From contig NZ_KQ758617.1 of assembly GCF_001457035.1 (NCBI RefSeq), forward strand, positions 1,674,001 through 1,738,000: a stretch of 64,000 nucleotides of DNA. Reading direction: 5' to 3'. This DNA comes from Fictibacillus enclensis (lineage in GTDB: Bacteria; Bacillota; Bacilli; Bacillales; Fictibacillaceae). Below the pieces are notes generated by a model. It was not told the origin of the DNA. It made no database searches and saw nothing but the letters and a program-made list of their open reading frames with translations. The position numbers and the translations under genes were made by a program. This document shows positions 1 through 64,000 of this stretch, piece after piece; position 1 is the first letter of the stretch; each line of letters starts with the position of its first letter.

Positions 1-989
1 GCGGCCACTCGAAGCTTACCTGTATATGGCAAAGAGGCGTTTGGAAAGTTAACAGAGTTCTTGATATTACCGGTTTCCAAAAATTCTTTGACCTGCCGGG
101 TAGCCATAATGGCACAGTTTTCTTCAGATTCATTTGTGGATGCGCCAAGATGTGGAATAGAAACCGTATTCTTCATCTTCAGCACGTTTTCGTTTGGAAA
201 ATCCGTAATATAGCGGCCAACAGTACCGTCTTCCAGTGCGGCCAGCATATCAACTTCGTTTACAAGCTCACCACGGGAGAAGTTTAGGATATGCACTCCG
301 GGTTTCATTTCGTTAAAGGCCTTTTGATTAAACATACCTTTTGTATCTGGTGTAAAGGGAACATGAACCGTAATATAGTCACACTCTTCGTACAGCTGCT
401 CAATCGTCATCGCCCTCTGGACATTTCTGGACAGGTTCCATGCTGTGTCCACAGAGATGAATGGATCAAAACCGATAACATCCATGTCAAGATCGAGCGC
501 ATCATTGGCAACGAGCGCACCTATCGCCCCTAAACCGATCACACCTAGTGTTTTTCCTTTGATTTCTTTTCCGACAAACTGCTTTTTCCCTGCTTCAACC
601 AGTTTTGGAATTTGGTCTCCTTCCCCTTCAAGGGTTTTTGTCCAGGCTATGCCTGCAAACAGGTTACGGGAAGAAGCCATCAGTGTAGTAAGAACCATTT
701 CTTTTACAGCATTGGCATTTGCACCTGGAGTATTGAAAACAACAATTCCCTTTTCTGTGCATTGATCGACCGGAATATTGTTGACACCGGCTCCCGCACG
801 CGCGATGGCTTTTAGTTCATCACCGAAAGTTAAAGCATGCATATTAAAGCTTCGTACAACAATGGCATCAGGATTTTCACTTTCATTATCAATCTTATAA
901 ATCCCGTTGCTGAAAACCTTCAATCCGCTTTCCGCGATATTGTTCAAGGTTTTGATGGTCTTTACTGTTTCCAATGCAGTTGTGGTCAT
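1..989 (-). CDS. serA: D-3-phosphoglycerate dehydrogenase, 3' end cut by the window
   Basis: This is the first enzyme of serine synthesis, oxidising 3-phosphoglycerate to 3-phosphohydroxypyruvate with NAD. Translation from the ATG at 989 gives about 329 residues before the left edge. The NAD-binding stretch LGVIGLGAIG lies near residue 150, LNFSRGE carries the substrate arginine and IPHLGAS carries the catalytic-type histidine. The end of the gene is outside the window, so whether it has an ACT domain cannot be seen. An AGGAGAG ribosome site precedes the ATG. A ZTP-type riboswitch and terminator lie in the leader, so expression is probably tied to one-carbon and purine status. Confidence 0.9.
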   Translation of the reverse strand, partial: MTTTALETVKTIKTLNNIAESGLKVFSNGIYKIDNESENPDAIVVRSFNMHALTFGDELKAIARAGAGVNNIPVDQCTEKGIVVFNTPGANANAVKEMVLTTLMASSRNLFAGIAWTKTLEGEGDQIPKLVEAGKKQFVGKEIKGKTLGVIGLGAIGALVANDALDLDMDVIGFDPFISVDTAWNLSRNVQRAMTIEQLYEECDYITVHVPFTPDTKGMFNQKAFNEMKPGVHILNFSRGELVNEVDMLAALEDGTVGRYITDFPNENVLKMKNTVSIPHLGASTNESEENCAIMATRQVKEFLETGNIKNSVNFPNASLPYTGKLRVA

Positions 990-1073
990 TTTGGTTCTCT
1001 CCTCTTTTTTTATGGGTTTGTGTCTCGCCTCTTTGCCAAAAAGATAAGGTGAACATGCCTTGACAAATAAACG

Positions 1074-1108
1074 AAAAGAGGCAAAGGGATAAATATCCCC
1101 TTACCTCT
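1074..1108 (-). terminator. Attenuator (intrinsic terminator) in the serA leader
   Basis: Read on the minus strand, a long stem pairs AGAGG and AAGGGAUA with UAUCCCUU and GCCUCU, followed by a short U-run. It starts directly after the 3' end of the riboswitch aptamer, as expected for a transcription-terminating expression platform. Confidence 0.8.
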
Positions 1109-1176
1109 GCCCAGGCGAACGGCAACGACACTATGTGCTCCCTCGCGGTGATCCGCGTTTCGCCAGTTACACATAG
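1108..1176 (-). promoter_or_regulatory. ZTP/ZMP (pfl) riboswitch aptamer upstream of serA
   Basis: On the minus strand a closing stem CUAUGUG/CACAUAG encloses ACUGGCGAA, a small GCGG/CCGC hairpin and GGGAGC. After a linker comes UGCC-GUU-CGCCUGGGCA. The CUGGCG and CGCCUGGGC elements with a 3' hairpin are the hallmarks of the ZTP class, which senses ZMP/ZTP when 10-formyl-tetrahydrofolate is short. Ligand binding would be expected to prevent the terminator that follows. The assignment rests on motif recall, not on a covariance search. Confidence 0.82.
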
Positions 1177-1193
1177 CCTTTAGATTTTGTATC

Positions 1194-1222
1194 ATTCTAT
1201 CAGACTTTTCCGCACGTATCAA
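1194..1222 (-). promoter_or_regulatory. SigA-type promoter of serA
   Basis: TTGATA (1217-1222) and TAGAAT (1194-1199) on the minus strand are separated by 17 bp. Transcription would start just before the riboswitch aptamer. Confidence 0.75.
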
Positions 1223-1451
1223 CACTTATTTCGTAAAAATTCTGTTAATATCATTCCTAGTATGGTTAAATATTCTGGAATCTGGCTGATATTGTCATTG
1301 TTGCTGGTTGAAATCATATTAATTACCGAGCAAGTTCTCATCGCTTTGTAAGATGATAAATATGTAAACACTGCTAATGTGTCATAAGGCATAAGGGATA
1401 AATTCCAATTTTTGAAAACATGAAATGAAAGGTGTATAATGATTAATAATG
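1223..1451. other. Intergenic, AT-rich, no gene seen
   Basis: No open frame with a ribosome site, clear hairpin or repeat was found between the serA promoter and the stop of the phosphodiesterase gene. Confidence 0.5.
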
Positions 1452-1949
1452 TTAATTTTTATTATCATAAAATATATGTTCGGCAGTCATCTCATCATCA
1501 ATTGTAAGAATTGCATGGGAATAACACTTTTCCCTTCTTTTATCCGTCGGTGATCCGGGGTTTAACATTAAGACTCCGTTACGGCGATAATTTTTTGGAA
1601 TATGCGAGTGGCCGAAGATGATACAATCCACATCTACTTCATTAAATGCGGCTATTGCCCTTTTTTCAGTTGTTTGTTTGGTGCCATGGCCATGAACTAC
1701 ACCTATAATAAATTGATTCACATTCAGTAAAAGGGTTTCATTGAAAAAATTTCTCATTTCGGGCCCGTCAACATTACCGGTTACCCCCTCAACCGGAGCA
1801 TACTGCTTCAATTGATGAAGCAAATCTGGTGTCTGCCAGTCACCGGCATGGATGATTAAATCAGCAGTCTTGAGATCGGCAATTAGCCTCTCAGGTATTT
1901 TTTTAGCCATTTTGGGCATGTGAGTATCCGATAATACAACAATTTTCAC
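1452..1949 (-). CDS. YfcE/YsnB-family metallophosphoesterase
   Basis: This is a small calcineurin-like phosphodiesterase, probably cytosolic and two-metal dependent; its substrate is unknown. Metal-ligand motifs appear in order: LSDTHMP near the start, IIHAGDW, TGNVDG, VVHGHG, FGHSHIP and a closing LNPGSPTDKR. The GTG at 1949 gives 165 residues and starts exactly at the conserved KIVVLSDTH strand, with AAGGAG upstream at a rather long spacing. A longer GTG start at 1991 would add 14 charged residues and looks less likely. The gene is single, between serA and the peptide transporter. Confidence 0.8.
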   Translation of the reverse strand: MKIVVLSDTHMPKMAKKIPERLIADLKTADLIIHAGDWQTPDLLHQLKQYAPVEGVTGNVDGPEMRNFFNETLLLNVNQFIIGVVHGHGTKQTTEKRAIAAFNEVDVDCIIFGHSHIPKNYRRNGVLMLNPGSPTDKRREKCYSHAILTIDDEMTAEHIFYDNKN

Positions 1950-2089
1950 AGAAAAATTCAGCTCCTTTTTTCTTTTTGATTCATTTGGCACGGGTCAATT
2001 TTCACTGTACCCGCAAGGAAAACGGTTTATGTTTTGATAATTCATTATTTTCATAATTAAATTATAATAACATTTTCCTATAATTTTCA

Positions 2090-2119
2090 TTGACTACTAA
2101 ATATTTAGTAAATTAAAAT
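2090..2119 (+). promoter_or_regulatory. Promoter of the peptide transporter with a palindrome in its spacer
   Basis: TTGACT (2090-2095) and TAAAAT (2114-2119) have an 18-bp spacer. The spacer holds the perfect 14-bp palindrome ACTAAATATTTAGT (2096-2109). A dimeric repressor bound there would block RNA polymerase directly. The regulator is not in this window as far as I can tell. Confidence 0.6.
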
Positions 2120-2151
2120 ATTAATAGTTTAAATATATTGGAGGCATCAAG

Positions 2152-3540
2152 ATGGAAGCAACTGTTAAAGTGGAGCAGGACATTCAGCTCCAGACAAAAA
2201 AGAAACATCCACCTGGCCTATACTTGCTCTTCTTCACTGAGATGTGGGAAAGATTCAGTTATTATGGCATGAGAGCAATTCTTGTTCTTTATTTAACAAA
2301 ATCGTTGATTAGCGGCGGACTCGGTATGAGTGAAGGCCTTGCGCTTAGTATTTACGGATTCTTCACCGGCGCCGTTTATTTTACCCCGTTAATAGGAGGA
2401 TATTTAACCGACCGTTTCTTAGGGAAACGTCTGGCGATCACCATTGGCGGTGTCACAATGGCACTTGGTAACTTTGTATTGTTTGCCAACCAAAGCCATG
2501 CGGCATTTTACATTGGGTTAGCCTTATTGATTATCGGGAATGGTTTCTTTAAGCCTAATATTTCTACACTCGTTGGGGATCTATACCCGCAAAGCGATGC
2601 ACGTAAAGATGCTGCATTTACCATTTTCTATATGGGTATTAACATTGGAGCCTTTTTCTCTCCATTAATTGTTGGTTTCCTGGCTGAAGATTACTTTAAG
2701 ACTACGGTAAATGGAGTGGAGCACTTCGGGTTCAAATTCGGATTCCTTGCTGCTGCGATCGGTATGATTGTCGGGCAGCTTCTGTTCAACCTTCTTGGCA
2801 ATAAGTATTTGGGAGATATCGGCAAAAAGCCGGTCGGCGTTTCGCATAACACAGTCAGCACAGAAGAGAAAAAGAAACCTCTTACCAAGGCTGAAAAAAG
2901 CCGAATTAAAGTTATCTTTATTTTGACTTTCTTTGTTATTTTCTTTATGGCCGGATTTGAACAAGCCGGTAGTTCGTTAACCCTTTATACAGACAAGTTT
3001 ATTGACCGTACGGTATTTGGATGGACTGTTCCAACCTCTTGGTTCCAGTCATTAAACCCTCTTTTTATCGTAATCTTTGCGCCAATTCTTTCTGTACTAT
3101 GGGTAAAATTATCAAAAACGAAGCGTGGCGATTTGGCTACACCAACCAAAATGGCAACAGGCATGATCTTGCTTGGCGCCGGATTCGCTGTACTTGTCCC
3201 TGCTCTTCTTCAAACAGGAACAGGCGACTCTTCTGCTGTTAAGGCCAATATGATCTTTATGGTCCTTACCTACTTCCTTCATACGATCGGGGAGCTATGC
3301 CTGCAGCCAGTAGGTTTGTCCATGGTAAGTAAGCTTGCACCAGTTAAGCTGGCTTCACTGTTGATGGGTGTGTGGCTTGCTGGGTCCGGATTTGCAAATA
3401 TTCTTGCCGGACAATTGGCTTCAACCACTGAGTCACTTGGTTATTTCGAAGTGTTTATGATTATCGGCGGTGTAACCATTTTCCTTGGTTTGGTTCTTTT
3501 AGGACTATCCAAAAAATTGGTCCAAATGTCCGCTCAATAA
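2152..3540 (+). CDS. dtpT: Proton-dependent oligopeptide transporter (POT family)
   Basis: This 462-residue membrane protein should import di- and tripeptides with protons. POT signatures are clear: TEMWERFSYYGMR near residue 30 (the E-x-x-E-R-F-x-Y-Y-G motif) and FYMGINIGAFFSP near residue 165. About 12 or more hydrophobic segments run along the protein, with a charged loop near residues 225-250. An SD sequence GGAGG sits 8 nt before the ATG. The gene is monocistronic, with its own promoter and a strong terminator. The symbol follows the lactococcal dtpT type and is by family only. Confidence 0.9.
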   Translation: MEATVKVEQDIQLQTKKKHPPGLYLLFFTEMWERFSYYGMRAILVLYLTKSLISGGLGMSEGLALSIYGFFTGAVYFTPLIGGYLTDRFLGKRLAITIGGVTMALGNFVLFANQSHAAFYIGLALLIIGNGFFKPNISTLVGDLYPQSDARKDAAFTIFYMGINIGAFFSPLIVGFLAEDYFKTTVNGVEHFGFKFGFLAAAIGMIVGQLLFNLLGNKYLGDIGKKPVGVSHNTVSTEEKKKPLTKAEKSRIKVIFILTFFVIFFMAGFEQAGSSLTLYTDKFIDRTVFGWTVPTSWFQSLNPLFIVIFAPILSVLWVKLSKTKRGDLATPTKMATGMILLGAGFAVLVPALLQTGTGDSSAVKANMIFMVLTYFLHTIGELCLQPVGLSMVSKLAPVKLASLLMGVWLAGSGFANILAGQLASTTESLGYFEVFMIIGGVTIFLGLVLLGLSKKLVQMSAQ

Positions 3541-3550
3541 CGTTTTGTAC

Positions 3551-3595
3551 GAGGATTCTTGGTCCATTTTCTAATGGATCTGAATCCTCTTTTTT
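3551..3595 (+). terminator. Terminator of the peptide transporter gene
   Basis: GAGGATTC and GGTCCA pair with TGGATC and GAATCCTC around an AT-rich loop, followed by a T-run at 3589-3595. Confidence 0.85.
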
Positions 3596-3841
3596 GTGGT
3601 GATTGCCTGACTGAAAATTTGAAATTATTTTACTTTACCTCTTTCTTATTTCCCCTGAACCTCTTGTCCTGTATACGCTCAACCTGTTTTTCCAATCGAT
3701 TTGCAAACAGCTCGCGACTTGAAGGGATGTAAAGTTTTTGTTAGGTTAAGTAACCGTAAGCACTTTCGTCGGAAGAACCGGCAGCTGCTCGAAGATGAAA
3801 AAACCAGCTGTTAAAGAAAAACTTAAAAAAGGGGAGATTTG
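3596..3841. other. Intergenic upstream of putP: possible operator and gene remnant
   Basis: A dyad GGTTA-AG-TAACC lies at 3744-3755. A weak promoter-like pair TTGAAG/TAGGTT with 17-bp spacing overlaps it. On the minus strand, 3630-3740 is open for about 36 codons and reads like a charged helical C-terminus (ELFANRLEKQVERIQDKR), but no start codon with a ribosome site is present. It may be a decayed gene end or chance. Confidence 0.35.
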
Positions 3842-5335
3842 GTGCAAATTGGTGTTATCACTTCGCTGGCTATCTATATGGCCGGCATGCTAGGAATTGG
3901 ATATTGGGCGTACAAGAAAACGTCCGATCTGTCAGATTACATGCTTGGGGGCAGAGGTCTCGGACCCGCGGTTACCGCGCTTTCAGCAGGAGCTTCAGAC
4001 ATGAGCGGATGGATGCTTATGGGTGTACCCGGAGCCATGTATGCGACCGGGCTATCAAGTATTTGGATTGCCGTAGGATTATTGATTGGAGCATATGTAA
4101 ACTATCTCGTGCTTGCTCCACGCCTTCGTACCTACACTGAGGTAGCGAATGATTCCATTACTATTCCTGACTTTTTGGAAAATCGTTTTAACGACAAAGC
4201 CAGGATCTTACGATTTGCTTCAGCGATTGTCATCATCGTTTTCTTTACTTTCTATTGTTCCGCCGGATTGGTGTCAGGCGGCCGCTTGTTTGAAAGTTCT
4301 TTTAACCTTGATTACAAAGTGGGATTATTCGTTACAGTCGGAGTAGTGGTTGCTTACACGCTGTTTGGAGGTTTCCTTGCGGTAAGCTGGACCGACTTTG
4401 TACAAGGCATCATTATGTTTATTGCCCTTGTGCTTGTGCCTATTGTTGCCTTTACAGACGTAGGCGGAGTGCAATCAACGATTGATACCGTTAAACAGAT
4501 GGATGCAACCAAATTTGATCTGTTTAACGGTACGTCAGCAATTGGGCTGATTTCCATGCTTGCCTGGGGACTCGGATATTTTGGACAGCCCCACATCATC
4601 GTCCGCTTTATGGCGATTACGAACATCAAAGATTTAAAAGTTGCCCGCCGTATCGGAATGGGCTGGATGGGTATTTCCTTGCTGGGAGCAGTCCTTACTG
4701 GTTTGGTCGGAATCGCATGGTTCCATAAATCAGGAATTAAACTGGGCGATCCGGAAACAGTATTTATCAAGTTTTCAACGATACTGTTTCACCCGCTGAT
4801 CACCGGATTCCTGCTCGCTGCCATTCTGGCTGCGATCATGAGTACGATCTCGTCTCAGCTGCTGGTTACATCCAGTGCGATGACAGAAGACTTTTATAAA
4901 GCCTTCTTCCGCCGAGAAGCTTCAGATAAAGAGCTTGTAACCATTGGACGTTTGGCTGTATTGCTTGTAGCCGTTATTGCGTCTATCCTTGCCTACCACC
5001 CAAATGATACAATCCTGTCTCTTGTAGGCTATGCGTGGGCTGGTTTTGGTTCAGCGTTTGGTCCAGCGATTTTGCTCAGTCTTTACTGGAAACGGATGAC
5101 AAAATGGGGAGCACTTGCTGGTATGATTGTCGGTGCTGTAGCTGTTATTACCTGGGTACAGTTCCCTGGTTTAAAAGAGCAGGCATATGAAATGATTCCT
5201 GGTTTCTTCCTCAGCCTTATTGCTGTTGTGGTTGTAAGTTTGTTGACGAAATCACCAACCAACAACGTACAAAACACATTTGCAGAGATGGAAGAAACAT
5301 TGACAGAAGAAGTAAACAACATGAAGAACGCTTAA
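3842..5335 (+). CDS. putP: Sodium/proline symporter
   Basis: This member of the sodium:solute symporter family (SSF) imports proline with Na+. About 497 residues carry 12-13 hydrophobic segments. The start region has [19 protein letters not shown], and [14 protein letters not shown] follows, both typical of Put[20 protein letters not shown] near residue 340 is the SSF core helix. I prefer the GTG at 3842, 5 nt after GGGGAG; a TTG at 3839 is in frame but too close. The end is a charged tail. It has its own terminator. Proline uptake could serve nutrition or osmoprotection (PutP versus OpuE cannot be separated by eye). Confidence 0.88.
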
Positions 5336-5341
5336 ATAAAA

Positions 5342-5373
5342 AACGAGGCAGCATTGAGCTGCCTCGTTTTTTT
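5342..5373. terminator. Bidirectional terminator after putP
   Basis: ACGAGGCAGC-ATTGA-GCTGCCTCGT is a perfect stem flanked by A-runs and T-runs. It serves putP and the convergent small gene. Confidence 0.9.
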
Positions 5374-5375
5374 AA

Positions 5376-5561
5376 TTAATGTTTATTATGAAGATAATAT
5401 TCTTTCATTTTTGCTTCTGCCTCTTCTGCTTTTTTCAATTCACGTTCATGAAGTTTTTTTAGGAACTTGACAGTCATCCATGCAAGGATCACGAAAATAA
5501 TAAAAATAAATACAGCAGGGAGCAGTTCCAGTTTATTTTCCGGCATCTCTACATCGATCAT
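5376..5561 (-). CDS. Small single-pass membrane protein of unknown function
   Basis: The product is about 61 residues. It has a short acidic start, one hydrophobic segment (LLPAVFIFIIFVILAWM, near residues 13-29), then a strongly charged Lys/Glu helix ending in HNKH. This suggests a membrane anchor with a cytoplasmic or external coiled tail. The ATG at 5561 has a GGAAGGTG site upstream; a TTG at 5564 is possible. I do not recognise the family. It is convergent with putP and lies downstream of trhO, separated from it by a terminator. Confidence 0.6.
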   Translation of the reverse strand: MIDVEMPENKLELLPAVFIFIIFVILAWMTVKFLKKLHERELKKAEEAEAKMKEYYLHNKH

Positions 5562-5619
5562 CAACTACACACCTTCCCTGTTATCTCTCCTGTCCATTAT
5601 ACACCGTAGACTCCCGGCT

Positions 5620-5655
5620 AAAAAAGCATCCTTTTTGTCAAAGGATGCCTTTTTT
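5620..5655 (-). terminator. Terminator of trhO
   Basis: GGCATCCTTT and AAAGGATGC pair around a short loop, and a T-run follows in the minus direction. Confidence 0.88.
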
Positions 5656-5660
5656 ACGAT

Positions 5661-6572
5661 TTATGATGGTGCTATATTTTTCTCTGTGACATAACGGTTC
5701 CGTTCATGATCTCTGCATTGCGTGCTGCACGCTCTTTTAGACCTGTGTTCACAAGGTTCACACATTAATAGATGTTGATTGCATTCGGGATTTCCGCATT
5801 TAACATACCGCTCCTCCGGCTTTCCGCAGTGATAGCATTTGCCGACTACCTTTTCCGTTCCTGCACGATTAACCGCGACCGAGGTTCTTTCATCAAATAC
5901 ATAACATTTTCCGTCCCAAAGATCTCCTTTCACCTCAGGATCATAGCCATAGGAGATGATGCCGCCTTCGAGCTGGGAAACATCCTGAAATCCTTCCTTT
6001 ATCAAAAATCCAGAAAACTTTTCGCAGCGGATCCCTCCTGTACAATATGTCAGCACCTTTTTATCTTTGAATTTATCAAAATTATCTCTGACCCAAGCAG
6101 GAAGTTCTCTGAAGTTTTCGATCTCCGGCCGGATGGCTCCTTTAAAGTGCCCAAGGTCGTATTCATACGTATTTCTGGCATCAAGGATTACCACATCCTC
6201 CTGCTGCAATGCTTCATAAAATTCTTTCGGGGTAAGATGTTTTCCTGTAAGTTCGTTCGGATTCACATCATCATCCAAACTTAAATTTACAATTTCCTTT
6301 TTGAGCCGGACCTTCATTTTTTTAAACGCATGATGATCCGATTCTTCAATTTTAAAAACCATATCTTGAAAACGTTCGTCGTTCTTCATACGGTTCATAT
6401 ATTCAGATGTTTGCTCCAACGTTCCGGAGACCGTACCATTGATCCCTTCCTTCGCCACCCAAATTCGCCCTTTCAAGCCTACTGACTTACAGTAATCAAG
6501 ATGAGAGGAAACAAACGCTTCCGGATCTTCAATCGCAATATATTTATAAAACAGCAATACCTGATAATTCAC
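5661..6572 (-). CDS. trhO: tRNA uridine(34) hydroxylase, rhodanese domain
   Basis: TrhO (YceA/YbfQ type) hydroxylates U34 of tRNA as a step to 5-(m)ethoxyuridine, using oxygen. The 303 residues have the family layout: an N-terminal acylphosphatase-like part ([16 protein letters not shown] near residue 35), a rhodanese domain with [18 protein letters not shown] and the catalytic-loop cysteine in [15 protein letters not shown] near residue 180, and a cysteine-rich tail ([19 protein letters not shown]) that may bind zinc. The GTG start at 6572 has TTGGAGTG upstream. It is a single gene. Confidence 0.9.
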
Positions 6573-6703
6573 TTATTTTCACTCCAATTGCGTAGTTTGA
6601 ACTCAACTATCATATCAAATTTCCAAGAAAAAGGGCAGACCTCTTATTAGCGGCATTTCCCGGTGCAGCTATGTATAAAAGTATGATTCATTTGATTCTT
6701 AAT

Positions 6704-6736
6704 AAAAAGGTCCCGTGCTCTTGGCACAGGACCTTT
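6704..6736 (-). terminator. Terminator after the HEXXH-protein gene
   Basis: AAAGGTCC-GTGC pairs with GCAC-GGACCTTT; a T-run follows in the minus direction. It ends the helicase transcription unit. Confidence 0.88.
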
Positions 6737-6741
6737 CCGGT

Positions 6742-7212
6742 TTAGGCAACCCCTTCATCCTTGAAACCTTGCGAGACAGCTTCATAATGATGTTCTAAGG
6801 AAATTCTCTTTATTTTACTGAAAAATTCATCAGGAAGCTCCTGTACGAGCTCCTTGGCGATCTTCCATGCTTGAACTTCTACAAGCAGTTCAATTTTTTT
6901 TCGTTTGAATTCATCTTCTGTCGAATCATAAAGCTCCACGAGTTTTTGCAAATAAGGATCTGTGGCGTGTCCTGCTTCATGAGCAAAAATGACACTCGCA
7001 TACTCTACGAAAACATCCTCATTGGGAAACAACCACTCGCTTTGTGCCTGAATTTCTTCCAGATACAATGTGATGGACTGTTCGCCCGCATTATATTTGC
7101 CTCCGATATTCCGGTTCAGCGGGCATTTGGCTTCAATGTGAATGTCCACCGAAATATTAAAGTTTTCAGCCATTTGATTTATTTTTTGTACCAATCGTTC
7201 ATTAACCAGCAA
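6742..7212 (-). CDS. Putative zinc-metallopeptidase-like protein (HEAGH)
   Basis: The 156-residue protein has VIFAHEAGHATDPYLQ near residue 75, an HEXXH motif followed by aspartate, which suggests a zinc site like that of small ImmA/IrrE-type peptidases. A downstream helix with ELLVEVQAWKIAKEL could supply the third (Glu) ligand. No signal peptide is seen, so it should be cytosolic. It starts with TTG directly after the helicase stop codon (TAA-TTG) with AAGGGG upstream, so translation is probably coupled. Function is unknown; peptidase activity is an inference from one motif. Confidence 0.65.
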   Translation of the reverse strand: MLVNERLVQKINQMAENFNISVDIHIEAKCPLNRNIGGKYNAGEQSITLYLEEIQAQSEWLFPNEDVFVEYASVIFAHEAGHATDPYLQKLVELYDSTEDEFKRKKIELLVEVQAWKIAKELVQELPDEFFSKIKRISLEHHYEAVSQGFKDEGVA

Positions 7213-8436
7213 TTACTTCCCCTTCTTTTTTATAAAATTACCGCTTCGCTGGGGTGTTGATTTCCTTGGATTTCTCTTTTTGGCTGGCTTCTGCTGAATC
7301 TGTGAAGCCGGCAGCAGCTGGTCCTGCTTAATCACTGCCTTTTCTGCAGGCATATTGAGCTTTTTTGCCCATTTTAACAGAACATTTTCCTCTCTTTCGG
7401 TAACCAGCGAAATGACGGTTCCTGTTTGTCCCGCTCTTCCTGTTCTGCCAGAACGGTGTATGAATTGTTTTTCGGAATCGGCGAGATCGAAATGAATAAC
7501 ATGTGTTAATCCGTTAATATCAAGTCCTCTGGCAGCAAGGTCTGTAGAAAGAAGCAACGCATGGTTGCTGGAACGAAATTCTCTCATTACCTTTTGCCGT
7601 TCCTGTTTTGTTGCCTGTCCGGATAATACACCTACAGTAATGCCCCGGTAAGCAAACTTGGCGGCGATCTCTTCAAGTTTTAAATTGGCCCCAAAGAAAA
7701 CGATCGCTTTCATGTTCGAATGGTGTCGAATTATGCGCCTCAGATTATCTATTTTATCACGTCTTTCAGAAATCAGATAGATATTTGCAATGGACTCCCG
7801 TTCTTCCGTATCACGGCTGATTTTTATGAAATGCGGAGTATTCATCCACTCTTTGGCGATCTCTTCTGCTTTGTTAGAAATGGTTGCTGACACAAAAACA
7901 AGCTGACGATCCTTCATCGTTCCTTTAACAATATTCTGTACTTCATCCATTAATTCCATATCATAAACAATGTCAGCTTCATCGACAACAATGGTTTTCA
8001 CCTCATGAAGCTTTACTTTTTTATTTTTATAAAGCTCCAGGATTCTTCCCGGTGTACCGACTATGTAATGCGGTTTTTTCTTGAGCTTTTCCACTTGCCG
8101 CTGCACATTTACCCCGCCGATTAATGTTGTCCCTGTAATGTTGCTTCCTTTCGCGTATTCCTGAAGGACCGAGTGAATTTGCATCACAAGTTCTTTAGTT
8201 GGCGCGATTACAACAGCCTGCAATGCCGTTGATAAGCTATCAATCTTATCAAGTAAGGGCAGACAATAGGCGAGCGTTTTTCCTGTCCCTGTCGGTGATT
8301 CTACGACAAGATCCTTTCGCTCAAGCATAAACGGCAGCATTTCTTTCTGAACTGGCGTTAAGGAATCGAAAGCCGCCTCCTTCCAATTCTCCTGCAAATA
8401 AGGCTGTAATTCTTGAATCGGTGTTTTTGTAGCCAT
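7213..8436 (-). CDS. yfmL: DEAD-box RNA helicase, YfmL-like
   Basis: The 407-residue helicase has all motifs: SPTGTGKT (Walker A, about residue 45), PTKELV, TPGR, VDEAD, SAT, STDLAARGLDI and HRSGRTGRAG. The tail is basic (KKRNPRKSTPQRS, then KKKGK), suited to RNA binding. The start ATKTPIQELQPYLQENWKEA resembles B. subtilis YfmL, which acts in ribosome assembly; CshB-type function is the alternative. It lies 5 bp after the upstream gene and directly before the HEAGH gene, so the three form one unit. Confidence 0.82.
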   Translation of the reverse strand: MATKTPIQELQPYLQENWKEAAFDSLTPVQKEMLPFMLERKDLVVESPTGTGKTLAYCLPLLDKIDSLSTALQAVVIAPTKELVMQIHSVLQEYAKGSNITGTTLIGGVNVQRQVEKLKKKPHYIVGTPGRILELYKNKKVKLHEVKTIVVDEADIVYDMELMDEVQNIVKGTMKDRQLVFVSATISNKAEEIAKEWMNTPHFIKISRDTEERESIANIYLISERRDKIDNLRRIIRHHSNMKAIVFFGANLKLEEIAAKFAYRGITVGVLSGQATKQERQKVMREFRSSNHALLLSTDLAARGLDINGLTHVIHFDLADSEKQFIHRSGRTGRAGQTGTVISLVTEREENVLLKWAKKLNMPAEKAVIKQDQLLPASQIQQKPAKKRNPRKSTPQRSGNFIKKKGK

Positions 8437-8441
8437 AACGA

Positions 8442-8969
8442 TTAACGTCCCCCTTTATTTAGTATTCGTTCAGCAGCAAGAAGGATCCGGTTAACATAAT
8501 CCTCAAGCTGTTCACTATTTTCTTCATGCAATTTGAGATGAATCACAACATCGATTTGATTCTGGTAGCATCCTCTTGGCAAACCATAAATATAGGAAAG
8601 AGTTTGTGTAACCTCTCCATCCGTTTTCCACAGTCTTCTCATAGCTTCACCAATCCTGGAACATTCTGCATCTATATCCTGTACAGTGGTGTAAAAAGTA
8701 ACAGAAAAAATACAGCCTGTACGTTCGGTTTCTCTTTCCATTATTTCATCAGCCAGATCTTCTAAACCAGCTTTTAATCCGATTTTCGCGCGGACATCCT
8801 TTTCTTTTTTGCCGCTTAACAAAACCTCTAAACTGTAGGTTCTGCTCATCGAAGCCAAGTCAACGAGGTCTTTCCGGCCGGTTACTTTTAAAACTCCTTC
8901 AAAATCAAGATCGTAAGCCATTCCCTCAAGAATAACTTTCAAGTTTTCATAGATGGTCGGATCAAACAT
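8442..8969 (-). CDS. Conserved-looking protein of unknown function
   Basis: The protein has 175 residues. It is acidic, soluble, with no signal or membrane segment and no motif I recognise. It contains the stretch SRIGEAMRRLWKTDGEV and a helical C-terminus. Its position as the first gene of the helicase unit (5 bp before the DEAD-box gene) suggests a link to RNA metabolism, which is inference only. The ATG at 8969 has AAAGGGTAC upstream. Confidence 0.6.
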   Translation of the reverse strand: MFDPTIYENLKVILEGMAYDLDFEGVLKVTGRKDLVDLASMSRTYSLEVLLSGKKEKDVRAKIGLKAGLEDLADEIMERETERTGCIFSVTFYTTVQDIDAECSRIGEAMRRLWKTDGEVTQTLSYIYGLPRGCYQNQIDVVIHLKLHEENSEQLEDYVNRILLAAERILNKGGR

Positions 8970-9094
8970 GTAAGTACCCTTTCTTTTAAATCATTATAAT
9001 ACGGTACGTGAAATTATTTTAATGAATGACAATTTCATTTCTTTTATTTTACTCATTTCATCCGGCCAGCGCGAATTTATAACGGGCAAAATAA

Positions 9095-9122
9095 AAAAGA
9101 CGGTGGCAGTTTCCGTCTTTTA
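9095..9122 (-). terminator. Terminator overlapping the yppE stop
   Basis: AAAAGACGG and CCGTCTTTT form the stem, with a T-run in the minus direction. The stop codon of yppE lies in the upstream arm. Confidence 0.85.
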
Positions 9123-9479
9123 TGAAAGAAGCCGATCCAGCAATGTACTCAGGACATAATCAATGGATTTGATCATCTCGGTAAATCGTTTTTCCCGGGT
9201 GTCGAGCTGGAAAGCAAATACCGCAATAAAGTTCAGATTATCAAACGTATCATTTATCTGGGGCACATGGATATACTTTGGACGGTTGTTTTCCACCCAC
9301 TTAAGCGCAAGGGGTTTCCATTCCTCTGTTAACATCTGGATTTCGTCGGCAAACGGCTTAACCTCGCCATAGAAGTCGACTTCATACCCTTCTTTTTTTG
9401 TTTTAGTAAGATATTGGTCCATTGCTGCTTTGTTTTTACCCAGCAGCTGTTGAGTAAGTTGAATAAGACGTTGTTCCAT
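9120..9479 (-). CDS. yppE: YppE family protein (DUF1798)
   Basis: This small helical cytosolic protein of unknown function is a DUF1798 member. From the ATG at 9479 it has about 119 residues, close to my recollection of B. subtilis YppE (about 123). EEWKPLALKWVENNRPKYIH is the most recognisable stretch. AGGAG lies 14 nt upstream, rather far; a GTG at 9494 would abut it. The gene keeps the yppE position next to the yppC-recU block. Confidence 0.75.
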   Translation of the reverse strand: MEQRLIQLTQQLLGKNKAAMDQYLTKTKKEGYEVDFYGEVKPFADEIQMLTEEWKPLALKWVENNRPKYIHVPQINDTFDNLNFIAVFAFQLDTREKRFTEMIKSIDYVLSTLLDRLLS

Positions 9480-9556
9480 ACGTAATGATTTCACTCCTGA
9501 CCCCTCTATCCTATCAAAACAAAGGATAAAATGCACGAGCTTCCTTTAAAAGAAGG

Positions 9557-10075
9557 TTACAGCGTGAAAAGTCCCACCAGCCAATTGCGGCGCTGTTTTT
9601 TAAACCCTGAAGCATCTTCCTGTGCGCCATCCGGCATTTTTAAAAGTTTTACTTCAATATCTTCAATTTTTTCTTCTATTTTAACCAGCCGCTTCATCAT
9701 GTCATCCATTTCTGTTGCATGCTGCAAAACCTGGTATGACAACACATCGTCTGCTTTTTCCTCCAGCTTTTTTTCCAGCTTTTCGATCTGGGCCATCAAT
9801 TGATCGAACCGTTCATCAAACGCTCCTGCCGGCTTGGCGATAGGCTCAGGCGTTTTAATCTTTGCTGCTGCGATTTGAATATCTCCCATTAGCAAACCTG
9901 CGTCCAGCTGTTTTTTGATTTCCCGCAAATCTTCAATATCCTGCTCGGAAAACAGATAATGACCATGGTCGTTTTTCTGGCACGCAAGATTGAAATGCTT
10001 TACCCAGCGCTGAATGGTAGTTGGATTGACACCAAGTTCTTCCGAAACCGTTTTTGTTTTAAACACCATTTCCAT
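9557..10075 (-). CDS. racA: Chromosome-anchoring protein RacA
   Basis: RacA binds GC-rich repeats near the origin and ties the chromosome to the pole by DivIVA during sporulation. The 172 residues begin with a MerR-like helix-turn-helix (TKTVSEELGVNPTTIQRWVK), with the GHYLFSEQDIEDL wing. A Glu/Lys coiled coil follows (about residues 85-145), then a tail ending RRNWLVGLFTL, a likely membrane or partner contact. GGGAGGG precedes the ATG. In B. subtilis racA is elsewhere on the chromosome (ywkC), so its place here differs. Confidence 0.85.
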   Translation of the reverse strand: MEMVFKTKTVSEELGVNPTTIQRWVKHFNLACQKNDHGHYLFSEQDIEDLREIKKQLDAGLLMGDIQIAAAKIKTPEPIAKPAGAFDERFDQLMAQIEKLEKKLEEKADDVLSYQVLQHATEMDDMMKRLVKIEEKIEDIEVKLLKMPDGAQEDASGFKKQRRNWLVGLFTL

Positions 10076-10266
10076 TTCTAATTCCCTCCCCGTTATCTTA
10101 TAACAAAAGTATTCACTCCTCTTTAGCGTTTCCCTTCACAGGTGACAAAACTAGAACTGATTCGGCAAAGAAAGTGGTTTTATTCAAAAAAACCCGCCTT
10201 TCGACACTGTTATCCTGTATGAAACAGGACCTACTGCCTAACACTACGAGAAGGAGGTGAAGAAAC

Positions 10267-10389
10267 ATGGAACAGCACGAAAACAGCCTGGAGCAGGAGC
10301 AGGAAAAAATGACAAACGCCCCTGAACAGGAAAAAAAAGAAGGATACGGCGACAAAAAACTGGAAGGCCCCAACTACCCAGCTACATAA
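10267..10389 (+). CDS. Small spore-protein-like peptide (SspM-like)
   Basis: The 40-residue, very hydrophilic product (Glu/Gln-rich start, end GDKKLEGPNYPAT) resembles the end of minor small acid-soluble spore protein SspM (DKKLGGPNRPST, from memory). The ribosome site AAGGAGGTGA is near perfect, 6 nt before the ATG. In B. subtilis sspM lies in this very yppE-yppC interval, which supports the call. The N-terminal half does not match what I recall of SspM, so the family is not certain. Confidence 0.6.
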   Translation: MEQHENSLEQEQEKMTNAPEQEKKEGYGDKKLEGPNYPAT

Positions 10390-10392
10390 AGA

Positions 10393-10640
10393 GAAAAGCT
10401 GAAGGACCCGTTTAGAGACGAAAAGCATTGGAGGTCTTTGTCATAAAAGGTTTTTTCTTTTCTGACAAAGAGTGAAATGAGCGAGTCTCTGGGTCCTGAA
10501 GTTGGATCATGAAAAGCTGAAGGACCCGTTCAGAGACGAAAAGCATTGGAGGTCTTTGTCATAAAACTTTTTTTGTTTTCTGACAAAGAGTGAAATGAGC
10601 GAGTTTCTGGGTCCTGAAGCTGGATCATGAAAAGCTGAAC
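10393..10640 (+). repeat. Tandem 118-bp hairpin repeat, two copies plus the start of a third
   Basis: Copies run 10393-10510 and 10511-10628; 10629-10640 repeats the first bases again. The period is exactly 118 bp. Each unit is a large imperfect inverted repeat: GGACCC pairs with GGGTCC, AGAGAC with GTCTCT (GTTTCT in copy 2, a G-U wobble), and TCTTTGTCA with TGACAAAGA around a T-rich loop. No open frame with a ribosome site lies inside. A diverged relative of the first 45 bp occurs at 34060. Confidence 0.85.
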
Positions 10641-10645
10641 CTACA

Positions 10646-10677
10646 AAAAGTGCCCCGCTCATCCGGGACACTTTTTT
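10646..10677. terminator. Bidirectional terminator at the end of yppC
   Basis: AAAAGTG-CCCG and CGGG-CACTTTT form a stem with T-runs on both strands. It overlaps the yppC stop codon. Confidence 0.85.
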
Positions 10678-11662
10678 AACGTTCTTTTTTCCAACCATTT
10701 TTATCTTTAAATATCAATTCCTGCAGCAAGATACCGAGCTGCAGCTGCAATTCTTTGTGGTGATACCAGTTTGTTAAGTTAATGTTTCTCGGAATAGTGA
10801 GCTTATGGTAATACGCCTGCAGGTTTTTTGTTTTCCGGCTCCAGTCGGGCAGCGAAGGACGGCCATGCTGCACAAGTGGATATATAAGCCTGAGAAGTTC
10901 CGGTTCCCGCCTCTGGTTGGGATAAACGTATTGTTCATAGTCATGCCGGGATCCGGTGTGGGGTATGACCCGCGAAAATTCATCAAAAGCTTTGGCGTAC
11001 GGAGACTGAAACAATAGCCAGGCCAGCCTCCTTCCAAGCAAAATGCGGTTTTGCACCTTTCGGAAACCATGTACGGAAAAGCCGTAAATTTCTCCGTTCA
11101 GGGTGGGAAAAAGCACCGTGCTGAAATGAAGCCAATTCTGAAGCCTGTACGGCATAGACAAAAAAACACGCTTCCGGTATACCGGGTGCTCAATCACCGG
11201 TTTTTGGATCAAATGCTGTTCATTAATGATGAGGGAGGTCCAAAGCCGCTCTTCATCCCCTTTTTGCCAAAATGCAATCCATTCTTTTTGCATAAAGGCA
11301 GAAACATTAAACAATGGAAGAAGGGAGAAAAGAGGTTTTCCTGCCTCCTTGCTTTTTTCATAAAGAAGCAACTGGGGGTATGCATCGGAAAAAATGAGCC
11401 AATTCGCCCGTTCATAGGTTAGGAAAAGAAGGTTTCGATAGTGAGGCACAATGGAACGGCTGAACCATTCACCTTCAAGGTCACACATGTTATAACCCGC
11501 ATTTCTAGACACAAGCGAAGCGAGAAACGACCACTTGATTTCCGGATGGTTTCTAAAAAAACGCTCATATAATACGGTACGTGAAATATTATCTAGATTG
11601 CCGGCATCCGTTCTCTGCCGGATTTCCTCCACAATGGCATTTCCCCATGCTCTGCTGGTCAT
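10676..11662 (-). CDS. yppC: YppC family protein (DUF2515)
   Basis: The 328-residue cytosolic protein has unknown function. It is rich in Trp, Arg and His, with RTVLYERFFRNHPEIKWSFL near the start and SRNAGYNMCDLEGEWF after it, as in the DUF2515 family. It holds the yppC position next to recU, divergent from the glutaredoxin-recU-ponA side. GGGAGGG lies 6 nt before the ATG. Confidence 0.8.
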   Translation of the reverse strand: MTSRAWGNAIVEEIRQRTDAGNLDNISRTVLYERFFRNHPEIKWSFLASLVSRNAGYNMCDLEGEWFSRSIVPHYRNLLFLTYERANWLIFSDAYPQLLLYEKSKEAGKPLFSLLPLFNVSAFMQKEWIAFWQKGDEERLWTSLIINEQHLIQKPVIEHPVYRKRVFLSMPYRLQNWLHFSTVLFPTLNGEIYGFSVHGFRKVQNRILLGRRLAWLLFQSPYAKAFDEFSRVIPHTGSRHDYEQYVYPNQRREPELLRLIYPLVQHGRPSLPDWSRKTKNLQAYYHKLTIPRNINLTNWYHHKELQLQLGILLQELIFKDKNGWKKER

Positions 11663-11771
11663 ACAAGCCCTCCCTTCATTTCTTTTAGCCTTTGCAACTG
11701 TTGGTAAAATATTTGTAAGACAGATAGAAAAACGCTAAAATGAAAGGATAAGAATCTGTCTGGAGGATCTC

Positions 11772-12020
11772 ATGAAGCAAAAAGTAATCATTTACACGCA
11801 GGAAACCTGTTCCCCATGCTTTGCTGAAAAGGAATGGCTGACTTCAAAACAAATCCCATTCGAGGAACGCGATATCCGCAAAAACCCTCAATACATGAAT
11901 GAAGTGATTGACCTTGGAGCCAGTGCCACTCCTGTGACCGTCATCATGGACGGAGAGTCCAAAAACATTGTGCTTGGATTCAAACAAGACGAACTGGAAT
12001 CCCTTCTTCAACTGGGATAA
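11772..12020 (+). CDS. Glutaredoxin family protein
   Basis: The 82-residue thioredoxin-fold protein has the redox motif CSPC at residues 13-16 and the cis-proline loop ATPVTVIMDG. It should act as a small thiol-disulfide carrier in the cytosol. It resembles NrdH/YtnI-type proteins; with bacillithiol genes bshA and bshB1 also in the window, a bacilliredoxin-like role is conceivable but unproven. GGAGG precedes the ATG. It is transcribed towards recU, with a terminator between. Confidence 0.8.
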   Translation: MKQKVIIYTQETCSPCFAEKEWLTSKQIPFEERDIRKNPQYMNEVIDLGASATPVTVIMDGESKNIVLGFKQDELESLLQLG

Positions 12021-12035
12021 GAAAGTGAACAAAGG

Positions 12036-12076
12036 GAAAAAGACTATGCCGGCCATCATGCTGACATAGTTTTTAT
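12036..12076 (+). terminator. Terminator of the glutaredoxin gene
   Basis: AAAAA-GACTATG pairs with CATAGTTTTT across a GC-rich loop, followed by more T. Confidence 0.8.
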
Positions 12077-12104
12077 TTGCCATTCTTTAAAAGGATGTGA
12101 AAAC

Positions 12105-12731
12105 ATGGCACCGATTCAATATCCTAATGGAAAAAAACCGTCTTCTGCCCTGTCTTCCCCTGCTTCGAAGAATAAAGTTTCTTACGGAAACCGGGGAATG
12201 ACGCTGGAGGAAGATCTGAACAAAAGCAATGAATTCTATCTGGAACGGGGGATTGCCGTCATTCATAAAAAACCGACACCGGTTCAAATTGTTAATGTTG
12301 AATATCCGAAGCGGTCTGCCGCTGTGATTAAGGAAGCCTACTTTAAGCTTGCTTCTACCACCGATTATAATGGTATATACCAGGGAAAGTACATTGACTT
12401 TGAAGCGAAGGAAACAAAAAACAAAACTTCTTTTCCGCTTCGCAATTTTCATGAACACCAGATTCGGCATATGGAAGCAATCATTGCTCATGGGGGAATA
12501 GCCTTCATCATCCTGCGTTTTTCAACATTAAATGAAATCTACCTTCTCGACGCCGGCCACCTGATCCCCTATTGGAATGATCAAACGAACGGAAGAAAGT
12601 CGATACCCAAAAAAGAGATCGAGTCGCTTGGACACCCCATCTCACCGGGTTTTTTGCCGAGAATTGACTATTTGAAAATCATTGATAAAATGTACTTTCA
12701 TAACGAAGATGAAGGCAAGGTTCATAAATAA
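12105..12731 (+). CDS. recU: Holliday junction resolvase RecU
   Basis: RecU cleaves Holliday junctions and modulates RecA in recombination and chromosome segregation. The 208 residues carry the nuclease core: [37 protein letters not shown] (the Asp and E-x-K metal ligands) and [10 protein letters not shown]. It has the usual basic N-terminus. It lies 58 bp before ponA, the classic recU-ponA pair of Firmicutes. Confidence 0.95.
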
Positions 12732-12789
12732 CGGCTTATTGACGAATAATCATAATGTACATTGCAGTTATTGAAAGGTTGATACAACT

Positions 12790-15486
12790 ATGGCGAATGA
12801 ATACCGCAGCAGGCAAGAACGAAGGCAGGCAGCCGAAAACGGCAAACAACCTGTCCCAAAAAGGAAAAAGAAGTTTCCTTTTTTTAAAGCGATTCTAGCT
12901 TTTATCGTTATCATGTTCATAATAGGAACGATTTCGGTCGGCGTCATTATGGCGAAAGCACCGAAGCTCGATCCTGACAAATTAAAAACGCCTTTATCTT
13001 CCCAGATCTATGATAAAGACGGAAAAATGGTCACCTCGCTCTTTTCCGAGCAAAATCGGGTAAAAGCTGGAATAAAGGATATCCCGCCAAACGTCCGGGA
13101 TGCGTTTGTGGCAGTAGAGGATGTTCGTTTCTATAAACATCACGGTGTTGACGTGCGGCGTATTTTCGGTGCCGCCCTTGCCAATGTAACCGGCGGTTTC
13201 GGTTCACAGGGTGGAAGCACCATTACGCAGCAGGTGGTGAAAAACACCATTTTAACGAACCAAAAATCTCTGACCCGTAAAATCCAAGAAGCCTATCTGG
13301 CGATCAAGCTCGAGAAGAAATACTCGAAAGAACAAATTCTTGAAATGTATCTTAATAAGATTTATTTCGGGCATAACGTGTACGGCATCGGAACAGCAGC
13401 CAAAACCTATTTCGATGTGGACCGGCTCGATCAGCTGACGCTTCCGCAAACCGCATTGCTTGCCGGGCTTCCAAAAGCACCAAGCAACTATGATCCATTA
13501 GTTCACCCCGAAGCTGCAGAAAAACGAAGAAACGTCGTTCTGGGTCAAATGGAAAAGTACGGTTATATTACGAAGGCGGAAGCAGACAAAGCAAAAGCCA
13601 CACCGGTTACGAAAGGCCTGCACAAAGGAAGCCTTCAGGAAACGCGAATCCATGAAGCTTATCTTCAACAGGTAATCAAAGACATTCAGAAGATGGATGG
13701 CATGAAAAATGTCGATGTGTTCGCCGATGGTCTGAAAATTTACACCAACATGGATACGAAAGCACAAGAAGCCACCGAAGATGTTCTGCAAAACGCTTCG
13801 TTCCTTAAAAACGAAAACAAAAAACTGCAATCAGGCATCGCGATCGTCGACACAAAAACAGGCAGCATCCGCGCCATTGGAAGCGGCCGTGAGGAAAACC
13901 TTATGAGTGCCTATTATGCTTCCGGAAATCAGCGTCAGCCAGGTTCCACCATTAAGCCAATTTTGGACTATGGTCCTGCCATTGATCATTTTAAATGGAA
14001 TACCGGCCACATTTTGAAGGATTCACCTATTACAATTAATGGTTCGACCATCCATAATTTTAACGATGAGGAGTTCGGCGAGGTTTCCATGCGCCAGGCG
14101 CTTGAAAAATCAGAAAATACGCCGGCCGTCCGCACATTTATGGAAGTGGGCGAAGATAAAGCCGTTGATTTTGCCAACAAGCTTGGCATCAATATTGATT
14201 CAGCTCCTCCCGCCTACGCCATCGGAGGATTCCAAAAAGGGATCACACCGCTAAATCTTGCGGGTGCCTACGCAGCCTTTGGTAACGAAGGGGTCTACAA
14301 TGCACCAACAACGATCCGAAAAATTGAATTTCCAAATGGCGACGTTGTTAAACCGGATACTAAACCGGTCAAGGCGATGAATGACTTTACCGCTTATATG
14401 ATCACCGACATGCTCAAGGGTGTCATGAAAAGCGGAGGAACAGGGGCAATGGCGAATGTTCCCGGCTTAAATCTTGCCGGAAAAACAGGAACCACCAACC
14501 TGCCGAAGGAGTTCAGGGACGCCAACGGAATCCCGAAAAGTGCAACAAATGACGCCTGGATGGCGGGTTATACTCCTTCCTACTCCGCAGCCGTGTGGAC
14601 AGGTTATAACAGCAAAAAGGACAATGAAGGGGTTCATTATCTGGATACAAATCAGCGGAACTATTCCAAGCTCATCTTTAAAGAGGTCATGAGCAGGCTT
14701 AACCATGACGGTTCAGATTTCAAAAAACCGAATTCAGTTGTCGATGTCACGCTTGAAAAAGGCACCAATAAAAAGGCAGGCGAATTTACACCTGAGAACG
14801 AGAAAGCGCATGAATTGTTCGTACGCGGTACAGAGCCAAATCAAGTATCAGATAAATACGACCAACCCGCTTCTATTGAAGGCCTTAAAGCCGAGTACAA
14901 TAAAAAGAAAAATGCCATTGATGTAAAATGGAACTATAAAGGCAATGATAAGACCATTTATAAAGTAGCCGCCAGTGTGGATGGCACACAGGCAGCCGAA
15001 CAAACGATCAAGGACCTGTCCTTTACCGTTCCTAATGCAGAAGCAGGAAAAACCTACAGCTTCCAAGTGACCGCCATCAACAGTGAAACGAATAAGGAAA
15101 GCCCGCCTGCGCAAACGTCGGTCACGGTTCCTGGCGAACAGCCTCCTGCCCAAAGTACTCCGCCTGATCAAAATAATCCTGGCGATCAAAACCAGGGTGG
15201 CAAAAAACAGCAGGGCGGCAAAAAAGAGCAGGGCGGCAATCAAAATCAGGAGCAAGGTGATCAGAACAAAAACCAAGGCAGCGAAAGTAATCAGCCTGAT
15301 CAAGGCGGAAACCAGCAAGGCGGTACCGGGCAGCCAAACACGGCAGAGCCGCAAAATCCACAAGGCCCTGAAGGAAACCAAAACGGCCAGGGAAATGGCC
15401 AAGGAAATGGGAATAACCAAGATCAACGGCAGCAGCAGCGACAGAACGATCAGCAATTCCCTGCCCTTCCGGATCTTAACCAATAG
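12790..15486 (+). CDS. ponA: Class A penicillin-binding protein 1A/1B
   Basis: This bifunctional enzyme polymerises and cross-links peptidoglycan at the outer membrane face. The 898 residues hold a basic cytoplasmic start, a membrane anchor at about 31-54, the GT51 transglycosylase with catalytic-type Glu in VAVEDVRFYKHHGVD (about 110), and the transpeptidase with STIKP (about 385), SEN (near 440) and KTGTTN (about 565). A fibronectin type III-like domain follows (about 694-780), then a roughly 115-residue tail made almost only of Gly, Gln, Asn, Lys, Pro and Glu. GAAAGGTTG precedes the ATG. Confidence 0.95.
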   Translation: MANEYRSRQERRQAAENGKQPVPKRKKKFPFFKAILAFIVIMFIIGTISVGVIMAKAPKLDPDKLKTPLSSQIYDKDGKMVTSLFSEQNRVKAGIKDIPPNVRDAFVAVEDVRFYKHHGVDVRRIFGAALANVTGGFGSQGGSTITQQVVKNTILTNQKSLTRKIQEAYLAIKLEKKYSKEQILEMYLNKIYFGHNVYGIGTAAKTYFDVDRLDQLTLPQTALLAGLPKAPSNYDPLVHPEAAEKRRNVVLGQMEKYGYITKAEADKAKATPVTKGLHKGSLQETRIHEAYLQQVIKDIQKMDGMKNVDVFADGLKIYTNMDTKAQEATEDVLQNASFLKNENKKLQSGIAIVDTKTGSIRAIGSGREENLMSAYYASGNQRQPGSTIKPILDYGPAIDHFKWNTGHILKDSPITINGSTIHNFNDEEFGEVSMRQALEKSENTPAVRTFMEVGEDKAVDFANKLGINIDSAPPAYAIGGFQKGITPLNLAGAYAAFGNEGVYNAPTTIRKIEFPNGDVVKPDTKPVKAMNDFTAYMITDMLKGVMKSGGTGAMANVPGLNLAGKTGTTNLPKEFRDANGIPKSATNDAWMAGYTPSYSAAVWTGYNSKKDNEGVHYLDTNQRNYSKLIFKEVMSRLNHDGSDFKKPNSVVDVTLEKGTNKKAGEFTPENEKAHELFVRGTEPNQVSDKYDQPASIEGLKAEYNKKKNAIDVKWNYKGNDKTIYKVAASVDGTQAAEQTIKDLSFTVPNAEAGKTYSFQVTAINSETNKESPPAQTSVTVPGEQPPAQSTPPDQNNPGDQNQGGKKQQGGKKEQGGNQNQEQGDQNKNQGSESNQPDQGGNQQGGTGQPNTAEPQNPQGPEGNQNGQGNGQGNGNNQDQRQQQRQNDQQFPALPDLNQ

Positions 15487-15488
15487 AA

Positions 15489-15533
15489 TAAAAAAGAACG
15501 CCGACCCGAGCAGCCAGGGCGGCGTTCTTTTTT
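15489..15533. terminator. Bidirectional terminator between ponA and the LysM-GH18 gene
   Basis: AAAAAAGAACGCCG and CGGCGTTCTTTTTT pair around a GC-rich loop. It serves both convergent genes and overlaps the stop of the second. Confidence 0.9.
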
Positions 15534-16803
15534 ATGATTGAAAGCGGATGTTGTACCGGTCCTCCAGGTAATTCCACAAACCCGGATAATCAAACGCGAG
15601 GTTCCAAAAGCTGGCGCCTCCCAGCTTATACTCATCAATCAGATCAAATTTGGCTTTCATGCTGCGGTAATCCTCGAACCAGACTTTATGCTCTTTCTTT
15701 TCTTTATCATAATATACAAAATACGGAGCATGGTCCTTGCTGTCATATTGGATCGCCGCTTTTCGCTTGGCCGCGAGCTGTACAGCCTGAACCGGGCTGA
15801 GCGCCTTGGCCTGCGGCCCTCCCTGAACAAAGGGAAGCTTCCAGTCATAGCCGTAAAGGTTGATCCCCATGAGGATTTTGCTTCTCGGAATCACTGTTAC
15901 CGCATAGTCAATCACTTTTTTCACTTCTGTGAGCGGGCTTACCGGCAATGGAGGACCACCGCTGTATCCCCATTCATATGTCATGAGAATTACATAATCC
16001 ACGGTTTGTCCATGTGCCTTGTAATCATGGCCTTCATACCAAATGCCTTTTTGTTTTTCTTTGGTCTTGGGAGCAAGAGCTGTAGTGGATATATACCCGT
16101 CTTTATGCATACGTTCGGTCATGGCGCGCAGGAACCGGTTATACCGCTCTCTGTTCTCTCCCCCGATATATTCAAAATCCACGTTAACGCCCACATACCC
16201 TTTTTCTTTCATGACTTTCGCTGTATTCTCGATCACCTTATTGCTGATGACCTGGTTTTTTAAAATAGTGGTAGCCAGTTCCCTGCTGAACGCTCCATCT
16301 TTTATGGTTGTCAATGAAAGAAGCGGACGGACATTTTTTGTTTTGATATCCTGTAAAAACGAGCCATCATCCAAGGGTTTCAGATCACCATTTTCTTTCA
16401 CTTCATAGCTGAACAAAGAGATATAGCTCAATGCCTTGGCCGCATGATTAAAATTTTCCTGGGACTTATCCGAAGGTTCGGCGAAAGCGTTCGTTGTAAT
16501 CGTGCGTTTGCGTTTCTGAGGCACAGTGAGTGCGAGCCCTTCCTTCAGCTGGCCTTCCGATACTTCAGGATTTGCCTGCTGAAGTTCAGTTTTCGTAACG
16601 CCTAGCTTTGCGGCAATCTTGTCGAACGTGTCTCCTTTTTTCACTTTATATTCAAAAGGCGCAGGAATAAGCAGCGTTTGTCCGACTGCCAGCACATCTT
16701 GCTGGCCAAGGGCATTCACTGAAGCAATTTTTTGCCAAGGTAAATTATAAAATTGTGACAGCTTATACAGCGAATCCCCTTTCTTGACGATATGGATTTG
16801 CAT
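15532..16803 (-). CDS. yaaH: Spore cortex-lytic N-acetylglucosaminidase, LysM-GH18 (YaaH/SleL type)
   Basis: The 423-residue protein has two N-terminal LysM modules (IHIVKKGDSLYKLSQFY and YKVKKGDTFDKIAAKLG, residues 1-95) and a GH18 barrel with the catalytic-type signature GVNVDFEYIG near residue 200. SleL/YaaH cleaves cortex muramic-delta-lactam peptidoglycan fragments during germination. No signal peptide is present, as usual for YaaH, which is packaged in the spore. AGGGGGAG precedes the ATG. It sits inside the ponA-ypoC interval, where B. subtilis has no such gene. Confidence 0.88.
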   Translation of the reverse strand: MQIHIVKKGDSLYKLSQFYNLPWQKIASVNALGQQDVLAVGQTLLIPAPFEYKVKKGDTFDKIAAKLGVTKTELQQANPEVSEGQLKEGLALTVPQKRKRTITTNAFAEPSDKSQENFNHAAKALSYISLFSYEVKENGDLKPLDDGSFLQDIKTKNVRPLLSLTTIKDGAFSRELATTILKNQVISNKVIENTAKVMKEKGYVGVNVDFEYIGGENRERYNRFLRAMTERMHKDGYISTTALAPKTKEKQKGIWYEGHDYKAHGQTVDYVILMTYEWGYSGGPPLPVSPLTEVKKVIDYAVTVIPRSKILMGINLYGYDWKLPFVQGGPQAKALSPVQAVQLAAKRKAAIQYDSKDHAPYFVYYDKEKKEHKVWFEDYRSMKAKFDLIDEYKLGGASFWNLAFDYPGLWNYLEDRYNIRFQS

Positions 16804-16857
16804 AACTCCCCCTCCTAGACGTTCTCATGACACATTCTATGTGATAAGAATCTGTCC

Positions 16858-17322
16858 CTATTCCTTGTGGGGGAAACGGGAATGGGTAGCAACCTTTTTT
16901 TCCAGTTCCAAAAACAGCTCATTCAGCTGAATCCACGCTGTAAAATGGGCGGGCCGGTTAATAATCATCTCCAGCCGCTCCACGATATTGACAGGCTTTA
17001 CCGGGAGGGAGGGCACTGTGTCGTGCCATTGAACCAAATCGTCCACCCTTCTTTTGTTGGACCAATACAGCGCCTGTATGAAACAGCTCAGCTGGCGGAT
17101 CATGGGGCCTCTTGCTTCCTGGGGCTTCCGCTCTGAAAATAACTGTCTGATCCTCTCACCCTCTGTTTTCCACTGATCAAACTTATTCTGCAGCTGCTCA
17201 GGGGACAACGGCCATTGATGCGGAAAGCTAAGGGCCTCTATGTCTTCCCTAAACGGGACTTTTGCCCGGTTATTGTCCTTTCCAAAAAAAAGCGGATGGT
17301 TCATGGAATCAGGAATTTTCAT
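16858..17322 (-). CDS. ypoC: YpoC family protein
   Basis: The 154-residue protein is of unknown function, soluble, rich in Trp and Arg, with RPAHFTAWIQLNELFLELEKK near the end. It overlaps the end of nth by 14 bp and keeps the dnaD-nth-ypoC order of bacilli. The ATG at 17322 is the likely start; an ATG at 17304 is an alternative. A role in DNA repair or replication is suggested only by the operon. Confidence 0.78.
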   Translation of the reverse strand: MKIPDSMNHPLFFGKDNNRAKVPFREDIEALSFPHQWPLSPEQLQNKFDQWKTEGERIRQLFSERKPQEARGPMIRQLSCFIQALYWSNKRRVDDLVQWHDTVPSLPVKPVNIVERLEMIINRPAHFTAWIQLNELFLELEKKVATHSRFPHKE

Positions 17323-17995
17323 CTTTTTTTACAAGTTGAGCTTTTTTGACGCTCAATTTCATTCGTTTTTGGCCCTCCCGGCATAGTTCAAGCAGCGGGC
17401 ATTCCGGACAGCGCGGACTTTGTGCCTTGCAATGATACCTTCCGAAAAAAATGAGACGGTGATGAGTGATGCCCCACTGTTCTTTAGGCACCTTTTTCAT
17501 TAATGTTTCTTCAACCTGCAGCACAGAGTCCTTCCATTTGCAGATGGCCAAACGCTTTGTCACCCGTTCCACATGCGTATCCACGGCTATGGCCGGAATG
17601 CCAAAGGCAACAGAAACGACAACATTGGCCGTTTTTCTCCCGACACCCGGCAGCTTTGTAAGCTCATCCCGGTCCTCGGGCACCTTGCCGCCATAATCGT
17701 TCAGCAGCATATAACACAGCTTTTGTATATTTTTTGCCTTGTTCCGGTACAGTCCTATGGAACGTATATCATCCTGCAATTCCTCAATCGGAACCTTTAG
17801 GTAATCATCTGGTGTTTTATATTTGGCAAAGAGCCCCGGTGTGACTTTGTTCACCAGGGCATCTGTACACTGTGCCGATAAAAGAACAGCGATAGTGAGT
17901 TCAAAGGGATTGCTGTGATTCAGTTCGCAATGGGCATCGGGAAACATCTCTCCTATGGTATCCAAGCAATAAGCAATCTCTGTTTTATTCAGCAT
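17309..17995 (-). CDS. nth: Endonuclease III (DNA glycosylase/AP lyase)
   Basis: Nth removes oxidised pyrimidines and cuts at abasic sites. The helix-hairpin-helix LPGVGRKTANVV carries the catalytic lysine, and VDTHVERV carries the catalytic aspartate. Four cysteines at C-x6-C-x2-C-x5-C (CKAQSPRC, CPEC, CPLLELC) bind a 4Fe-4S cluster. I chose the ATG at 17995, 6 nt after AGGAGG (228 residues); an ATG at 18001 is too close. The basic tail is slightly longer than in the family average. Confidence 0.95.
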   Translation of the reverse strand: MLNKTEIAYCLDTIGEMFPDAHCELNHSNPFELTIAVLLSAQCTDALVNKVTPGLFAKYKTPDDYLKVPIEELQDDIRSIGLYRNKAKNIQKLCYMLLNDYGGKVPEDRDELTKLPGVGRKTANVVVSVAFGIPAIAVDTHVERVTKRLAICKWKDSVLQVEETLMKKVPKEQWGITHHRLIFFGRYHCKAQSPRCPECPLLELCREGQKRMKLSVKKAQLVKKDENS

Positions 17996-18051
17996 AGTCA
18001 TCCTCCTGATTTAATACCCTTACATGCAAAAACAGACGAGATTTTCCTCGT

Positions 18052-18774
18052 CTATGATTGCTCAAGCCAGTTATATACGGGAACAGAGAATTGATTGCGG
18101 CTGTCAGAGGATTCTGCCGGCCTGGCCGCATGTTTGTTTTGCCGCGCCCTGAACTTCTCTCCGTACGTTCTGGCTTGTTCTGGTGTTTGTATATTATTCT
18201 TCTTCCATTCAAACAGAATCCGGTCGATATAGCGAAAATTAAGCTTACCTGTCATGACTGCTTCCTTTAACGCGGAAATGATCAATGGCGAAGTATGCCT
18301 GTCCTGATCGATCCAAATCTTCAGAGTTTCGCATTCCATGGGAGACAGCGGCCGTCCAAATTCCCGTTCAAAAATGGTATAGACACTTTGTTCTTCTTTT
18401 TCTTTATTGGCTAAGTCCCGCTCAGCTTCCTGGCCGGAAAGGATAGAAAGCAATTTTTCCCAAAGCGGATTCAGGGAATACGCTTCGTAGTACATGCCTC
18501 GTTCATCGTCTTCATATTGGCCGATCTCCAATAACCCCTGCTGGATAAAACCTCTCAGCATTCCCATGCAACGGGTGGGGGTAATACTCATCCTTCCGGA
18601 AAGCTCCTCCGGAGTCGGGAAGGGATTCCCCGATTCTATAAATGTATGTACATGCAGAAGTAGCATGCATTCTTCGTCCTGAAGTCCGATGGACCGGTAA
18701 TGCTTAAACAGAACATGGGGTATTGAAATCGTTCCTTCTGACAGCCATTTCAAAAATAATGCCTTTTCCATCAT
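18052..18774 (-). CDS. dnaD: DNA replication initiation protein DnaD
   Basis: DnaD is a primosomal protein needed for replication initiation and restart, helping to load the helicase with DnaB and DnaI. The 240 residues have an N-terminal winged helix (FPTPEELSGRMSITPTRCMGM) and a C-terminal DnaD domain (FEREFGRPLSPMECETLKIW and FRYIDRILFEWKKNNI). GGGG lies just before the ATG-ATG start. It leads the dnaD-nth-ypoC unit. Confidence 0.92.
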   Translation of the reverse strand: MMEKALFLKWLSEGTISIPHVLFKHYRSIGLQDEECMLLLHVHTFIESGNPFPTPEELSGRMSITPTRCMGMLRGFIQQGLLEIGQYEDDERGMYYEAYSLNPLWEKLLSILSGQEAERDLANKEKEEQSVYTIFEREFGRPLSPMECETLKIWIDQDRHTSPLIISALKEAVMTGKLNFRYIDRILFEWKKNNIQTPEQARTYGEKFRARQNKHAARPAESSDSRNQFSVPVYNWLEQS

Positions 18775-18791
18775 AACACCCCTTCTTCATC

Positions 18792-18800
18792 AGTATACCA
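18792..18800 (-). promoter_or_regulatory. Possible extended -10 promoter of dnaD
   Basis: TGGTATACT on the minus strand is an extended -10 box 18 nt before the dnaD start. No good -35 box is seen, so the call is tentative. Confidence 0.4.
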
Positions 18801-18905
18801 CGAGTAAGCCTTCTTTCCCCAATCATGATGTTGCCGTGAAAACATCGATGAAGCTTAAGACGGATAGGTGTAACCGCCCTACAGACAGGTCCCGGGTGAA
18901 AGGTG

Positions 18906-18933
18906 AAAAACCTCCTTAAAGAGGAGGTTTTTT
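18906..18933 (-). terminator. Terminator of asnS
   Basis: AAAACCTCCT and AGGAGGTTTT pair around a 5-nt loop. The T-run on each strand means it may act in both directions. Confidence 0.85.
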
Positions 18934-18963
18934 AAAAGTTTTTTCTAAAGTAAGTTTAAAAAA

Positions 18964-20256
18964 TCAAGGATACAGTCGGTTCAGCAAACGTGGGAACGGA
19001 ATGGTTTCACGGACATGTTCGGCGCCGGTGATCCAGGCGACAGTACGCTCAAGACCCAGACCAAATCCGGAATGCGGCACACTGCCATATTGGCGGAGCT
19101 CAAGATACCATTTGTAGGCATCATCTGTAAGTCCATGCTCTTCATAGCGGGCTTTCATGAGTTCAAGATCGTCAATACGCTGGCTTCCTCCGATGATTTC
19201 CCCATAGCCTTCCGGTGCAATCAGGTCGGCGCAAAGCACGACATCATCTCGTTCAGGATGCGGCTTCATATAAAAGGCCTTGATTTCTTTTGGATAATTG
19301 GTGATAAAAACAGGCTTGTCAAAACTTTCGGCAATCGCTGTTTCATGAGGCGCACCAAAATCTTCTCCCCACTCGATATCATCAAATCCTTTTTCTTTCA
19401 GAAGTGTAATCGCATCATCATAAGAAATCCGCGGAAACGGAGCTTTTACATTTTCAAGCTTGGAAAGATCTCGGCCTAGCACAGTCAGTTCAAGCTTGCA
19501 GCGTTCAAGCACGGATTGTACCACATGGCTGACAAACTGCTCCTGAATCTCGAGGGATTCTTCATGCTCCACGAAAGCCATCTCAGGCTCAATCATCCAG
19601 AATTCGATCAAATGGCGACGTGTTTTTGACTTTTCGGCACGGAAAGTCGGACCGAACGAGAATACCTTTCCAAGCGCCATGGCTGCAGCTTCCATATACA
19701 GCTGTCCGCTTTGAGAAAGATATGCATCTTCGTCAAAATATTTGGTATGGAACAAAGTCGTTGTTCCTTCGGCGGAACTGCCTGTCAAAATAGGCGGGTC
19801 GACTTTGATAAATTCATTTTTGTGGAAAAACTCATACATGGACTGAATAATTTCATTTCTGACTTTCATAATCGCATGCTGGCGTTTGGAACGAAGCCAG
19901 AGATGGCGGTGATCCATCAGAAACTCTGTGCCATGCTCTTTTGGCGTAATCGGATAATCCACTGCTTCGTTAATGATCTTCACGTCTGAAACAACGAGCT
20001 CCACACCTGTTTGAGAGCGGTCATCCTGCTGGACTTTCCCTGTCACATAAAGACTGGTTTCCTGTGTAAGTCCTTTGGCTGTTGTCCAGATGTCTTCAGC
20101 CACTTCAGCTTTAACGACCACTCCTTGAACAAAGCCCGTTCCGTCCCGAAGCTGCAAGAATGCAATTTTGCCGCTTGAGCGCTTATTGCTCAGCCAGGCA
20201 CCGATGGTTACTGTCTCATCGATATGGCTTTTTAATTGGGATATTGTTGTTTTCAC
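18964..20256 (-). CDS. asnS: Asparaginyl-tRNA synthetase
   Basis: AsnS charges tRNA-Asn with asparagine in the cytosol. The 430 residues have an N-terminal OB-fold ([24 protein letters not shown]) and class II motifs: the [17 protein letters not shown] region, [24 protein letters not shown] (motif 2) and [15 protein letters not shown] (motif 3). It starts with GTG behind GGAGGG. It follows aspB, a conserved pairing; a 29-bp inverted repeat lies between them. Confidence 0.95.
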
Positions 20257-20281
20257 GTGACACCCTCCAAATCATTCTATG

Positions 20282-20310
20282 TATAAGTGATTATCATCTA
20301 ATCACTTATA
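20282..20310. repeat. Perfect inverted repeat between aspB and asnS
   Basis: TATAAGTGATT and AATCACTTATA are perfect 11-bp arms around the 7-nt loop ATCATCT. No T-run follows on either strand, so it is not an intrinsic terminator. It could be an operator or an mRNA processing or stability hairpin. Confidence 0.7.
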
Positions 20311-20334
20311 AAAATCAAATACCCTCAAAATCTG

Positions 20335-21519
20335 TTATTTGCTCTTTTTTTCCATGAACCGGGCAATCCGCTCCAAAGCTTCCTCAAATTTTTCAAGGGA
20401 TGTAGCATAAGAAAGCCTTACATTGTCCGGTGCTCCAAAGCCTGAACCCGGAACAAGCGCAACCTTCTCCTCCTCAAGGAGCGCTGCCACCCATTCATCC
20501 ACACTGTTAAAGCCGGTCAATCTAACCGCTTCCTTCACATTCGGGAAAAGATAAAACGCACCTTTTGGTTTCACGCATGAAAAGCCCGGAATTTGAATCA
20601 GCTTTTCATAAACGGTATTCAGACGGGATTCAAAAGCAATCCTCATTTCTTCCACCGGTTCCTGGCTTTCCTCATAAGCAGCAATCGCGCCATATTGGGA
20701 AATCGTGGTCGGATTGGATGTACTGTGGCTGTCCAGGTTGGTCATTGCTTTAATAACCGTACTGTTGCCTGCCGCATAGCCGATCCTCCATCCCGTCATG
20801 GAATGGGACTTGGAAACCCCATTAATAATTATGGTCTGTTCTTTCAGCTCCGGAGAAAGCTGGGCAATCGACGTATGCTGTGCACCGCCATAAATTAATT
20901 TTTCATAGATTTCATCCGAGATGATAACAATATTATGTTTTAAGCATACTTCCCCGATTTGTCTCAGTTCTTCTTCATTGTACAGAGAGCCTGTTGGATT
21001 GCTTGGGGAATTGATGACGATCGCTTTTGTTTTTCCTGTCACCGCTTCTTCCAGCTGTGCAGGTGTAATTTTAAACGCATTGTCTTCCTTGCCTTCCACA
21101 TAAACCGGTACACCGCCTGCCAGTTTCACCTGCTCGGGGTAGCTCACCCAGTACGGTGTTGGAATAATGACCTCGTCTCCGTCGTTTAGTAAAACCTGAA
21201 AAAGTGAATAGAGCGATTGTTTCGCTCCCGTTCCAACTACAATTTCCTGAGGCGAATAGTCAAGATTCTGGTCTTTCTTGAATTTTTCTGCAATCACCTT
21301 TTTAAGGGCAGGCAGGCCTCCGGAAGCGGTATACTTCGTATGCCCTTCCTTCATGGCCCGGTAGGCAGCCTCAATGATGTGTTCAGGGGTATTAAAGTCC
21401 GGTTCTCCTGCGCCCAGTCCAATCACATTATGCCCCTCTGCTTTTAATGCATTCGCTTTTGCCGTGATGGCCAGTGTTGTAGATGGTGTAAGTGCTTTTA
21501 CTCGGTTTGCCAGTTCCAT
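20335..21519 (-). CDS. aspB: Aspartate aminotransferase
   Basis: This PLP-dependent class I transaminase interconverts aspartate and oxaloacetate with glutamate and 2-oxoglutarate. Motifs include GLGAGEPDFNTP, SPSNPTG, SDEIYEKL and the PLP lysine in NGVSKSHSMTGWRIGYAAG. The ATG at 21519 (394 residues, starting MELANRVKALTPSTTLA) lies 9 nt after GAGGG and matches the B. subtilis start; an ATG at 21528 is too close to that site. It follows ypmB closely. Confidence 0.93.
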   Translation of the reverse strand: MELANRVKALTPSTTLAITAKANALKAEGHNVIGLGAGEPDFNTPEHIIEAAYRAMKEGHTKYTASGGLPALKKVIAEKFKKDQNLDYSPQEIVVGTGAKQSLYSLFQVLLNDGDEVIIPTPYWVSYPEQVKLAGGVPVYVEGKEDNAFKITPAQLEEAVTGKTKAIVINSPSNPTGSLYNEEELRQIGEVCLKHNIVIISDEIYEKLIYGGAQHTSIAQLSPELKEQTIIINGVSKSHSMTGWRIGYAAGNSTVIKAMTNLDSHSTSNPTTISQYGAIAAYEESQEPVEEMRIAFESRLNTVYEKLIQIPGFSCVKPKGAFYLFPNVKEAVRLTGFNSVDEWVAALLEEEKVALVPGSGFGAPDNVRLSYATSLEKFEEALERIARFMEKKSK

Positions 21520-21537
21520 TCTTCTCATCCCTCACTT

Positions 21538-22017
21538 TTAGATTTCTTGCTTGATGCTGTATTTTTTATAGCGTTCTCCTGTTTGGAAATCGCCGTAGTA
21601 AAACGTATACCTTCCGTTATCATCCAGATAAACGGCTTCCCATACCACCTGGTTGTTCTCCATTCCAAGCCGGAGATTCACCCATTCCTTTGGTTTGAGG
21701 TTTTTGTCCACATATTTCTTCATTTGCTGCTTTGTCAGGCCATCACTTTGTTTTACCAGTTTGGTCTTGCCTTTGTTATTAACCAGCACATATACCTTCC
21801 CATACTTGCCGGAGGTGCCGCTTAGCACATTCAGCGCCTGATTGCCGTGATAATAATCCATCTGGTGAACCTTTAAATGATAATCGTTTTGTGCGGCCTG
21901 TACTGCTCTCTCCTGTTCCGCATCACGGTTTAAAAGAATCTTATTATACAGTGAAATGCTCTGCCAGAGGATAATTACGATACAGGCTATCCCCAGAATA
22001 ATCCACCATTTTTTCAT
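21538..22017 (-). CDS. ypmB: YpmB family membrane-anchored protein
   Basis: The 159-residue product has one N-terminal transmembrane helix (WWIILGIACIVIILW) and an extracellular part with PepSY-like features (KVYVLVNNKGKTKLVK and NQVVWEAVYLDDNGRYTFYYGDF). Function is unknown. GGGTG lies 6 nt before the chosen ATG; an in-frame GTG 9 bp upstream falls inside that site. The order dinG-ypmA-ypmB-aspB is the same as in B. subtilis. Confidence 0.82.
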   Translation of the reverse strand: MKKWWIILGIACIVIILWQSISLYNKILLNRDAEQERAVQAAQNDYHLKVHQMDYYHGNQALNVLSGTSGKYGKVYVLVNNKGKTKLVKQSDGLTKQQMKKYVDKNLKPKEWVNLRLGMENNQVVWEAVYLDDNGRYTFYYGDFQTGERYKKYSIKQEI

Positions 22018-22031
22018 CTCGTGCACCCTTT

Positions 22032-22202
22032 TTATGTTTTGTAGATGGTAAATATCATATTATTTTCATCCTGTTCATCGAGTGCCAGACCGAACATGAC
22101 ATCTTTGTGTTTCAATGTTTTGTTTAATTCGGTCACAACCTTGTAAAGGTCAGGCGATTTGCTGATCTTCACAGTGGAAAGAACTTTGATTCTGCTCTCC
22201 AA
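22032..22202 (-). CDS. ypmA: YpmA family protein
   Basis: The 56-residue protein has unknown function. I place the start at a TTG (22202), 8 nt after AAGGAGG. This gives MESRIKVLSTVKISKS and LYKVVTELNKTL, nearly the B. subtilis YpmA sequence and its exact length from memory. A longer frame from 22274 would add 24 residues that do not fit the family. It lies between dinG and ypmB. Confidence 0.82.
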   Translation of the reverse strand: MESRIKVLSTVKISKSPDLYKVVTELNKTLKHKDVMFGLALDEQDENNMIFTIYKT

Positions 22203-22286
22203 ACCTGCTGCCTCCTTACCCAATTCCATCTCGTAACTTACTATATCAGACTTCTGCCATTTTTGGACAGGCAATCTCCATCTATT

Positions 22287-25097
22287 TTATGACGGATCGA
22301 GCCATCCTTCAAGATCGGTCAGCAGGTCGGCCATCAGACCCTTTTGCACGGGTACCGGCGGCAGAGAAGTAACGAACGATTTGCCGTAGCGCGTCTCTGT
22401 TATCCTTCTGTCGAGAACAAACACGACACCCTTATCCCTTTGTGTACGGACCAATCGTCCAAACCCCTGCTTGAAGCGGATAATGGCCTGCGGGAGGGAA
22501 AGCTCCATAAACGGATTGCCTCCGTCTTTCTTAAGTTTATCTGCCCGGGCTGCCGTGACCGGATTATCAGGCGGCGCAAACGGAAGCCGGATGATGACAA
22601 GACAGGACAGATCTTCGCCGGGAATGTCGATCCCCTCCCAAAAACTGCTTGTGCCAAACAGAATCGACTGTTCAAATTTCTTGAAATTCTTCGTCAACCG
22701 TGCCCGGCTTCCGCTGTCAATTCCCTGTCCAAACAGGACAAACTCGTCTGAATCCGAAATGTTTTTGAACACATTGTAGGTTTCCCTAAGCATGTCACTC
22801 GAGGTAAACAGAACAAGCATTCTGCCTCTGGTTACTTTGGCAATATTGTAAAGCTGCCGTGCAATAACGGCAACAAAGGTTTCCTGGTCCACTTCATTGA
22901 TGAGCGGAACATCCTCAGGTACCATGAACTTCACCTGCTGATCGTAAGAGAACGGTGATGGAAGATTAGCAGTCATTGGCCCAAAATCATCTAGACCCAG
23001 CCGGGAGGTCATATACTGAAACGAATTTCTGACCGACAGCGTTGCCGAAGTAAGAACCGCGCTGTTCTTTTTGGCAAAAAATTCATCAGCCAGCATATCC
23101 CCGATCACGATCGGTTTGCTGTAAAGATACACGGCATTTTTTGCGCCCTTCGCCTCCACCTCAAGCCAGAATACTTCATCATCGTTCACCTCCCATAACA
23201 GGTGACGCAGTTTTTCCTTTTCCTCTTGCAGCTGGTTTCTCACACCATTAAAATCAGCGACAAGCCCTTTTTGTTTAAAGTTGAAATGGTCTTCTTTTTC
23301 ATCGCACAGCTGTGCCGTCTTTTTTAACAGCTTTTCCAGATCATTGACTTCAAAATGAACACGCTGGGACATCTCCATGATCGCCTGCCAGGCTACGCGT
23401 TTTCCTTCCCGTTCACCGTACCGGTAGCTCACTCGGCCAAAGTCGTTCATACTGCTTTTTTTGGCTTCAAGCACATAGTCACGAAGGGTACGGAACAACT
23501 CATCTAGCTCCATTTTAAGATCTGGAAGCTTAAGGGCGATTTTGTCCAGGGCCTCTTCCAGTCCTGTCACTTCTGCGGCCTCTGTCAGTTCGTAAAGCTT
23601 TTGCACAAGCCCGTTATCTTCCTTTGTCCCCATCCGTTCAAGCAACCTTGCAAACACAAAATAATCCGTTTGAACGCCGAAATGGTCGCTTACCACTTCC
23701 TCCACATGATGGGCTTCGTCAATAATTACCTCCTTGTAAGAAGGCAGCAGCTGGGCGTCGGATTTTACATCGGTAAACAAAAGAGCATGGTTTGTGATGA
23801 CAAGGTCCGACACCATGGCCTCTTTTCGTTTACGATGATAAAAACATCTGGAAAACCAGGGACACCGCTGATTCAGGCATGAGCCCGAATCGCTTTTCAC
23901 CTGTTGCCAGAACAGCTTGCCGCCTGATGCAAGGTTTAACTCTTCAACATCGCCCTGGGTGGTTTCAGTCAGCCAGACGAGCAGTTGGGCCTTCGTCAGA
24001 TTCGTATCGTAATTATCATCGTAGCTGTCATCCAGTGATTGTTCAAACTTGCGCAGGCACAGATAGTTATTGCGGCCTTTCAGGACTGTGGCATGAAATG
24101 GGAACGGCAAAATGTTCTTCAGAATGGGAATATCCCGCTCCATAAGCTGCTGCTGAAGCTGAATCGTATGTGTACTGATGACGATCGGCCGGTCATGCTG
24201 CTTTCCGTACACCAAGGAAGGGATAAGGTAGCCAAGCGACTTTCCAACACCTGTTCCGGCTTCAATCACGGCATGCTGATGATCTTCCATGGCTTCAAAA
24301 ACCATACCGATCATCTTTTGCTGACTTTCTCTTGTTTCATAATGTTCCATTTCCTCCGCAAGGGTGCGAAGCAATGATTGAGAATCTACGCCGGCGTCTG
24401 CTCCGATGTCCTCTTTTTCAACCGGTGAAAAAGATTTGATCGCGAGCTGCCGGAAATAATCCATTCCTTCCTCATCTTCTATTCTGGAAGACTTCGAAAT
24501 GATGATGTCCTTTACGATTTCCTCCAGACTGCTCTGCATCTTTTTCAAAAAGGGTTCAAGTCGCTGAAGCGTCAAGAGCGGAAGAGTGTTGAGCTTATCG
24601 AGCAGCTGAACGAGCAAATGTGCGGTTACTTCCGCGTCACTATCGGCCTGATGCGGGTTTTCATGGACAATACCCAGGTAATCTGCCAACTGCCCCAGCT
24701 GATAGCTGTCGGCCTGCAGCAATAAAACTCTGGAAAGTTCCACGGTGTCAATCATTGGTCCGGAAAATCGCCGGTACCCGCTGTTTTCAAACTCTTCCTG
24801 CAAAAAGTTCAAATCAAATAATACGTTATGGGCGACGAAATAAGATCCTTCAAGCATCTGTAAAATGGCCGGTGCAATCTCTTCAAACAAAGGGGCATCC
24901 GTAACCATCTCATCATTGATCCCGGTAAGCTGCTCAATAAACGGAGGAATGGGGATTTCCGGGTTCACAAAGGAAGAAAAACGGTCAACGATTATGTCAT
25001 TTTCAACCACCACAGCTCCGATCTGAATGATCCGGTCTCCGCGTGCGGGGGAGTTTCCAGTCGTTTCTACATCAATCACAACATAACGGTTGTTCAT
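22287..25097 (-). CDS. dinG: ATP-dependent helicase/exonuclease DinG
   Basis: The 936-residue protein fuses an N-terminal DnaQ-like 3'-5' exonuclease (VVIDVETTG, HNVLFDLNF, HQADSDAEVTAH; residues 1-170) to an XPD-type superfamily 2 helicase. The helicase has EAGTGVGKS (about 279-287), VIDEAHHVEE and, near the end, a QGFGRLVRTQRDKG motif VI. Cysteines at about 347, 407, 412 and 418 have the C-x4-C-x5-C pattern of the iron-sulfur site of E. coli DinG. The ATG at 25097 lies 6 nt after GAGGTG. Likely role: unwinding of damaged or R-loop DNA. Confidence 0.92.
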   Translation of the reverse strand: MNNRYVVIDVETTGNSPARGDRIIQIGAVVVENDIIVDRFSSFVNPEIPIPPFIEQLTGINDEMVTDAPLFEEIAPAILQMLEGSYFVAHNVLFDLNFLQEEFENSGYRRFSGPMIDTVELSRVLLLQADSYQLGQLADYLGIVHENPHQADSDAEVTAHLLVQLLDKLNTLPLLTLQRLEPFLKKMQSSLEEIVKDIIISKSSRIEDEEGMDYFRQLAIKSFSPVEKEDIGADAGVDSQSLLRTLAEEMEHYETRESQQKMIGMVFEAMEDHQHAVIEAGTGVGKSLGYLIPSLVYGKQHDRPIVISTHTIQLQQQLMERDIPILKNILPFPFHATVLKGRNNYLCLRKFEQSLDDSYDDNYDTNLTKAQLLVWLTETTQGDVEELNLASGGKLFWQQVKSDSGSCLNQRCPWFSRCFYHRKRKEAMVSDLVITNHALLFTDVKSDAQLLPSYKEVIIDEAHHVEEVVSDHFGVQTDYFVFARLLERMGTKEDNGLVQKLYELTEAAEVTGLEEALDKIALKLPDLKMELDELFRTLRDYVLEAKKSSMNDFGRVSYRYGEREGKRVAWQAIMEMSQRVHFEVNDLEKLLKKTAQLCDEKEDHFNFKQKGLVADFNGVRNQLQEEKEKLRHLLWEVNDDEVFWLEVEAKGAKNAVYLYSKPIVIGDMLADEFFAKKNSAVLTSATLSVRNSFQYMTSRLGLDDFGPMTANLPSPFSYDQQVKFMVPEDVPLINEVDQETFVAVIARQLYNIAKVTRGRMLVLFTSSDMLRETYNVFKNISDSDEFVLFGQGIDSGSRARLTKNFKKFEQSILFGTSSFWEGIDIPGEDLSCLVIIRLPFAPPDNPVTAARADKLKKDGGNPFMELSLPQAIIRFKQGFGRLVRTQRDKGVVFVLDRRITETRYGKSFVTSLPPVPVQKGLMADLLTDLEGWLDPS

Positions 25098-25154
25098 CCT
25101 TTTCACCTCGGGTCAAACGGCATGCACTTATAAGCAGTGCAGCTCTTGTATGTA

Positions 25155-25183
25155 AATAGAAAAACCCCTTGAAGAAGGGGTTA
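25155..25183 (-). terminator. Terminator of the pan genes
   Basis: AACCCCTT and AAGGGGTT pair around a short loop, with TTTTTCTATTT after it in the minus direction. It overlaps the panD stop. Confidence 0.85.
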
Positions 25184-25564
25184 AAGAATCGTTGAAGCCG
25201 GTTCATAACCTAATATTTCTGTAATACGGTTGTTTTCATCCATGATCGCAACCCTTGGCTGATGAGCCGCGGTTTCCTCTTCAGAAAGCATGCAGTATGA
25301 AATCACAATAATAACATCGCGTTCCTGCACAAGGCGTGCAGCTGCACCATTCAGGCACATCACTCCGGTTCCTCGGGGACCGGGAATAATGTAGGTTTCA
25401 AATCTTGCCCCATTATTATTGTTGACGATTTGCACCTTTTCGTTTGGAACCATGTTAACCGCATCAAGAATATCTTCATCTATCGTTATGCTTCCCACGT
25501 AATTCAAGTTCGATTCGGTTACACGGGCGCGATGGATCTTGCCTTTCATCATTGTTCTGTACAT
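25181..25564 (-). CDS. panD: Aspartate 1-decarboxylase
   Basis: PanD makes beta-alanine from aspartate for pantothenate. The 127-residue proenzyme has the self-cleavage site YVGSITID (Gly24-Ser25), which yields the pyruvoyl cofactor, and [19 protein letters not shown] and [11 protein letters not shown]. It is the last gene of panB-panC-panD. The length equals that of B. subtilis PanD. Confidence 0.96.
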
Positions 25565-25572
25565 AACATCAC

Positions 25573-26430
25573 CTATAGTTCCCTTTCCTTGGGTGTAATC
25601 AGTAGATTATCAATCAGCCTGGCATTCTTATACTGGACGGCAAGCGCGATGATCATGGTTTGCGTGGAGTAGGGAACTTCCTCAAGTTCAGGGTAGGAAA
25701 GAATCTCAAAATAATCGACATTTCCGCTTGTTTCTGTCTCTACATACTCTACCATTTTTTCTTTCACAAGTGTAATATTTTTCTCTTTTTCCAGGAGTTC
25801 TGCTGCCAATTTCAACGAGCGGAATAATACAGGCGCTTCTCTTCTCTCCTGCGGTGATAAGTAAACGTTTCTCGAGCTTTTTGCCAGACCATCCTCTTCC
25901 CGCACAGTCGGGCAGGCCACCAGCTCCATTGGATAATTCAAATCGGTAATCAATCCTTCAACAACCGCCACCTGCTGAGCATCCTTCATTCCGAAATAAG
26001 CTCTTGTAGGGGAAACAATGTGAAACAGTTTGGAAAGAACGGTTGCCACTCCATCGAAGTGCCCTTCCCTTGTTTTCCCACAAAGTGCTTGAACCCTTCT
26101 TTTCACGTGCAAAACGACAGATGGGTTATTCGGATACATCTCATGCACTTCCGGATAAAATACTACGTCAACCGCATTGTTTATCGCCACATTTTCATCC
26201 CGTGCAAAATCCCTTGGATACCGTTCAAAATCTTCATTTGGTCCAAATTGAAGCGGATTGACAAAAATGCTGATAACCACACAATCATTTTCTTTTCGTG
26301 CTCTGTCCATAAGAGCTCCATGCCCTTCATGAAGATACCCCATCGTCGGAACAAACCCGATGCTCTTTCCTGCTGCCAATTGTGCTTGGCTGTAGGCGCT
26401 CATCTTTTGGATGCTTTTTATGATTTTCAA
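25573..26430 (-). CDS. panC: Pantothenate synthetase
   Basis: PanC joins pantoate and beta-alanine with ATP. The 285 residues show [13 protein letters not shown] (the HIGH-type site), [32 protein letters not shown] and [12 protein letters not shown] place the start at a TTG (26430), 7 nt after a G-run and one base after the panB stop, so the two are translationally coupled. An ATG at 26445 lies inside panB and would add five residues. Confidence 0.93.
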
Positions 26431-26431
26431 T

Positions 26432-27265
26432 TTATTTCCCCCCATACAGCGCTTGTGCTTCTTCTGGTTTCATGGAAAACGAATGCGCTTCATCAGGAAA
26501 GGTTCCGGCTTTCACTTCGGAAACATACGTTTCAATCCCTTTCAGCATCGGATGGGCGGAGTGGGCAAACATTTTCACAAATTTCGGTATATGGTGAAAA
26601 CCATATCCGATCAAATCATGGTAGACAAGCACCTGACCGTCCGTTTCACTACCTGCTCCAATGCCAATCACCGGTATTTTGATCGATTCGGAAATCAGTT
26701 GTGCGAGCTGCTTAGGCACACATTCGAGAACAAGAGCAAAGGCTCCGGCGTCCTCTACCCGTTTCGCATCATCAAATAGCTGCCTGGCCTGTGCGGATTC
26801 TCTTCCCTGTACTTTATAGCCGCCCAGCACACCGGCCGTCTGCGGCGTAAGACCAAGATGGCCGATAACAGGAACGCCGCCTTCCACCAGATAGCGGATG
26901 GTCTCGATGACGCTTTTTCCTCCCTCAAGTTTAAGGGCCTGTGAACCTGTTTCCTGCATGATTCTCATGGCGTTTTTAACGGTCTCAGCCCTTGTGCCGT
27001 GATAGCTCATGAACGGCATATCGGTGACAATAAAGGTATCTGGCGCTCCCCGTTTTACCGCTTTGGCATGGTGGATCATGTCATCCACGGTAACCGGAAC
27101 GGTTGAGTCATATCCAAGAACCACCATCCCGAGCGAATCACCCACCAGAATCACATCCACTTCTGCTCTTTGAGCCAGTTGGGCAGATGGGTAATCATAG
27201 GCTGTCACCATTGCGATCTTTTCCTTGTTTTGCTTCATTGCAAGAAAACTTTGAGTCGTTTTCAT
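26432..27265 (-). CDS. panB: Ketopantoate hydroxymethyltransferase
   Basis: PanB transfers a hydroxymethyl group from 5,10-methylene-THF to alpha-ketoisovalerate, the first pantothenate step. The 277 residues have [28 protein letters not shown] at the start (metal and substrate site), [13 protein letters not shown] and [24 protein letters not shown] lies 5 nt before the ATG. It leads panBCD. Confidence 0.95.
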
Positions 27266-27296
27266 CCTTACTCCTCCTTTTTTAAGGAGGCACAGA

Positions 27297-27332
27297 GGAA
27301 AAACCCCTCGAAGTAATCAGAGGGGTTTTAAA
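27297..27332 (-). terminator. Terminator downstream of birA
   Basis: AAAACCCCTC and GAGGGGTTTT pair around a 10-nt loop, with a T-run in the minus direction. It separates the ypjD-to-birA unit from panBCD. Confidence 0.85.
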
Positions 27333-27472
27333 GTACGTGTGTTTCTGCAATCCCTCTGTCCCGGTCCTTTATGGATCTAGGCAGATTAATACGTTAATCT
27401 TTCCTTCTCAGAAAGTGCAGTTCCTAAATGCAGGATACCGCCTTTTCTACACCTATTACTTTACCACAATAT

Positions 27473-28447
27473 TCAGGTTCCGGGAATCTCAATGTCAGCC
27501 GAATAAATCGGGTGGATGTTCCCTTCATCATCCTCAAGAAGCAAAATTCCATCATCAGTAATGCCTTTTGCGATGCCTTCAATCTGCTGATTGAGGGTGC
27601 GCACGCGAATGCGCCGTCCGATGCTGTTTGCGTAGCTTTCCCACATAAGCTTCACGAGCGCGAATCCGTTGTTTAAATAATCATGATAAAGTTCTTCCAT
27701 TTCTTTAAGAATGGATGAAATGAGTTCTGCCCGTTTGATTTCTTTTCCTGATTCTATTTTCAGGGAGGTGGCAATATCCTTGAGCTCGTCGTTAAAATCG
27801 TCACGTCCCACGTTTACATTAATACCTGGGCCGATAATGACCGCATGTACACGGTCGGATTCCGCCTGCAGTTCCGTTAAGATTCCGACAACCTTTTTAC
27901 CATTAACCAGAATGTCGTTCGGCCATTTGATCTCCGGACGGAGACCGGTAACTTTCGAGATGGCTTTGGTGATGCCGACCGCTGCAAGCAGGGTAAGCTG
28001 GGGAGCCTTTTGGAGAGGAATGTCCGGGCGAAGAATGAGGCTCATCCAGACTCCTGTTCCTTTTGGCGACTGCCATTGGCGTCCGAGACGCCCGCGTCCG
28101 CCGGTCTGTTCATCGGCAACCACCAGCGTTCCTTCATACGCACCAGACTGTGAAAGCCGTTGAGCAATCTCTTGTGTACTTTTAACAGATTCCTCGTACA
28201 CTATTGTCCTCCCGAGAACCTCTGTTTTGAGCCGCGCATTGATTTCTGCCGCTGTGACTCGGTCAGGTGCAGATTGGATCCGGTATCCCTTGCGAGGCAC
28301 CGCTTCAATCACATATCCTTCCTTGCGCAATTCCTCAATATGCTTCCAGATCGCTGTGCGCGAACAGCTCAGTTTATCGCTGATTTGCTGTCCCGAAACA
28401 TACTCCCCCTCATTGTTCATGAGCATCTGCAGCAAATGCTGTCTCAT
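27473..28447 (-). CDS. birA: Biotin operon repressor and biotin-protein ligase
   Basis: BirA attaches biotin to carboxylase subunits and represses biotin genes as biotinyl-AMP accumulates. The 324 residues hold an N-terminal winged helix (ISDKLSCSRTAIWKHIEELRKEGY) and the ligase domain (STQEIAQRL, ADEQTGGRGRLGRQWQSPKG, IKWPNDILVNGKKVVGIL). The ATG at 28447 overlaps the cca stop as ATGA. This gives a length close to that of B. subtilis BirA (325); an upstream TTG at 28471 is less likely. Confidence 0.93.
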   Translation of the reverse strand: MRQHLLQMLMNNEGEYVSGQQISDKLSCSRTAIWKHIEELRKEGYVIEAVPRKGYRIQSAPDRVTAAEINARLKTEVLGRTIVYEESVKSTQEIAQRLSQSGAYEGTLVVADEQTGGRGRLGRQWQSPKGTGVWMSLILRPDIPLQKAPQLTLLAAVGITKAISKVTGLRPEIKWPNDILVNGKKVVGILTELQAESDRVHAVIIGPGINVNVGRDDFNDELKDIATSLKIESGKEIKRAELISSILKEMEELYHDYLNNGFALVKLMWESYANSIGRRIRVRTLNQQIEGIAKGITDDGILLLEDDEGNIHPIYSADIEIPGT

Positions 28448-29631
28448 TTTCCCTTCCAACTCCTTACCCAACTCAGAATTTCCTCTTTATTGTTTTGCAC
28501 TGTCTTTTCGACGACACCTTTTTCAATTTCACCAAGAATCTCCTGAATCCAGGGTCCCTTTTCCCTTTCAAACGATTTCACAATGTCCCGCCCATTGACT
28601 GCCAGTTGCTTTCTCGAATGGATGGGCAGTCTGCGATAGGATTCCTGTAGCTTGCTGAGCTCTTCATTGGCCTTTTTCCCCTGCAGCAGATTCCTTATCC
28701 GTAAACATGACACAGCCCGTTCCTCGCCTAGTTCGTACAAATACACCGGCTTCCGTACATCCTTGTCCAAAAAACGGAAGAGCAGACCAACCTCCCGGAT
28801 GAGGGCATTGGACCGTTTCCAGGCTTTTAAAAAACCAGTCAAATCAGAAGCCCCAAGCAAAAAAAGAAGAGCCGCCCATCTTTCTTCATCCTTTTCTAAA
28901 CCGGTCCACCCAAATGAAGAAAGCGAGTCCGCCCTGTCTTTGTATCTCTCGAGTTCTGGCAATGAAGAAGAAAATCCTTCTTCAAAGATAAACGCCAGGC
29001 AGATTGGAGCATCCATCCCCCGAAGCAGCTTAGTAAACTCGACTGCAAGCCGTTCTACCGCAATTTCCCTTAATTCTTTGGACAAGGACACACAGGCCAT
29101 TTTCGTTTGGGTTTCAAGCGAAAACCCTATGACCGACCAAAACCGGAGGGCTCTCATGATTCTAAGAGGGTCCTCAAGGAATCGTTTAACAGGATTTCCG
29201 ACGGTTTTTATGAGCTGATTTTGAAGATCCTGTCTGCCGCCAAAAGGGTCATAAATTGTCCCGAACCGGTCCATGGCCATTGCATTGATGGTAAAATCTC
29301 TTCTTGCCAGATCCTCTTCCAGGGAATCAATATATTCGACAGACGAAGGATGACGGCGGTCCACATACTTCCCTTCTTTTCTGAACGTTGTCACTTCATA
29401 TGAAACCGCCCCATGCCGAACAATCACCGTTCCGTGTTCAATACCGACGGGGATTGTTTTTGGAAATAGAGAAGAAACCTCCACCGGAAGCGCGGAAGTG
29501 GCAATATCAATATCCCCCATTTTCCTGTCCAGCAGAAGATCACGGATACAGCCGCCAACCATATAAGCCTGAAACCCTGCCTCTTCCAGCCTGTCCATAA
29601 TATATTGTGCACCTTCAAAAAGATCTTTCAT
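28444..29631 (-). CDS. cca: CCA-adding tRNA nucleotidyltransferase
   Basis: Cca builds or repairs the 3' CCA end of tRNAs without a template. The 395 residues show the class II features: YMVGGCIRDLLLDRKMGDIDIATSA (with the metal-binding D-x-D), RRDFTINAMA, DPFGGRQDL and EDPLRIMRALRF. It follows bshA by 8 bp and overlaps birA by 4 bp. Confidence 0.95.
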   Translation of the reverse strand: MKDLFEGAQYIMDRLEEAGFQAYMVGGCIRDLLLDRKMGDIDIATSALPVEVSSLFPKTIPVGIEHGTVIVRHGAVSYEVTTFRKEGKYVDRRHPSSVEYIDSLEEDLARRDFTINAMAMDRFGTIYDPFGGRQDLQNQLIKTVGNPVKRFLEDPLRIMRALRFWSVIGFSLETQTKMACVSLSKELREIAVERLAVEFTKLLRGMDAPICLAFIFEEGFSSSLPELERYKDRADSLSSFGWTGLEKDEERWAALLFLLGASDLTGFLKAWKRSNALIREVGLLFRFLDKDVRKPVYLYELGEERAVSCLRIRNLLQGKKANEELSKLQESYRRLPIHSRKQLAVNGRDIVKSFEREKGPWIQEILGEIEKGVVEKTVQNNKEEILSWVRSWKGK

Positions 29632-29639
29632 TTGGCATC

Positions 29640-30767
29640 CTATCCTTTTAAAACGCTATAGTATAGCTGCTCATAATCTTCCACGATCTTGGAAGAATGA
29701 AAATGATCTCTTACATGCTGCATCGCCTGATAGGAAAATCTCTGTTGTTTGCTTTCATCCGTCAGAATGGAAAGCGATGCACGGGCGATACCATCGATGT
29801 CTCCCAGTTTACAAATATACCCCGTTTCTCCGTCCAGAATTACTTCTGGTATTCCGCCGATGTTCGTCCCAACGACAGGTACTCCACAAGCCATTGCTTC
29901 AAGCAGAACCAGCCCAAAGCTCTCTTTCTCAGAAAGGAGAAGCTTCAAGTCGCTTATAGAAAATAATTCAGCCACATTTTCCTGCTTTCCTAGGAAGAGA
30001 ACATGTTCTTCAATGTTCAGGTCCTGGACCAGCTTGCAGGCGACCGTAAATTCCGGACCGTTTCCAATCAACAGAAGTTTTGCTGGAATTTCGCTTACGA
30101 TTTTATGAAACGCCTTAATAACATCAGGTACCCGTTTAACGTTCCGGAAGTTGGAAATATGAATAATGACCTTTTCTTCCGGTTTGATGCCATATCCTTT
30201 CTTCAGATGGCTCGCATCCTGCTTAAAATATTCCCGTTCATCTACAAAGTTATAGATGGGATAAATCTCATTTTCCACGCCTAGCAGGCGATATGTATCA
30301 TTTTTCAAACTATTGGATACTGCCGTTACAGCATCCGACTTTTCAATCCCGAATTTGATCATCTCTTTCAGAGAAGGATCATATCCAAGAACTGTAATGT
30401 CAGTCCCATGGAGGGTGGTAACAATCTTTAGCTGTTCACCTGCCATCTGCTTCGCCAAAAAGGCACACACCGCGTGCGGTATCGCATAATGCGCATGGAT
30501 AATATCCAGCTTTTCACGCTTGGCGACCTCCGCCATTTTACTCGCCAATGCCAAATCGTACGGCGGATATTTAAAGACGGAATAATTGTTGACTTCCACT
30601 TCATGATAAAAGATATTTGCATACACTTTTCCAAGGCGGAAGGGCAGGGCAGAGGTAATAAAATGTATCTCATGCCCTTTTTCAGCCAGCAGTTTTCCAA
30701 GCTCAGTAGCTACAACCCCGGATCCGCCGACAGTAGGATAACATGTAATTCCAATTTTCAGCTTCAT
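29640..30767 (-). CDS. bshA: Bacillithiol glycosyltransferase BshA
   Basis: BshA makes N-acetylglucosaminyl-malate from UDP-GlcNAc and L-malate, the first bacillithiol step. The 375-residue GT4 enzyme shows [49 protein letters not shown] and the C-terminal [25 protein letters not shown] lies 6 nt before the ATG, directly after the bshB1 stop. Confidence 0.94.
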
Positions 30768-30777
30768 TTGGTTCTCC

Positions 30778-31470
30778 TTACAATGTCTTTAATAAATAAG
30801 GCTTTTTGGTAATGAACCCTTCCGCGTAGGCGACACCCGCTTCAAAGCCAAACATCTTTTCCCTGGCGCTGACCGATTCAATGTATCCATTAACAAGCGG
30901 TGTAGCAAAGCTTTCATCGCTTTTAACGAATTGGCTTTCATAACAATTCAGCGCCGCCACCTTTTTTTCAAAAACAGACGATATATCAACGAGCAGATGA
31001 GGCTTGTGGAAACCGTTGATAAAATAAAAATAAATATTTTTCACCCTGTGTGGAGGCAGACCCTCGGGATCCGCAACATTTTTCACACCAGCGGAAAATG
31101 CCGCTTCTTCCACAAGTTTTGAACAATTGCCATGGTCCGGATGGCGGTCCTTCGGATAAGGAACAAAAATGCTGTCCGGTTTTACTTTTCGAATGACCGT
31201 CACGATCGACGCGATATGGTCCTCTTTCAGTAAGATACCGCGGTCGGGAAGTCCAAGATTCAGCCGTTCGGTTACACCAAGCACGTCAGCAGCCTTCTTT
31301 GCTTCTTCTTTCCTTCGCTCCACCGTACCGTTAGATGAAAGTTCGGCCTGGGTAAGGTCGCAAATGGTAACCCTTCCTCCATTGGCCGTGTGATTCGCAA
31401 TGGAACCGCTCATTCCAATTTCAACATCGTCCGAATGAGCGCCAAACGCGAGCCAGCTTTCTTGTCTCAT
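30778..31470 (-). CDS. bshB1: Bacillithiol deacetylase BshB1
   Basis: BshB1 is a zinc deacetylase that converts GlcNAc-malate to GlcN-malate. The 230 residues begin with [18 protein letters not shown] (the A-H-x-D-D metal motif) and carry [20 protein letters not shown] (the H-P-D-H motif). Its start overlaps the mgsA stop as ATGA, and bshA follows. The last enzyme, BshC, is not in this window, as usual. Confidence 0.94.
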
Positions 31471-31883
31471 GATGATTGCCCTTCTCTCTCTCTAATAATG
31501 GTTCTCCAATTGAAATCGCCGCGCTCCATGGCCCGGATGAACAGTTCTCCACTCGCCACGTTCGTCGCTACCGGAATCTGGTAAACATCACAGAGGCGAA
31601 TGAGCGCGGAAATGTCGGGTTCGTGCGCCTGTGCGGTTAACGGATCACGAAAAAATAGAACAAGATCCATCTCGTTCTGCGCAATTAACGCACCGATCTG
31701 CTGATCGCCACCAAGGGGACCGGATTGAAATCTGTGGATATTCAGCCCGGAAGCATCCATGATTTTTTGTCCTGTAGTGCCTGTTGCAAACAATTCATGC
31801 TTCTTCAAAATCGGTTCATAAGCAACTGAAAAATTAATCATTTCCTGTTTTTTATTATCATGCGCCACCAACGCAATTCTCAT
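31467..31883 (-). CDS. mgsA: Methylglyoxal synthase
   Basis: MgsA converts dihydroxyacetone phosphate to methylglyoxal and phosphate. The 138 residues show [31 protein letters not shown] and [15 protein letters not shown]. Bacillithiol helps detoxify methylglyoxal, so the neighbourhood with bshB1 and bshA makes functional sense. GGTGGGG precedes the ATG. Confidence 0.96.
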
Positions 31884-31898
31884 CGTTCCCCACCCTTT

Positions 31899-32702
31899 TT
31901 ATTCAATAATATTTTCCAAGCCGTAAACAAGATGATCCACATTCATGACCGCTTCGACCGCCAGCTTGACACCAGGCATGAATGAAGCCCGGTTCATGGA
32001 ATCGTGCTTAATGGTCAGCGTTTGTCCTTCTCCACCCATAACGACTTCCTGATGCGCAACAAGCCCAGGCAAGCGAATACTGTGAATCCGGATTCCATCG
32101 AGTTCGGCGCCTCTTGCTCCTTTAATGTCTTCTCTTTCGTCAGGGTGCCCCTGTTGTTTGGATTCCCTGACCTCACGAATCAACTGTGCAGTTTTCAGAG
32201 CTGTTCCTGACGGGGCATCCAGTTTTTGGTCATGATGCTTTTCAATAATCTCGATATCCGGAAGGTACCTTGAAGCCATCTGCGCAAATTTCATCATCAA
32301 AACGGCACCAACGGCAAAGTTTGGTGCAATAATAGCGCCCAGTTCACGCTCGGATGCGAGGTTTTTCAAGCGTTCAAGATCTTCGTCTGAAAAACCGGTA
32401 GTTCCGATTACCGGGCGAACATTGTGCTCCAGCGCCTGTTCAAGATGAATTTTTCCCACATCGGGTTTTGTCAAGTCAATCAGGACATCCGGATGGATTT
32501 CCGAAAAACACCTTGGCGCATCCTCATATACCGGAATATCAAGCGCAGGCATGCCCGAGACATCCTTCAGCTTCATGCCTTCATTTCTTGAATCAATAAC
32601 CGCAACAAGTTTAAAATGCGGGGTTTCTGTTACCATCCGGACAGCCTCGCTCCCCATCTTTCCTCGTGGTCCTGCAATGACGATAGAAATTTCCTTGTTC
32701 AT
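31899..32702 (-). CDS. dapB: 4-hydroxy-tetrahydrodipicolinate reductase
   Basis: DapB reduces HTPA with NAD(P)H on the way to diaminopimelate, lysine and spore dipicolinate. The start [21 protein letters not shown] is the nucleotide-binding loop, [18 protein letters not shown] the catalytic H-H and substrate region. The ATG at 32702 follows the ypjD stop by one base, with GGAGAGG inside the ypjD end. A longer start at 32726 lies within ypjD. Confidence 0.95.
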
Positions 32703-32703
32703 C

Positions 32704-33042
32704 TTATTGTTCCTCTCCTTCTTCAATCCGTGTCCAACGGTCTTTATCTCTTGTATTGAATTTTTTCATGACCAAATCAAACGATTTTTCCATACTAATA
32801 TTGAGTGAATTGGCAAAACATAGTAAGACGAAGAAAAGATCGCCGAGTTCCTCTTCGATCGTCTGTTCTTTTTCGGTTGATTTTTTTGGTTTTTCCCCAT
32901 AATAGTGGTTAACTTCACGGGCAAGCTCGCCAAGCTCTTCGGTCATTCGGGCGGTCATGGCCAGTGGGCTGAAATAGCCTTCTTTGAACTGGCTGATGTA
33001 TGTATCAACTTCTTTTTGCATTTCTTGCATGGTCTTGTTCAT
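32704..33042 (-). CDS. ypjD: MazG-like nucleotide pyrophosphohydrolase
   Basis: The 112-residue all-alpha pyrophosphatase probably cleans up unwanted nucleoside triphosphates. The metal-binding signature is [16 protein letters not shown] then [19 protein letters not shown] (E-x-x-E, then E-x-x-D). It leads the ypjD-dapB-mgsA-bshB1-bshA-cca-birA unit. AGGTGA lies about 6 nt before the ATG. Confidence 0.88.
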
Positions 33043-33115
33043 CGTATATCACCTCATGTTCAATCCTACGTTAATGTTAGCGGAGAATAAAGCATTTGAC
33101 AAATTTCTTGAGCGA

Positions 33116-33144
33116 TTGAACGGCCCCCGTTTTTGCTTTATAAT
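33116..33144 (+). promoter_or_regulatory. SigA-type promoter of the yitT-family gene
   Basis: TTGAAC (33116-33121) and a perfect TATAAT (33139-33144) are separated by 17 bp, 42 bp before the start codon. Confidence 0.8.
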
Positions 33145-33186
33145 GAAAACGCCATCAAGGCGACGCAACAGAATCAGGAGGCACGT

Positions 33187-34059
33187 ATGACTTTTCCCAT
33201 CCGCATCAAAAACGTCTTTTTTATCTTGTTGGGCTCCGCCATCTTTTCTTTTGGCATCGTGCATTTCAACATGCAGAACAATCTGGCAGAAGGCGGTTTT
33301 ACCGGCATTACCCTTATTCTTTACTTTTTGTTTCATATCGACCCTTCGTATTCTAATCTGGCGCTCAACCTCCCGCTTTTTTTTGTTGGCTGGAAGCTGC
33401 TTGGAAAAAACGCATTCATTTATACGTTGATCGGTACGCTTGGTGTGTCTCTTTTTCTTTACCTTTTTCAGCGTTTCTCTTCTCTCAGGGTTGACCTGAA
33501 ACAAGATATGCCCCTCGCAGCCCTGTTCGCTGGCGTTTTTATCGGCATCGGACTCGGCATTATTTTCCGCTATGGCGGAACAACAGGCGGAGTGGATATC
33601 ATTGCACGGCTCGGTCATAAATTTATGGGATGGAGCATGGGGAAAACAATGTTCATGTTTGATTTCGTCGTCATTTCCCTCTCGCTTGTCTATCTCGATT
33701 ATAAAGAAGCCATGTATACCCTCGTCGCCGTATTTGTCGGCGCAAGGGTGATTGATTTCATGCAGGAAGGCGCGTATGCCGGAAAAGCAGCGATGATCAT
33801 CTCCGAAAAAAACACCGAAATCGCTGCCCTGATCATGAAAGAAATGGACCGGGGAGCTACCCTTCTTACGGCCAAGGGAAGCTTTACCGGCACACAGAAG
33901 GAAGTGCTGTACTGTGTATTCGCCCGTAATGAAATCGTCCGTCTCAAGCAGGTTATTGAACGAGTCGATCCGCACGCCTTCGTGACCGTCAACGACGTTC
34001 ACGAAGTCCTCGGAGAAGGCTTCACACTCGACGCAGACAAAAACCCAATAGGATTATAA
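33187..34059 (+). CDS. ypjC: YitT family membrane protein
   Basis: The 290-residue protein has about five hydrophobic segments in its first 190 residues (LGSAIFSFGIVHFNMQ, GGFTGITLILYF, FGGTTGG-type loop FRYGGTTGGVDIIAR) and a C-terminal cytoplasmic DUF2179 domain (GKAAMIISEKNTEIAALIMKEM, GATLLTAKGSFTGTQKEVLYCV). Transport is presumed but unproven. AGGAGG lies 5 nt before the ATG. It is divergent from ypjD, where B. subtilis has ypjC. Confidence 0.85.
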   Translation: MTFPIRIKNVFFILLGSAIFSFGIVHFNMQNNLAEGGFTGITLILYFLFHIDPSYSNLALNLPLFFVGWKLLGKNAFIYTLIGTLGVSLFLYLFQRFSSLRVDLKQDMPLAALFAGVFIGIGLGIIFRYGGTTGGVDIIARLGHKFMGWSMGKTMFMFDFVVISLSLVYLDYKEAMYTLVAVFVGARVIDFMQEGAYAGKAAMIISEKNTEIAALIMKEMDRGATLLTAKGSFTGTQKEVLYCVFARNEIVRLKQVIERVDPHAFVTVNDVHEVLGEGFTLDADKNPIGL

Positions 34060-34106
34060 GAAAAGCTGAGGCGTCCGCCTAGAAGCGCAGACGTTGGAGG
34101 CTTTGA
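34060..34106 (+). repeat. Diverged single copy of the repeat-family head
   Basis: It begins with GAAAAGCTGAGG, has CCG, TAGA and TTGGAGG at matching distances and ends CTTTG, like the first 45 bp of the 118-bp units at 10393. The second half of the hairpin is missing here. It lies directly after the ypjC stop. Confidence 0.55.
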
Positions 34107-34124
34107 ACACAAATACGCGACACA

Positions 34125-34153
34125 AAAAACCTCCGCATTCTGCGGAGGTTTTA
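34125..34153. terminator. Bidirectional terminator between ypjC and the yugP-like gene
   Basis: AAAACCTCCGCA-TTC-TGCGGAGGTTTT is a perfect stem with T-runs on both strands. Confidence 0.9.
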
Positions 34154-34159
34154 TCAATT

Positions 34160-34837
34160 TTAATCATCATTATTCATGCCAACGAACATGAGCACAAAGC
34201 GCAAAAGTTCGAGAACGGCAACGAGCGCAGCTGCCACGTATGTGAGTGCAGCGGCATTCAGCACTTTTCTAGCCTGTCGTTCTTCGTTATTACGGATCAT
34301 GCCGGTGGATACAATCTGGTCCATCGCCCGGCTGCTGGCGTTAAATTCTACCGGCAGGGTCACCAGCTGAAACAGCACAGCTGCGGCCATAAAGACAATA
34401 CCGACCAACAGCAGGTTAGCTGATGTGAAGAGTATACCCGCTAAAATCAGAAGATACGAAAAGTTGGACCCGAGATTAGCAACAGGCACCAATGCATGCC
34501 GAAAGCGAAGCGGTGCATAGCTTTCTTTGTCCTGGATCGCATGTCCCACTTCATGGGCAGCGACAGCAGAGCCGGCAATTGAATGGCCGTAATAGTTTTC
34601 TTCCGATAAACGTACCACTTTTGTACGCGGGTCATAATGGTCGGACAGCCTGCCGCCAATCGGCTCAACTGCCACATTGTACAACCCGTTTTGGTCCAAT
34701 ATTTCACGGGCGACTTCAGCTCCCGTTTTTCCTGTAGAGTTTTCAACTTTTGAATATTTATTGTAGGTGCTTTTCACTTTCATTTGTGCCCAAAGCGGGA
34801 TAATCAACAAAAGTGCAAAGTAGATGAGAAAAGACAT
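34160..34837 (-). CDS. yugP: YugP-like membrane zinc metallopeptidase
   Basis: The 225-residue protein has an N-terminal membrane helix, the zinc site VAAHEVGHAIQD (HEXXH) near residue 98, two or three further hydrophobic helices, and VTLPVEFNASSRAMD, which supplies the likely Glu ligand. It belongs to the Zn_peptidase_2 family, with the active site probably facing the cytosol or membrane. Its targets are unknown. In B. subtilis yugP is elsewhere, so this is a local difference. Confidence 0.87.
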   Translation of the reverse strand: MSFLIYFALLLIIPLWAQMKVKSTYNKYSKVENSTGKTGAEVAREILDQNGLYNVAVEPIGGRLSDHYDPRTKVVRLSEENYYGHSIAGSAVAAHEVGHAIQDKESYAPLRFRHALVPVANLGSNFSYLLILAGILFTSANLLLVGIVFMAAAVLFQLVTLPVEFNASSRAMDQIVSTGMIRNNEERQARKVLNAAALTYVAAALVAVLELLRFVLMFVGMNNDD

Positions 34838-34908
34838 TTATGGCATTCCTCCACTATTATTTATACTTTAATTTTATTAATCTGCAGCTCTTATGTCAAT
34901 TAGAACGC

Positions 34909-35709
34909 TCATTCCTCCGGCCACTCTACTGCCTTTTCACTCTCTGTCTCTGCTTTATATTTTCTCCATCCGACATAAAATAATGTAGAGAAAATAATGC
35001 CTCCGATCGAAAAAATCAGCCAAAATAAAGAAGGATCTGAAGTGTCTTCTTTTGCATCAAACAGTTTTTCAAAATCTCCCTGAATCGAAGTGAGTTTTTC
35101 GCGGCTCTCCTTCGATGAAATCATGTTAGTTCTTGTGTTTTCGATATATTCCACATCCCGGTCGACCTGGTCAAAGACGGCTTCTGTCACGTCCATGCTC
35201 ACAGCGGGGCGGATCATGTTGTAATTCGCCAAAAATTCGTTTGCAGCCTCCTGAAATGACTGATCTTCCTTCTTTTTTAGAGAAAGCTGCATCGATTTAA
35301 TCGGGTTCATGATTTGGTACTCCGTCTGTTTCCACAGTGGCTGATGGTCTGAAACCAGAGCGTCCATAAGCAGCCGGACGCCGGTCAAGCGGCTGATTTT
35401 CACATCACGGGTTTCCTCTGCCCTGCCCAGAGCTTCTATCGTATTCTCCATGGTCATGTCCACCATTCGGATTTTGTCATCCGCGAGATCACTATTTGCC
35501 ACATCTTTGCCAAACTGGGATGACATATAGAAGAGAACCTCGCTTGCTTCTTTATACCGTTCTTCCTTGGCAAGCTCCAGCGCTTTATCGGACAATTGAG
35601 TAACATTGTCAAAGTCTGGATGCTGGCCGCTGCCGATTGCATGCACAGCAGCCGGCATCAAAAGCAGAAAAGCGCTTAACGCTGCAACGGTTTTTCGTTT
35701 TATTCCCAT
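34909..35709 (-). CDS. ypjB: Sporulation protein YpjB
   Basis: The 266-residue protein has an N-terminal signal (VAALSAFLLLMPAAVHA), a helical external part and a C-terminal membrane helix (FWLIFSIGGIIFSTLFYVGW) with a short charged tail. B. subtilis ypjB is a SigE-type mother-cell gene of unknown biochemical role. The ATG at 35709 lies 6 nt after GGGAGGG. It keeps the ypjA-ypjB order. Confidence 0.8.
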   Translation of the reverse strand: MGIKRKTVAALSAFLLLMPAAVHAIGSGQHPDFDNVTQLSDKALELAKEERYKEASEVLFYMSSQFGKDVANSDLADDKIRMVDMTMENTIEALGRAEETRDVKISRLTGVRLLMDALVSDHQPLWKQTEYQIMNPIKSMQLSLKKKEDQSFQEAANEFLANYNMIRPAVSMDVTEAVFDQVDRDVEYIENTRTNMISSKESREKLTSIQGDFEKLFDAKEDTSDPSLFWLIFSIGGIIFSTLFYVGWRKYKAETESEKAVEWPEE

Positions 35710-35771
35710 TCCTGTCCCTCCCATACGGTATAACCCATCATATGAGAAAACGGACAAGGATAGACCTCTAT

Positions 35772-36353
35772 TTACCCGCGATGCTGTACGTCACGGGTTA
35801 GCACATAGATCAGTGCAACTGAAAATGCGCTCAACCAGAAGGTCAGGTAGCCGATCAGTTGCATATGGTCGGCGAGTATATCGTAACGGGGCATCATTCC
35901 GTAAACATAGTCAATCATCTCATTATGGAACACCCACAGAGCGGCAACAGCCATGTGGCGAAGCCGGATCTTATAATATGAGGCGTACAAAAGTCCTTCT
36001 ATGGCCATCCCCAAATGTGAAAATATCAACATGTAGCTTTCCCAATACAGCGGGGGAGCCACCAGGCCGCCAGCAATGTTCATTCCCACCGCCCATATGC
36101 CATATTTAAATAAGCTGACGGCGGCCAGTGCTTCGATATACGGAATATTTTTTCCGAACAGAAATGCAATAAGTACAAAGACAAAGAACAGACTTGCTGT
36201 AGGGCTGTCCGGCACAAAAAGAACAAATTTCAGCGGCGTCGCTGCCAGCTGGTCTTTATACCAGTAGTATCCATAAGCTGTCCCGATTATGTTGACAATC
36301 AGCAAACAGGTTAAAAACCACCTTTGCTTCAGGATTCCGTAAAGATAGATCAT
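35772..36353 (-). CDS. ypjA: YpjA family membrane protein (DUF1405)
   Basis: The 193-residue protein has five or six membrane helices, the N-terminal helix FLTCLLIVNIIGTAYGYYWY and the stretch LYWESYMLIFSHLGMAIEGLLYA. Its function is unknown. It follows qcrABC, as in B. subtilis, but a terminator lies between. GGAG lies 7 nt before the ATG. Confidence 0.82.
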   Translation of the reverse strand: MIYLYGILKQRWFLTCLLIVNIIGTAYGYYWYKDQLAATPLKFVLFVPDSPTASLFFVFVLIAFLFGKNIPYIEALAAVSLFKYGIWAVGMNIAGGLVAPPLYWESYMLIFSHLGMAIEGLLYASYYKIRLRHMAVAALWVFHNEMIDYVYGMMPRYDILADHMQLIGYLTFWLSAFSVALIYVLTRDVQHRG

Positions 36354-36382
36354 TTCTTTTCTCCTAACATGGCTGAATGATG

Positions 36383-36417
36383 TAAAAAAAAGCCGACTAT
36401 AGAAGCCAGCTTTTTTC
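36383..36417 (-). terminator. Terminator of qcrABC
   Basis: AAAAAAGCTGGC pairs imperfectly with GCCGGCT-type sequence (GTCGGCTTTT) and a long T-run follows in the minus direction. Confidence 0.8.
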
Positions 36418-36422
36418 CATTG

Positions 36423-37181
36423 CTATTTTTCCAGTTTAGATATAAAGTTAGCCAATTTTTTTAAATCTTCTTCATTGCCCTTGTAAGCGTTGGCAGGCAT
36501 CGCTCCACGGCCTTCCTTGGCAATTTTCATAATATCCTCAGGCTTTAGCCCGGTTCCGATCAGAGATGGACCCGTTCCGCCCGACAGCTCTGATCCGTGA
36601 CAGCCTACACATGACTGACTTTTAAACACTTGATAACCAGGATCATTTTTATCAATATTGGTCTTAACGATCTTCCCTTGCTCTTTTGCCTTTTCCCAGT
36701 CATGGGTTACAACGGACTCCCACGTCAGATATGTAACGGAAATTAGTGCAATAAGCATTAAACCTGTTGCAACCGGCCGTTTCGAAGGACGTCTTTCAGC
36801 CCCTCTGTCCAGCCATGGGGCAAGCATCAATGCTCCAAACGCAAGACCCGGAATAACAATGGTACCGATTAATACATAATCACCGGCAGCATACTTGTAT
36901 TTCAATAGCTGGTACAAGAAAAGGAAATACCAGTCAGGAAGCGGGATATACCCGGCATCTGTGGGATCTGCCTTACGCTCCAGCGGAGATTCGTGCGAAA
37001 TGGTTAAGATTAAATACCCTATTAAAAAGACGGCACCTACCATCCATTCTTTTAAAAGGAAGTTTGGCCAGAATGCTTCTGTCTTTCCGGGATACTCTGA
37101 ATAATCTTTTGGAATGTTTGGCTTTCGCTCTGCAGGGACACGCGAGTCGCCTACAAATCTCATTCCTTTGCCTCGATGCAT
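36423..37181 (-). CDS. qcrC: Menaquinol:cytochrome c reductase, cytochrome b/c subunit
   Basis: QcrC is the Bacillus-type fusion of a subunit IV-like part and a c-type cytochrome. The 252 residues have three or four membrane helices (residues 45-160, with PLPDWYFLFLYQLLKYK) and a C-terminal haem c domain with CVGCH near 192 and the distal Met in GAMPAN. The complex passes electrons from menaquinol to cytochrome c. GGGAGGGAG precedes the ATG. It is the third gene of qcrABC. Confidence 0.95.
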   Translation of the reverse strand: MHRGKGMRFVGDSRVPAERKPNIPKDYSEYPGKTEAFWPNFLLKEWMVGAVFLIGYLILTISHESPLERKADPTDAGYIPLPDWYFLFLYQLLKYKYAAGDYVLIGTIVIPGLAFGALMLAPWLDRGAERRPSKRPVATGLMLIALISVTYLTWESVVTHDWEKAKEQGKIVKTNIDKNDPGYQVFKSQSCVGCHGSELSGGTGPSLIGTGLKPEDIMKIAKEGRGAMPANAYKGNEEDLKKLANFISKLEK

Positions 37182-37319
37182 CTTTCTCCCTCCCTTTTCG
37201 TAGCGTCTGGAAGCTTTCTAAATCAACAGTGGACGCTTCCAAAAGCCAACATCCTCTCTTTACCTGAAAGAGCGGTTTCAAGCTGAATTTTAAAAATAAA
37301 GATAATTAAGAAAACAGTT

Positions 37320-37991
37320 TTACAGCGGTCCGGAGATCCCCTGTTTACGAATCATGATAAAATGGGCTCCCATCAGCGCCAAAAGTGCAGCCGGCAGGAA
37401 GAAAACGTGAATGGCAAAGAAGCGTGTCAGCGTCTGTGCCCCGATAATTTCTCCTCCAGCAAGGAAGGTTTTTGCAATCGGTCCAATAACGGGAATTGTT
37501 TCAGCAATCTGGATCCCAACCTTCGTTGCGAATAGCGCTTTCATATCCCAAGGCAGCAAGTACCCTGTGAAACCAAGACCAAGCATAACGAAAAAGATCA
37601 ATACTCCTACCACCCAGTTCAATTCACGAGGCTTCTTATATGCTCCCTGGAAGAATACGCGTAAAGTATGTAAAAACATCATAACAATTACCAAGCTGGC
37701 TCCCCAGTGATGCATTCCCCTAACAATGACACCGAATGCCACTTGATTCTGCAGATAATACACAGATTCCCAGGCATTTACAATATCCGGAACATAGTAC
37801 ATGGTCAAGAACATTCCAGACAGTATTTGGATGACGGTAATGAAAAACGTCAATCCTCCAAAACAATAAACAAACGCGGAAAAATGATGGGCGGGATTCA
37901 CGTGCTCAGGCACTTCATGGTCAGCCACATCTCGCCAGAGCGGCGTAATATCCAAACGCTCGTCTACCCAGTCGTAAATCTTTTGCAGCAC
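37320..37991 (-). CDS. qcrB: Menaquinol:cytochrome c reductase, cytochrome b subunit
   Basis: The 223-residue cytochrome b6-type protein has four membrane helices with the haem-binding histidines (GMHHWGASL and HVFFLPAALLALMGAHF). Cys43 in FVYCFGG matches the residue that binds the extra covalent haem in b6-type proteins. The start is GTG at 37991, behind AAGGGGG and 4 nt after the qcrA stop. Confidence 0.95.
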   Translation of the reverse strand: MLQKIYDWVDERLDITPLWRDVADHEVPEHVNPAHHFSAFVYCFGGLTFFITVIQILSGMFLTMYYVPDIVNAWESVYYLQNQVAFGVIVRGMHHWGASLVIVMMFLHTLRVFFQGAYKKPRELNWVVGVLIFFVMLGLGFTGYLLPWDMKALFATKVGIQIAETIPVIGPIAKTFLAGGEIIGAQTLTRFFAIHVFFLPAALLALMGAHFIMIRKQGISGPL

Positions 37992-37994
37992 TGA

Positions 37995-38498
37995 TTACGC
38001 CCCCTTTCGTGGTTTTGCCTTTCCTAGATACAATTTTCCGTCTTTTACCTGGCTGTCGTACACATCGAGAGGCGCAAGAGGCGGTGTACCTTTAATATTC
38101 GTACCGTCCTTCTCATAACGGCCCCCGTGGCAAGGACAATAAAACTGGTTCGGATGGGCAGGATCAGTATTCCAGTCAATCGTGCAGCCCAAATGTTTAC
38201 AAACCGGTGAAAGCGCTATTAATTCACCTTTTCCGTTTTTGTAAACCCATGCTGATTGGGTCACCTCTGATTCATACCATCCGTCTTTCTGCTTGATTTT
38301 GAAGTTAAAACGCTTTGGTTCCTTGCCGATTTTGCTGACTTCAGTAACCGCTACCATATCCTGGCTCGCACCCTTTTCAAGAATGGGGTCGATGGCAAAA
38401 CGCACCATGGGCATCAGCATTCCTGCAGCCATGAATCCTCCAACTCCGGTTAATGTGTAGTTCAAAAACTGGCGCCTGGAGATATCTTCCTTAGACAT
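37995..38498 (-). CDS. qcrA: Menaquinol:cytochrome c reductase, Rieske iron-sulfur subunit
   Basis: The 167-residue Rieske protein has a twin-arginine-like start (ISRRQFLNYTLTG), one membrane helix and the 2Fe-2S motifs CKHLGC and CPCHGGRYEKDG. The ATG at 38498 is behind AAGGGGGG; the length equals what I recall for B. subtilis QcrA. It leads qcrABC behind a clear promoter. Confidence 0.95.
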   Translation of the reverse strand: MSKEDISRRQFLNYTLTGVGGFMAAGMLMPMVRFAIDPILEKGASQDMVAVTEVSKIGKEPKRFNFKIKQKDGWYESEVTQSAWVYKNGKGELIALSPVCKHLGCTIDWNTDPAHPNQFYCPCHGGRYEKDGTNIKGTPPLAPLDVYDSQVKDGKLYLGKAKPRKGA

Positions 38499-38572
38499 TT
38501 CGTTTCCCCCCCTTGCTGTAAATAACGTCCATCCGGACAATTGGTTTACACACATATTACTAGGACATTAAC

Positions 38573-38602
38573 ATGATAGCGTAAGTTGACTTTTACTGTC
38601 AA
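38573..38602 (-). promoter_or_regulatory. Promoter of qcrABC
   Basis: TTGACA (38597-38602) and TATCAT (38573-38578) have an 18-bp spacer on the minus strand. The -35 box is the left arm of a small dyad TTGAC-N7-GTCAA, which might bind a regulator. Confidence 0.65.
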
Positions 38603-38631
38603 TATGAACCTGAATCTCCAATGCTTGCTTT

Positions 38632-39093
38632 TTAGCTTTCCTGCCATTTATGCAAAATGACTTGAAACAGCTGTTTCACTTGCTCTTTGACAATTTCCTC
38701 CCGGTAATCTGCATCCATCGTCTCCATCGGAATGACAGGCATCCATAAGAGAGTTTCCCCAAGCTCCTGCTCTCGCTTTTTCCACCCAGGGTCACTCGTC
38801 AGAAAATAAACATGGCGGAGTCCTTCATCCTTGAGTTCCTTCACCCAGGAATGCAGGCGAAACATCAACGTTTCACTGTCTTCCTCCATCAAATACGTGA
38901 ACGGGGGCAAAAGAAACAGCCGTCCGTGAAGCTGGCGCTCAGTCTCCTCTCCGATCAGCGTCGCATAATCTGCCATGCTGGCGCTTGTCCTGATGGAAGC
39001 ACCGAACGACAGAGGAAGCAGCGGGATGATGGCAGTATCCACAAACTCTTTTGACTGCTGGTATACGGTAATATCTCCTGAACTCCATTTCAT
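38632..39093 (-). CDS. ypiF: YpiF family protein (DUF2487)
   Basis: The 153-residue soluble protein starts MKWSSGDITVYQQSKEFVDTA and contains PLLPLSFG and GRLFLLPPFTYLMEE, as in DUF2487. Its function is unknown. It lies between ypiB and qcrA, as in B. subtilis. AAGGAG lies 8 nt before the ATG. Confidence 0.8.
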   Translation of the reverse strand: MKWSSGDITVYQQSKEFVDTAIIPLLPLSFGASIRTSASMADYATLIGEETERQLHGRLFLLPPFTYLMEEDSETLMFRLHSWVKELKDEGLRHVYFLTSDPGWKKREQELGETLLWMPVIPMETMDADYREEIVKEQVKQLFQVILHKWQES

Positions 39094-39160
39094 CTGCGAA
39101 ACTCCTTTTTATGTATGTATTGTCGTTGTATTCATCATCGTATCAGAAAATAAAAAATAA

Positions 39161-39186
39161 AGCCCTCTTTTTTTGAAAGAGGGCTA
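39161..39186 (-). terminator. Terminator overlapping the ypiB stop
   Basis: AGCCCTCTTT and AAAGAGGGCT pair around TTTTG; a T-rich tract follows in the minus direction. Confidence 0.85.
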
Positions 39187-39720
39187 CAATTTTCTTAGTT
39201 CATCCGTAAGTTTTTGGAATGTAACTTCATCCTTTTGGTCCAGTGCCTGATCAATCTTCACCAGTATTTTTTGTCTTTTGAACTGGGAAACAGATTGATC
39301 CAATATTAGTTCGGCCCATAGTCCGTATTTGCGGTCCGTTACCATGTTGTCAGGCAGGTGCGGATTTTCCTCCAACACGGACGCGTACTCTGGCGTTAGT
39401 CTCGAGGAGTTGAAATTAAGTTCTATAAAAATATCCTCTTCCTGGTTAAGGCGAATGTCGTGGAATGATTTCTCAGCATCGGTCGTCAGCACGTTTTGTT
39501 TGTAAAAACGGAACGGAACCCCATCCGTACACTGAGCTGACATGATAATGGCTTTAGGGCAGTACTCGGCTTTTTCTACAAAGTGAACCTTTTCCATGAG
39601 CTGGTCGTCACTGACAAGGTAGTTTAACAACCAGACGCACTCACGTTTTTTTAATTGATAATGATTTAAAAACCATTTAATAAAATCCTTTTTTTCAAGG
39701 ACAGAAACGGTGCTGCTCAT
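39184..39720 (-). CDS. ypiB: YpiB family protein (UPF0302)
   Basis: The 178-residue protein begins [22 protein letters not shown] and carries [13 protein letters not shown], the strongest UPF0302 stretch, plus an acidic beta-rich middle. Its function is unknown. The ATG at 39720 lies 6 nt after a G-run, and the length fits the family (about 179). It precedes ypiF and qcrABC. Confidence 0.85.
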
Positions 39721-39813
39721 TGTGATCCCCCCATCATTCCTAACCAAAGTATATTACTTTAGTATATTCTTGCCCTGCTCGATAAATCCTGCTTTCCGGA
39801 AAGAATAATTGAA

Positions 39814-41073
39814 TTAAAATTCCTCCAGCCTGCTGATGGTTTCTTCCAGATGATAAAGGTTTGGGTTTAATGACAAGGCATGCTTCAGGACTGTGGATGC
39901 CTTTTCAGGTTCTCCTTCTTCAATCAGAAACATTCCGTATTCTTCTAAAAAGACTTCATGGTTTTTAAAATTAGGATAAGCTGATTCATATTGTCCACGA
40001 GCGGCTTCAAATTCTTCTGCTTCCTTGTAGGCATAGGCGAGGTCCCATGCCATCTCAGGCGTCTCATCTCCCTGTTCCTTTACATGCGTTAGGAGCTCGA
40101 TGATATCATCAAACCGCTCTTCTTTCTTCAGCTGTGAAGACAGATGAAGAACGGCATCTGCATTGGAAGGGTTCAGCGCAATGACATCTCTTGCAAAGCG
40201 CTCACCTTCTTCCTGATTGCCCATTCGATACAAAAGCTTTGCTGCGCGGACTTTCAGGTCTTCATTGAATTCATCCTTGGCAATCCCCTCCCGGACAGCT
40301 TCCAATGCTTCGTCAAGCGCTCCTTCTTCCTCATAGGCAGAAGAAAGCAGGGGATAAAGGGTCGTAAAATCAGGATCAAGGTCTTTTAATTCTGTCAGGG
40401 CTGTAATTGCCGTTTTAAACTCACCTGTTTTAAAGGCCGTCAGGCCATAACCGAACAAACTGTGCAATTCTTTTTTAATCTCCAAGCCTTTTTTGTAGTA
40501 CTCAAGCGCTTCCTCAAACTTGCCTCCTCTGCTCAGCGATTCGGCAAGCCTTAAGTAAAGATCTCCTTCCGGAAGGGTGTTTGCAATCGGTTCGGCTTCT
40601 TTAAAGAAGGCAGCGGCTTTCAGGAAATCGCCCCGTTGTAAATAAAGTTCACCGAGCGCATATGCAAGAACTGGTTCCTCCGGATTGCTTTTTCTGGCTT
40701 TCAGCAGCTTTTGCTCTGCCACTTCATGCAGACCCTGCATGAAGTAAAGGTCAGCCTGCAAAAGAAGGGATTGGACATATGATTCATCATAGGCACTGAT
40801 TTGCCCCAGTATTTCAAGGGCTTCATCTTCTTTTTCCATTTCAATGAGGAGTTCAGCCGCAAAGATGGTAAGGTCGCCTTCTTCCGGATAGAGCGCTCTC
40901 AACTGGGTAACAATCTTTAACGCTTCATCAAGATGGCCCCAATTTTCATAAAGCCTGGCAATGTCATACAAGGTTTGATGATCGGCTTCTTTTCTTAAAA
41001 CTTCAACTAGCTGGATACCCTCCTGAACATGTCCCATTTCAACAAGGGTAATGGCTTCCTGTAACTTTTCCAC
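39814..41073 (-). CDS. ypiA: TPR-repeat protein YpiA
   Basis: The 419-residue protein is built of about ten tetratricopeptide helical pairs (for example EALEYYKKGLEIKKELHSLFGYG and EALEAVREGIAKDEFNEDLKVRAAKLLYRMG). It is acidic and lacks a signal peptide, so it is likely a cytosolic scaffold. I chose the GTG at 41073, 9 nt after AAGGAG; a TTG at 41079 is too close. In B. subtilis ypiA follows aroE; here hisC is its upstream neighbour. Confidence 0.85.
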   Translation of the reverse strand: MEKLQEAITLVEMGHVQEGIQLVEVLRKEADHQTLYDIARLYENWGHLDEALKIVTQLRALYPEEGDLTIFAAELLIEMEKEDEALEILGQISAYDESYVQSLLLQADLYFMQGLHEVAEQKLLKARKSNPEEPVLAYALGELYLQRGDFLKAAAFFKEAEPIANTLPEGDLYLRLAESLSRGGKFEEALEYYKKGLEIKKELHSLFGYGLTAFKTGEFKTAITALTELKDLDPDFTTLYPLLSSAYEEEGALDEALEAVREGIAKDEFNEDLKVRAAKLLYRMGNQEEGERFARDVIALNPSNADAVLHLSSQLKKEERFDDIIELLTHVKEQGDETPEMAWDLAYAYKEAEEFEAARGQYESAYPNFKNHEVFLEEYGMFLIEEGEPEKASTVLKHALSLNPNLYHLEETISRLEEF

Positions 41074-41215
41074 TGGCAAAAACTCCTTCTCTCACTACAA
41101 TTGTTCTATACGATTATTATACATGAGAGTAAGGGTGTACTTCAAAAGGTACGTTTGGCTAACCTTCTATAGACAGGCTATGAGGCCTCTTCCAAAGATA
41201 TGATTGCCTTCCAAT

Positions 41216-41289
41216 AAAAAAATCCCCGACGGTGAAAGCGCTGTCAGGGAAAGCAATAATATGGATAGGAGTGGAGAGAAACCATATTA
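41216..41289 (-). ncRNA. Candidate small RNA between hisC and ypiA
   Basis: Starting about 6 nt after an extended -10 promoter, the minus strand reads into a hairpin AATATGG/CCATATT (41258-41288) with a 17-nt C/U-rich loop UUUCUCUCCACUCCUAU. A short linker and a stem UCCCUGAC/GUCGGGGA with seven U form the terminator. The total is about 74 nt. There is no open frame. The loop is complementary to Shine-Dalgarno-type sequence (GGAGUGGAGAGA), as in antisense regulators of translation. Existence is inferred from sequence only. Confidence 0.6.
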
Positions 41290-41294
41290 GTTAT

Positions 41295-41322
41295 AGTATA
41301 GCAGGTACATAATAAAAATCAA
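41295..41322 (-). promoter_or_regulatory. Promoter of the candidate small RNA
   Basis: TTGATT (41317-41322), 16-bp spacer, then TGC-TATACT (-10 at 41295-41300) with the TG of an extended -10 box, on the minus strand. Confidence 0.65.
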
Positions 41323-41350
41323 CCGTATTTTTCGAAAATTTTGAATACAA

Positions 41351-41383
41351 CAAGAAAGAAGCCAAGCGATGGCTTCTTTCTTG
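41351..41383 (-). terminator. Terminator of the trp-hisC operon
   Basis: CAAGAAAGAAGCCA and TGGCTTCTTTCTTG form a perfect 14-bp stem with a 5-nt loop, just after the hisC stop. The T-run after it is weak. Confidence 0.75.
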
Positions 41384-41390
41384 TGATTTA

Positions 41391-42503
41391 TTATACGGTT
41401 TCCTTTTTTATGCCGGCTGCCGTCTCCAGATAAGTTTCCAAGTGGCTGATAATCTCCTTGTTCTGGATCTCATCGCCTACCGTGATCCGCAGGCTTGTTG
41501 GAAACCCGAGCGCTGCTCCCGAGCGGACAATATAGCCCCTTTCAAGCAAATGCTGAAACAGCTTATTGGCATCTTCATTAAAATCAATCAAAATAAAATT
41601 ACCCTGTGACGGATAATAGGACAGTCCATTCTTCTCGCAAAAGTCGTAATACTGCTTGAGTCCTTTTCTGTTCCTGTCCAGACATGATGCAAGGAAGTCC
41701 TGGTCTTTAATGGCTGCACGTGCAGCTGCCTGGGCAATTCTTGAAGTGTTGAACGGTTCTCTAGCCGGTTCAATGGCCCGAATAATGCGCTCGTCCGCAA
41801 TTCCATAGCCGATTCTTAGTGCTGCCAGACCATAGGCCTTTGAAAAAGTCCGCATGATTACAAGGTTAGGATATTGTGAGAGGTAAGGAATGGTTTCAGG
41901 ATAATCCTCCGCCACCACGTATTCATAATACGCTTCATCACTTACGACGAGAACATGCTCAGGCACCTCGGCCATAAAGGATTCAAAAGCTTTTTGGCTG
42001 ATATAGTGCCCTGTTGGATTGTTTGGAGAACAGAGCCAGACAATTCTCGTGTTTTCATTAATTGCTCCGAGCATGCCTTTAAGGTCATGCTCACCGTTAA
42101 TTAGCGGGACTTCACGGATTTCTGCCCCTTCGATTATTGCATTATGCTTATATTGTGGAAAGGTATGTTCCGCCATCACCGTATTGGTGCCTTCACGCAA
42201 ATAACTTCTTGAAAGAATCTGGACAACTTCGTCCGAACCGTTACCGAAAATGAGTTTTTCTTGTTTAACTCCCAAAAATTCAGAAAGCTCTTCTCTCAGT
42301 TCTGCGCTGTAGCCATCCGGATATAATCCAAGATGAGCGGTTTCTGCAATAATGGCATCACGTACTGACGGGGAGCTGCCATAAGGGTTTTCGTTTGACG
42401 CCAATTTTGTAATTTTAGTCAGACCGTATTCCCGTTTTACTTCTTCAATTGGTTTTCCCGGTTGATAGGGTGTTAAATTCTGCAGTTGTTTTTTCGCCTC
42501 CAC
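41391..42503 (-). CDS. hisC: Histidinol-phosphate / aromatic aminotransferase
   Basis: HisC is a PLP transaminase for histidinol phosphate; in B. subtilis the copy in the trp cluster also makes tyrosine and phenylalanine. The 370 residues show [42 protein letters not shown] and the PLP lysine in [15 protein letters not shown]. The start is GTG behind AAGGG. It follows trpA; the tyrA and aroE genes that follow it in B. subtilis are absent. Confidence 0.93.
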
Positions 42504-42521
42504 AAAGACCCTTCCTTTCTG

Positions 42522-43340
42522 TTAACTGTACACTTTCTTCACCGGGACCACTTTGGACAGAAAATCAGAAAACGCCGCAATGGCTTTTTCCTTTGTTTCC
42601 TCGTTCACAAGTTCAGGCCCCAGTTCTTCAATTTTTTTGACAATGGCACTTCCCATGATAAATCCATCGCATTTCCCTTCAAACTGCTGCATCTGTTCCC
42701 TGCTGGAAAGACCGAAGCCCACAAGTACCGGAACTTGGCTTGAAGCCTTGGCATTTTCCAGAAAACGGTTCAGGTCTTTGGCAAATGAAGTTCTTGTCCC
42801 TGTCACGCCAAGGGATGAAATACAGTACAAAAAGCCTTGGGCCGTTCGGCTGATCTCTCCCAGCCGCTCCTTGGATGTCGTAGGGGCAGCCAGGGAAATG
42901 AAGCTCAAGTCATGTTGCTGGCACGCCTCATGAAGCTCTTTGCTTTCTTCAAACGGCATATCCGGCACAAGAAGCCCGTCAATATCATGCTGTGCTGCCA
43001 ATTCAAAAAATTTCTGTTCTCCCAATTGTAACAAAAGATTGTAATAAGTAAAGATGATAACCGGTATCGTCAGTCCTTTCTCCCGCATAATGGAGACTAG
43101 CTGTATCGCCTTTTCGAGCGACATCCCGTTTTTAAGAGCACGCAGCGACGCACGCTGGATGACCGGTCCATCAGCGAGCGGATCGGAATAGGGAATCCCC
43201 AGTTCCAAGGCCGAAGCTCCTTCCTGCTGCAGGGCAAGAGCAAGGTCAACAGTCGCTTCTGGAGAAGGATCGCCAGCTGTAATAAAAGGTACAAAAAGTG
43301 GCGTCTTTTGCGTCTGAAACTCTTTCATCCTATTGGTCAT
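42522..43340 (-). CDS. trpA: Tryptophan synthase alpha subunit
   Basis: TrpA cleaves indole-3-glycerol phosphate to indole and glyceraldehyde 3-phosphate, and channels indole to TrpB. The 272 residues show [40 protein letters not shown] (catalytic Glu and Asp), [11 protein letters not shown] and VLVGFGLSS. The ATG at 43340 overlaps the trpB end by 11 bp, with AAGGAGG 9 nt upstream. Confidence 0.95.
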
Positions 43341-44538
43341 GGGAATCTTCCTCCTTCTGCTGTTCAAACAGAGTATGAACATCCTTATCTCCGCGGCCGG
43401 AGAGGCATATAATCATATTTTCGTCAGGGCTCATGGTTCTTGCTTCTTTGATCGCCTGGGCAACAGCATGCGCACTCTCAAGTGCACAAAGAATCCCCTC
43501 TTCCAGGCAAAGAATGTTCAGTGCCTCGAGCGCTTCCTCGTCGGTAATACATTGATAATCCACCCGTTTAGTGAATTTTAAGTAGGCATGCTCAGGTCCC
43601 ACACCTGGATAATCGAGTCCCGCCGAGATGGAATAAGGCTCCTGGATCTGCCCTTCCTCTGATTGCAGAAGATACGTAAGTGAACCGTGGATAACGCCTT
43701 CTCTCCCGTTTGCCATTGTAGCTGCATGCAGCCCTGTCAGGATTCCCTTTCCTCCGGCTTCAACGCCTACAAGCTTTACATCCTCATTGACAAACCCGGC
43801 AAAAATGCCGATTGCATTGCTTCCTCCGCCCACACAGGCTACGATCTTATCGGGAAGCTTTCCGCCATGCATCTCCTTGTACTGGGCTTTCGCTTCAAAC
43901 CCGATCACACTTTGAAACTCTTTAACAATTTTCGGATAAGGGTGCGGACCAACAGCGGAACCAATCAAATAAAACGTATCTTCAACCGCTGACACCCACT
44001 GCCGGATGGCTTCATTTGTCGCATCCTTCAAGGTCCGTGTGCCGCTGGTTACAGGTATAACTTCTGCACCAAGAAGTTTCATTCGGAACACATTCAATTC
44101 CTGTCTCCGGATGTCTTCTTCTCCCATGTATACTTTGCATTCAAGGCCGTAGCGGGCCGCCGCAGTTGCCGCCGCCACACCATGCTGGCCCGCTCCTGTT
44201 TCTGCAATGATTTTCTTTTTCCCCATCCGTTTGGCGAGGAGTGCCTGTCCGATCGCATTGTTAATTTTATGTGCGCCGGTATGGTTCAGATCCTCTCTTT
44301 TCAGATAGATGCCTGCTCCGCCGAGTCGTTCGGTCAGCTTCCCTGCATAGGTTAATGGGGTGGGTCTTCCTGAATAATGTGTAAGCTCATGTTCAAGATC
44401 CTTTTTAAAATCTTCATCATTGATCGCTTCCAAAAATCCTCTTTCCAGTTCCTCAAGGGCAAACATAATCGTTTCAGGTACGAACTTCCCGCCAAACTGG
44501 CCATATCTACCCTTGCTGTCAGGATATACTGTTTTCAT
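43330..44538 (-). CDS. trpB: Tryptophan synthase beta subunit
   Basis: TrpB joins indole and serine with PLP. The 402 residues show [16 protein letters not shown], the PLP lysine in [28 protein letters not shown], and the phosphate-binding VGGGSNAIG. It overlaps trpF by 20 bp and trpA by 11 bp, typical of the tightly packed trp operon. Confidence 0.97.
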
Positions 44539-45178
44539 TGATGATCATCCCTTCCAATTCTGTAATTGCCTCTTTGCTTTTCTTGCCGTCCATTTCAATT
44601 CCACTCGAGATATCAATTCCATGAGGCTGAAAGCTCAGCAGCCTGGTGATATTACTGGCTGAAATTCCTCCTGCAATGAAGCACGGCACTTCTTGCACCG
44701 AAGCAGCCTCAAGATAAAAGGGTACAGCTTCCCAGTCAAACGCCGTGCCTGTCCCTCCATATGCACCTGCCACTCTGGCATCGATAACATAACCGTCAGC
44801 AACGCCCGCGTATTCTGCCAGTGCCTTCCATCCTTCCTCTTCATGCCTGACCGCTTTCCAAATGGTTTTGCCAGTCTTCTTCTTTAACTGCTTCAGAAAC
44901 TGGGGTGTTTCGTCCCCGTGGCACTGAATCACGTCAAGAGGAAGTACATTAAGTGCCTGTTCAATCTCCTCAATGGATGAATTCACAAATACACCCACGA
45001 GCTTTTGAGGAACCGGTTGAAGTTCCTTTAACCAGCGTGAGACTTCTTCCGGCCTCACCTTTCGTTTGCTTTGCGCAAAAATAAATCCCGCATACCCTGC
45101 AGAAGAATTCATGACAAGCTCCAAATCTTCCCTGCTCCTGCATCCGCAATACTTTACCGCGATATTCTTATTCACCAT
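44519..45178 (-). CDS. trpF: Phosphoribosylanthranilate isomerase
   Basis: TrpF isomerises N-(5-phosphoribosyl)anthranilate by Amadori rearrangement. The 219 residues show [14 protein letters not shown] (the catalytic Cys region, usually KICG), [28 protein letters not shown] and GGTGTAFDW. The first residues are less conserved than usual. The start overlaps the trpC end by 11 bp; the ribosome site is weak, so coupling is likely. Confidence 0.92.
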
Positions 45179-45926
45179 ACAGCAGCTGAATTCCTTTTCC
45201 CGGAGAAGAAGCGCGCATCAAGGTTTCCCCCACTAAAATGGCATCGATGTTATGCTCACGCAAAAACGTTAGATCTTCTGCCGTTTTGATCCCGCTTTCG
45301 CTCACGGTCAGTATCCCGTCTGGAATATGGCGAGCGATGGCCTCGGTATGTGTTACATCCGTTTTGAAGGTTCTGAGGTCGCGATTATTGATTCCGATTA
45401 ATTTTGGGGTAAATACATTAAGGACCCCTTCCAGCTCTTCCACAGAGTGAACCTCTACCAGACAGTCCAGATTTTCTTCACGAGCATACTCATACAGTTC
45501 ATGAAGCTTTCCGGGGTCCATGGCTGCCGCGATTAATAAAATCGCATCAGCACCAATATGGGCACTCTCCCTGATCTGTACTTTATCAATGATAAAATCC
45601 TTTCTTAGCACAGGCAGCGAGACCATTTGCTTTACGGCCACAAGATCAGCTGCATGTCCGCGGAAGAAACGCTGATCCGTCAGAACGGAAATGGCTGCGG
45701 CTCCTCCCTGTTCATATGACGCTGCAATTTCAGACGGCACATAATGTTCCTTAATGACTCCTTTGGAAGGAGAGGCTTTTTTCACCTCGGCAATCAGGGC
45801 GGGTTTTCGGCTGGAATTGGCAATCGCTTCATATAGGGATACCTTTTTCTGGTTCGGCTGGCCCTCAAACTCGCGGTCAAGCTTTGTTATTTCTTCTTTT
45901 TTCACTTCAAGAATTTGTTGCAGCAT
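45168..45926 (-). CDS. trpC: Indole-3-glycerol phosphate synthase
   Basis: TrpC closes the indole ring from CdRP. The 252-residue TIM barrel shows ALIAEVKKASPSKGVI (catalytic Lys), SVLTDQRFFRG, LRKDFIIDKVQI (catalytic Lys), ILLIAAAMD, GINNRDLRTF and TVSESGI. AGGAGG lies 8 nt before the ATG. It overlaps the trpD end by 20 bp. Confidence 0.96.
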   Translation of the reverse strand: MLQQILEVKKEEITKLDREFEGQPNQKKVSLYEAIANSSRKPALIAEVKKASPSKGVIKEHYVPSEIAASYEQGGAAAISVLTDQRFFRGHAADLVAVKQMVSLPVLRKDFIIDKVQIRESAHIGADAILLIAAAMDPGKLHELYEYAREENLDCLVEVHSVEELEGVLNVFTPKLIGINNRDLRTFKTDVTHTEAIARHIPDGILTVSESGIKTAEDLTFLREHNIDAILVGETLMRASSPGKGIQLLYGE

Positions 45927-46947
45927 AGGGTACTCCTCCTGTCTGGTTTTGTATCATTTCAAGGTGCTCAAGGGCTTTGCCACTGGCAATAAGATCCTGG
46001 GCATAAGACACTCCCTCCCGGATACTATCCGATCTTCCGGTAAGGTATAGCGATGCCGCCGTATTGTAAACCACAATATTGCGTGCCGATTCAGGTGCAT
46101 TCCCCTTAAGGACTCCCTGGATTAGAGCGGCGCTTTCCTGGCTGGATGAAACGGTCACATCCTCCAGTTTACCGTACGTGAGCCCCACATCTTCCGGGGA
46201 AAGGGTAAATTCTGAAACCTGGCCATCCTTCACTTCAAAAAAGTGTGTCGGTGCAAAAATCGAGCACTCGTCCAGGCCGTCCTCCCCCGTTACAACCAAT
46301 GTTCTCTGATTCTTAAACTGTGAAATGGCGATCGCCATTTTTTCGGCCGTTTCCCGGTTAAACGCTCCGATCAGCTGATGTGTAGGATGTGCGGGATTTA
46401 CAAGTGGCCCAAGGATATTAAACACGGTTCGGAATGAAAGGCCTTTTCGCGTCTGGCTGGCATGGCGAAGTGCCGGATGATAATTCGGCGCAAAAAGAAA
46501 ACATAAAGAAAACTCATCCAGATTTCGATTAATTTCAGATACATCACTGCTCGATTGGATACCAAGCCTGCTCAATACATCTGCACTTCCGCTTTTGGAT
46601 GTAACGGCCGAATTTCCGTGTTTTGCGACTTTCACGCCGTCTGATGAAAGCATGAGCGCTGAAGCTGTGGAGATATTAAAAGTGGAAGCCCCGTCGCCAC
46701 CGGTTCCACACGTGTCAAGAAGCTGCGGAAAATCGACGTGCAAAGGTAAAGTGTGATCAAGAATCGCAGTGGAAAAACCGATGATCTCTGAAATCGTTTC
46801 TCCTCTGAGACGCAGTATGGTAAGCAAACTGGAAAGTTGAACTTCTGTTGCTTTCCCTTCCAATATTTCATTCATCATTTCGTAAGCTTCACTTTCTGAA
46901 TACGTTTCTCCCAGGATTCCTTTTTGAAGCAGTTCTTTTATCGCCAT
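45907..46947 (-). CDS. trpD: Anthranilate phosphoribosyltransferase
   Basis: TrpD joins anthranilate and PRPP. The 346 residues show DTCGTGGDGASTFNIST (PRPP loop), VAKHGNSAVTSKSGSADVL, PNYHPALRH and FNILGPLVNPA. AAGGAGG lies 6 nt before the ATG. It is the first gene after the TRAP leader; the trpE gene that precedes it in B. subtilis is not present, so anthranilate synthase must be encoded elsewhere or be missing. Confidence 0.96.
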   Translation of the reverse strand: MAIKELLQKGILGETYSESEAYEMMNEILEGKATEVQLSSLLTILRLRGETISEIIGFSTAILDHTLPLHVDFPQLLDTCGTGGDGASTFNISTASALMLSSDGVKVAKHGNSAVTSKSGSADVLSRLGIQSSSDVSEINRNLDEFSLCFLFAPNYHPALRHASQTRKGLSFRTVFNILGPLVNPAHPTHQLIGAFNRETAEKMAIAISQFKNQRTLVVTGEDGLDECSIFAPTHFFEVKDGQVSEFTLSPEDVGLTYGKLEDVTVSSSQESAALIQGVLKGNAPESARNIVVYNTAASLYLTGRSDSIREGVSYAQDLIASGKALEHLEMIQNQTGGVPYAATNS

Positions 46948-47084
46948 TGCTATTCCTCCTTAATGATTGTATAAGCATTAGGGTGCAAGGCGCGTTTCAT
47001 ACCGGGGTTAAATAAATTGGAAGACAAAACATGTGTTGATCCACCTCCATCAGGATGGAGAATGAATGAGGAAAAAAAGGGGAC

Positions 47085-47114
47085 AAAAAAACCCATGCAC
47101 GAAGAGGCATGGGT
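47085..47114 (-). terminator. Attenuator in the trp leader
   Basis: ACCCATGC pairs perfectly with GCATGGGT and a run of T follows in the minus direction. Upstream AGAGGGU can pair instead with ACCC and CCUCU of this stem, giving a candidate antiterminator that overlaps the last TRAP triplets. Bound TRAP would free the terminator. Confidence 0.85.
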
Positions 47115-47132
47115 GATATCTATGTAATAAAC

Positions 47133-47236
47133 CCTCTGCTCCGCTCCACTCATCATTCTCGGCTATTCTCATCTCTCTGCTAAACTCACTCTGGTTCTCT
47201 AAATTCATCTCTAAACTCTGATCAACTAAACTAAAT
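47133..47236 (-). promoter_or_regulatory. TRAP binding site: about 16 (G/U)AG triplets
   Basis: On the minus strand the leader is a run of UAG and GAG triplets, mostly 2 nt apart (for example UAGUUUAG and GUGGAGCGGAGCAGAGG). I count about 16 over 104 nt, with a few longer gaps. This is the target pattern of the 11-subunit TRAP protein, whose gene mtrB is at 53042. With tryptophan, TRAP would bind and allow termination before trpD. Confidence 0.88.
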
Positions 47237-47247
47237 CGTTAAAACAC

Positions 47248-47276
47248 AAGATAAAGCATTTACTTCAATTTGTCAA
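47248..47276 (-). promoter_or_regulatory. Promoter of the trp operon
   Basis: TTGACA (47271-47276) and TATCTT (47248-47253) with a 17-bp spacer on the minus strand, about 10 nt before the first UAG triplets. Confidence 0.8.
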
Positions 47277-47300
47277 CCCGCAAGAATCATCGATATCTGT

Positions 47301-48083
47301 TCAACTGATCGGCTTCTGATAAAAAAACGGCTCCATGGGATGCAAATTGAATCTTCCCGGGTAAAAAATCTGTTCGGTGCTGCCTACAAATAGATAACCT
47401 CCCGGCCGCAATGCTTCTGAAAATTTACGGAACAGTTCCTCTTTTGCTTCTTCCGTAAAGTAAATCATAACATTCCGGCAGACAATCAGATCAAATCCAT
47501 CTTCAAAGGCATCCAGCAACAAGTTATGCTGTTTAAACCTTATGTTTTTTTTTAGATGGTCCCCTATGGCTGTTCCTTTTTCAGTATCGCTAAAACATGA
47601 GGACCTTATTGCTTCAGGCACGTGCTTCAGTGCGTTGTTGTCATAAATCCCTTCCTGCGCTCTTTTAAGGGCGGCCCTGTCAAGATCTGTTGCAAGAATG
47701 GAATATTCCCTCTTTGATGAATCATTATGCAAAAGACAGGAAAGGGTATACGGCTCCTCTCCTGCAGCACATGCGGCACTCCACAGCTTCAATTTCCTCT
47801 TTTGGGCGATAAGCTCTGGAATTATCCTATGCCGAACCACATCCCATCGTTCAGGATTTCTGAAAAACTCGGAAACATTGATGGTCATCCGTTCGAGAAA
47901 TTCATCCATCAGGCGCTGATCTCCTTTTAATGCATCATAATAGCCGGAAAAGCTGGCATAATTTTTTTTATCGCGCAGAGCGGTAAGGCGTCTTTTCATC
48001 TGAGCCTCTTTATACAGAGATAAATCAATAGACGTTAACAAATTGATCCGCTCAACGAAACGCATGTAATCCTGATCCATCAT
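47301..48083 (-). CDS. cheR: Chemotaxis protein methyltransferase CheR
   Basis: CheR methylates glutamates of chemoreceptors with S-adenosylmethionine. The 260 residues have an N-terminal helical domain (LYKEAQMKRRLTALRDKK) and the methyltransferase core with INVSEFFRNPERW, LWSAACAAGEEPYTLS, FDLIVCRNVMIYFTEE and LFVGSTEQIF. The start is one of two adjacent ATGs behind GGGG. It follows ndk, as in B. subtilis; aroF-aroB-aroH, which follow there, are absent. Confidence 0.94.
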   Translation of the reverse strand: MMDQDYMRFVERINLLTSIDLSLYKEAQMKRRLTALRDKKNYASFSGYYDALKGDQRLMDEFLERMTINVSEFFRNPERWDVVRHRIIPELIAQKRKLKLWSAACAAGEEPYTLSCLLHNDSSKREYSILATDLDRAALKRAQEGIYDNNALKHVPEAIRSSCFSDTEKGTAIGDHLKKNIRFKQHNLLLDAFEDGFDLIVCRNVMIYFTEEAKEELFRKFSEALRPGGYLFVGSTEQIFYPGRFNLHPMEPFFYQKPIS

Positions 48084-48152
48084 TCTTCCCCTTTTTTGTG
48101 GTGATACCTTGTTTATCGGTTGAAAAGGGACAACTTTTACTTTTCTACAAAA

Positions 48153-48182
48153 TGAAAAAACCAGCCGCAGCGGGCTGGTTTG
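48153..48182 (-). terminator. Terminator of ndk
   Basis: AACCAGCCCG and CGGCTGGTT pair around a short loop; TTTTTTCATTTT follows in the minus direction. Confidence 0.87.
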
Positions 48183-48193
48183 TAACGCTTACA

Positions 48194-48637
48194 TTAAATC
48201 CAGGAAGAACCTGCTTTTTCGTATTGTACGAGCTCTTCTTCATGAAAGAATAATCCGATTTCACGTTCAGCGCTCTCGGGAGAATCAGATCCGTGGATCA
48301 CATTGTTGCTCACCTGAACTGCAAAATCTCCGCGGATGGTGCCCGGTGCAGCTTCGCCAGGGTTGGTTTTGCCCATCATGTTTCTTGCAGTTGCAATTAC
48401 ATTTTCACCTTGCCATACCATTGCAAATACAGGCCCGGACGTAATAAAGTTTACAAGATCACCGAAAAAAGGACGTTCTTTGTGCTCAGCATAATGATTT
48501 TCCGCAAGCTCGCGTGAAATGGTCATCAATTTTGCACCAGCGAGCTGGAATCCTTTTTTCTCGAATCGTGAAACGATCTCTCCGATCAGATTGCGTTGAA
48601 CACCGTCGGGCTTTACCATTAGAAACGTTTGTTCCAC
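48194..48637 (-). CDS. ndk: Nucleoside diphosphate kinase
   Basis: Ndk passes phosphate from ATP to nucleoside diphosphates by a phospho-histidine. The 147 residues show [18 protein letters not shown] at the start and the active-site histidine in [20 protein letters not shown]. The start is GTG, 7 nt after GGGGAG. Confidence 0.97.
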
Positions 48638-48737
48638 AATAATTCTCCCCTATCTTCTATGTAGTTGCTTTTGAGGGTCGTCTATAATCTTCAACCCCTA
48701 GAAAATAGTAACAAAGATTAAGGTATTTAGCAACGTG

Positions 48738-49703
48738 TTAAAATTTCCGGCGGCCAATATATTTAGCAATCTTGATCATGCTGTTTTTCGCCTGTCCCGC
48801 AGGCAGACCTTCCGCTGCAGCAAGCGCATCTGCCAAATAAGACTGTGCCGTTTTGGAGGCACGCTGGATGGATCCGCTTGTCTTTATTGTATCAATAATG
48901 GATGAAAGCTCGCTTTCATCCATCGTTTTGTAAAAACGGCCGATTTTCTCTTTAAGTCCGGGAAGCTGTTGCATGGCATAAAAAACAGGAAGGGTAATAT
49001 TGCCCTGCCTCAAATCGCCGCCTGCGGGTTTACCCAGCTCCTTCTCGGTGCCCGTAAAGTCCAGGATGTCATCGGTAATCTGATACGCCATTCCAACCGA
49101 ATATCCAAAGCGGTACAGTCGCTGCTGAAGCTCGATTGAAGCATTCGAAGCAATGGCGCCAAGCTGGCAGCTGATGGCAATAAGCAGTGCGGTTTTTCTT
49201 TTGATCCTGCGCAAATACTGCCGGACATTCTGATTAAGATCATATTGTTCCCTGATTTGCTGGATTTCGCCAAGCGACATTTCCTTCATGGCATAAGACA
49301 AAATCTGATGTGCGGCAATTTGATGAATATCCGACATCAGTTCAATTGCCTTGGCAAACAGGAAGTCGCCCGTATACATGGCTACTTTGTTGTCGTAAGC
49401 CGCCTTTACCGTTTTTGCTCCACGCCGCAATTCAGCGTCATCAATCACATCATCGTGAACGAGCGAAGCCATATGGATGGTTTCAAGAGCAGCTGCCACC
49501 TTTTTGACAGGTTCAATATCATAATTTCCAAAATGTCCGGAAAGCACTACAAAAACGGGGCGGATTCGTTTTCCGCCCGCTTTCAGCAACTGGTTTCCTG
49601 CGTTCTGCATAATAGGGTGCTGAGAGGAAATGGTCTGTTCCAGTTCTTTTTCAATCTGTTGTAAATCCTTTTTAACATGCGTATACAGTTCTGTCAGTTT
49701 CAT
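48738..49703 (-). CDS. hepT: Heptaprenyl diphosphate synthase component II
   Basis: HepT is the catalytic subunit that extends FPP to the C35 side chain of menaquinone-7. The 321 residues show KAGGKRIRPVFVVLSG, the first aspartate motif LVHDDVIDDAELRRG, GDFLFAKA and the second motif QITDDILDFTG. I chose the ATG at 49703, 5 nt after AGGTGA; a GTG at 49712 is inside that site. It is adjacent to mqnA. Confidence 0.94.
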   Translation of the reverse strand: MKLTELYTHVKKDLQQIEKELEQTISSQHPIMQNAGNQLLKAGGKRIRPVFVVLSGHFGNYDIEPVKKVAAALETIHMASLVHDDVIDDAELRRGAKTVKAAYDNKVAMYTGDFLFAKAIELMSDIHQIAAHQILSYAMKEMSLGEIQQIREQYDLNQNVRQYLRRIKRKTALLIAISCQLGAIASNASIELQQRLYRFGYSVGMAYQITDDILDFTGTEKELGKPAGGDLRQGNITLPVFYAMQQLPGLKEKIGRFYKTMDESELSSIIDTIKTSGSIQRASKTAQSYLADALAAAEGLPAGQAKNSMIKIAKYIGRRKF

Positions 49704-49712
49704 TTTCTTCAC

Positions 49713-50561
49713 CTAAATGCCCTGTAAGGAATAATTGAAAAATGTAAATTCAGGAAGAGATTGAATGAAGGAATGCTTATAGGCCAGTTCAAAATAAAGC
49801 TTCAGCCCCTTAATATGGTTTTCACTCAAATCATAATTAATGCCCTGGAAGTAATGGGACCAAAACGCGGATTCGCCGCCATGCTCATGAAGGACATCTT
49901 CAATCATTTCCTGGTAGCCATCCGCCTTTGTACGGCCTTTACTTTCCGTCATTTGAATCAGGAGTTTCTCCAAGAGTGGAGCTTCTCTTTTGATCGCATC
50001 GTTTCTTACTGCCATGACGGCATACGTCATTGGAAGGTTGGTATTCTCATACCATAGTTCTCCAAGGTCATAGACGTAAATATCTTTTTCCTGCCTCCAG
50101 CCACCTTTAATCGCATCCTCTCCGATCAAGAGGCAAGCATCATAGCTGGAGAGCATCTCGTCATAATTCGGAGTCATTGTTTCATAGTAAGGATTCACGC
50201 CTATAAATTCTTTTAGGATCACCTTCAATAAAGCGACTGAAGTTGCCGAGCTTGAGGTCAGGGCTATACTTCGTCCGTCCAACTCTTCAATTTTTATTTT
50301 GGAGAATAAAAGAATGGAACCTACCTTTCCGTACGTAGAAACAGACAGGTTGGGAAAAAGACTGTACTGGTGACTGTTCTCGCCGTAGGCAAATGACGAT
50401 ATTCCGCCCAGATCAATTTCTCCCCTTGCCATTCTGCGGTTTAATTCGGCCGGAACCTGCGGGATAAACTGGGCTCCGGTCTTTTCAATTTCCTTTTTAT
50501 TTAAATAAAAAAACAAAGGAAGAATGTTAGTATATTTAATTTCGCCAATATTCAGCGCCAT
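49713..50561 (-). CDS. mqnA: Chorismate dehydratase MqnA (futalosine pathway)
   Basis: MqnA removes water from chorismate to give 3-enolpyruvyl-benzoate, the entry to the futalosine route to menaquinone. The 282-residue periplasmic-binding-like fold shows IGEIKYTNILPLFF at the start, PAELNRRMARGEIDLGGISSFAYG, SIALTSSSATSVALLKVIL and DACLLIGEDAI, all typical of MqnA. The ATG at 50561 lies 4 nt after GGGGAG. It lies between a UbiA-type prenyltransferase gene and hepT, which fits. B. subtilis uses the o-succinylbenzoate route and lacks this gene. Confidence 0.88.
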   Translation of the reverse strand: MALNIGEIKYTNILPLFFYLNKKEIEKTGAQFIPQVPAELNRRMARGEIDLGGISSFAYGENSHQYSLFPNLSVSTYGKVGSILLFSKIKIEELDGRSIALTSSSATSVALLKVILKEFIGVNPYYETMTPNYDEMLSSYDACLLIGEDAIKGGWRQEKDIYVYDLGELWYENTNLPMTYAVMAVRNDAIKREAPLLEKLLIQMTESKGRTKADGYQEMIEDVLHEHGGESAFWSHYFQGINYDLSENHIKGLKLYFELAYKHSFIQSLPEFTFFNYSLQGI

Positions 50562-50626
50562 TACTCTCCCCACCTTCTGAATGATTCATGATGCTTCCCG
50601 GGTTGTTACCCCTACAGCAAAAACTT

Positions 50627-51490
50627 TTATAAAAGCAAATCTCCCAAAGAGAAAATAAACATAACCACACTCAAAATTCCGTTCATTGTAAAAAACGCAA
50701 GGTTCAGCTTTGACAGGTCATCGGCGGAAACCATGGAGTGTTCATATACCATAATCGCGCCAGACAAAAATACACCTGCGAAATAAACCCAGCCAAAGGA
50801 GGATACCGCCCCTAAAACAAGAAAAGCTGTAAAGCTGATCAAATGAAAAATGCGAGCGATAACAAGGGCCTTGGGAATGCCGAAATAAGAAGGGATGGAA
50901 TATAATCCGTGCTTCCTGTCATAGTCCGCATCCTGAGTGGCATAGATCACATCGAACCCGGCAGTCCAAAACACGACACCGGCATAGAGCAAAAACGCTT
51001 CAGCTGACAATGTTCCGGTTGCTCCCACCCATCCGCCAAGAGGAGCGAGGGCGATGGTCCCGCCCAAAATGACATGGCATAAATAGGTAAACCGCTTTGT
51101 ATATGAATAGAATACCAGAAAGAAAACAGCAAGCGGCAACAGCCAGACAGACAGGATGTTCAGCTGGTAGGCACTGACAAAAAGCAGTACAAAAGAACCG
51201 GCAATAAACAAAGCTGCCTCTTTCATGCTGATCAGCTTTGCCGGGATGGCCCTCATGGCGGTTCTCGGATTTTTCTGGTCGATTCTCGCATCAATGACTC
51301 GATTCAGCGTCATTGCTGCACTTCTCGCGCCTACCATCGCAAGGGTAATCCAAACCCACTCCATCAGGGAGGGAAACGTTCCTTCCTCCACCACATTTCC
51401 CAGTATTGCTCCAAGGAAAGCAAACGGAAGAGCAAACAAGGTATGTTCGAATTTTATCATTTCAAGAATGATAGCTAATTTCTTAAACAC
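50627..51490 (-). CDS. mqnP: UbiA-family prenyltransferase, probably for menaquinone (MqnP)
   Basis: The 287-residue membrane protein has about eight helices. It shows NRVIDARIDQKNPRT (the N-x-x-x-D-x-x-x-D site) near residue 65 and YATQDADYDRKHGLYSIP near 187, the two UbiA aspartate motifs. It probably prenylates the naphthoate intermediate of the futalosine route with the HepST product. The start is likely GTG at 51490, 16 bp after the menG stop. It resembles 4-hydroxybenzoate polyprenyltransferases; the naphthoate substrate is inferred from neighbours. Confidence 0.82.
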   Translation of the reverse strand: MFKKLAIILEMIKFEHTLFALPFAFLGAILGNVVEEGTFPSLMEWVWITLAMVGARSAAMTLNRVIDARIDQKNPRTAMRAIPAKLISMKEAALFIAGSFVLLFVSAYQLNILSVWLLPLAVFFLVFYSYTKRFTYLCHVILGGTIALAPLGGWVGATGTLSAEAFLLYAGVVFWTAGFDVIYATQDADYDRKHGLYSIPSYFGIPKALVIARIFHLISFTAFLVLGAVSSFGWVYFAGVFLSGAIMVYEHSMVSADDLSKLNLAFFTMNGILSVVMFIFSLGDLLL

Positions 51491-51506
51491 AAGGCAATCT
51501 CTCTTT

Positions 51507-52214
51507 CTATGTTTGTTTAATTCCCATGTGCATAGCTGCCGTTCCGAACGTATATGGCTTAACCATGACACGGGTCAACCCGGCTTCTTCAAACAGGGAC
51601 TTCAGTTCGTTTCTGTTTAAAAACTCCCCTGCCGATTCCTGAAGCCATGAGTATTCGTTGTAGCTTTTTGCAAGAAGCTTGCCAAGAACGGGCATGATCA
51701 CTGAAAAATAGAAACGAAACAGAGGCCTGACCACCGGGGTGGTAGGCTGAGAGGTTTCTAGACAGACGACCTTGCCTCCAGGTTTTGCGACGCGGCTCAT
51801 TTCTTTAACTACCTGCAGATAATCGGGGACGTTTCTCAGTCCAAACCCGATCGTTACATAGTCAAAGGTATTATCTTCAAATGGCAGCTCCATAGCGTTG
51901 CCATGGATCAGCTCCACATTTTCCATGTTAAGCGATTCTACTTTTTTCTTACCGACTTCAAGCATGTTCTGGCTAAAGTCCAGGCCTTTGACATGCCCTT
52001 TCTTGCCAACAGCTTCTGCCAGCGCTATGCTCCAGTCACCCGTTCCGCAGCAAACATCAAGCGCCATGCTTCCTTCTTTAACGGCCATCTGTTTCATCGT
52101 GTCTTTCCGCCAGCTTTTATGCCGCTGGAAGCTGATCACATTGTTCATGAAATCATATTGATTCGATATTTTTTCAAATACCGAGTGGACTCTCTGTTCC
52201 TTTAATTGTTCCAT
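51507..52214 (-). CDS. menG: Demethylmenaquinone methyltransferase
   Basis: MenG (UbiE type; called MenH in older B. subtilis work) performs the last menaquinone step with S-adenosylmethionine. The 235 residues show [33 protein letters not shown] (SAM loop), [11 protein letters not shown] and [15 protein letters not shown]. It starts 2 bp after the hepS stop. Confidence 0.95.
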
Positions 52215-52216
52215 GG

Positions 52217-52924
52217 CTACCCTTCCTCCGGCAATAAATAGTGAGGCCCGTCAAGCAGTCCCCTCATTCTCTTTTCCATGACTGGTTTTAGCGATAACGG
52301 CTGCTTTTGTGTTTTCAATTTATGCCGGGCAAGCAGCACATCATTTTTAATTTGGAGATGATAATCTGAAAAAAGAGAGTCAGGGCAATGGGAGGTGGCA
52401 GAAATAAACAAAAATTCTGAGATAAAAGGTATGTATTGTTCTTTCTTCAGATGACGGGCGACACGGTTTAAAATCCCTGCCTCCATTCCTTTTATACTGT
52501 TGGTTACCTCTTCTGGCTTTATATGTTTGCTGTAAAAAAGCCGCATCTTGTTTTCATTGACATCCTGAATCCCCAAAGAGAGTGCACGAATTAACGCCAC
52601 ATCCTCACAGACGGAAAGCATAAAGTAGTAAAGGCTGCTGTAATAGTCTCCTGCCAGTACGGTCAACTGCCTCTCCTTGACATGACCATCCCTGATCTTC
52701 AAGATCGTTTCATGCGTGTCCAATGCACATTGAACAAGCATAACCGCAGCATATAACTCTTGCAGCTCCTCTCCCTCGTATCCGCTCTCGGCCAGCAGCG
52801 AACAGGTGATCAGACATTTATCCTTGTTTAACTGGGGAACATTAACATATTCCTTTAAAAACGAATGTTCCATTTTCTGTAAAACGTATTCATTTAACTT
52901 ATTCACTTCATGGATGATCCTCAT
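52217..52924 (-). CDS. hepS: Heptaprenyl diphosphate synthase component I
   Basis: HepS is the small non-catalytic subunit that sets chain length with HepT. The 235 residues show [10 protein letters not shown] and [18 protein letters not shown], characteristic of the HepS family. It leads hepS-menG-mqnP-mqnA-hepT, downstream of folE-mtrB and a terminator. Confidence 0.88.
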
Positions 52925-53013
52925 GTCACTGCCCCCGCATCCTGCAACTAAAGCTTACTCTATCTATTATGTATCATATCATATTGAGCATTCAACTATT
53001 GATTACTGCATAA

Positions 53014-53044
53014 AGAAAACTTGGCTCGTGCCAAGCTTTTTTTA
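53014..53044. terminator. Terminator of folE-mtrB
   Basis: CTTGGC and GCCAAG pair around a 4-nt loop. TTTTCTTT follows in the minus direction and a longer T-run on the plus strand. Confidence 0.75.
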
Positions 53045-53263
53045 TACTTCCGTGTCGACTTCACCATGCCGTGTATAAATAACGGCTTTGCCCCGCACTT
53101 TCACAGCAGACGTATGTTCTGTAAATTGTGCGAGCATAACTTCGCCCTTGTCCAGCTTCTCTGAATGGTGGAAACGGGTCTCTGTCCCTCTTGTCAAACC
53201 GATGACGTTGACTCCGTTTTCTTTTGCCTTGATGACGAAAAACTCATTCTCATTTACCTTCAT
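53042..53263 (-). CDS. mtrB: trp RNA-binding attenuation protein (TRAP)
   Basis: TRAP forms an 11-mer ring that binds tryptophan and then (G/U)AG repeats in mRNA, causing termination of trp leaders. The 73 residues show [41 protein letters not shown] and VKVRGKA, nearly the B. subtilis sequence, including the Lys and Arg RNA contacts. The ATG at 53263 lies 8 nt after GGAG. Its target leader is in this window at 47133. Confidence 0.97.
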
Positions 53264-53287
53264 TCCGTACACTCCGTTCCTAAAATT

Positions 53288-53854
53288 TTAGCTCCGAATA
53301 AAAGTAAGAACTTCTGCCCGGGCGGCTGCATCATCTACAAAAACTCCTCTTACGGCAGAAGTTACGGTTTTCGAGCCGGGTTTCTTTACTCCACGCATGG
53401 TCATGCACATATGTTCCGCTTCAACAACAACAATCACGCCGTGCGGGTTCAGTGTTTCAACTAGAGAATCAGCGACAGTTGACGTGATTCTTTCCTGCAG
53501 CTGCGGCCGGCGAGTAACGGCTTCAACTGCACGCGCCAGTTTGGAGAGGCCTGTCACCTTTCCTCCTTTAGGGATGTAGCCGATATGGGCTTTTCCGAAA
53601 AAAGGAACCAGATGGTGTTCACACATGGAATAGAAAGGAATATCCTTAACGAGAACCAATTCTTCATGGTCTTCTCCGAAAATAGTGGCAAAGTGCTCTT
53701 TCGGATCCTGATTCAGCCCCTGAAAAACTTCCTGGTACATTTTAGCCACTCGTTTTGGTGTATCGACAAGGCCCTCACGCGATGGATCTTCGCCAATGGC
53801 CTCAAGAATCATGGTAACCGCCTGTTCTATTTTCGCCTGATCAAATTCCTTCAC
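53288..53854 (-). CDS. folE: GTP cyclohydrolase I
   Basis: FolE makes dihydroneopterin triphosphate from GTP, the first folate step (also mtrA). The 188 residues show [23 protein letters not shown], the zinc ligands in [20 protein letters not shown], and [18 protein letters not shown] chose the GTG at 53854, 8 nt after GGAGG, which gives the family start; a TTG at 53869 is inside the ribosome site. It is followed by mtrB. Confidence 0.96.
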
Positions 53855-53931
53855 TGCATTATCCTCCAATTTCGTTCGTGCAACGTTCCAAGTAGTTTTA
53901 CTTAACGATTGCTGTACGTTTTTCTAAACCG

Positions 53932-53960
53932 ATTCTAGCATATGAATCAGGCAAAGGCAA
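53932..53960 (-). promoter_or_regulatory. Promoter of folE-mtrB
   Basis: TTGCCT (53955-53960), 17-bp spacer, and TAGAAT (53932-53937) preceded by TGC, an extended -10 box, on the minus strand. Confidence 0.55.
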
Positions 53961-53990
53961 AGGTAGGGGGCTAAAGTCGCATGTTTTACA

Positions 53991-54023
53991 TAAAAAATAA
54001 AAGAACCGCACAATGCGGTTCTT
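53991..54023 (-). terminator. Terminator of hbs
   Basis: AAGAACCGC and GCGGTTCTT pair around a 5-nt loop, followed by TTATTTTTTATG in the minus direction. Confidence 0.88.
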
Positions 54024-54042
54024 GCTTGCCCTATGTATAAGC

Positions 54043-54315
54043 TTATTTTAGAGCATCCTTAAGGGCTTTTCCTGGTTTGAAAGCAGGTACCTTGCTTGCT
54101 GCGATTTCGATTTCTTGACCAGTTTGCGGGTTGCGGCCTTTACGAGCTGCACGCTCACGAACTTCGAAGTTACCAAAACCGATAAGTTGTACCTTATCAC
54201 CTTCTTTTAGCGTATCAGCAATTGCCTCAAAAACTGCATCAACAGCTTTAGTGGCATCCTTTTTAGAAAGTTGAGTTTGTTCAGCTACTGTGTTTACAAG
54301 ATCAGTCTTGTTCAT
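54043..54315 (-). CDS. hbs: DNA-binding protein HU
   Basis: HU is the main histone-like protein that compacts the nucleoid. The 90 residues start [20 protein letters not shown] and have [21 protein letters not shown] with the DNA-intercalating proline in RNPQTG, and [14 protein letters not shown] at the end. The ATG at 54315 lies 6 nt after AGGAGGTG. It lies between spoIVA and folE, as in B. subtilis. Confidence 0.97.
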
Positions 54316-54550
54316 TCCATTCACCTCCTCTCAAAGAACGCTGTATCTATGCTCTGAATATTCGGTTGTACTACTATCATAAAGCTCTCGCTCCTGTTTT
54401 ATACAGGATTTACTAAATACTTTGATGACAAGCCTTATATTAAACGATAAGCCATAAGAATACAATGTTTTTATGCGAAAAATAGCGAAAAACCCCTATT
54501 CCCTTGGCCAAAAGGCCTATTTTTTGGAATAACCTCCTTTCTTTCCATGC

Positions 54551-54577
54551 AAAAAAGACTCCAAATAGGAGTCTTTT
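54551..54577 (-). terminator. Terminator of spoIVA
   Basis: AAAAGACTCC and GGAGTCTTTT pair around 5 nt, with a T-run in the minus direction. Confidence 0.88.
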
Positions 54578-54578
54578 G

Positions 54579-56057
54579 CTATAAAATAATGGCTATTAAT
54601 CCTCCGGAGCCCTCGTTTATGATACGTTCCAATGTTTCCTTCAGTTTGTACCTTGCATTTTCCGGCATGAGCGAGATTTTGCCCTGGATGCCTTCGCGTA
54701 CAATTGAATTGAGTGAACGTCCAAAAATATCGGAGTTCCAAATCGAAAGCGGATCTTCTTCAAAATCCTGCATCAAGTACCTGACCAGCTCTTCGCTCTG
54801 TTTTTCCGTGCCGATAATCGGGGCAAATTCCGATTCAACATCCACTTTGATCATATGAATCGACGGGGCCACCGCTTTCAGGCGGACTCCGAAGCGCGAG
54901 CCCTGGCGAATGATTTCAGGCTCATCGAGGCTCATATCAGATAGTGCAGGTGCCGCAATTCCATAGCCGGTTTGCTTCACCATTCTGAGAGCATCCGCCA
55001 CTTGATCATACTCCTGCTTCGCGTAGGCAAATTCCTGCATCAATTGTAACAGGTGGTCTTTTCCCCTGATTTCCACTCCCACAACTTCTTTTAGGATCTG
55101 GTCATACAAATCATCGGGAGCAAACAGATCGATTTCGGCAATTCCCTGCCCCATTTCAATCCCCGCAAGACGCGCATCATCAATAAACTCAAAATCGCTG
55201 AAACTGCCGACAACCCGGTCTACATCTCTTAATCTCCGGATGTCTTTCACGGTTTCTCTCACAGCTTCCTCATAGCTCTCTCTCAGCCAATGTTCCTCCC
55301 GCAGGACCATCACCCAGCTTGGCAGGTTCACATTGACTTCAAGAACCGGGAATTCGTAAAGAACTTCTCGAAGCACATTGTTGATATCATGCTCTGTCAT
55401 GCTTTCCACACTCATCGCAAGTACGGGAATATCATATTTCTCATTTAATTCCTTGCGCAGCTGTTCGGTATCCGGGTGGTGCGGGTGAACGGAATTGACC
55501 ACCAGAATAAACGGTTTCCCTACCTCTTTCAGCTCTTCAATGACACGCTCTTCGGATTCAATATAATCGTATCTTGGTATTTCGCCAATCGAACCATCTG
55601 TCGTCACAACCACACCCAGCGTGGAGTGCTCCTGAATGACTTTTCTTGTGCCGATTTCGGCTGCCTCATGAAAAGGAATGGGTTCATCATACCACGGAGT
55701 GTGTATCATGCGTGGACCATTTTCATCTTCATAGCCTTTTGCACTCGGTACAGCGTATCCGACACTGTCCACAAGACGGACATTCACATCAAGGCCCTCT
55801 GCCACATGAATACTCACTGCATTGTTTGGAACGAATTTCGGTTCAGTCGTCATGATGGTCTTGCCTGCTGCGCTCTGCGGAAGCTCATCCTGTGCCCGCT
55901 GGCGCTCGCCGTCGTTTTGAATGTTCGGAAGCACCACCAGTTCCATGAACCGCTTGATAAACGTTGATTTCCCTGTACGAACAGCACCGACTACTCCGAG
56001 ATAAATGTCTCCTCCTGTCCGTTCAGCGATATCTTTGAAAATATCGATTTTTTCCAA
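54579..56057 (-). CDS. spoIVA: Stage IV sporulation protein A (coat morphogenetic ATPase)
   Basis: SpoIVA polymerises with ATP hydrolysis around the forespore and is the base layer of the spore coat. The 492 residues show the Walker A loop GVVGAVRTGKSTFIK, RLVDSVGYAVPSAKG as Walker B region, and the conserved end ERIINEGSGGLIAIIL. I place the start at a TTG (56057), 7 nt after GGGAGGG. This gives LEKIDIFKDIAERTGG and exactly the length I recall for B. subtilis. A SigE-type promoter lies upstream. Confidence 0.96.
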   Translation of the reverse strand: MEKIDIFKDIAERTGGDIYLGVVGAVRTGKSTFIKRFMELVVLPNIQNDGERQRAQDELPQSAAGKTIMTTEPKFVPNNAVSIHVAEGLDVNVRLVDSVGYAVPSAKGYEDENGPRMIHTPWYDEPIPFHEAAEIGTRKVIQEHSTLGVVVTTDGSIGEIPRYDYIESEERVIEELKEVGKPFILVVNSVHPHHPDTEQLRKELNEKYDIPVLAMSVESMTEHDINNVLREVLYEFPVLEVNVNLPSWVMVLREEHWLRESYEEAVRETVKDIRRLRDVDRVVGSFSDFEFIDDARLAGIEMGQGIAEIDLFAPDDLYDQILKEVVGVEIRGKDHLLQLMQEFAYAKQEYDQVADALRMVKQTGYGIAAPALSDMSLDEPEIIRQGSRFGVRLKAVAPSIHMIKVDVESEFAPIIGTEKQSEELVRYLMQDFEEDPLSIWNSDIFGRSLNSIVREGIQGKISLMPENARYKLKETLERIINEGSGGLIAIIL

Positions 56058-56110
56058 TTCAATTCCCTCCCGATCCAAATAAGTTCCGGATGCTATTCTT
56101 GGACATTACA

Positions 56111-56137
56111 TCTATATGATGTTGTCCCAAAAATATG
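56111..56137 (-). promoter_or_regulatory. SigE-type promoter of spoIVA
   Basis: CATATT (56132-56137), a 13-bp spacer and CATATAGA (56111-56118) on the minus strand fit the mother-cell SigE pattern. spoIVA of B. subtilis is known to be SigE-dependent. Confidence 0.6.
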
Positions 56138-56276
56138 ATAAGGAATGAAAGTTTTTTCATACAAAAAAGAGCGTGGACCTGAGTTCGTTGTATAGACCGG
56201 GAGAGAAGCACAATTGCTTGTGACCTTCCGTGTGCAAACTGTCCAGGTGTTCACCATGTCCGTTTTTTATATAAAT

Positions 56277-56320
56277 AACTCTCCTCCTTTTCTATGAATG
56301 TATTAAAAAAGGGGAGAGTT
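56277..56320. repeat. Long imperfect inverted repeat between spoIVA and yphF
   Basis: AACTCTCC-T-CCTTTT pairs with AAAAGGGGAGAGTT with a single bulge around a 15-nt loop. No proper T-run follows on either strand. It lies 33 bp beyond the yphF stop, so it may be a weak terminator or 3'-end hairpin of yphF. The rest of 56138-56276 shows no gene. Confidence 0.6.
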
Positions 56321-56352
56321 CATGACTATTATTTGTGCCGCACCCTATAAAC

Positions 56353-57069
56353 TTACCGTTTACCGATCAGGAACTCGGGTTCTCCATTCTTCACGCCATA
56401 GGGAACTGAACGCACAGGAACAAAATAGGAATTTTTCGTCAGCAGAGGGCGAATGTCTTTTCCTTCTTTATTATCTTTTGATTTTTTTAGCGCTTCGTAT
56501 AAATCAATCGAATAATCCACGTGTACTTTCGAGTCATTGTCCACAAAAAACGGAAGATTTTTCCCGCTGTAAGGGCTTACGGCATAGGGTGCTTCCTTAT
56601 ACCCCATCTTTTTGTAATCGAGGGTATACCTTCCACTGGCCAAAATTTTGTCATAGGGAGGGTATTTGTGCGTGCGGGTATATTCCTTGAGACGAAGCTC
56701 AAGATCCTGGGCTTTGTTTACGATCACAAGATCGATCAGCTTTACCTTCGGCTTCGTTTCCGCGTCTATGAGAACATACTGAAAGGTTCCTCCTTTTTCA
56801 AACGAATTGCCTGGAGGCTGCTGCATATATTTGGGTACCAGTCGTCCAAAATCAATGGGATATTTTTCATAAATATCAGTGGATGCATCCTTATTCTTAA
56901 TCGGCAAAACGGAGGTATCTTTTTTGTAGTCATTCACCGCTCCCTGCACCATTTGAATCTGGTCATTATAGGGGACCCGGTTCTCAGCTTTCTGTTGATT
57001 AGGATACAAGCAACCTGTCAGGCTGAAAAGCATACAGATGCTTGCGATAATTAAACATATTTTTTTCAT
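56353..57069 (-). CDS. yphF: YphF family lipoprotein
   Basis: The 238-residue protein has a signal peptide with lipobox SLTGC (Cys20), so it is anchored outside the membrane. The mature part is hydrophilic, with VPYNDQIQMVQGAVNDYKKDTSVLPIK and DFGRLVPKYMQQPPGNSFEKGG. Its function is unknown; B. subtilis yphF lies at the same place and is expressed in sporulation as far as I recall. It follows yphE by 14 bp. Confidence 0.85.
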   Translation of the reverse strand: MKKICLIIASICMLFSLTGCLYPNQQKAENRVPYNDQIQMVQGAVNDYKKDTSVLPIKNKDASTDIYEKYPIDFGRLVPKYMQQPPGNSFEKGGTFQYVLIDAETKPKVKLIDLVIVNKAQDLELRLKEYTRTHKYPPYDKILASGRYTLDYKKMGYKEAPYAVSPYSGKNLPFFVDNDSKVHVDYSIDLYEALKKSKDNKEGKDIRPLLTKNSYFVPVRSVPYGVKNGEPEFLIGKR

Positions 57070-57083
57070 TCCAGCTGCTTTCC

Positions 57084-57284
57084 TTATCCTTTCACCGGAC
57101 CGCTAAAGACGACGAGTACAATTAGTATGCCTGCCGTGAACATGCAAAGATATGCGATAGCTGCCAGTATGTATTTAAAAAAGCCTTTTAATTTCGCCCT
57201 GCTGATCATAATCGAAAAAACGGCAATAAACATTAGACCGATGGATGACAGAGCGATCCACATTTTCATTAATCCTGCGTCCAT
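57084..57284 (-). CDS. yphE: YphE family small membrane protein (DUF2768)
   Basis: The 66-residue protein has two membrane helices (WIALSSIGLMFIAVFSIMI and ILAAIAYLCMFTAGILIVLVVF) joined by a short basic loop. Its function is unknown. The ATG at 57284 lies 6 nt after AAAGGAGG; a longer frame upstream lacks support. It is paired with yphF. Confidence 0.85.
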   Translation of the reverse strand: MDAGLMKMWIALSSIGLMFIAVFSIMISRAKLKGFFKYILAAIAYLCMFTAGILIVLVVFSGPVKG

Positions 57285-57372
57285 ATGTATCCTCCTTTTT
57301 ACAGCGTAAATTATAGCATAAAATATAAGAATTGCGTAAGCGCTCTTATTTAATTCAAGAGGCATAATCTGC

Positions 57373-57410
57373 AAAAAAAAGGCAGGCTGGTGCGCGTTGC
57401 ACCGCCTGCT
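57373..57410 (-). terminator. Terminator of spoVIF
   Basis: GCAGGC-GGTGC pairs with GCACC-GCCTGC with one bulge, followed by eight T in the minus direction. Confidence 0.88.
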
Positions 57411-57458
57411 TAGATGACTAAGTATTCCGACCTGCAGAGAGATTGACTGTGCGTTCCC

Positions 57459-57719
57459 CTACTTGTTGTCGAACATTTTGGACAATGTACTAAAATCAAG
57501 GGGTACATTGTTATTAATTACAGCACTGACAATCTGGTCTTCTTTTTGTTTGGAAACAGGAACACCGGCCAAGGAGGCTACCTGGGAGATCAGTCTTCTT
57601 AACGTTCGTTCATCCCGTAAATTTTCATTACTGACCGTTTGGGCCAGTTTGAAAATATCTTCCTTTTTTACGTTGGTTTTCTTTTCAACTTTATCAAAAA
57701 ATTGATGATTACGATCCAT
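57459..57719 (-). CDS. spoVIF: Stage VI sporulation protein F
   Basis: SpoVIF acts late in spore coat assembly with GerE. The 86 residues show FFDKVEKKTNVKKEDIFKLAQTV, LRDERTLRRLISQVASLAGVPV and LDFSTLSKMF, matching the family over its whole length. GGAGG lies 7 nt before the ATG. In B. subtilis spoVIF (yjcC) is elsewhere; here it lies between gpsA and yphE with its own terminator. Confidence 0.9.
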   Translation of the reverse strand: MDRNHQFFDKVEKKTNVKKEDIFKLAQTVSNENLRDERTLRRLISQVASLAGVPVSKQKEDQIVSAVINNNVPLDFSTLSKMFDNK

Positions 57720-57806
57720 TTTTCGTCCTCCTCCACAACCTATTCACCACTATCCTATGCATAGGTCTAATAATCGTGATAGAAATCAGGGAGAAGGACG
57801 GTGCGT

Positions 57807-58847
57807 TTATTCTGCGAGCCCGTCTGAAATGAGGGAAGAAACGTCTTCCACCTCATGAGTACGGCTTCTTTTCATGAGTTCATCGACCGCTTCTTTTGCA
57901 TCTTTACCATCAAACAGGACATCATGAAGCACGCTCGTTATGGGCATTTCAACCATTTCCTGTTTGGCGAGCTGGTAGGCTGCTTTTGTTGTTCTTACGC
58001 CTTCTACTACCATGCCCATTTTTTTCAGGACATCATCAAGCGCCTCGCCTTTGCCAAGCATATTGCCAGCCCGCCAGTTTCGGCTGTGAACACTCGTACA
58101 GGTTACGATCAAATCGCCTATGCCGGTCAGGCCCGAAAATGTTAATGGATTTGCTCCCATTTTCGTTCCCAGTCTTGCGATTTCAGCAAGACCCCGTGTA
58201 ATCAGGGCCGCTTTTGCATTATCGCCATAGCCCAGACCGTCTGACATGCCTGCTCCTAATGCAATGATGTTCTTCAAGGCGCCCCCAAGTTCAACACCGA
58301 CAATATCAGGGTTGGTGTAGACACGGAAGTTCTGGTTAATAAATAAATCCTGTACAAACTCTGCCTCTTCAATAGCAGAAGATGAAACAGTCACTGTCGT
58401 CGGCTGCCTGAGTGAAACTTCTTCAGCATGACTCGGTCCTGAAAGAACAACAATGGACCGCCGTTTTTCGGCGGGAACCTCTTCTTCAATGATTTCTGAT
58501 ACCCGTTTATAGGTTTCAGGCTCAATCCCTTTGCTGGCATGAACCAGGGTCACAGGCTCATCAAGTACAGGAACAAGATCACGCAGCACTTCCCGCATCG
58601 CTTTTGTAGGAGCGACAAGCAGCAGAGTTCGTACTCCTTCCACCGCTTCCTTTAAATGGTTGTAGCCAACAATTCCTGCTGGAAGAACGACACCAGGTAA
58701 ATATTTTTCATTTGTATGTATGGTATTAATTTCGTTGATTTGCTCTTGCCTTCTCCCCCATAATCGGACATCATGTCCATTATCGGCAAGTACAAGGGCC
58801 AAGGCTGTTCCCCAACTTCCTGCTCCGATTACAGCAACTTTTTCCAT
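57807..58847 (-). CDS. gpsA: Glycerol-3-phosphate dehydrogenase [NAD(P)+]
   Basis: GpsA reduces dihydroxyacetone phosphate to sn-glycerol 3-phosphate for phospholipids. The 346 residues show the Rossmann loop [59 protein letters not shown] (catalytic Lys) and [15 protein letters not shown]. It follows plsY, which uses its product. Confidence 0.96.
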
Positions 58848-58865
58848 TCCTATTCCACTCCTTAC

Positions 58866-59453
58866 CTATTGTCCTAATTTTCGTTCATTACCATTTAACA
58901 GTCTGGAAATATTGGTACGGTGCCTCCAAATGGAAAGCAAACCAATCAACATGGCAATGAGTGCTGCCTCAACTGGCACTGATCGAAAAACAAACATTAA
59001 AACCGGTGTTAAAATCATGAAAACAATCGACCCCAAAGAAACATAACGTGTTAACGCAATAATAAGAATCACCAGGATACCGGCAATCAGGGAAGGAAAA
59101 AACGAGGCCACAACAAACACACCAATCGTGGTTGCGACGCCCTTCCCCCCTTTAAATCCATAATACACCGGCCAATTGTGTCCGATGATGGCCATACCGC
59201 CTGCGATAATGGCCGTGGTCAGAGGAAAATGAAGAGACAAGGCTACCCAGACTGGAACGATGCCTTTTAGCACGTCAAGCAAAAGTACAAAAATGGCAGG
59301 GCCGACCCCGATTACCCGCAGTGTGTTGGTGGCACCGGCATTTCCGCTGCCAAGCTTTCGTATATCTCCCTTATTCAACCCTTTGGTAATGATGTAACTG
59401 AAACTGATGGAACCTAAAAGGTAGGCTCCAATGAATAATAAAAGAATGTCCAT
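58866..59453 (-). CDS. plsY: Glycerol-3-phosphate acyltransferase PlsY
   Basis: PlsY transfers an acyl group from acyl-phosphate to glycerol 3-phosphate, the first step of phospholipid synthesis. The 195 residues have five or more membrane helices and the motifs AYLLGSISFSYII, KLGSGNAGATNTLRV, GHNWPVYYGFKGGKGVATTIG and IWRHRTNI. The ATG at 59453 gives the usual family start; a GTG at 59468 right after the der stop is the alternative. Order der-plsY-gpsA places it with its substrate supplier. Confidence 0.93.
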   Translation of the reverse strand: MDILLLFIGAYLLGSISFSYIITKGLNKGDIRKLGSGNAGATNTLRVIGVGPAIFVLLLDVLKGIVPVWVALSLHFPLTTAIIAGGMAIIGHNWPVYYGFKGGKGVATTIGVFVVASFFPSLIAGILVILIIALTRYVSLGSIVFMILTPVLMFVFRSVPVEAALIAMLIGLLSIWRHRTNISRLLNGNERKLGQ

Positions 59454-59468
59454 AAAAGGCACCAGCAC

Positions 59469-60782
59469 CTAATCATTTTTCTTGCGGGCAATAATTCTGA
59501 TCGGAGTGCCAATGAAACCAAATGTTTCTCTTACCCGGTTTTCAAGGAAGCGTCTGTACGAAAAATGAAGAAGTTCAGGGTCATTAACAAAGAGAGCGAT
59601 GGTCGGCGGTTTGGTTGCCACCTGTGTTGCATAATTTATTTTCAATCGTTTTCCGTTATCTGTCGGTGTTGGATTCATGGCAACCGCATCCATAATCACG
59701 TCGTTTAATACGTTGGTTTGAATACGCAGAGCATGGTTCTCCGCCACCTGGTTGATCAACGGATAAAGGGCATGAAGACGTTGCTTGGTTTTAGCCGAAA
59801 CAAAAAGAATCGGCGCATAGCTTAAATAAAGGAAGTGATCCCTGATCTTTTGCTCAAATTCACGGAGTGTCTTATCATCCTTTTCAATCGCATCCCATTT
59901 GTTCACAATAATAAGGACCGCTTTTCCTGCCTCATGGGCAAAGCCTGCCACCTTCTTGTCCTGTTCAATGATGCCTTCTTCGGCATTCAGCACCACACAA
60001 ACGACATCCGCACGGTCAATCGCCTTTAAAGCGCGCAGTACGCTGTATTTTTCGGTGTACTCATACACTTTCCCTCTTTTACGCATGCCTGCTGTATCGA
60101 TAATCGTATACTTTTGGCCTTCACGCGTAAATTCAGAGTCAATAGCATCTCTAGTTGTTCCTGCAATATCACTGACAATCACTCTCTCCTTGCCGAGGAT
60201 GGAGTTCACAAGCGAGGATTTTCCGACATTCGGTCGGCCGATCAAGCAGAAACGGATGGTTTCTTCATCTTCCTCGCCCTCCGGCTGCTGCGGAAAGTGG
60301 CTGAATACCGCATCAAGCATATCTCCAAGACCGATCCCATGAGAACCGGACAATGGATAAGGCTCACCCATACCCAGTGAATAAAAATCATAGATAAGTT
60401 CCTTGCGCTCCGGATTGTCAATTTTGTTCACACCTAGGACAACCGGTTTTTTTGACCGATAAAGAAGCTTGGCCACTTCTTCATCCGCAGCGGTTACTCC
60501 TTCTTTTCCATCCACCAAAAACAAGATCACATCCGCTTCGTCAATGGCGATTTCGGCCTGCTGCCTCATCTGGTGCAACAGTGGCTCATCCCCGATTTCT
60601 ATTCCGCCTGTATCAATAATATTAAATTCACGGTTCAGCCATTCAGCCGAACTGTAGATTCTGTCTCTCGTTACACCCGGCATATCTTCCACAATGGATA
60701 CCCGGTCTCCTACAATTCGATTAAAGATCGTGGACTTTCCCACGTTTGGTCTTCCGACGATGGCCAATACTGGCTTTTGCAT
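59469..60782 (-). CDS. der: Ribosome-associated GTPase Der (EngA)
   Basis: Der has two tandem GTPase domains and acts in 50S ribosome assembly. The 437 residues show [18 protein letters not shown] and later [18 protein letters not shown] (P-loops), DTGGIE and DTAGMR (G3), NKID and NKWD (G4), and a C-terminal KH-like domain. AAAGGATGTG precedes the ATG. Confidence 0.97.
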
Positions 60783-60812
60783 GTCGACACATCCTTTTAC
60801 TTAATAGTTCCC

Positions 60813-60841
60813 AAAAAAGAAAACCCTTCCGTCATGAAGGG
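60813..60841 (-). terminator. Terminator between yphA and der
   Basis: CCCTTC and GAAGGG pair around ATGACG, with TTTTCTTTTTT following in the minus direction. Confidence 0.75.
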
Positions 60842-60909
60842 CCTAGAGTTAGCTCATTTATTTTAGCAGATAAAAGTCCAACCCACAACCACCAGGCGAC
60901 GAGACACGC

Positions 60910-61521
60910 TTACCGGGAAGCCCGCTTCAGCACTCTCCCTTTTCCTTTTACTGTTTCTGCATAAACGTAAGCTGAAAATTGATGAAGTCCTTCCCATGCA
61001 AAGCAGAGTGCAATTGACAATGTCAAAACATCAAAAAATGTCAGGCTGCCCAGCTCAATATCAAACGTCAGTTTTTTTATAATGAAATGATACACCATTT
61101 CACCGACAGCCATCCCGGCTCCCAGCATAAACGGTCTCAGACTTGTTTCCCGCAATAAAAACAGAGATAATAGGAACAGTACCCCTGCAAGCAGCCATTT
61201 CACTTCCAGAACTATCCATACCGGATCATACATGGCGAAAAGAATCATGGCGTTATAGGCAAGAGCAATCAAACAGGAACAAAAGACAAATGACAGCATT
61301 CGTTTAAAATCCAGCCTGAATGCAAAAAGAAAACCGCACACCAGCAAAAATACAAACGAAAAATGGAGTAATAAATTCCCCGCTCTCAGTGTAAACCCCT
61401 GCAAGATCACGATCATTAAAAGCATTATGGAATAAATCGTCCTTCGCCGGCTTGCTTTCATCAAAAATGAGCAGTAGGCCCAGCCAATCCATGTAATCCA
61501 ATAAAAGAAAATACCATCCAT
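60910..61521 (-). CDS. yphA: YphA family membrane protein
   Basis: The 203-residue protein has about six membrane helices (for example FYWITWIGWAYCSFLM and LLLHFSFVFLLVCGFLFAFRL) and a basic C-terminus. Its function is unknown. The ATG at 61521 lies 6 nt after GGAG; an earlier start at 61545 would add eight acidic residues. It holds the yphA position next to der. Confidence 0.78.
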   Translation of the reverse strand: MDGIFFYWITWIGWAYCSFLMKASRRRTIYSIMLLMIVILQGFTLRAGNLLLHFSFVFLLVCGFLFAFRLDFKRMLSFVFCSCLIALAYNAMILFAMYDPVWIVLEVKWLLAGVLFLLSLFLLRETSLRPFMLGAGMAVGEMVYHFIIKKLTFDIELGSLTFFDVLTLSIALCFAWEGLHQFSAYVYAETVKGKGRVLKRASR

Positions 61522-61613
61522 GTTGCTCTCCTCCTCATCCTCCATTATGGCTAAATCGAATAAAACCTAATCACACAGTCATAATAAAAGAAAAGCGAAA
61601 GGAGGAAATCCAG

Positions 61614-61754
61614 ATGGGAAAAGACCGCCAGGAGAAAAAGCTGAGAGAATCACACCGTGTAGAATCCGATCGTGACCAGTCCTTAAAATATTCAGGTGCA
61701 ACATCACTCGAAGGACCAGAAGAAGCCAGAAAAAGAAACCACCAGAAGGATTAA
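61614..61754 (+). CDS. ypzI: YpzI family small protein
   Basis: The 46-residue, highly charged protein begins MGKDRQEKKLRESHRVESDR and has YSGATSLEGPEEARKRN, resembling B. subtilis YpzI from memory. There is no membrane segment. AGGAGG lies 7 nt before the ATG, and a terminator follows. Its function is unknown; the Gly-Pro and charge pattern recalls small spore-associated peptides, which is inference only. It is the only plus-strand gene in the right third of the window. Confidence 0.75.
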   Translation: MGKDRQEKKLRESHRVESDRDQSLKYSGATSLEGPEEARKRNHQKD

Positions 61755-61764
61755 TTTTCCCTTC

Positions 61765-61792
61765 AAAAAAAGAACTCCGTGGAGTTCTTTCT
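61765..61792. terminator. Bidirectional terminator between ypzI and ypfD
   Basis: AAAGAACTCC-GT-GGAGTTCTTT is a tight stem with A- and T-runs on either side. It serves both convergent genes. Confidence 0.85.
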
Positions 61793-61831
61793 ACAAGATA
61801 GGTGTGGAAAGAATGACGGAGTTCTTTTTAA

Positions 61832-62977
61832 TTAGTCTTTTTTAAGCCCTTTGAGCTGATCGCCAATCATGTCTGCAAGAGAAAATCCTTTTTCTTCTTT
61901 AGGAAAATTATTTCGGATATCCTTCTGCTCAGTATCTTCCTGGGCTGCACGAATGCTGAGTGAAATTCTTTTCTCTTTCGTGTCTACATCTAGGATTTTT
62001 ACGGTAACCGTTTCACCTTCTGACAATACCTCACCAGGACTTCCGATATGGCGGTTGCTGATCTCGGAAATATGGACAAGACCTTCAACACCAGGAGCTA
62101 CTTCCACAAATGCACCGAAGGAAACAAGACGTTTAACGGTGCCTTGAATAACTTTTCCGGGGGATAAGCTGGAAACATTGCTTTCCCACGGTCCGGGCTG
62201 TGTTTCTTTGATAGACAAGGAAACCCTCTCATTGTCGCGGTCAACCGAAAGCACTTTTACCTTTACTGTATCTCCCTCCGATACCACTTCGGATGGGTTT
62301 TCAACCCGTTTGTGCGAAAGTTGGGAAATATGGACAAGACCGTCAAGACCGCCAAGATCCACAAACGCACCGAAATCAGTAAGACGCTGAACGGTTCCGT
62401 CAAGCACTTGTCCTGCTTCAAGGTTATTGAGCAGTTCTTGTTTCTTTTGGGATTCCAGTTCTTCTTCAACCGCACGGTGTGAAAGGATCACACGGTTCTT
62501 TTCCTGATCCAGCTCAACAATCTTTACTTCAAGTGTGCGGTTTTTGTAATCGGTGAAATCTTCAACAAATCGTTTTTCAACCATGGAGGCCGGAATAAAG
62601 CCTCGAACACCAAGGTCAACCACAAGGCCGCCTTTGACCACTTCATGAACGGTAACCTCAAATGTCTCATTTTGCTCGAACTTTTTGTTGAGTTCTTCCC
62701 ATGAGTTCACAGTATCCACCGCTTTTTTTGAAACGGTCAGCTGATCTTCTGTCAGGGACGTGACTTTCACTGTAACCTTGTCCCCCTCTTTCAGGAAATC
62801 TGAAGCTTTTTCCACAAAAACATTGGAAATTTCATTGACGGGAAGAACCGCATCCTGTTTGTAGCTCACATCAAGAATGGCCAGTTTATCTTCAACCTTT
62901 AAAACGGTACCTTCTACGATATCCCCCACTTCAAGGACCTTTGTTTCTTCTAGACTTGTGTTTAATTCGTCAGCCAT
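61832..62977 (-). CDS. ypfD: S1 RNA-binding domain protein (RpsA homologue)
   Basis: The 381-residue protein contains four S1 domains (about residues 15-85, 103-168, 189-257, 274-343). Good examples are VLDGTVQRLTDFGAFVDLGGLDGLVHISQ-type and VIQGTVKRLVSFGAFVEV repeats. It has fewer domains than E. coli S1; in bacilli it is a translation-associated RNA binder that is not essential. AGGAGG precedes the ATG. It lies between plsC and the ypzI/yphA genes. Confidence 0.93.
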   Translation of the reverse strand: MADELNTSLEETKVLEVGDIVEGTVLKVEDKLAILDVSYKQDAVLPVNEISNVFVEKASDFLKEGDKVTVKVTSLTEDQLTVSKKAVDTVNSWEELNKKFEQNETFEVTVHEVVKGGLVVDLGVRGFIPASMVEKRFVEDFTDYKNRTLEVKIVELDQEKNRVILSHRAVEEELESQKKQELLNNLEAGQVLDGTVQRLTDFGAFVDLGGLDGLVHISQLSHKRVENPSEVVSEGDTVKVKVLSVDRDNERVSLSIKETQPGPWESNVSSLSPGKVIQGTVKRLVSFGAFVEVAPGVEGLVHISEISNRHIGSPGEVLSEGETVTVKILDVDTKEKRISLSIRAAQEDTEQKDIRNNFPKEEKGFSLADMIGDQLKGLKKD

Positions 62978-63052
62978 ATGTCACTGCCTCCTCAATTTCG
63001 TATAAGTATATATTTTCAACCTTCAATTTGAAGGATGTATACAGTATGCCTT

Positions 63053-63634
63053 TTACGATGATTCCTTTAGAAGCTTTTCTATATTTAACATTATAAGGTT
63101 TGTTGCGTCCCTAGCGGAAGCTTTTTGCTCCCTCATTTCAGAAAAATCAATCGGTTTACCAAAAATTATGGTAACTGTTTTGCCGCGCTTATACTCTCCT
63201 TTAATGGCACATGGAACGACTGCAGCTTCCGATTTTAAAGCAAAAAAACCGGCACCGGCAAGCCCCTGTCCGAGTTCTCCTGTCTTGCTTCTTGTGCCTT
63301 CAGGAAAAAGACCGAGGACCTTGCCTTCTTTTAGCAGATTCAGGCCGTTTCTCAACGCTTGCTTATCGCTCATTCCCCGTTTGACCGGAAATGCATTGAT
63401 CGTGGGGAGAAGCGTTTTTAGGATGGGCATGTCAAAAAGCTCTGCCTTGGCCATGAAATGAACATCTCTTGAAGCGGCTACTCCGACGAGCGGAGGATCA
63501 AAATTATTAATATGGTTGCTGCAGAGCAGAATCCCGCCGGTTTGGGGAATATTTTCTACCCCTCTAACCTTGATGCGGTACATGCTTTTTAAAAATGCGC
63601 CGCAGACCATCTTCCCAAATCTGTAAAGGTTCAC
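63053..63634 (-). CDS. plsC: 1-acyl-sn-glycerol-3-phosphate acyltransferase
   Basis: PlsC makes phosphatidic acid from lysophosphatidic acid at the membrane. The 193 residues show the acyltransferase motif SNHINNFDP (N-H-x4-D), FPVKRG, LFPEGTRS and VVPCAIKG. The start is GTG, just after the double stop of cmk, so the two are likely coupled. With plsY and gpsA, three early phospholipid genes lie in this region. Confidence 0.93.
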   Translation of the reverse strand: MNLYRFGKMVCGAFLKSMYRIKVRGVENIPQTGGILLCSNHINNFDPPLVGVAASRDVHFMAKAELFDMPILKTLLPTINAFPVKRGMSDKQALRNGLNLLKEGKVLGLFPEGTRSKTGELGQGLAGAGFFALKSEAAVVPCAIKGEYKRGKTVTIIFGKPIDFSEMREQKASARDATNLIMLNIEKLLKESS

Positions 63635-63637
63635 TTA

Positions 63638-64000
63638 TTATTCAGCCCTTTCACTCACCAAATGAAGAATTTCATTAACAACATCTTGAATGGACATTGA
63701 TGTGGTGTCAAGCTCTATTGCGTCATCTGCTTTTTTCAAAGGAGCAAATTCCCGCTCAGAGTCACGCTTATCGCGCAGGCTGATTTCTTCTTTTAGTTGT
63801 TCCAAGCTGGTTTCGTACCCTTTATTCCGATTCTCTTCATATCTTCGCTTGGCACGCTCTTCCACGGATGCCACCAGGAATACCTTCAGTTCTGCATCCG
63901 GCATAACGTGTGTGCCAATGTCACGGCCATCCATCACGACCCCGCCCTGGGCTGCCAATTTTTGCTGCCGGCGGACCATCTCCTCACGCACTTCCTGGGG
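63638..64000 (-). CDS. cmk: Cytidylate kinase, 5' part cut by the window
   Basis: Cmk phosphorylates CMP and dCMP. The last 120 residues are present: [38 protein letters not shown] and [25 protein letters not shown], all characteristic of the C-terminal half. The frame is open to the right edge, so the start is beyond the window. It precedes plsC by 3 bp. Confidence 0.95.

Follow-up and report, generated by a model that had tools for sequence, protein, structure and literature searches.

A small RNA gene predicted between hisC and ypiA carries a near-fixed C/U-rich core in much of class Bacilli

A compact minus-strand unit between hisC and ypiA

Between hisC and ypiA, the minus strand of the Fictibacillus enclensis chromosome carries a promoter, a 5' hairpin with a C/U-rich loop, and a terminator in close succession, which raises the question of whether a regulatory RNA is made here and what its exposed loop might pair with. 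We analyzed this unit in a 64,000-nt stretch of contig NZ_KQ758617.1 (the window) and in related genomes. Its features, with the evidence for each, are:

41391..42503, minus: hisC, upstream neighbor (gene call, synteny)
41326..41342, minus: A/T-rich upstream element AAATTTTCGAAAAATA, just upstream of the -35 (listings of relatives)
41295..41322, minus: sigma-A type promoter, -35 TTGATT (41322-41317), 16-bp spacer, extended -10 TGCTATACT ending at 41295 (sequence, promoter scan)
41215..41290, minus: predicted sRNA gene, about 70-76 nt (fold, conservation as a unit; 5' end placed from the -10 position)
41257..41289, minus: 5' hairpin presenting the core as its loop, 8 bp as folded (41289-41282 / 41264-41257), 17-nt loop (predicted fold)
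41264..41283, minus: core GGTTTCTCTCCACTCCTATC, presumed pairing region, with the invariant heart TTTCTCTCCACTCCTA at 41281-41266 (conservation)
41216..41250, minus: intrinsic terminator, 8-bp stem (41250-41243 / 41230-41223), then seven T (41222-41216) (sequence, fold)
41233..41246, strand not assigned: cre-like (CcpA) operator TGACAGCGCTTTCA, inside the terminator (consensus match)
39814..41079, minus: ypiA (TPR protein), downstream neighbor with its own promoter-like site at 41145-41116 (gene call)

The first-pass annotation had proposed this promoter, which both the sequence and a promoter scan confirm, and a terminator with seven U, which is present as a stem followed by seven T. The consensus scan listed the promoter and missed the terminator, whose loop is too long for the scan rules. 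Its own promoter and its own terminator mark the unit, by sequence, as a free-standing gene. The annotated hairpin was right in its 17-nt loop and wrong in its 7-bp stem, which folds as 8 bp. In keeping with the annotated position after the hisC terminator, the unit adjoins an inverted repeat (41350-41384, terminator-like on the plus strand by scan) that we read as that terminator. The -35 and -10 elements recur across the units of relatives despite a differing spacer, and near relatives share the AAATTTTCGAAAAATA element as AATTTTC(A/G)AAAAA, possibly an UP element.

Folding of 41290-41215 gave a z-score of -3.8, with 1 of 200 shuffles equally stable; the z-score was only -1.6 once the promoter was included. 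Rfam 15 assigned no family at gathering score to the unit (E values up to 10 give weak matches, the best 0.88), and found no match at threshold in the loci of 16 diverse relatives. Elsewhere in the window, Rfam places a ZMP/ZTP riboswitch (RF01750, 63.9 bits, 1102-1180, minus strand) and a pan motif RNA (RF01749, 61.5 bits, 27352-27444, minus strand).

The core is conserved while the rest of the unit drifts

Our unbiased test of conservation was a search of 397 genomes of the order for the 25-nt element ATGGTTTCTCTCCACTCCTATCCAT. It is present in 72 genomes from 27 genera and nine families and, with 3 mismatches permitted, had zero mismatches over the 25 nt at the main site of all 72; the reversed pattern gave 0 matches in the same 397 genomes. 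In a sample of the class, the 17-nt core was found within one mismatch in 193 of 398 genomes and 82 of 146 genera, some of them chance matches. When 60 relatives were searched at the DNA level, the match spanned almost the full unit in all six genomes of the same genus and in two further genera of the family, g3 and g4; in g2 and a few other families it covered the hairpin, with or without the promoter. A scan of named stretches found at least 117 that match, 80 of them listed by name. Genera among the matches listed include Paenibacillus, Cohnella, Brevibacillus, Aneurinibacillus, Ammoniphilus, Thermoactinomyces, Melghirimyces, Shouchella, Marinococcus and Halalkalibacter. We found no match on phages, plasmids or viral contigs. 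Matches at contig ends were considered as possible rRNA, a reading rejected by the lack of any Rfam match there.

For comparisons of structure we used 138 units collected with the motif TTTCTCTCCACTCCTA[TG], so that invariance of the core columns is built into this set. In 122 of the 138 units the local fold is predicted to leave at least 80% of a 15-nt core unpaired. Promoter, exposed core and terminator recur in relatives, with drifting stem and terminator sequences. Folding predicts a stem enclosing the core in the window's unit and in one from Shouchella, and none in the one examined from Paenibacillus. The part that stays invariant is therefore a linear stretch of 16-20 nt rather than the hairpin, a point absent from the first-pass annotation. 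Conservation of the unit is far beyond chance. Absence of promoter, loop and terminator from relatives had been named as an observation that would count against the proposal; all three were looked for and are conserved. The proposed sRNA-like gene is upheld as a discrete unit that has a promoter, an exposed C/U-rich loop and a terminator, and relatives keep this gene far more than its flanks.

The chromosomal setting is mostly retained. Among the matches listed, 105 named loci of at least 5 kb were scored for synteny, most of these stretches showing one side only; hisC/trpA upstream and/or ypiA/ypiB/ypiF/qcrA downstream lie on the same strand in 83, the same neighbors occur in the other orientation in 15, and no such neighbor was found by homology in 7. 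The hisC end directly precedes the sRNA in the window; across the synteny loci the hisC start is often 2-4 kb away, and it lies 2.3-3.8 kb upstream in many Paenibacillus and Brevibacillus loci. By homology, ypiA was not found in many Paenibacillus loci.

Some genomes carry two paralogous sRNAs that share GGTTTCTCTCCACTCCTATC and have other flanks. These were identified among the second matches fetched, a subset of all second matches, and fall in f73 (L235-L240, L242, L243) and f68/g178 (L244-L247), the latter inferred from its promoter to be Brevibacillus-like. The f73 paralogs differ before the core, with TTAACACCTTAACTAGCAGTTAT in one type and TGATACCATTGTTCA in the other. "Second copies" in Pseudalkalibacillus-like genomes were rejected as paralogs, being the galT ribosome site read backwards, and other fetched second matches (such as L241, L251, L253 and L257) look by eye like chance coding matches, of which we estimate about 10 in 398 genomes.

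Diverged cores are rare (GGTTTCTCTCCACCCCTATC, GGTTTCTCTCCGCTCCTATC, GGTTTCTCTCTATTCCTTTC). A sequence model run over 74 genomes gave 12 with E < 1e-4, three of them known positives; its filters lose weak matches. New diverged cores are those of G489, G475, G421 (f54), G642 (f63) and G541 (f53). Five loci with diverged cores (L487-L491; f54, f53/g173, f63/g227) have promoter and terminator and would be useful for examining co-variation with targets. The gap just upstream of ypiA held no copy with up to 5 changes in 30 core-less loci, a weak test in that this gap is often short and an sRNA elsewhere may sit kilobases away. Of the genomes without a core that were examined, 34 of 35 have ypiA.

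The unit had also been described as having no open frame, which is not strictly true, since a frame of 13 codons, MVSLHSYPYYCFP (41285-41244), starts at an AUG within the core. This AUG is present in 126 of the 138 units and absent from 12. None of the 126 has a Shine-Dalgarno (SD) sequence of -6 kcal/mol or better, the frames end after anything from 8 to 50 codons in the 150 nt that were read, and the encoded peptide agrees across units only over the invariant nucleotides. Because of the missing SD, the limited peptide agreement and the 12 units without AUG, translation of the frame is unlikely.

A CcpA operator signature accompanies the unit

CcpA operators follow the cre consensus TGNAANCGNWWNCA, related forms of which are in print. 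Allowing one mismatch and keeping the CG, we found it in 117 of 138 units against 52 of 4097 equal-length control windows, and exact matches in 59 units against 1 control window, with a consensus that was chosen after the sites had been seen. An earlier palindromic form, counted after setting aside two units that lack a T6 run, had matched 57 of 137 units and 12 of 4076 windows but missed the Paenibacillus sites, which is why we replaced it. In 20 of the 138 units no cre was found even at two mismatches. The window's site lies inside the terminator, and in Paenibacillus the cre fills the promoter spacer (TGAAAACGTATACA). CcpA is described as repressing two sRNAs, RosA (PMC8216469) and RsaI (PMC9266662), and either position of the cre, in promoter or terminator, would fit such repression. 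The signature suggests that the sRNA is probably under CcpA control. The first-pass annotation had mentioned neither this signature nor the spread of the unit through the class.

Ribosome sites complementary to the core

In the window's genome, an exact 14-nt complement of the core occurs only as the sRNA's own antisense. Candidate targets there include an acoC-like acyltransferase (-22.8 kcal/mol), malonate decarboxylase alpha (-21.2 kcal/mol) and a small cytochrome c; the candidates range from -18 to -25 kcal/mol, scores that the background reaches too. The first-pass annotation had offered yppE and trhO as examples of complementary ribosome sites, and neither carries that weight. The yppE site (start 9479, Pfam DUF1798) scores -24.8 kcal/mol, the best of 81 ribosome sites scored in the window, and is only a candidate because it lies at about the top 1% of background, while the trhO site (start 6572) is ordinary at -14.0 kcal/mol. 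The acoC-like, malonate decarboxylase alpha and yppE sites all fall in the top few percent of background, of which any genome supplies dozens.

The general claim that the loop is complementary to ribosome sites fares better in relatives, some of which match perfectly from the SD to the start codon, over 13-19 nt. In nine Pseudalkalibacillus-like genomes, the galT ribosome site AGGAGTGGAGAGAAACCATG is a perfect 19-nt complement of AUGGUUUCUCUCCACUCCU and scores -36.8 to -39.3 kcal/mol; the best of the other 900 ribosome sites of related loci, with galT's nine set aside, reaches -24.7 kcal/mol. Directly upstream of galT lies galK in all nine (Pfam GalT and GalK). The same sequence precedes a lactose/cellobiose PTS IIA gene in one f50 genome (G621; -35.8 kcal/mol). 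In f58, a gene for an acyl-CoA dehydrogenase (Pfam) has 13-17 exactly complementary bases in 4 of 11 sample genomes by the strict pattern, with -31.1 kcal/mol in G463. A HAD gene in G454 scores -32.0 kcal/mol, and in the window's own family a B12-binding/glyoxalase-domain gene of the Fictibacillus-type genome G009 has 13 complementary bases and -29.7 kcal/mol.

These sites are lineage-specific. With rows L373, L374 and L368 left out, acyl-CoA dehydrogenase sites in other families score -8 to -21 kcal/mol, the window genome's -13.4. We rejected galT as a general target: its site is near-perfect in one genus only, and other galT sites score -8 to -20 in a comparison covering 24 of 25 loci (L458 was scored from a wrong start). 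We likewise rejected the acyl-CoA dehydrogenase of f76 (G618, G466): the match sits 74 nt before the start codon, away from the ribosome site, and the gene's own site scores -19.0; in G466 the complement is out of frame with the gene. In the f76 loci L323 and L335 the core complement at this upstream distance is 14 to 16 nt long. An ABC-transporter ATPase of f68 repeatedly has GGAGTGGAGAG as its ribosome site (L305, L307, L311-L314, L317, L319, L321, L322; Pfam for L311) and is a possible conserved target.

Across the class, the pattern GGAGTGGAGAGN{2,9}ATG is no commoner than its permutation (115 vs 123 of 398 genomes). Split by presence and absence of the sRNA, the pattern divides 90:22, after dropping G603, G635 and G733, where the match is the sRNA's own antisense, and the permuted pattern 79:44 (odds ratio 2.28, p 0.009, uncorrected for kinship). 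This class-wide test of targets is weakly positive.

A model for carbon-controlled translational repression, and its rivals

We think it likely that the unit encodes a carbon-controlled, CcpA-linked trans-acting sRNA that blocks translation and is ancestral to much of class Bacilli. With a preferred sugar present, the position of the sites suggests that CcpA would sit on the cre in the promoter or the transcribed terminator and block sRNA synthesis. Once the sugar is gone the sRNA would be made, by analogy with RsaI of S. aureus, and its exposed C/U-rich core would pair with ribosome sites of the form AGGAGUGGAGAGAAACC(AUG) on mRNAs and stop initiation. The mRNAs covered in this way would be selected genes of carbon metabolism.

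A more far-reaching version of this model is tentative, and to us rather doubtful than probable. It holds that this is an undescribed ancient sRNA family of Bacilli whose 16-nt heart was frozen as the hub of a CcpA-linked carbon regulon, and which uncouples galT from galK in one genus. Such a family would predate the split of the Fictibacillus-, Shouchella-, Paenibacillus-, Brevibacillus- and Thermoactinomyces-type lineages and would have been lost in others. Its regulon would comprise acyl-CoA breakdown, galactose and cellobiose, the heart perhaps binding a conserved partner too, and uncoupling of galT from galK would make it a Gram-positive counterpart of Spot 42.

Lineage-specific targets do not fully account for the near-fixed core, which may also have a conserved partner. 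In the strong form of this idea the core mainly binds a conserved partner other than a set of mRNAs, for instance an RNA-binding protein or a different sRNA, or serves as an anti-SD decoy for the ribosome, and the mRNA matches are secondary gains. The heart indeed hardly varies while candidate targets differ between lineages, and the target pattern is overall no commoner than its permutation; we nevertheless consider this strong form unlikely, given that in separate lineages perfect matches fall where carbon-metabolism genes have their ribosome sites, and that diverged cores exist. A complement to multi-copy rRNA would, moreover, give many matches per genome, whereas most matching genomes have one or two.

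The remaining alternatives deny a separate regulatory RNA altogether. One of them reads the unit as a short ypiA leader or attenuator, or as a remnant of the hisC 3' end, which would account for the strand shared with both genes and their closeness in the window; it is very improbable in view of the unit's own promoter and terminator, the promoter-like site of ypiA, the reversed neighbors in 15 of 105 named loci among the matches listed, and the many Paenibacillus loci where ypiA was not found. That the core opens with an AUG in most units might suggest a tiny mRNA for the peptide MVSLHSYP..., or a dual-function RNA, to which we give hardly any credence: the 25-nt search of order genomes shows third codon positions to be no more variable than the rest, the AUG is missing from lineages with GATTTC or AGTTTC, and against it stand also the missing SD sequences and the spread of frame lengths. 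Equally remote is the view that the conserved stretch is a DNA element (an operator) from which no RNA is made. The RNA is predicted here from sequence, which this view would accommodate, but the bounding promoter and intrinsic terminator stay in place while their sequence changes, and the perfect complements fall on ribosome sites.

If the carbon-controlled sRNA model is right, this RNA, present in about half of the class sample at a mostly retained chromosomal place and with an almost unchanging core, would rank among the best-conserved base-pairing sRNAs of Firmicutes. In Paenibacillus, Brevibacillus and similar lineages, carbon control would gain a post-transcriptional arm. The model would also raise the question of why a regulatory RNA nearly stops evolving while its apparent targets change.

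Relation to known small RNAs

Rfam holds RsaI, as RsaOG, and includes the RsaE/RoxS family. As the unit matches neither, despite a similar predicted mode of action, we regard it as a new family. Spot 42 of E. coli pairs with the galK ribosome site in the gal operon. Here too a single ribosome site inside a gal operon is concerned, that of galT, as a candidate in one genus only; Spot 42 differs in being controlled by CRP and high in glucose, and its sequence relation to the unit was compared by Rfam only.

The closest parallel in logic is suggested by the cre signature together with the anti-SD core: RsaI of S. aureus is described as CcpA-repressed, derepressed on glucose starvation and acting on its targets at the SD (PMC9266662). 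It is 111 nt long against about 74 nt here, has no Rfam match at the window, and is described in PMC8216469 as conserved in Staphylococcus and not in Bacilli. RoxS/RsaE shares C-rich potential to pair with the SD and wide conservation, with targets in central metabolism (PMC4409812); in that account no other trans-acting sRNA, apart from 6S, was known to be conserved in both S. aureus and B. subtilis. It is described as having several C-rich regions, about 115 nt and control by ResD and Rex (PMC4409812, PMC8464778), whereas our unit of about 74 nt has one C/U-rich core and no Rfam match in the window or the 16 relatives' loci.

Judged by title or opening of the abstract, none of the papers that our searches turned up describes this RNA; the tables of PMC5670726, which report 27 sRNAs of P. 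riograndensis, could already list the transcript. SR1 of B. subtilis is likewise carbon-controlled, with 139 homologues in Bacillales, and differs as a 205-nt RNA that encodes SR1P and pairs at seven separate regions, in the account of PMC8464778; an SR1-like dual function would call for a translated frame preceded by an SD, and none of the 126 AUG-bearing units has an SD of -6 kcal/mol or better. RosA of B. subtilis is a CcpA-repressed sRNA as well (PMC8216469), described as a G-rich sponge of 92-225 nt (PMC8464778), whereas the conserved part of the RNA predicted here is C/U-rich.
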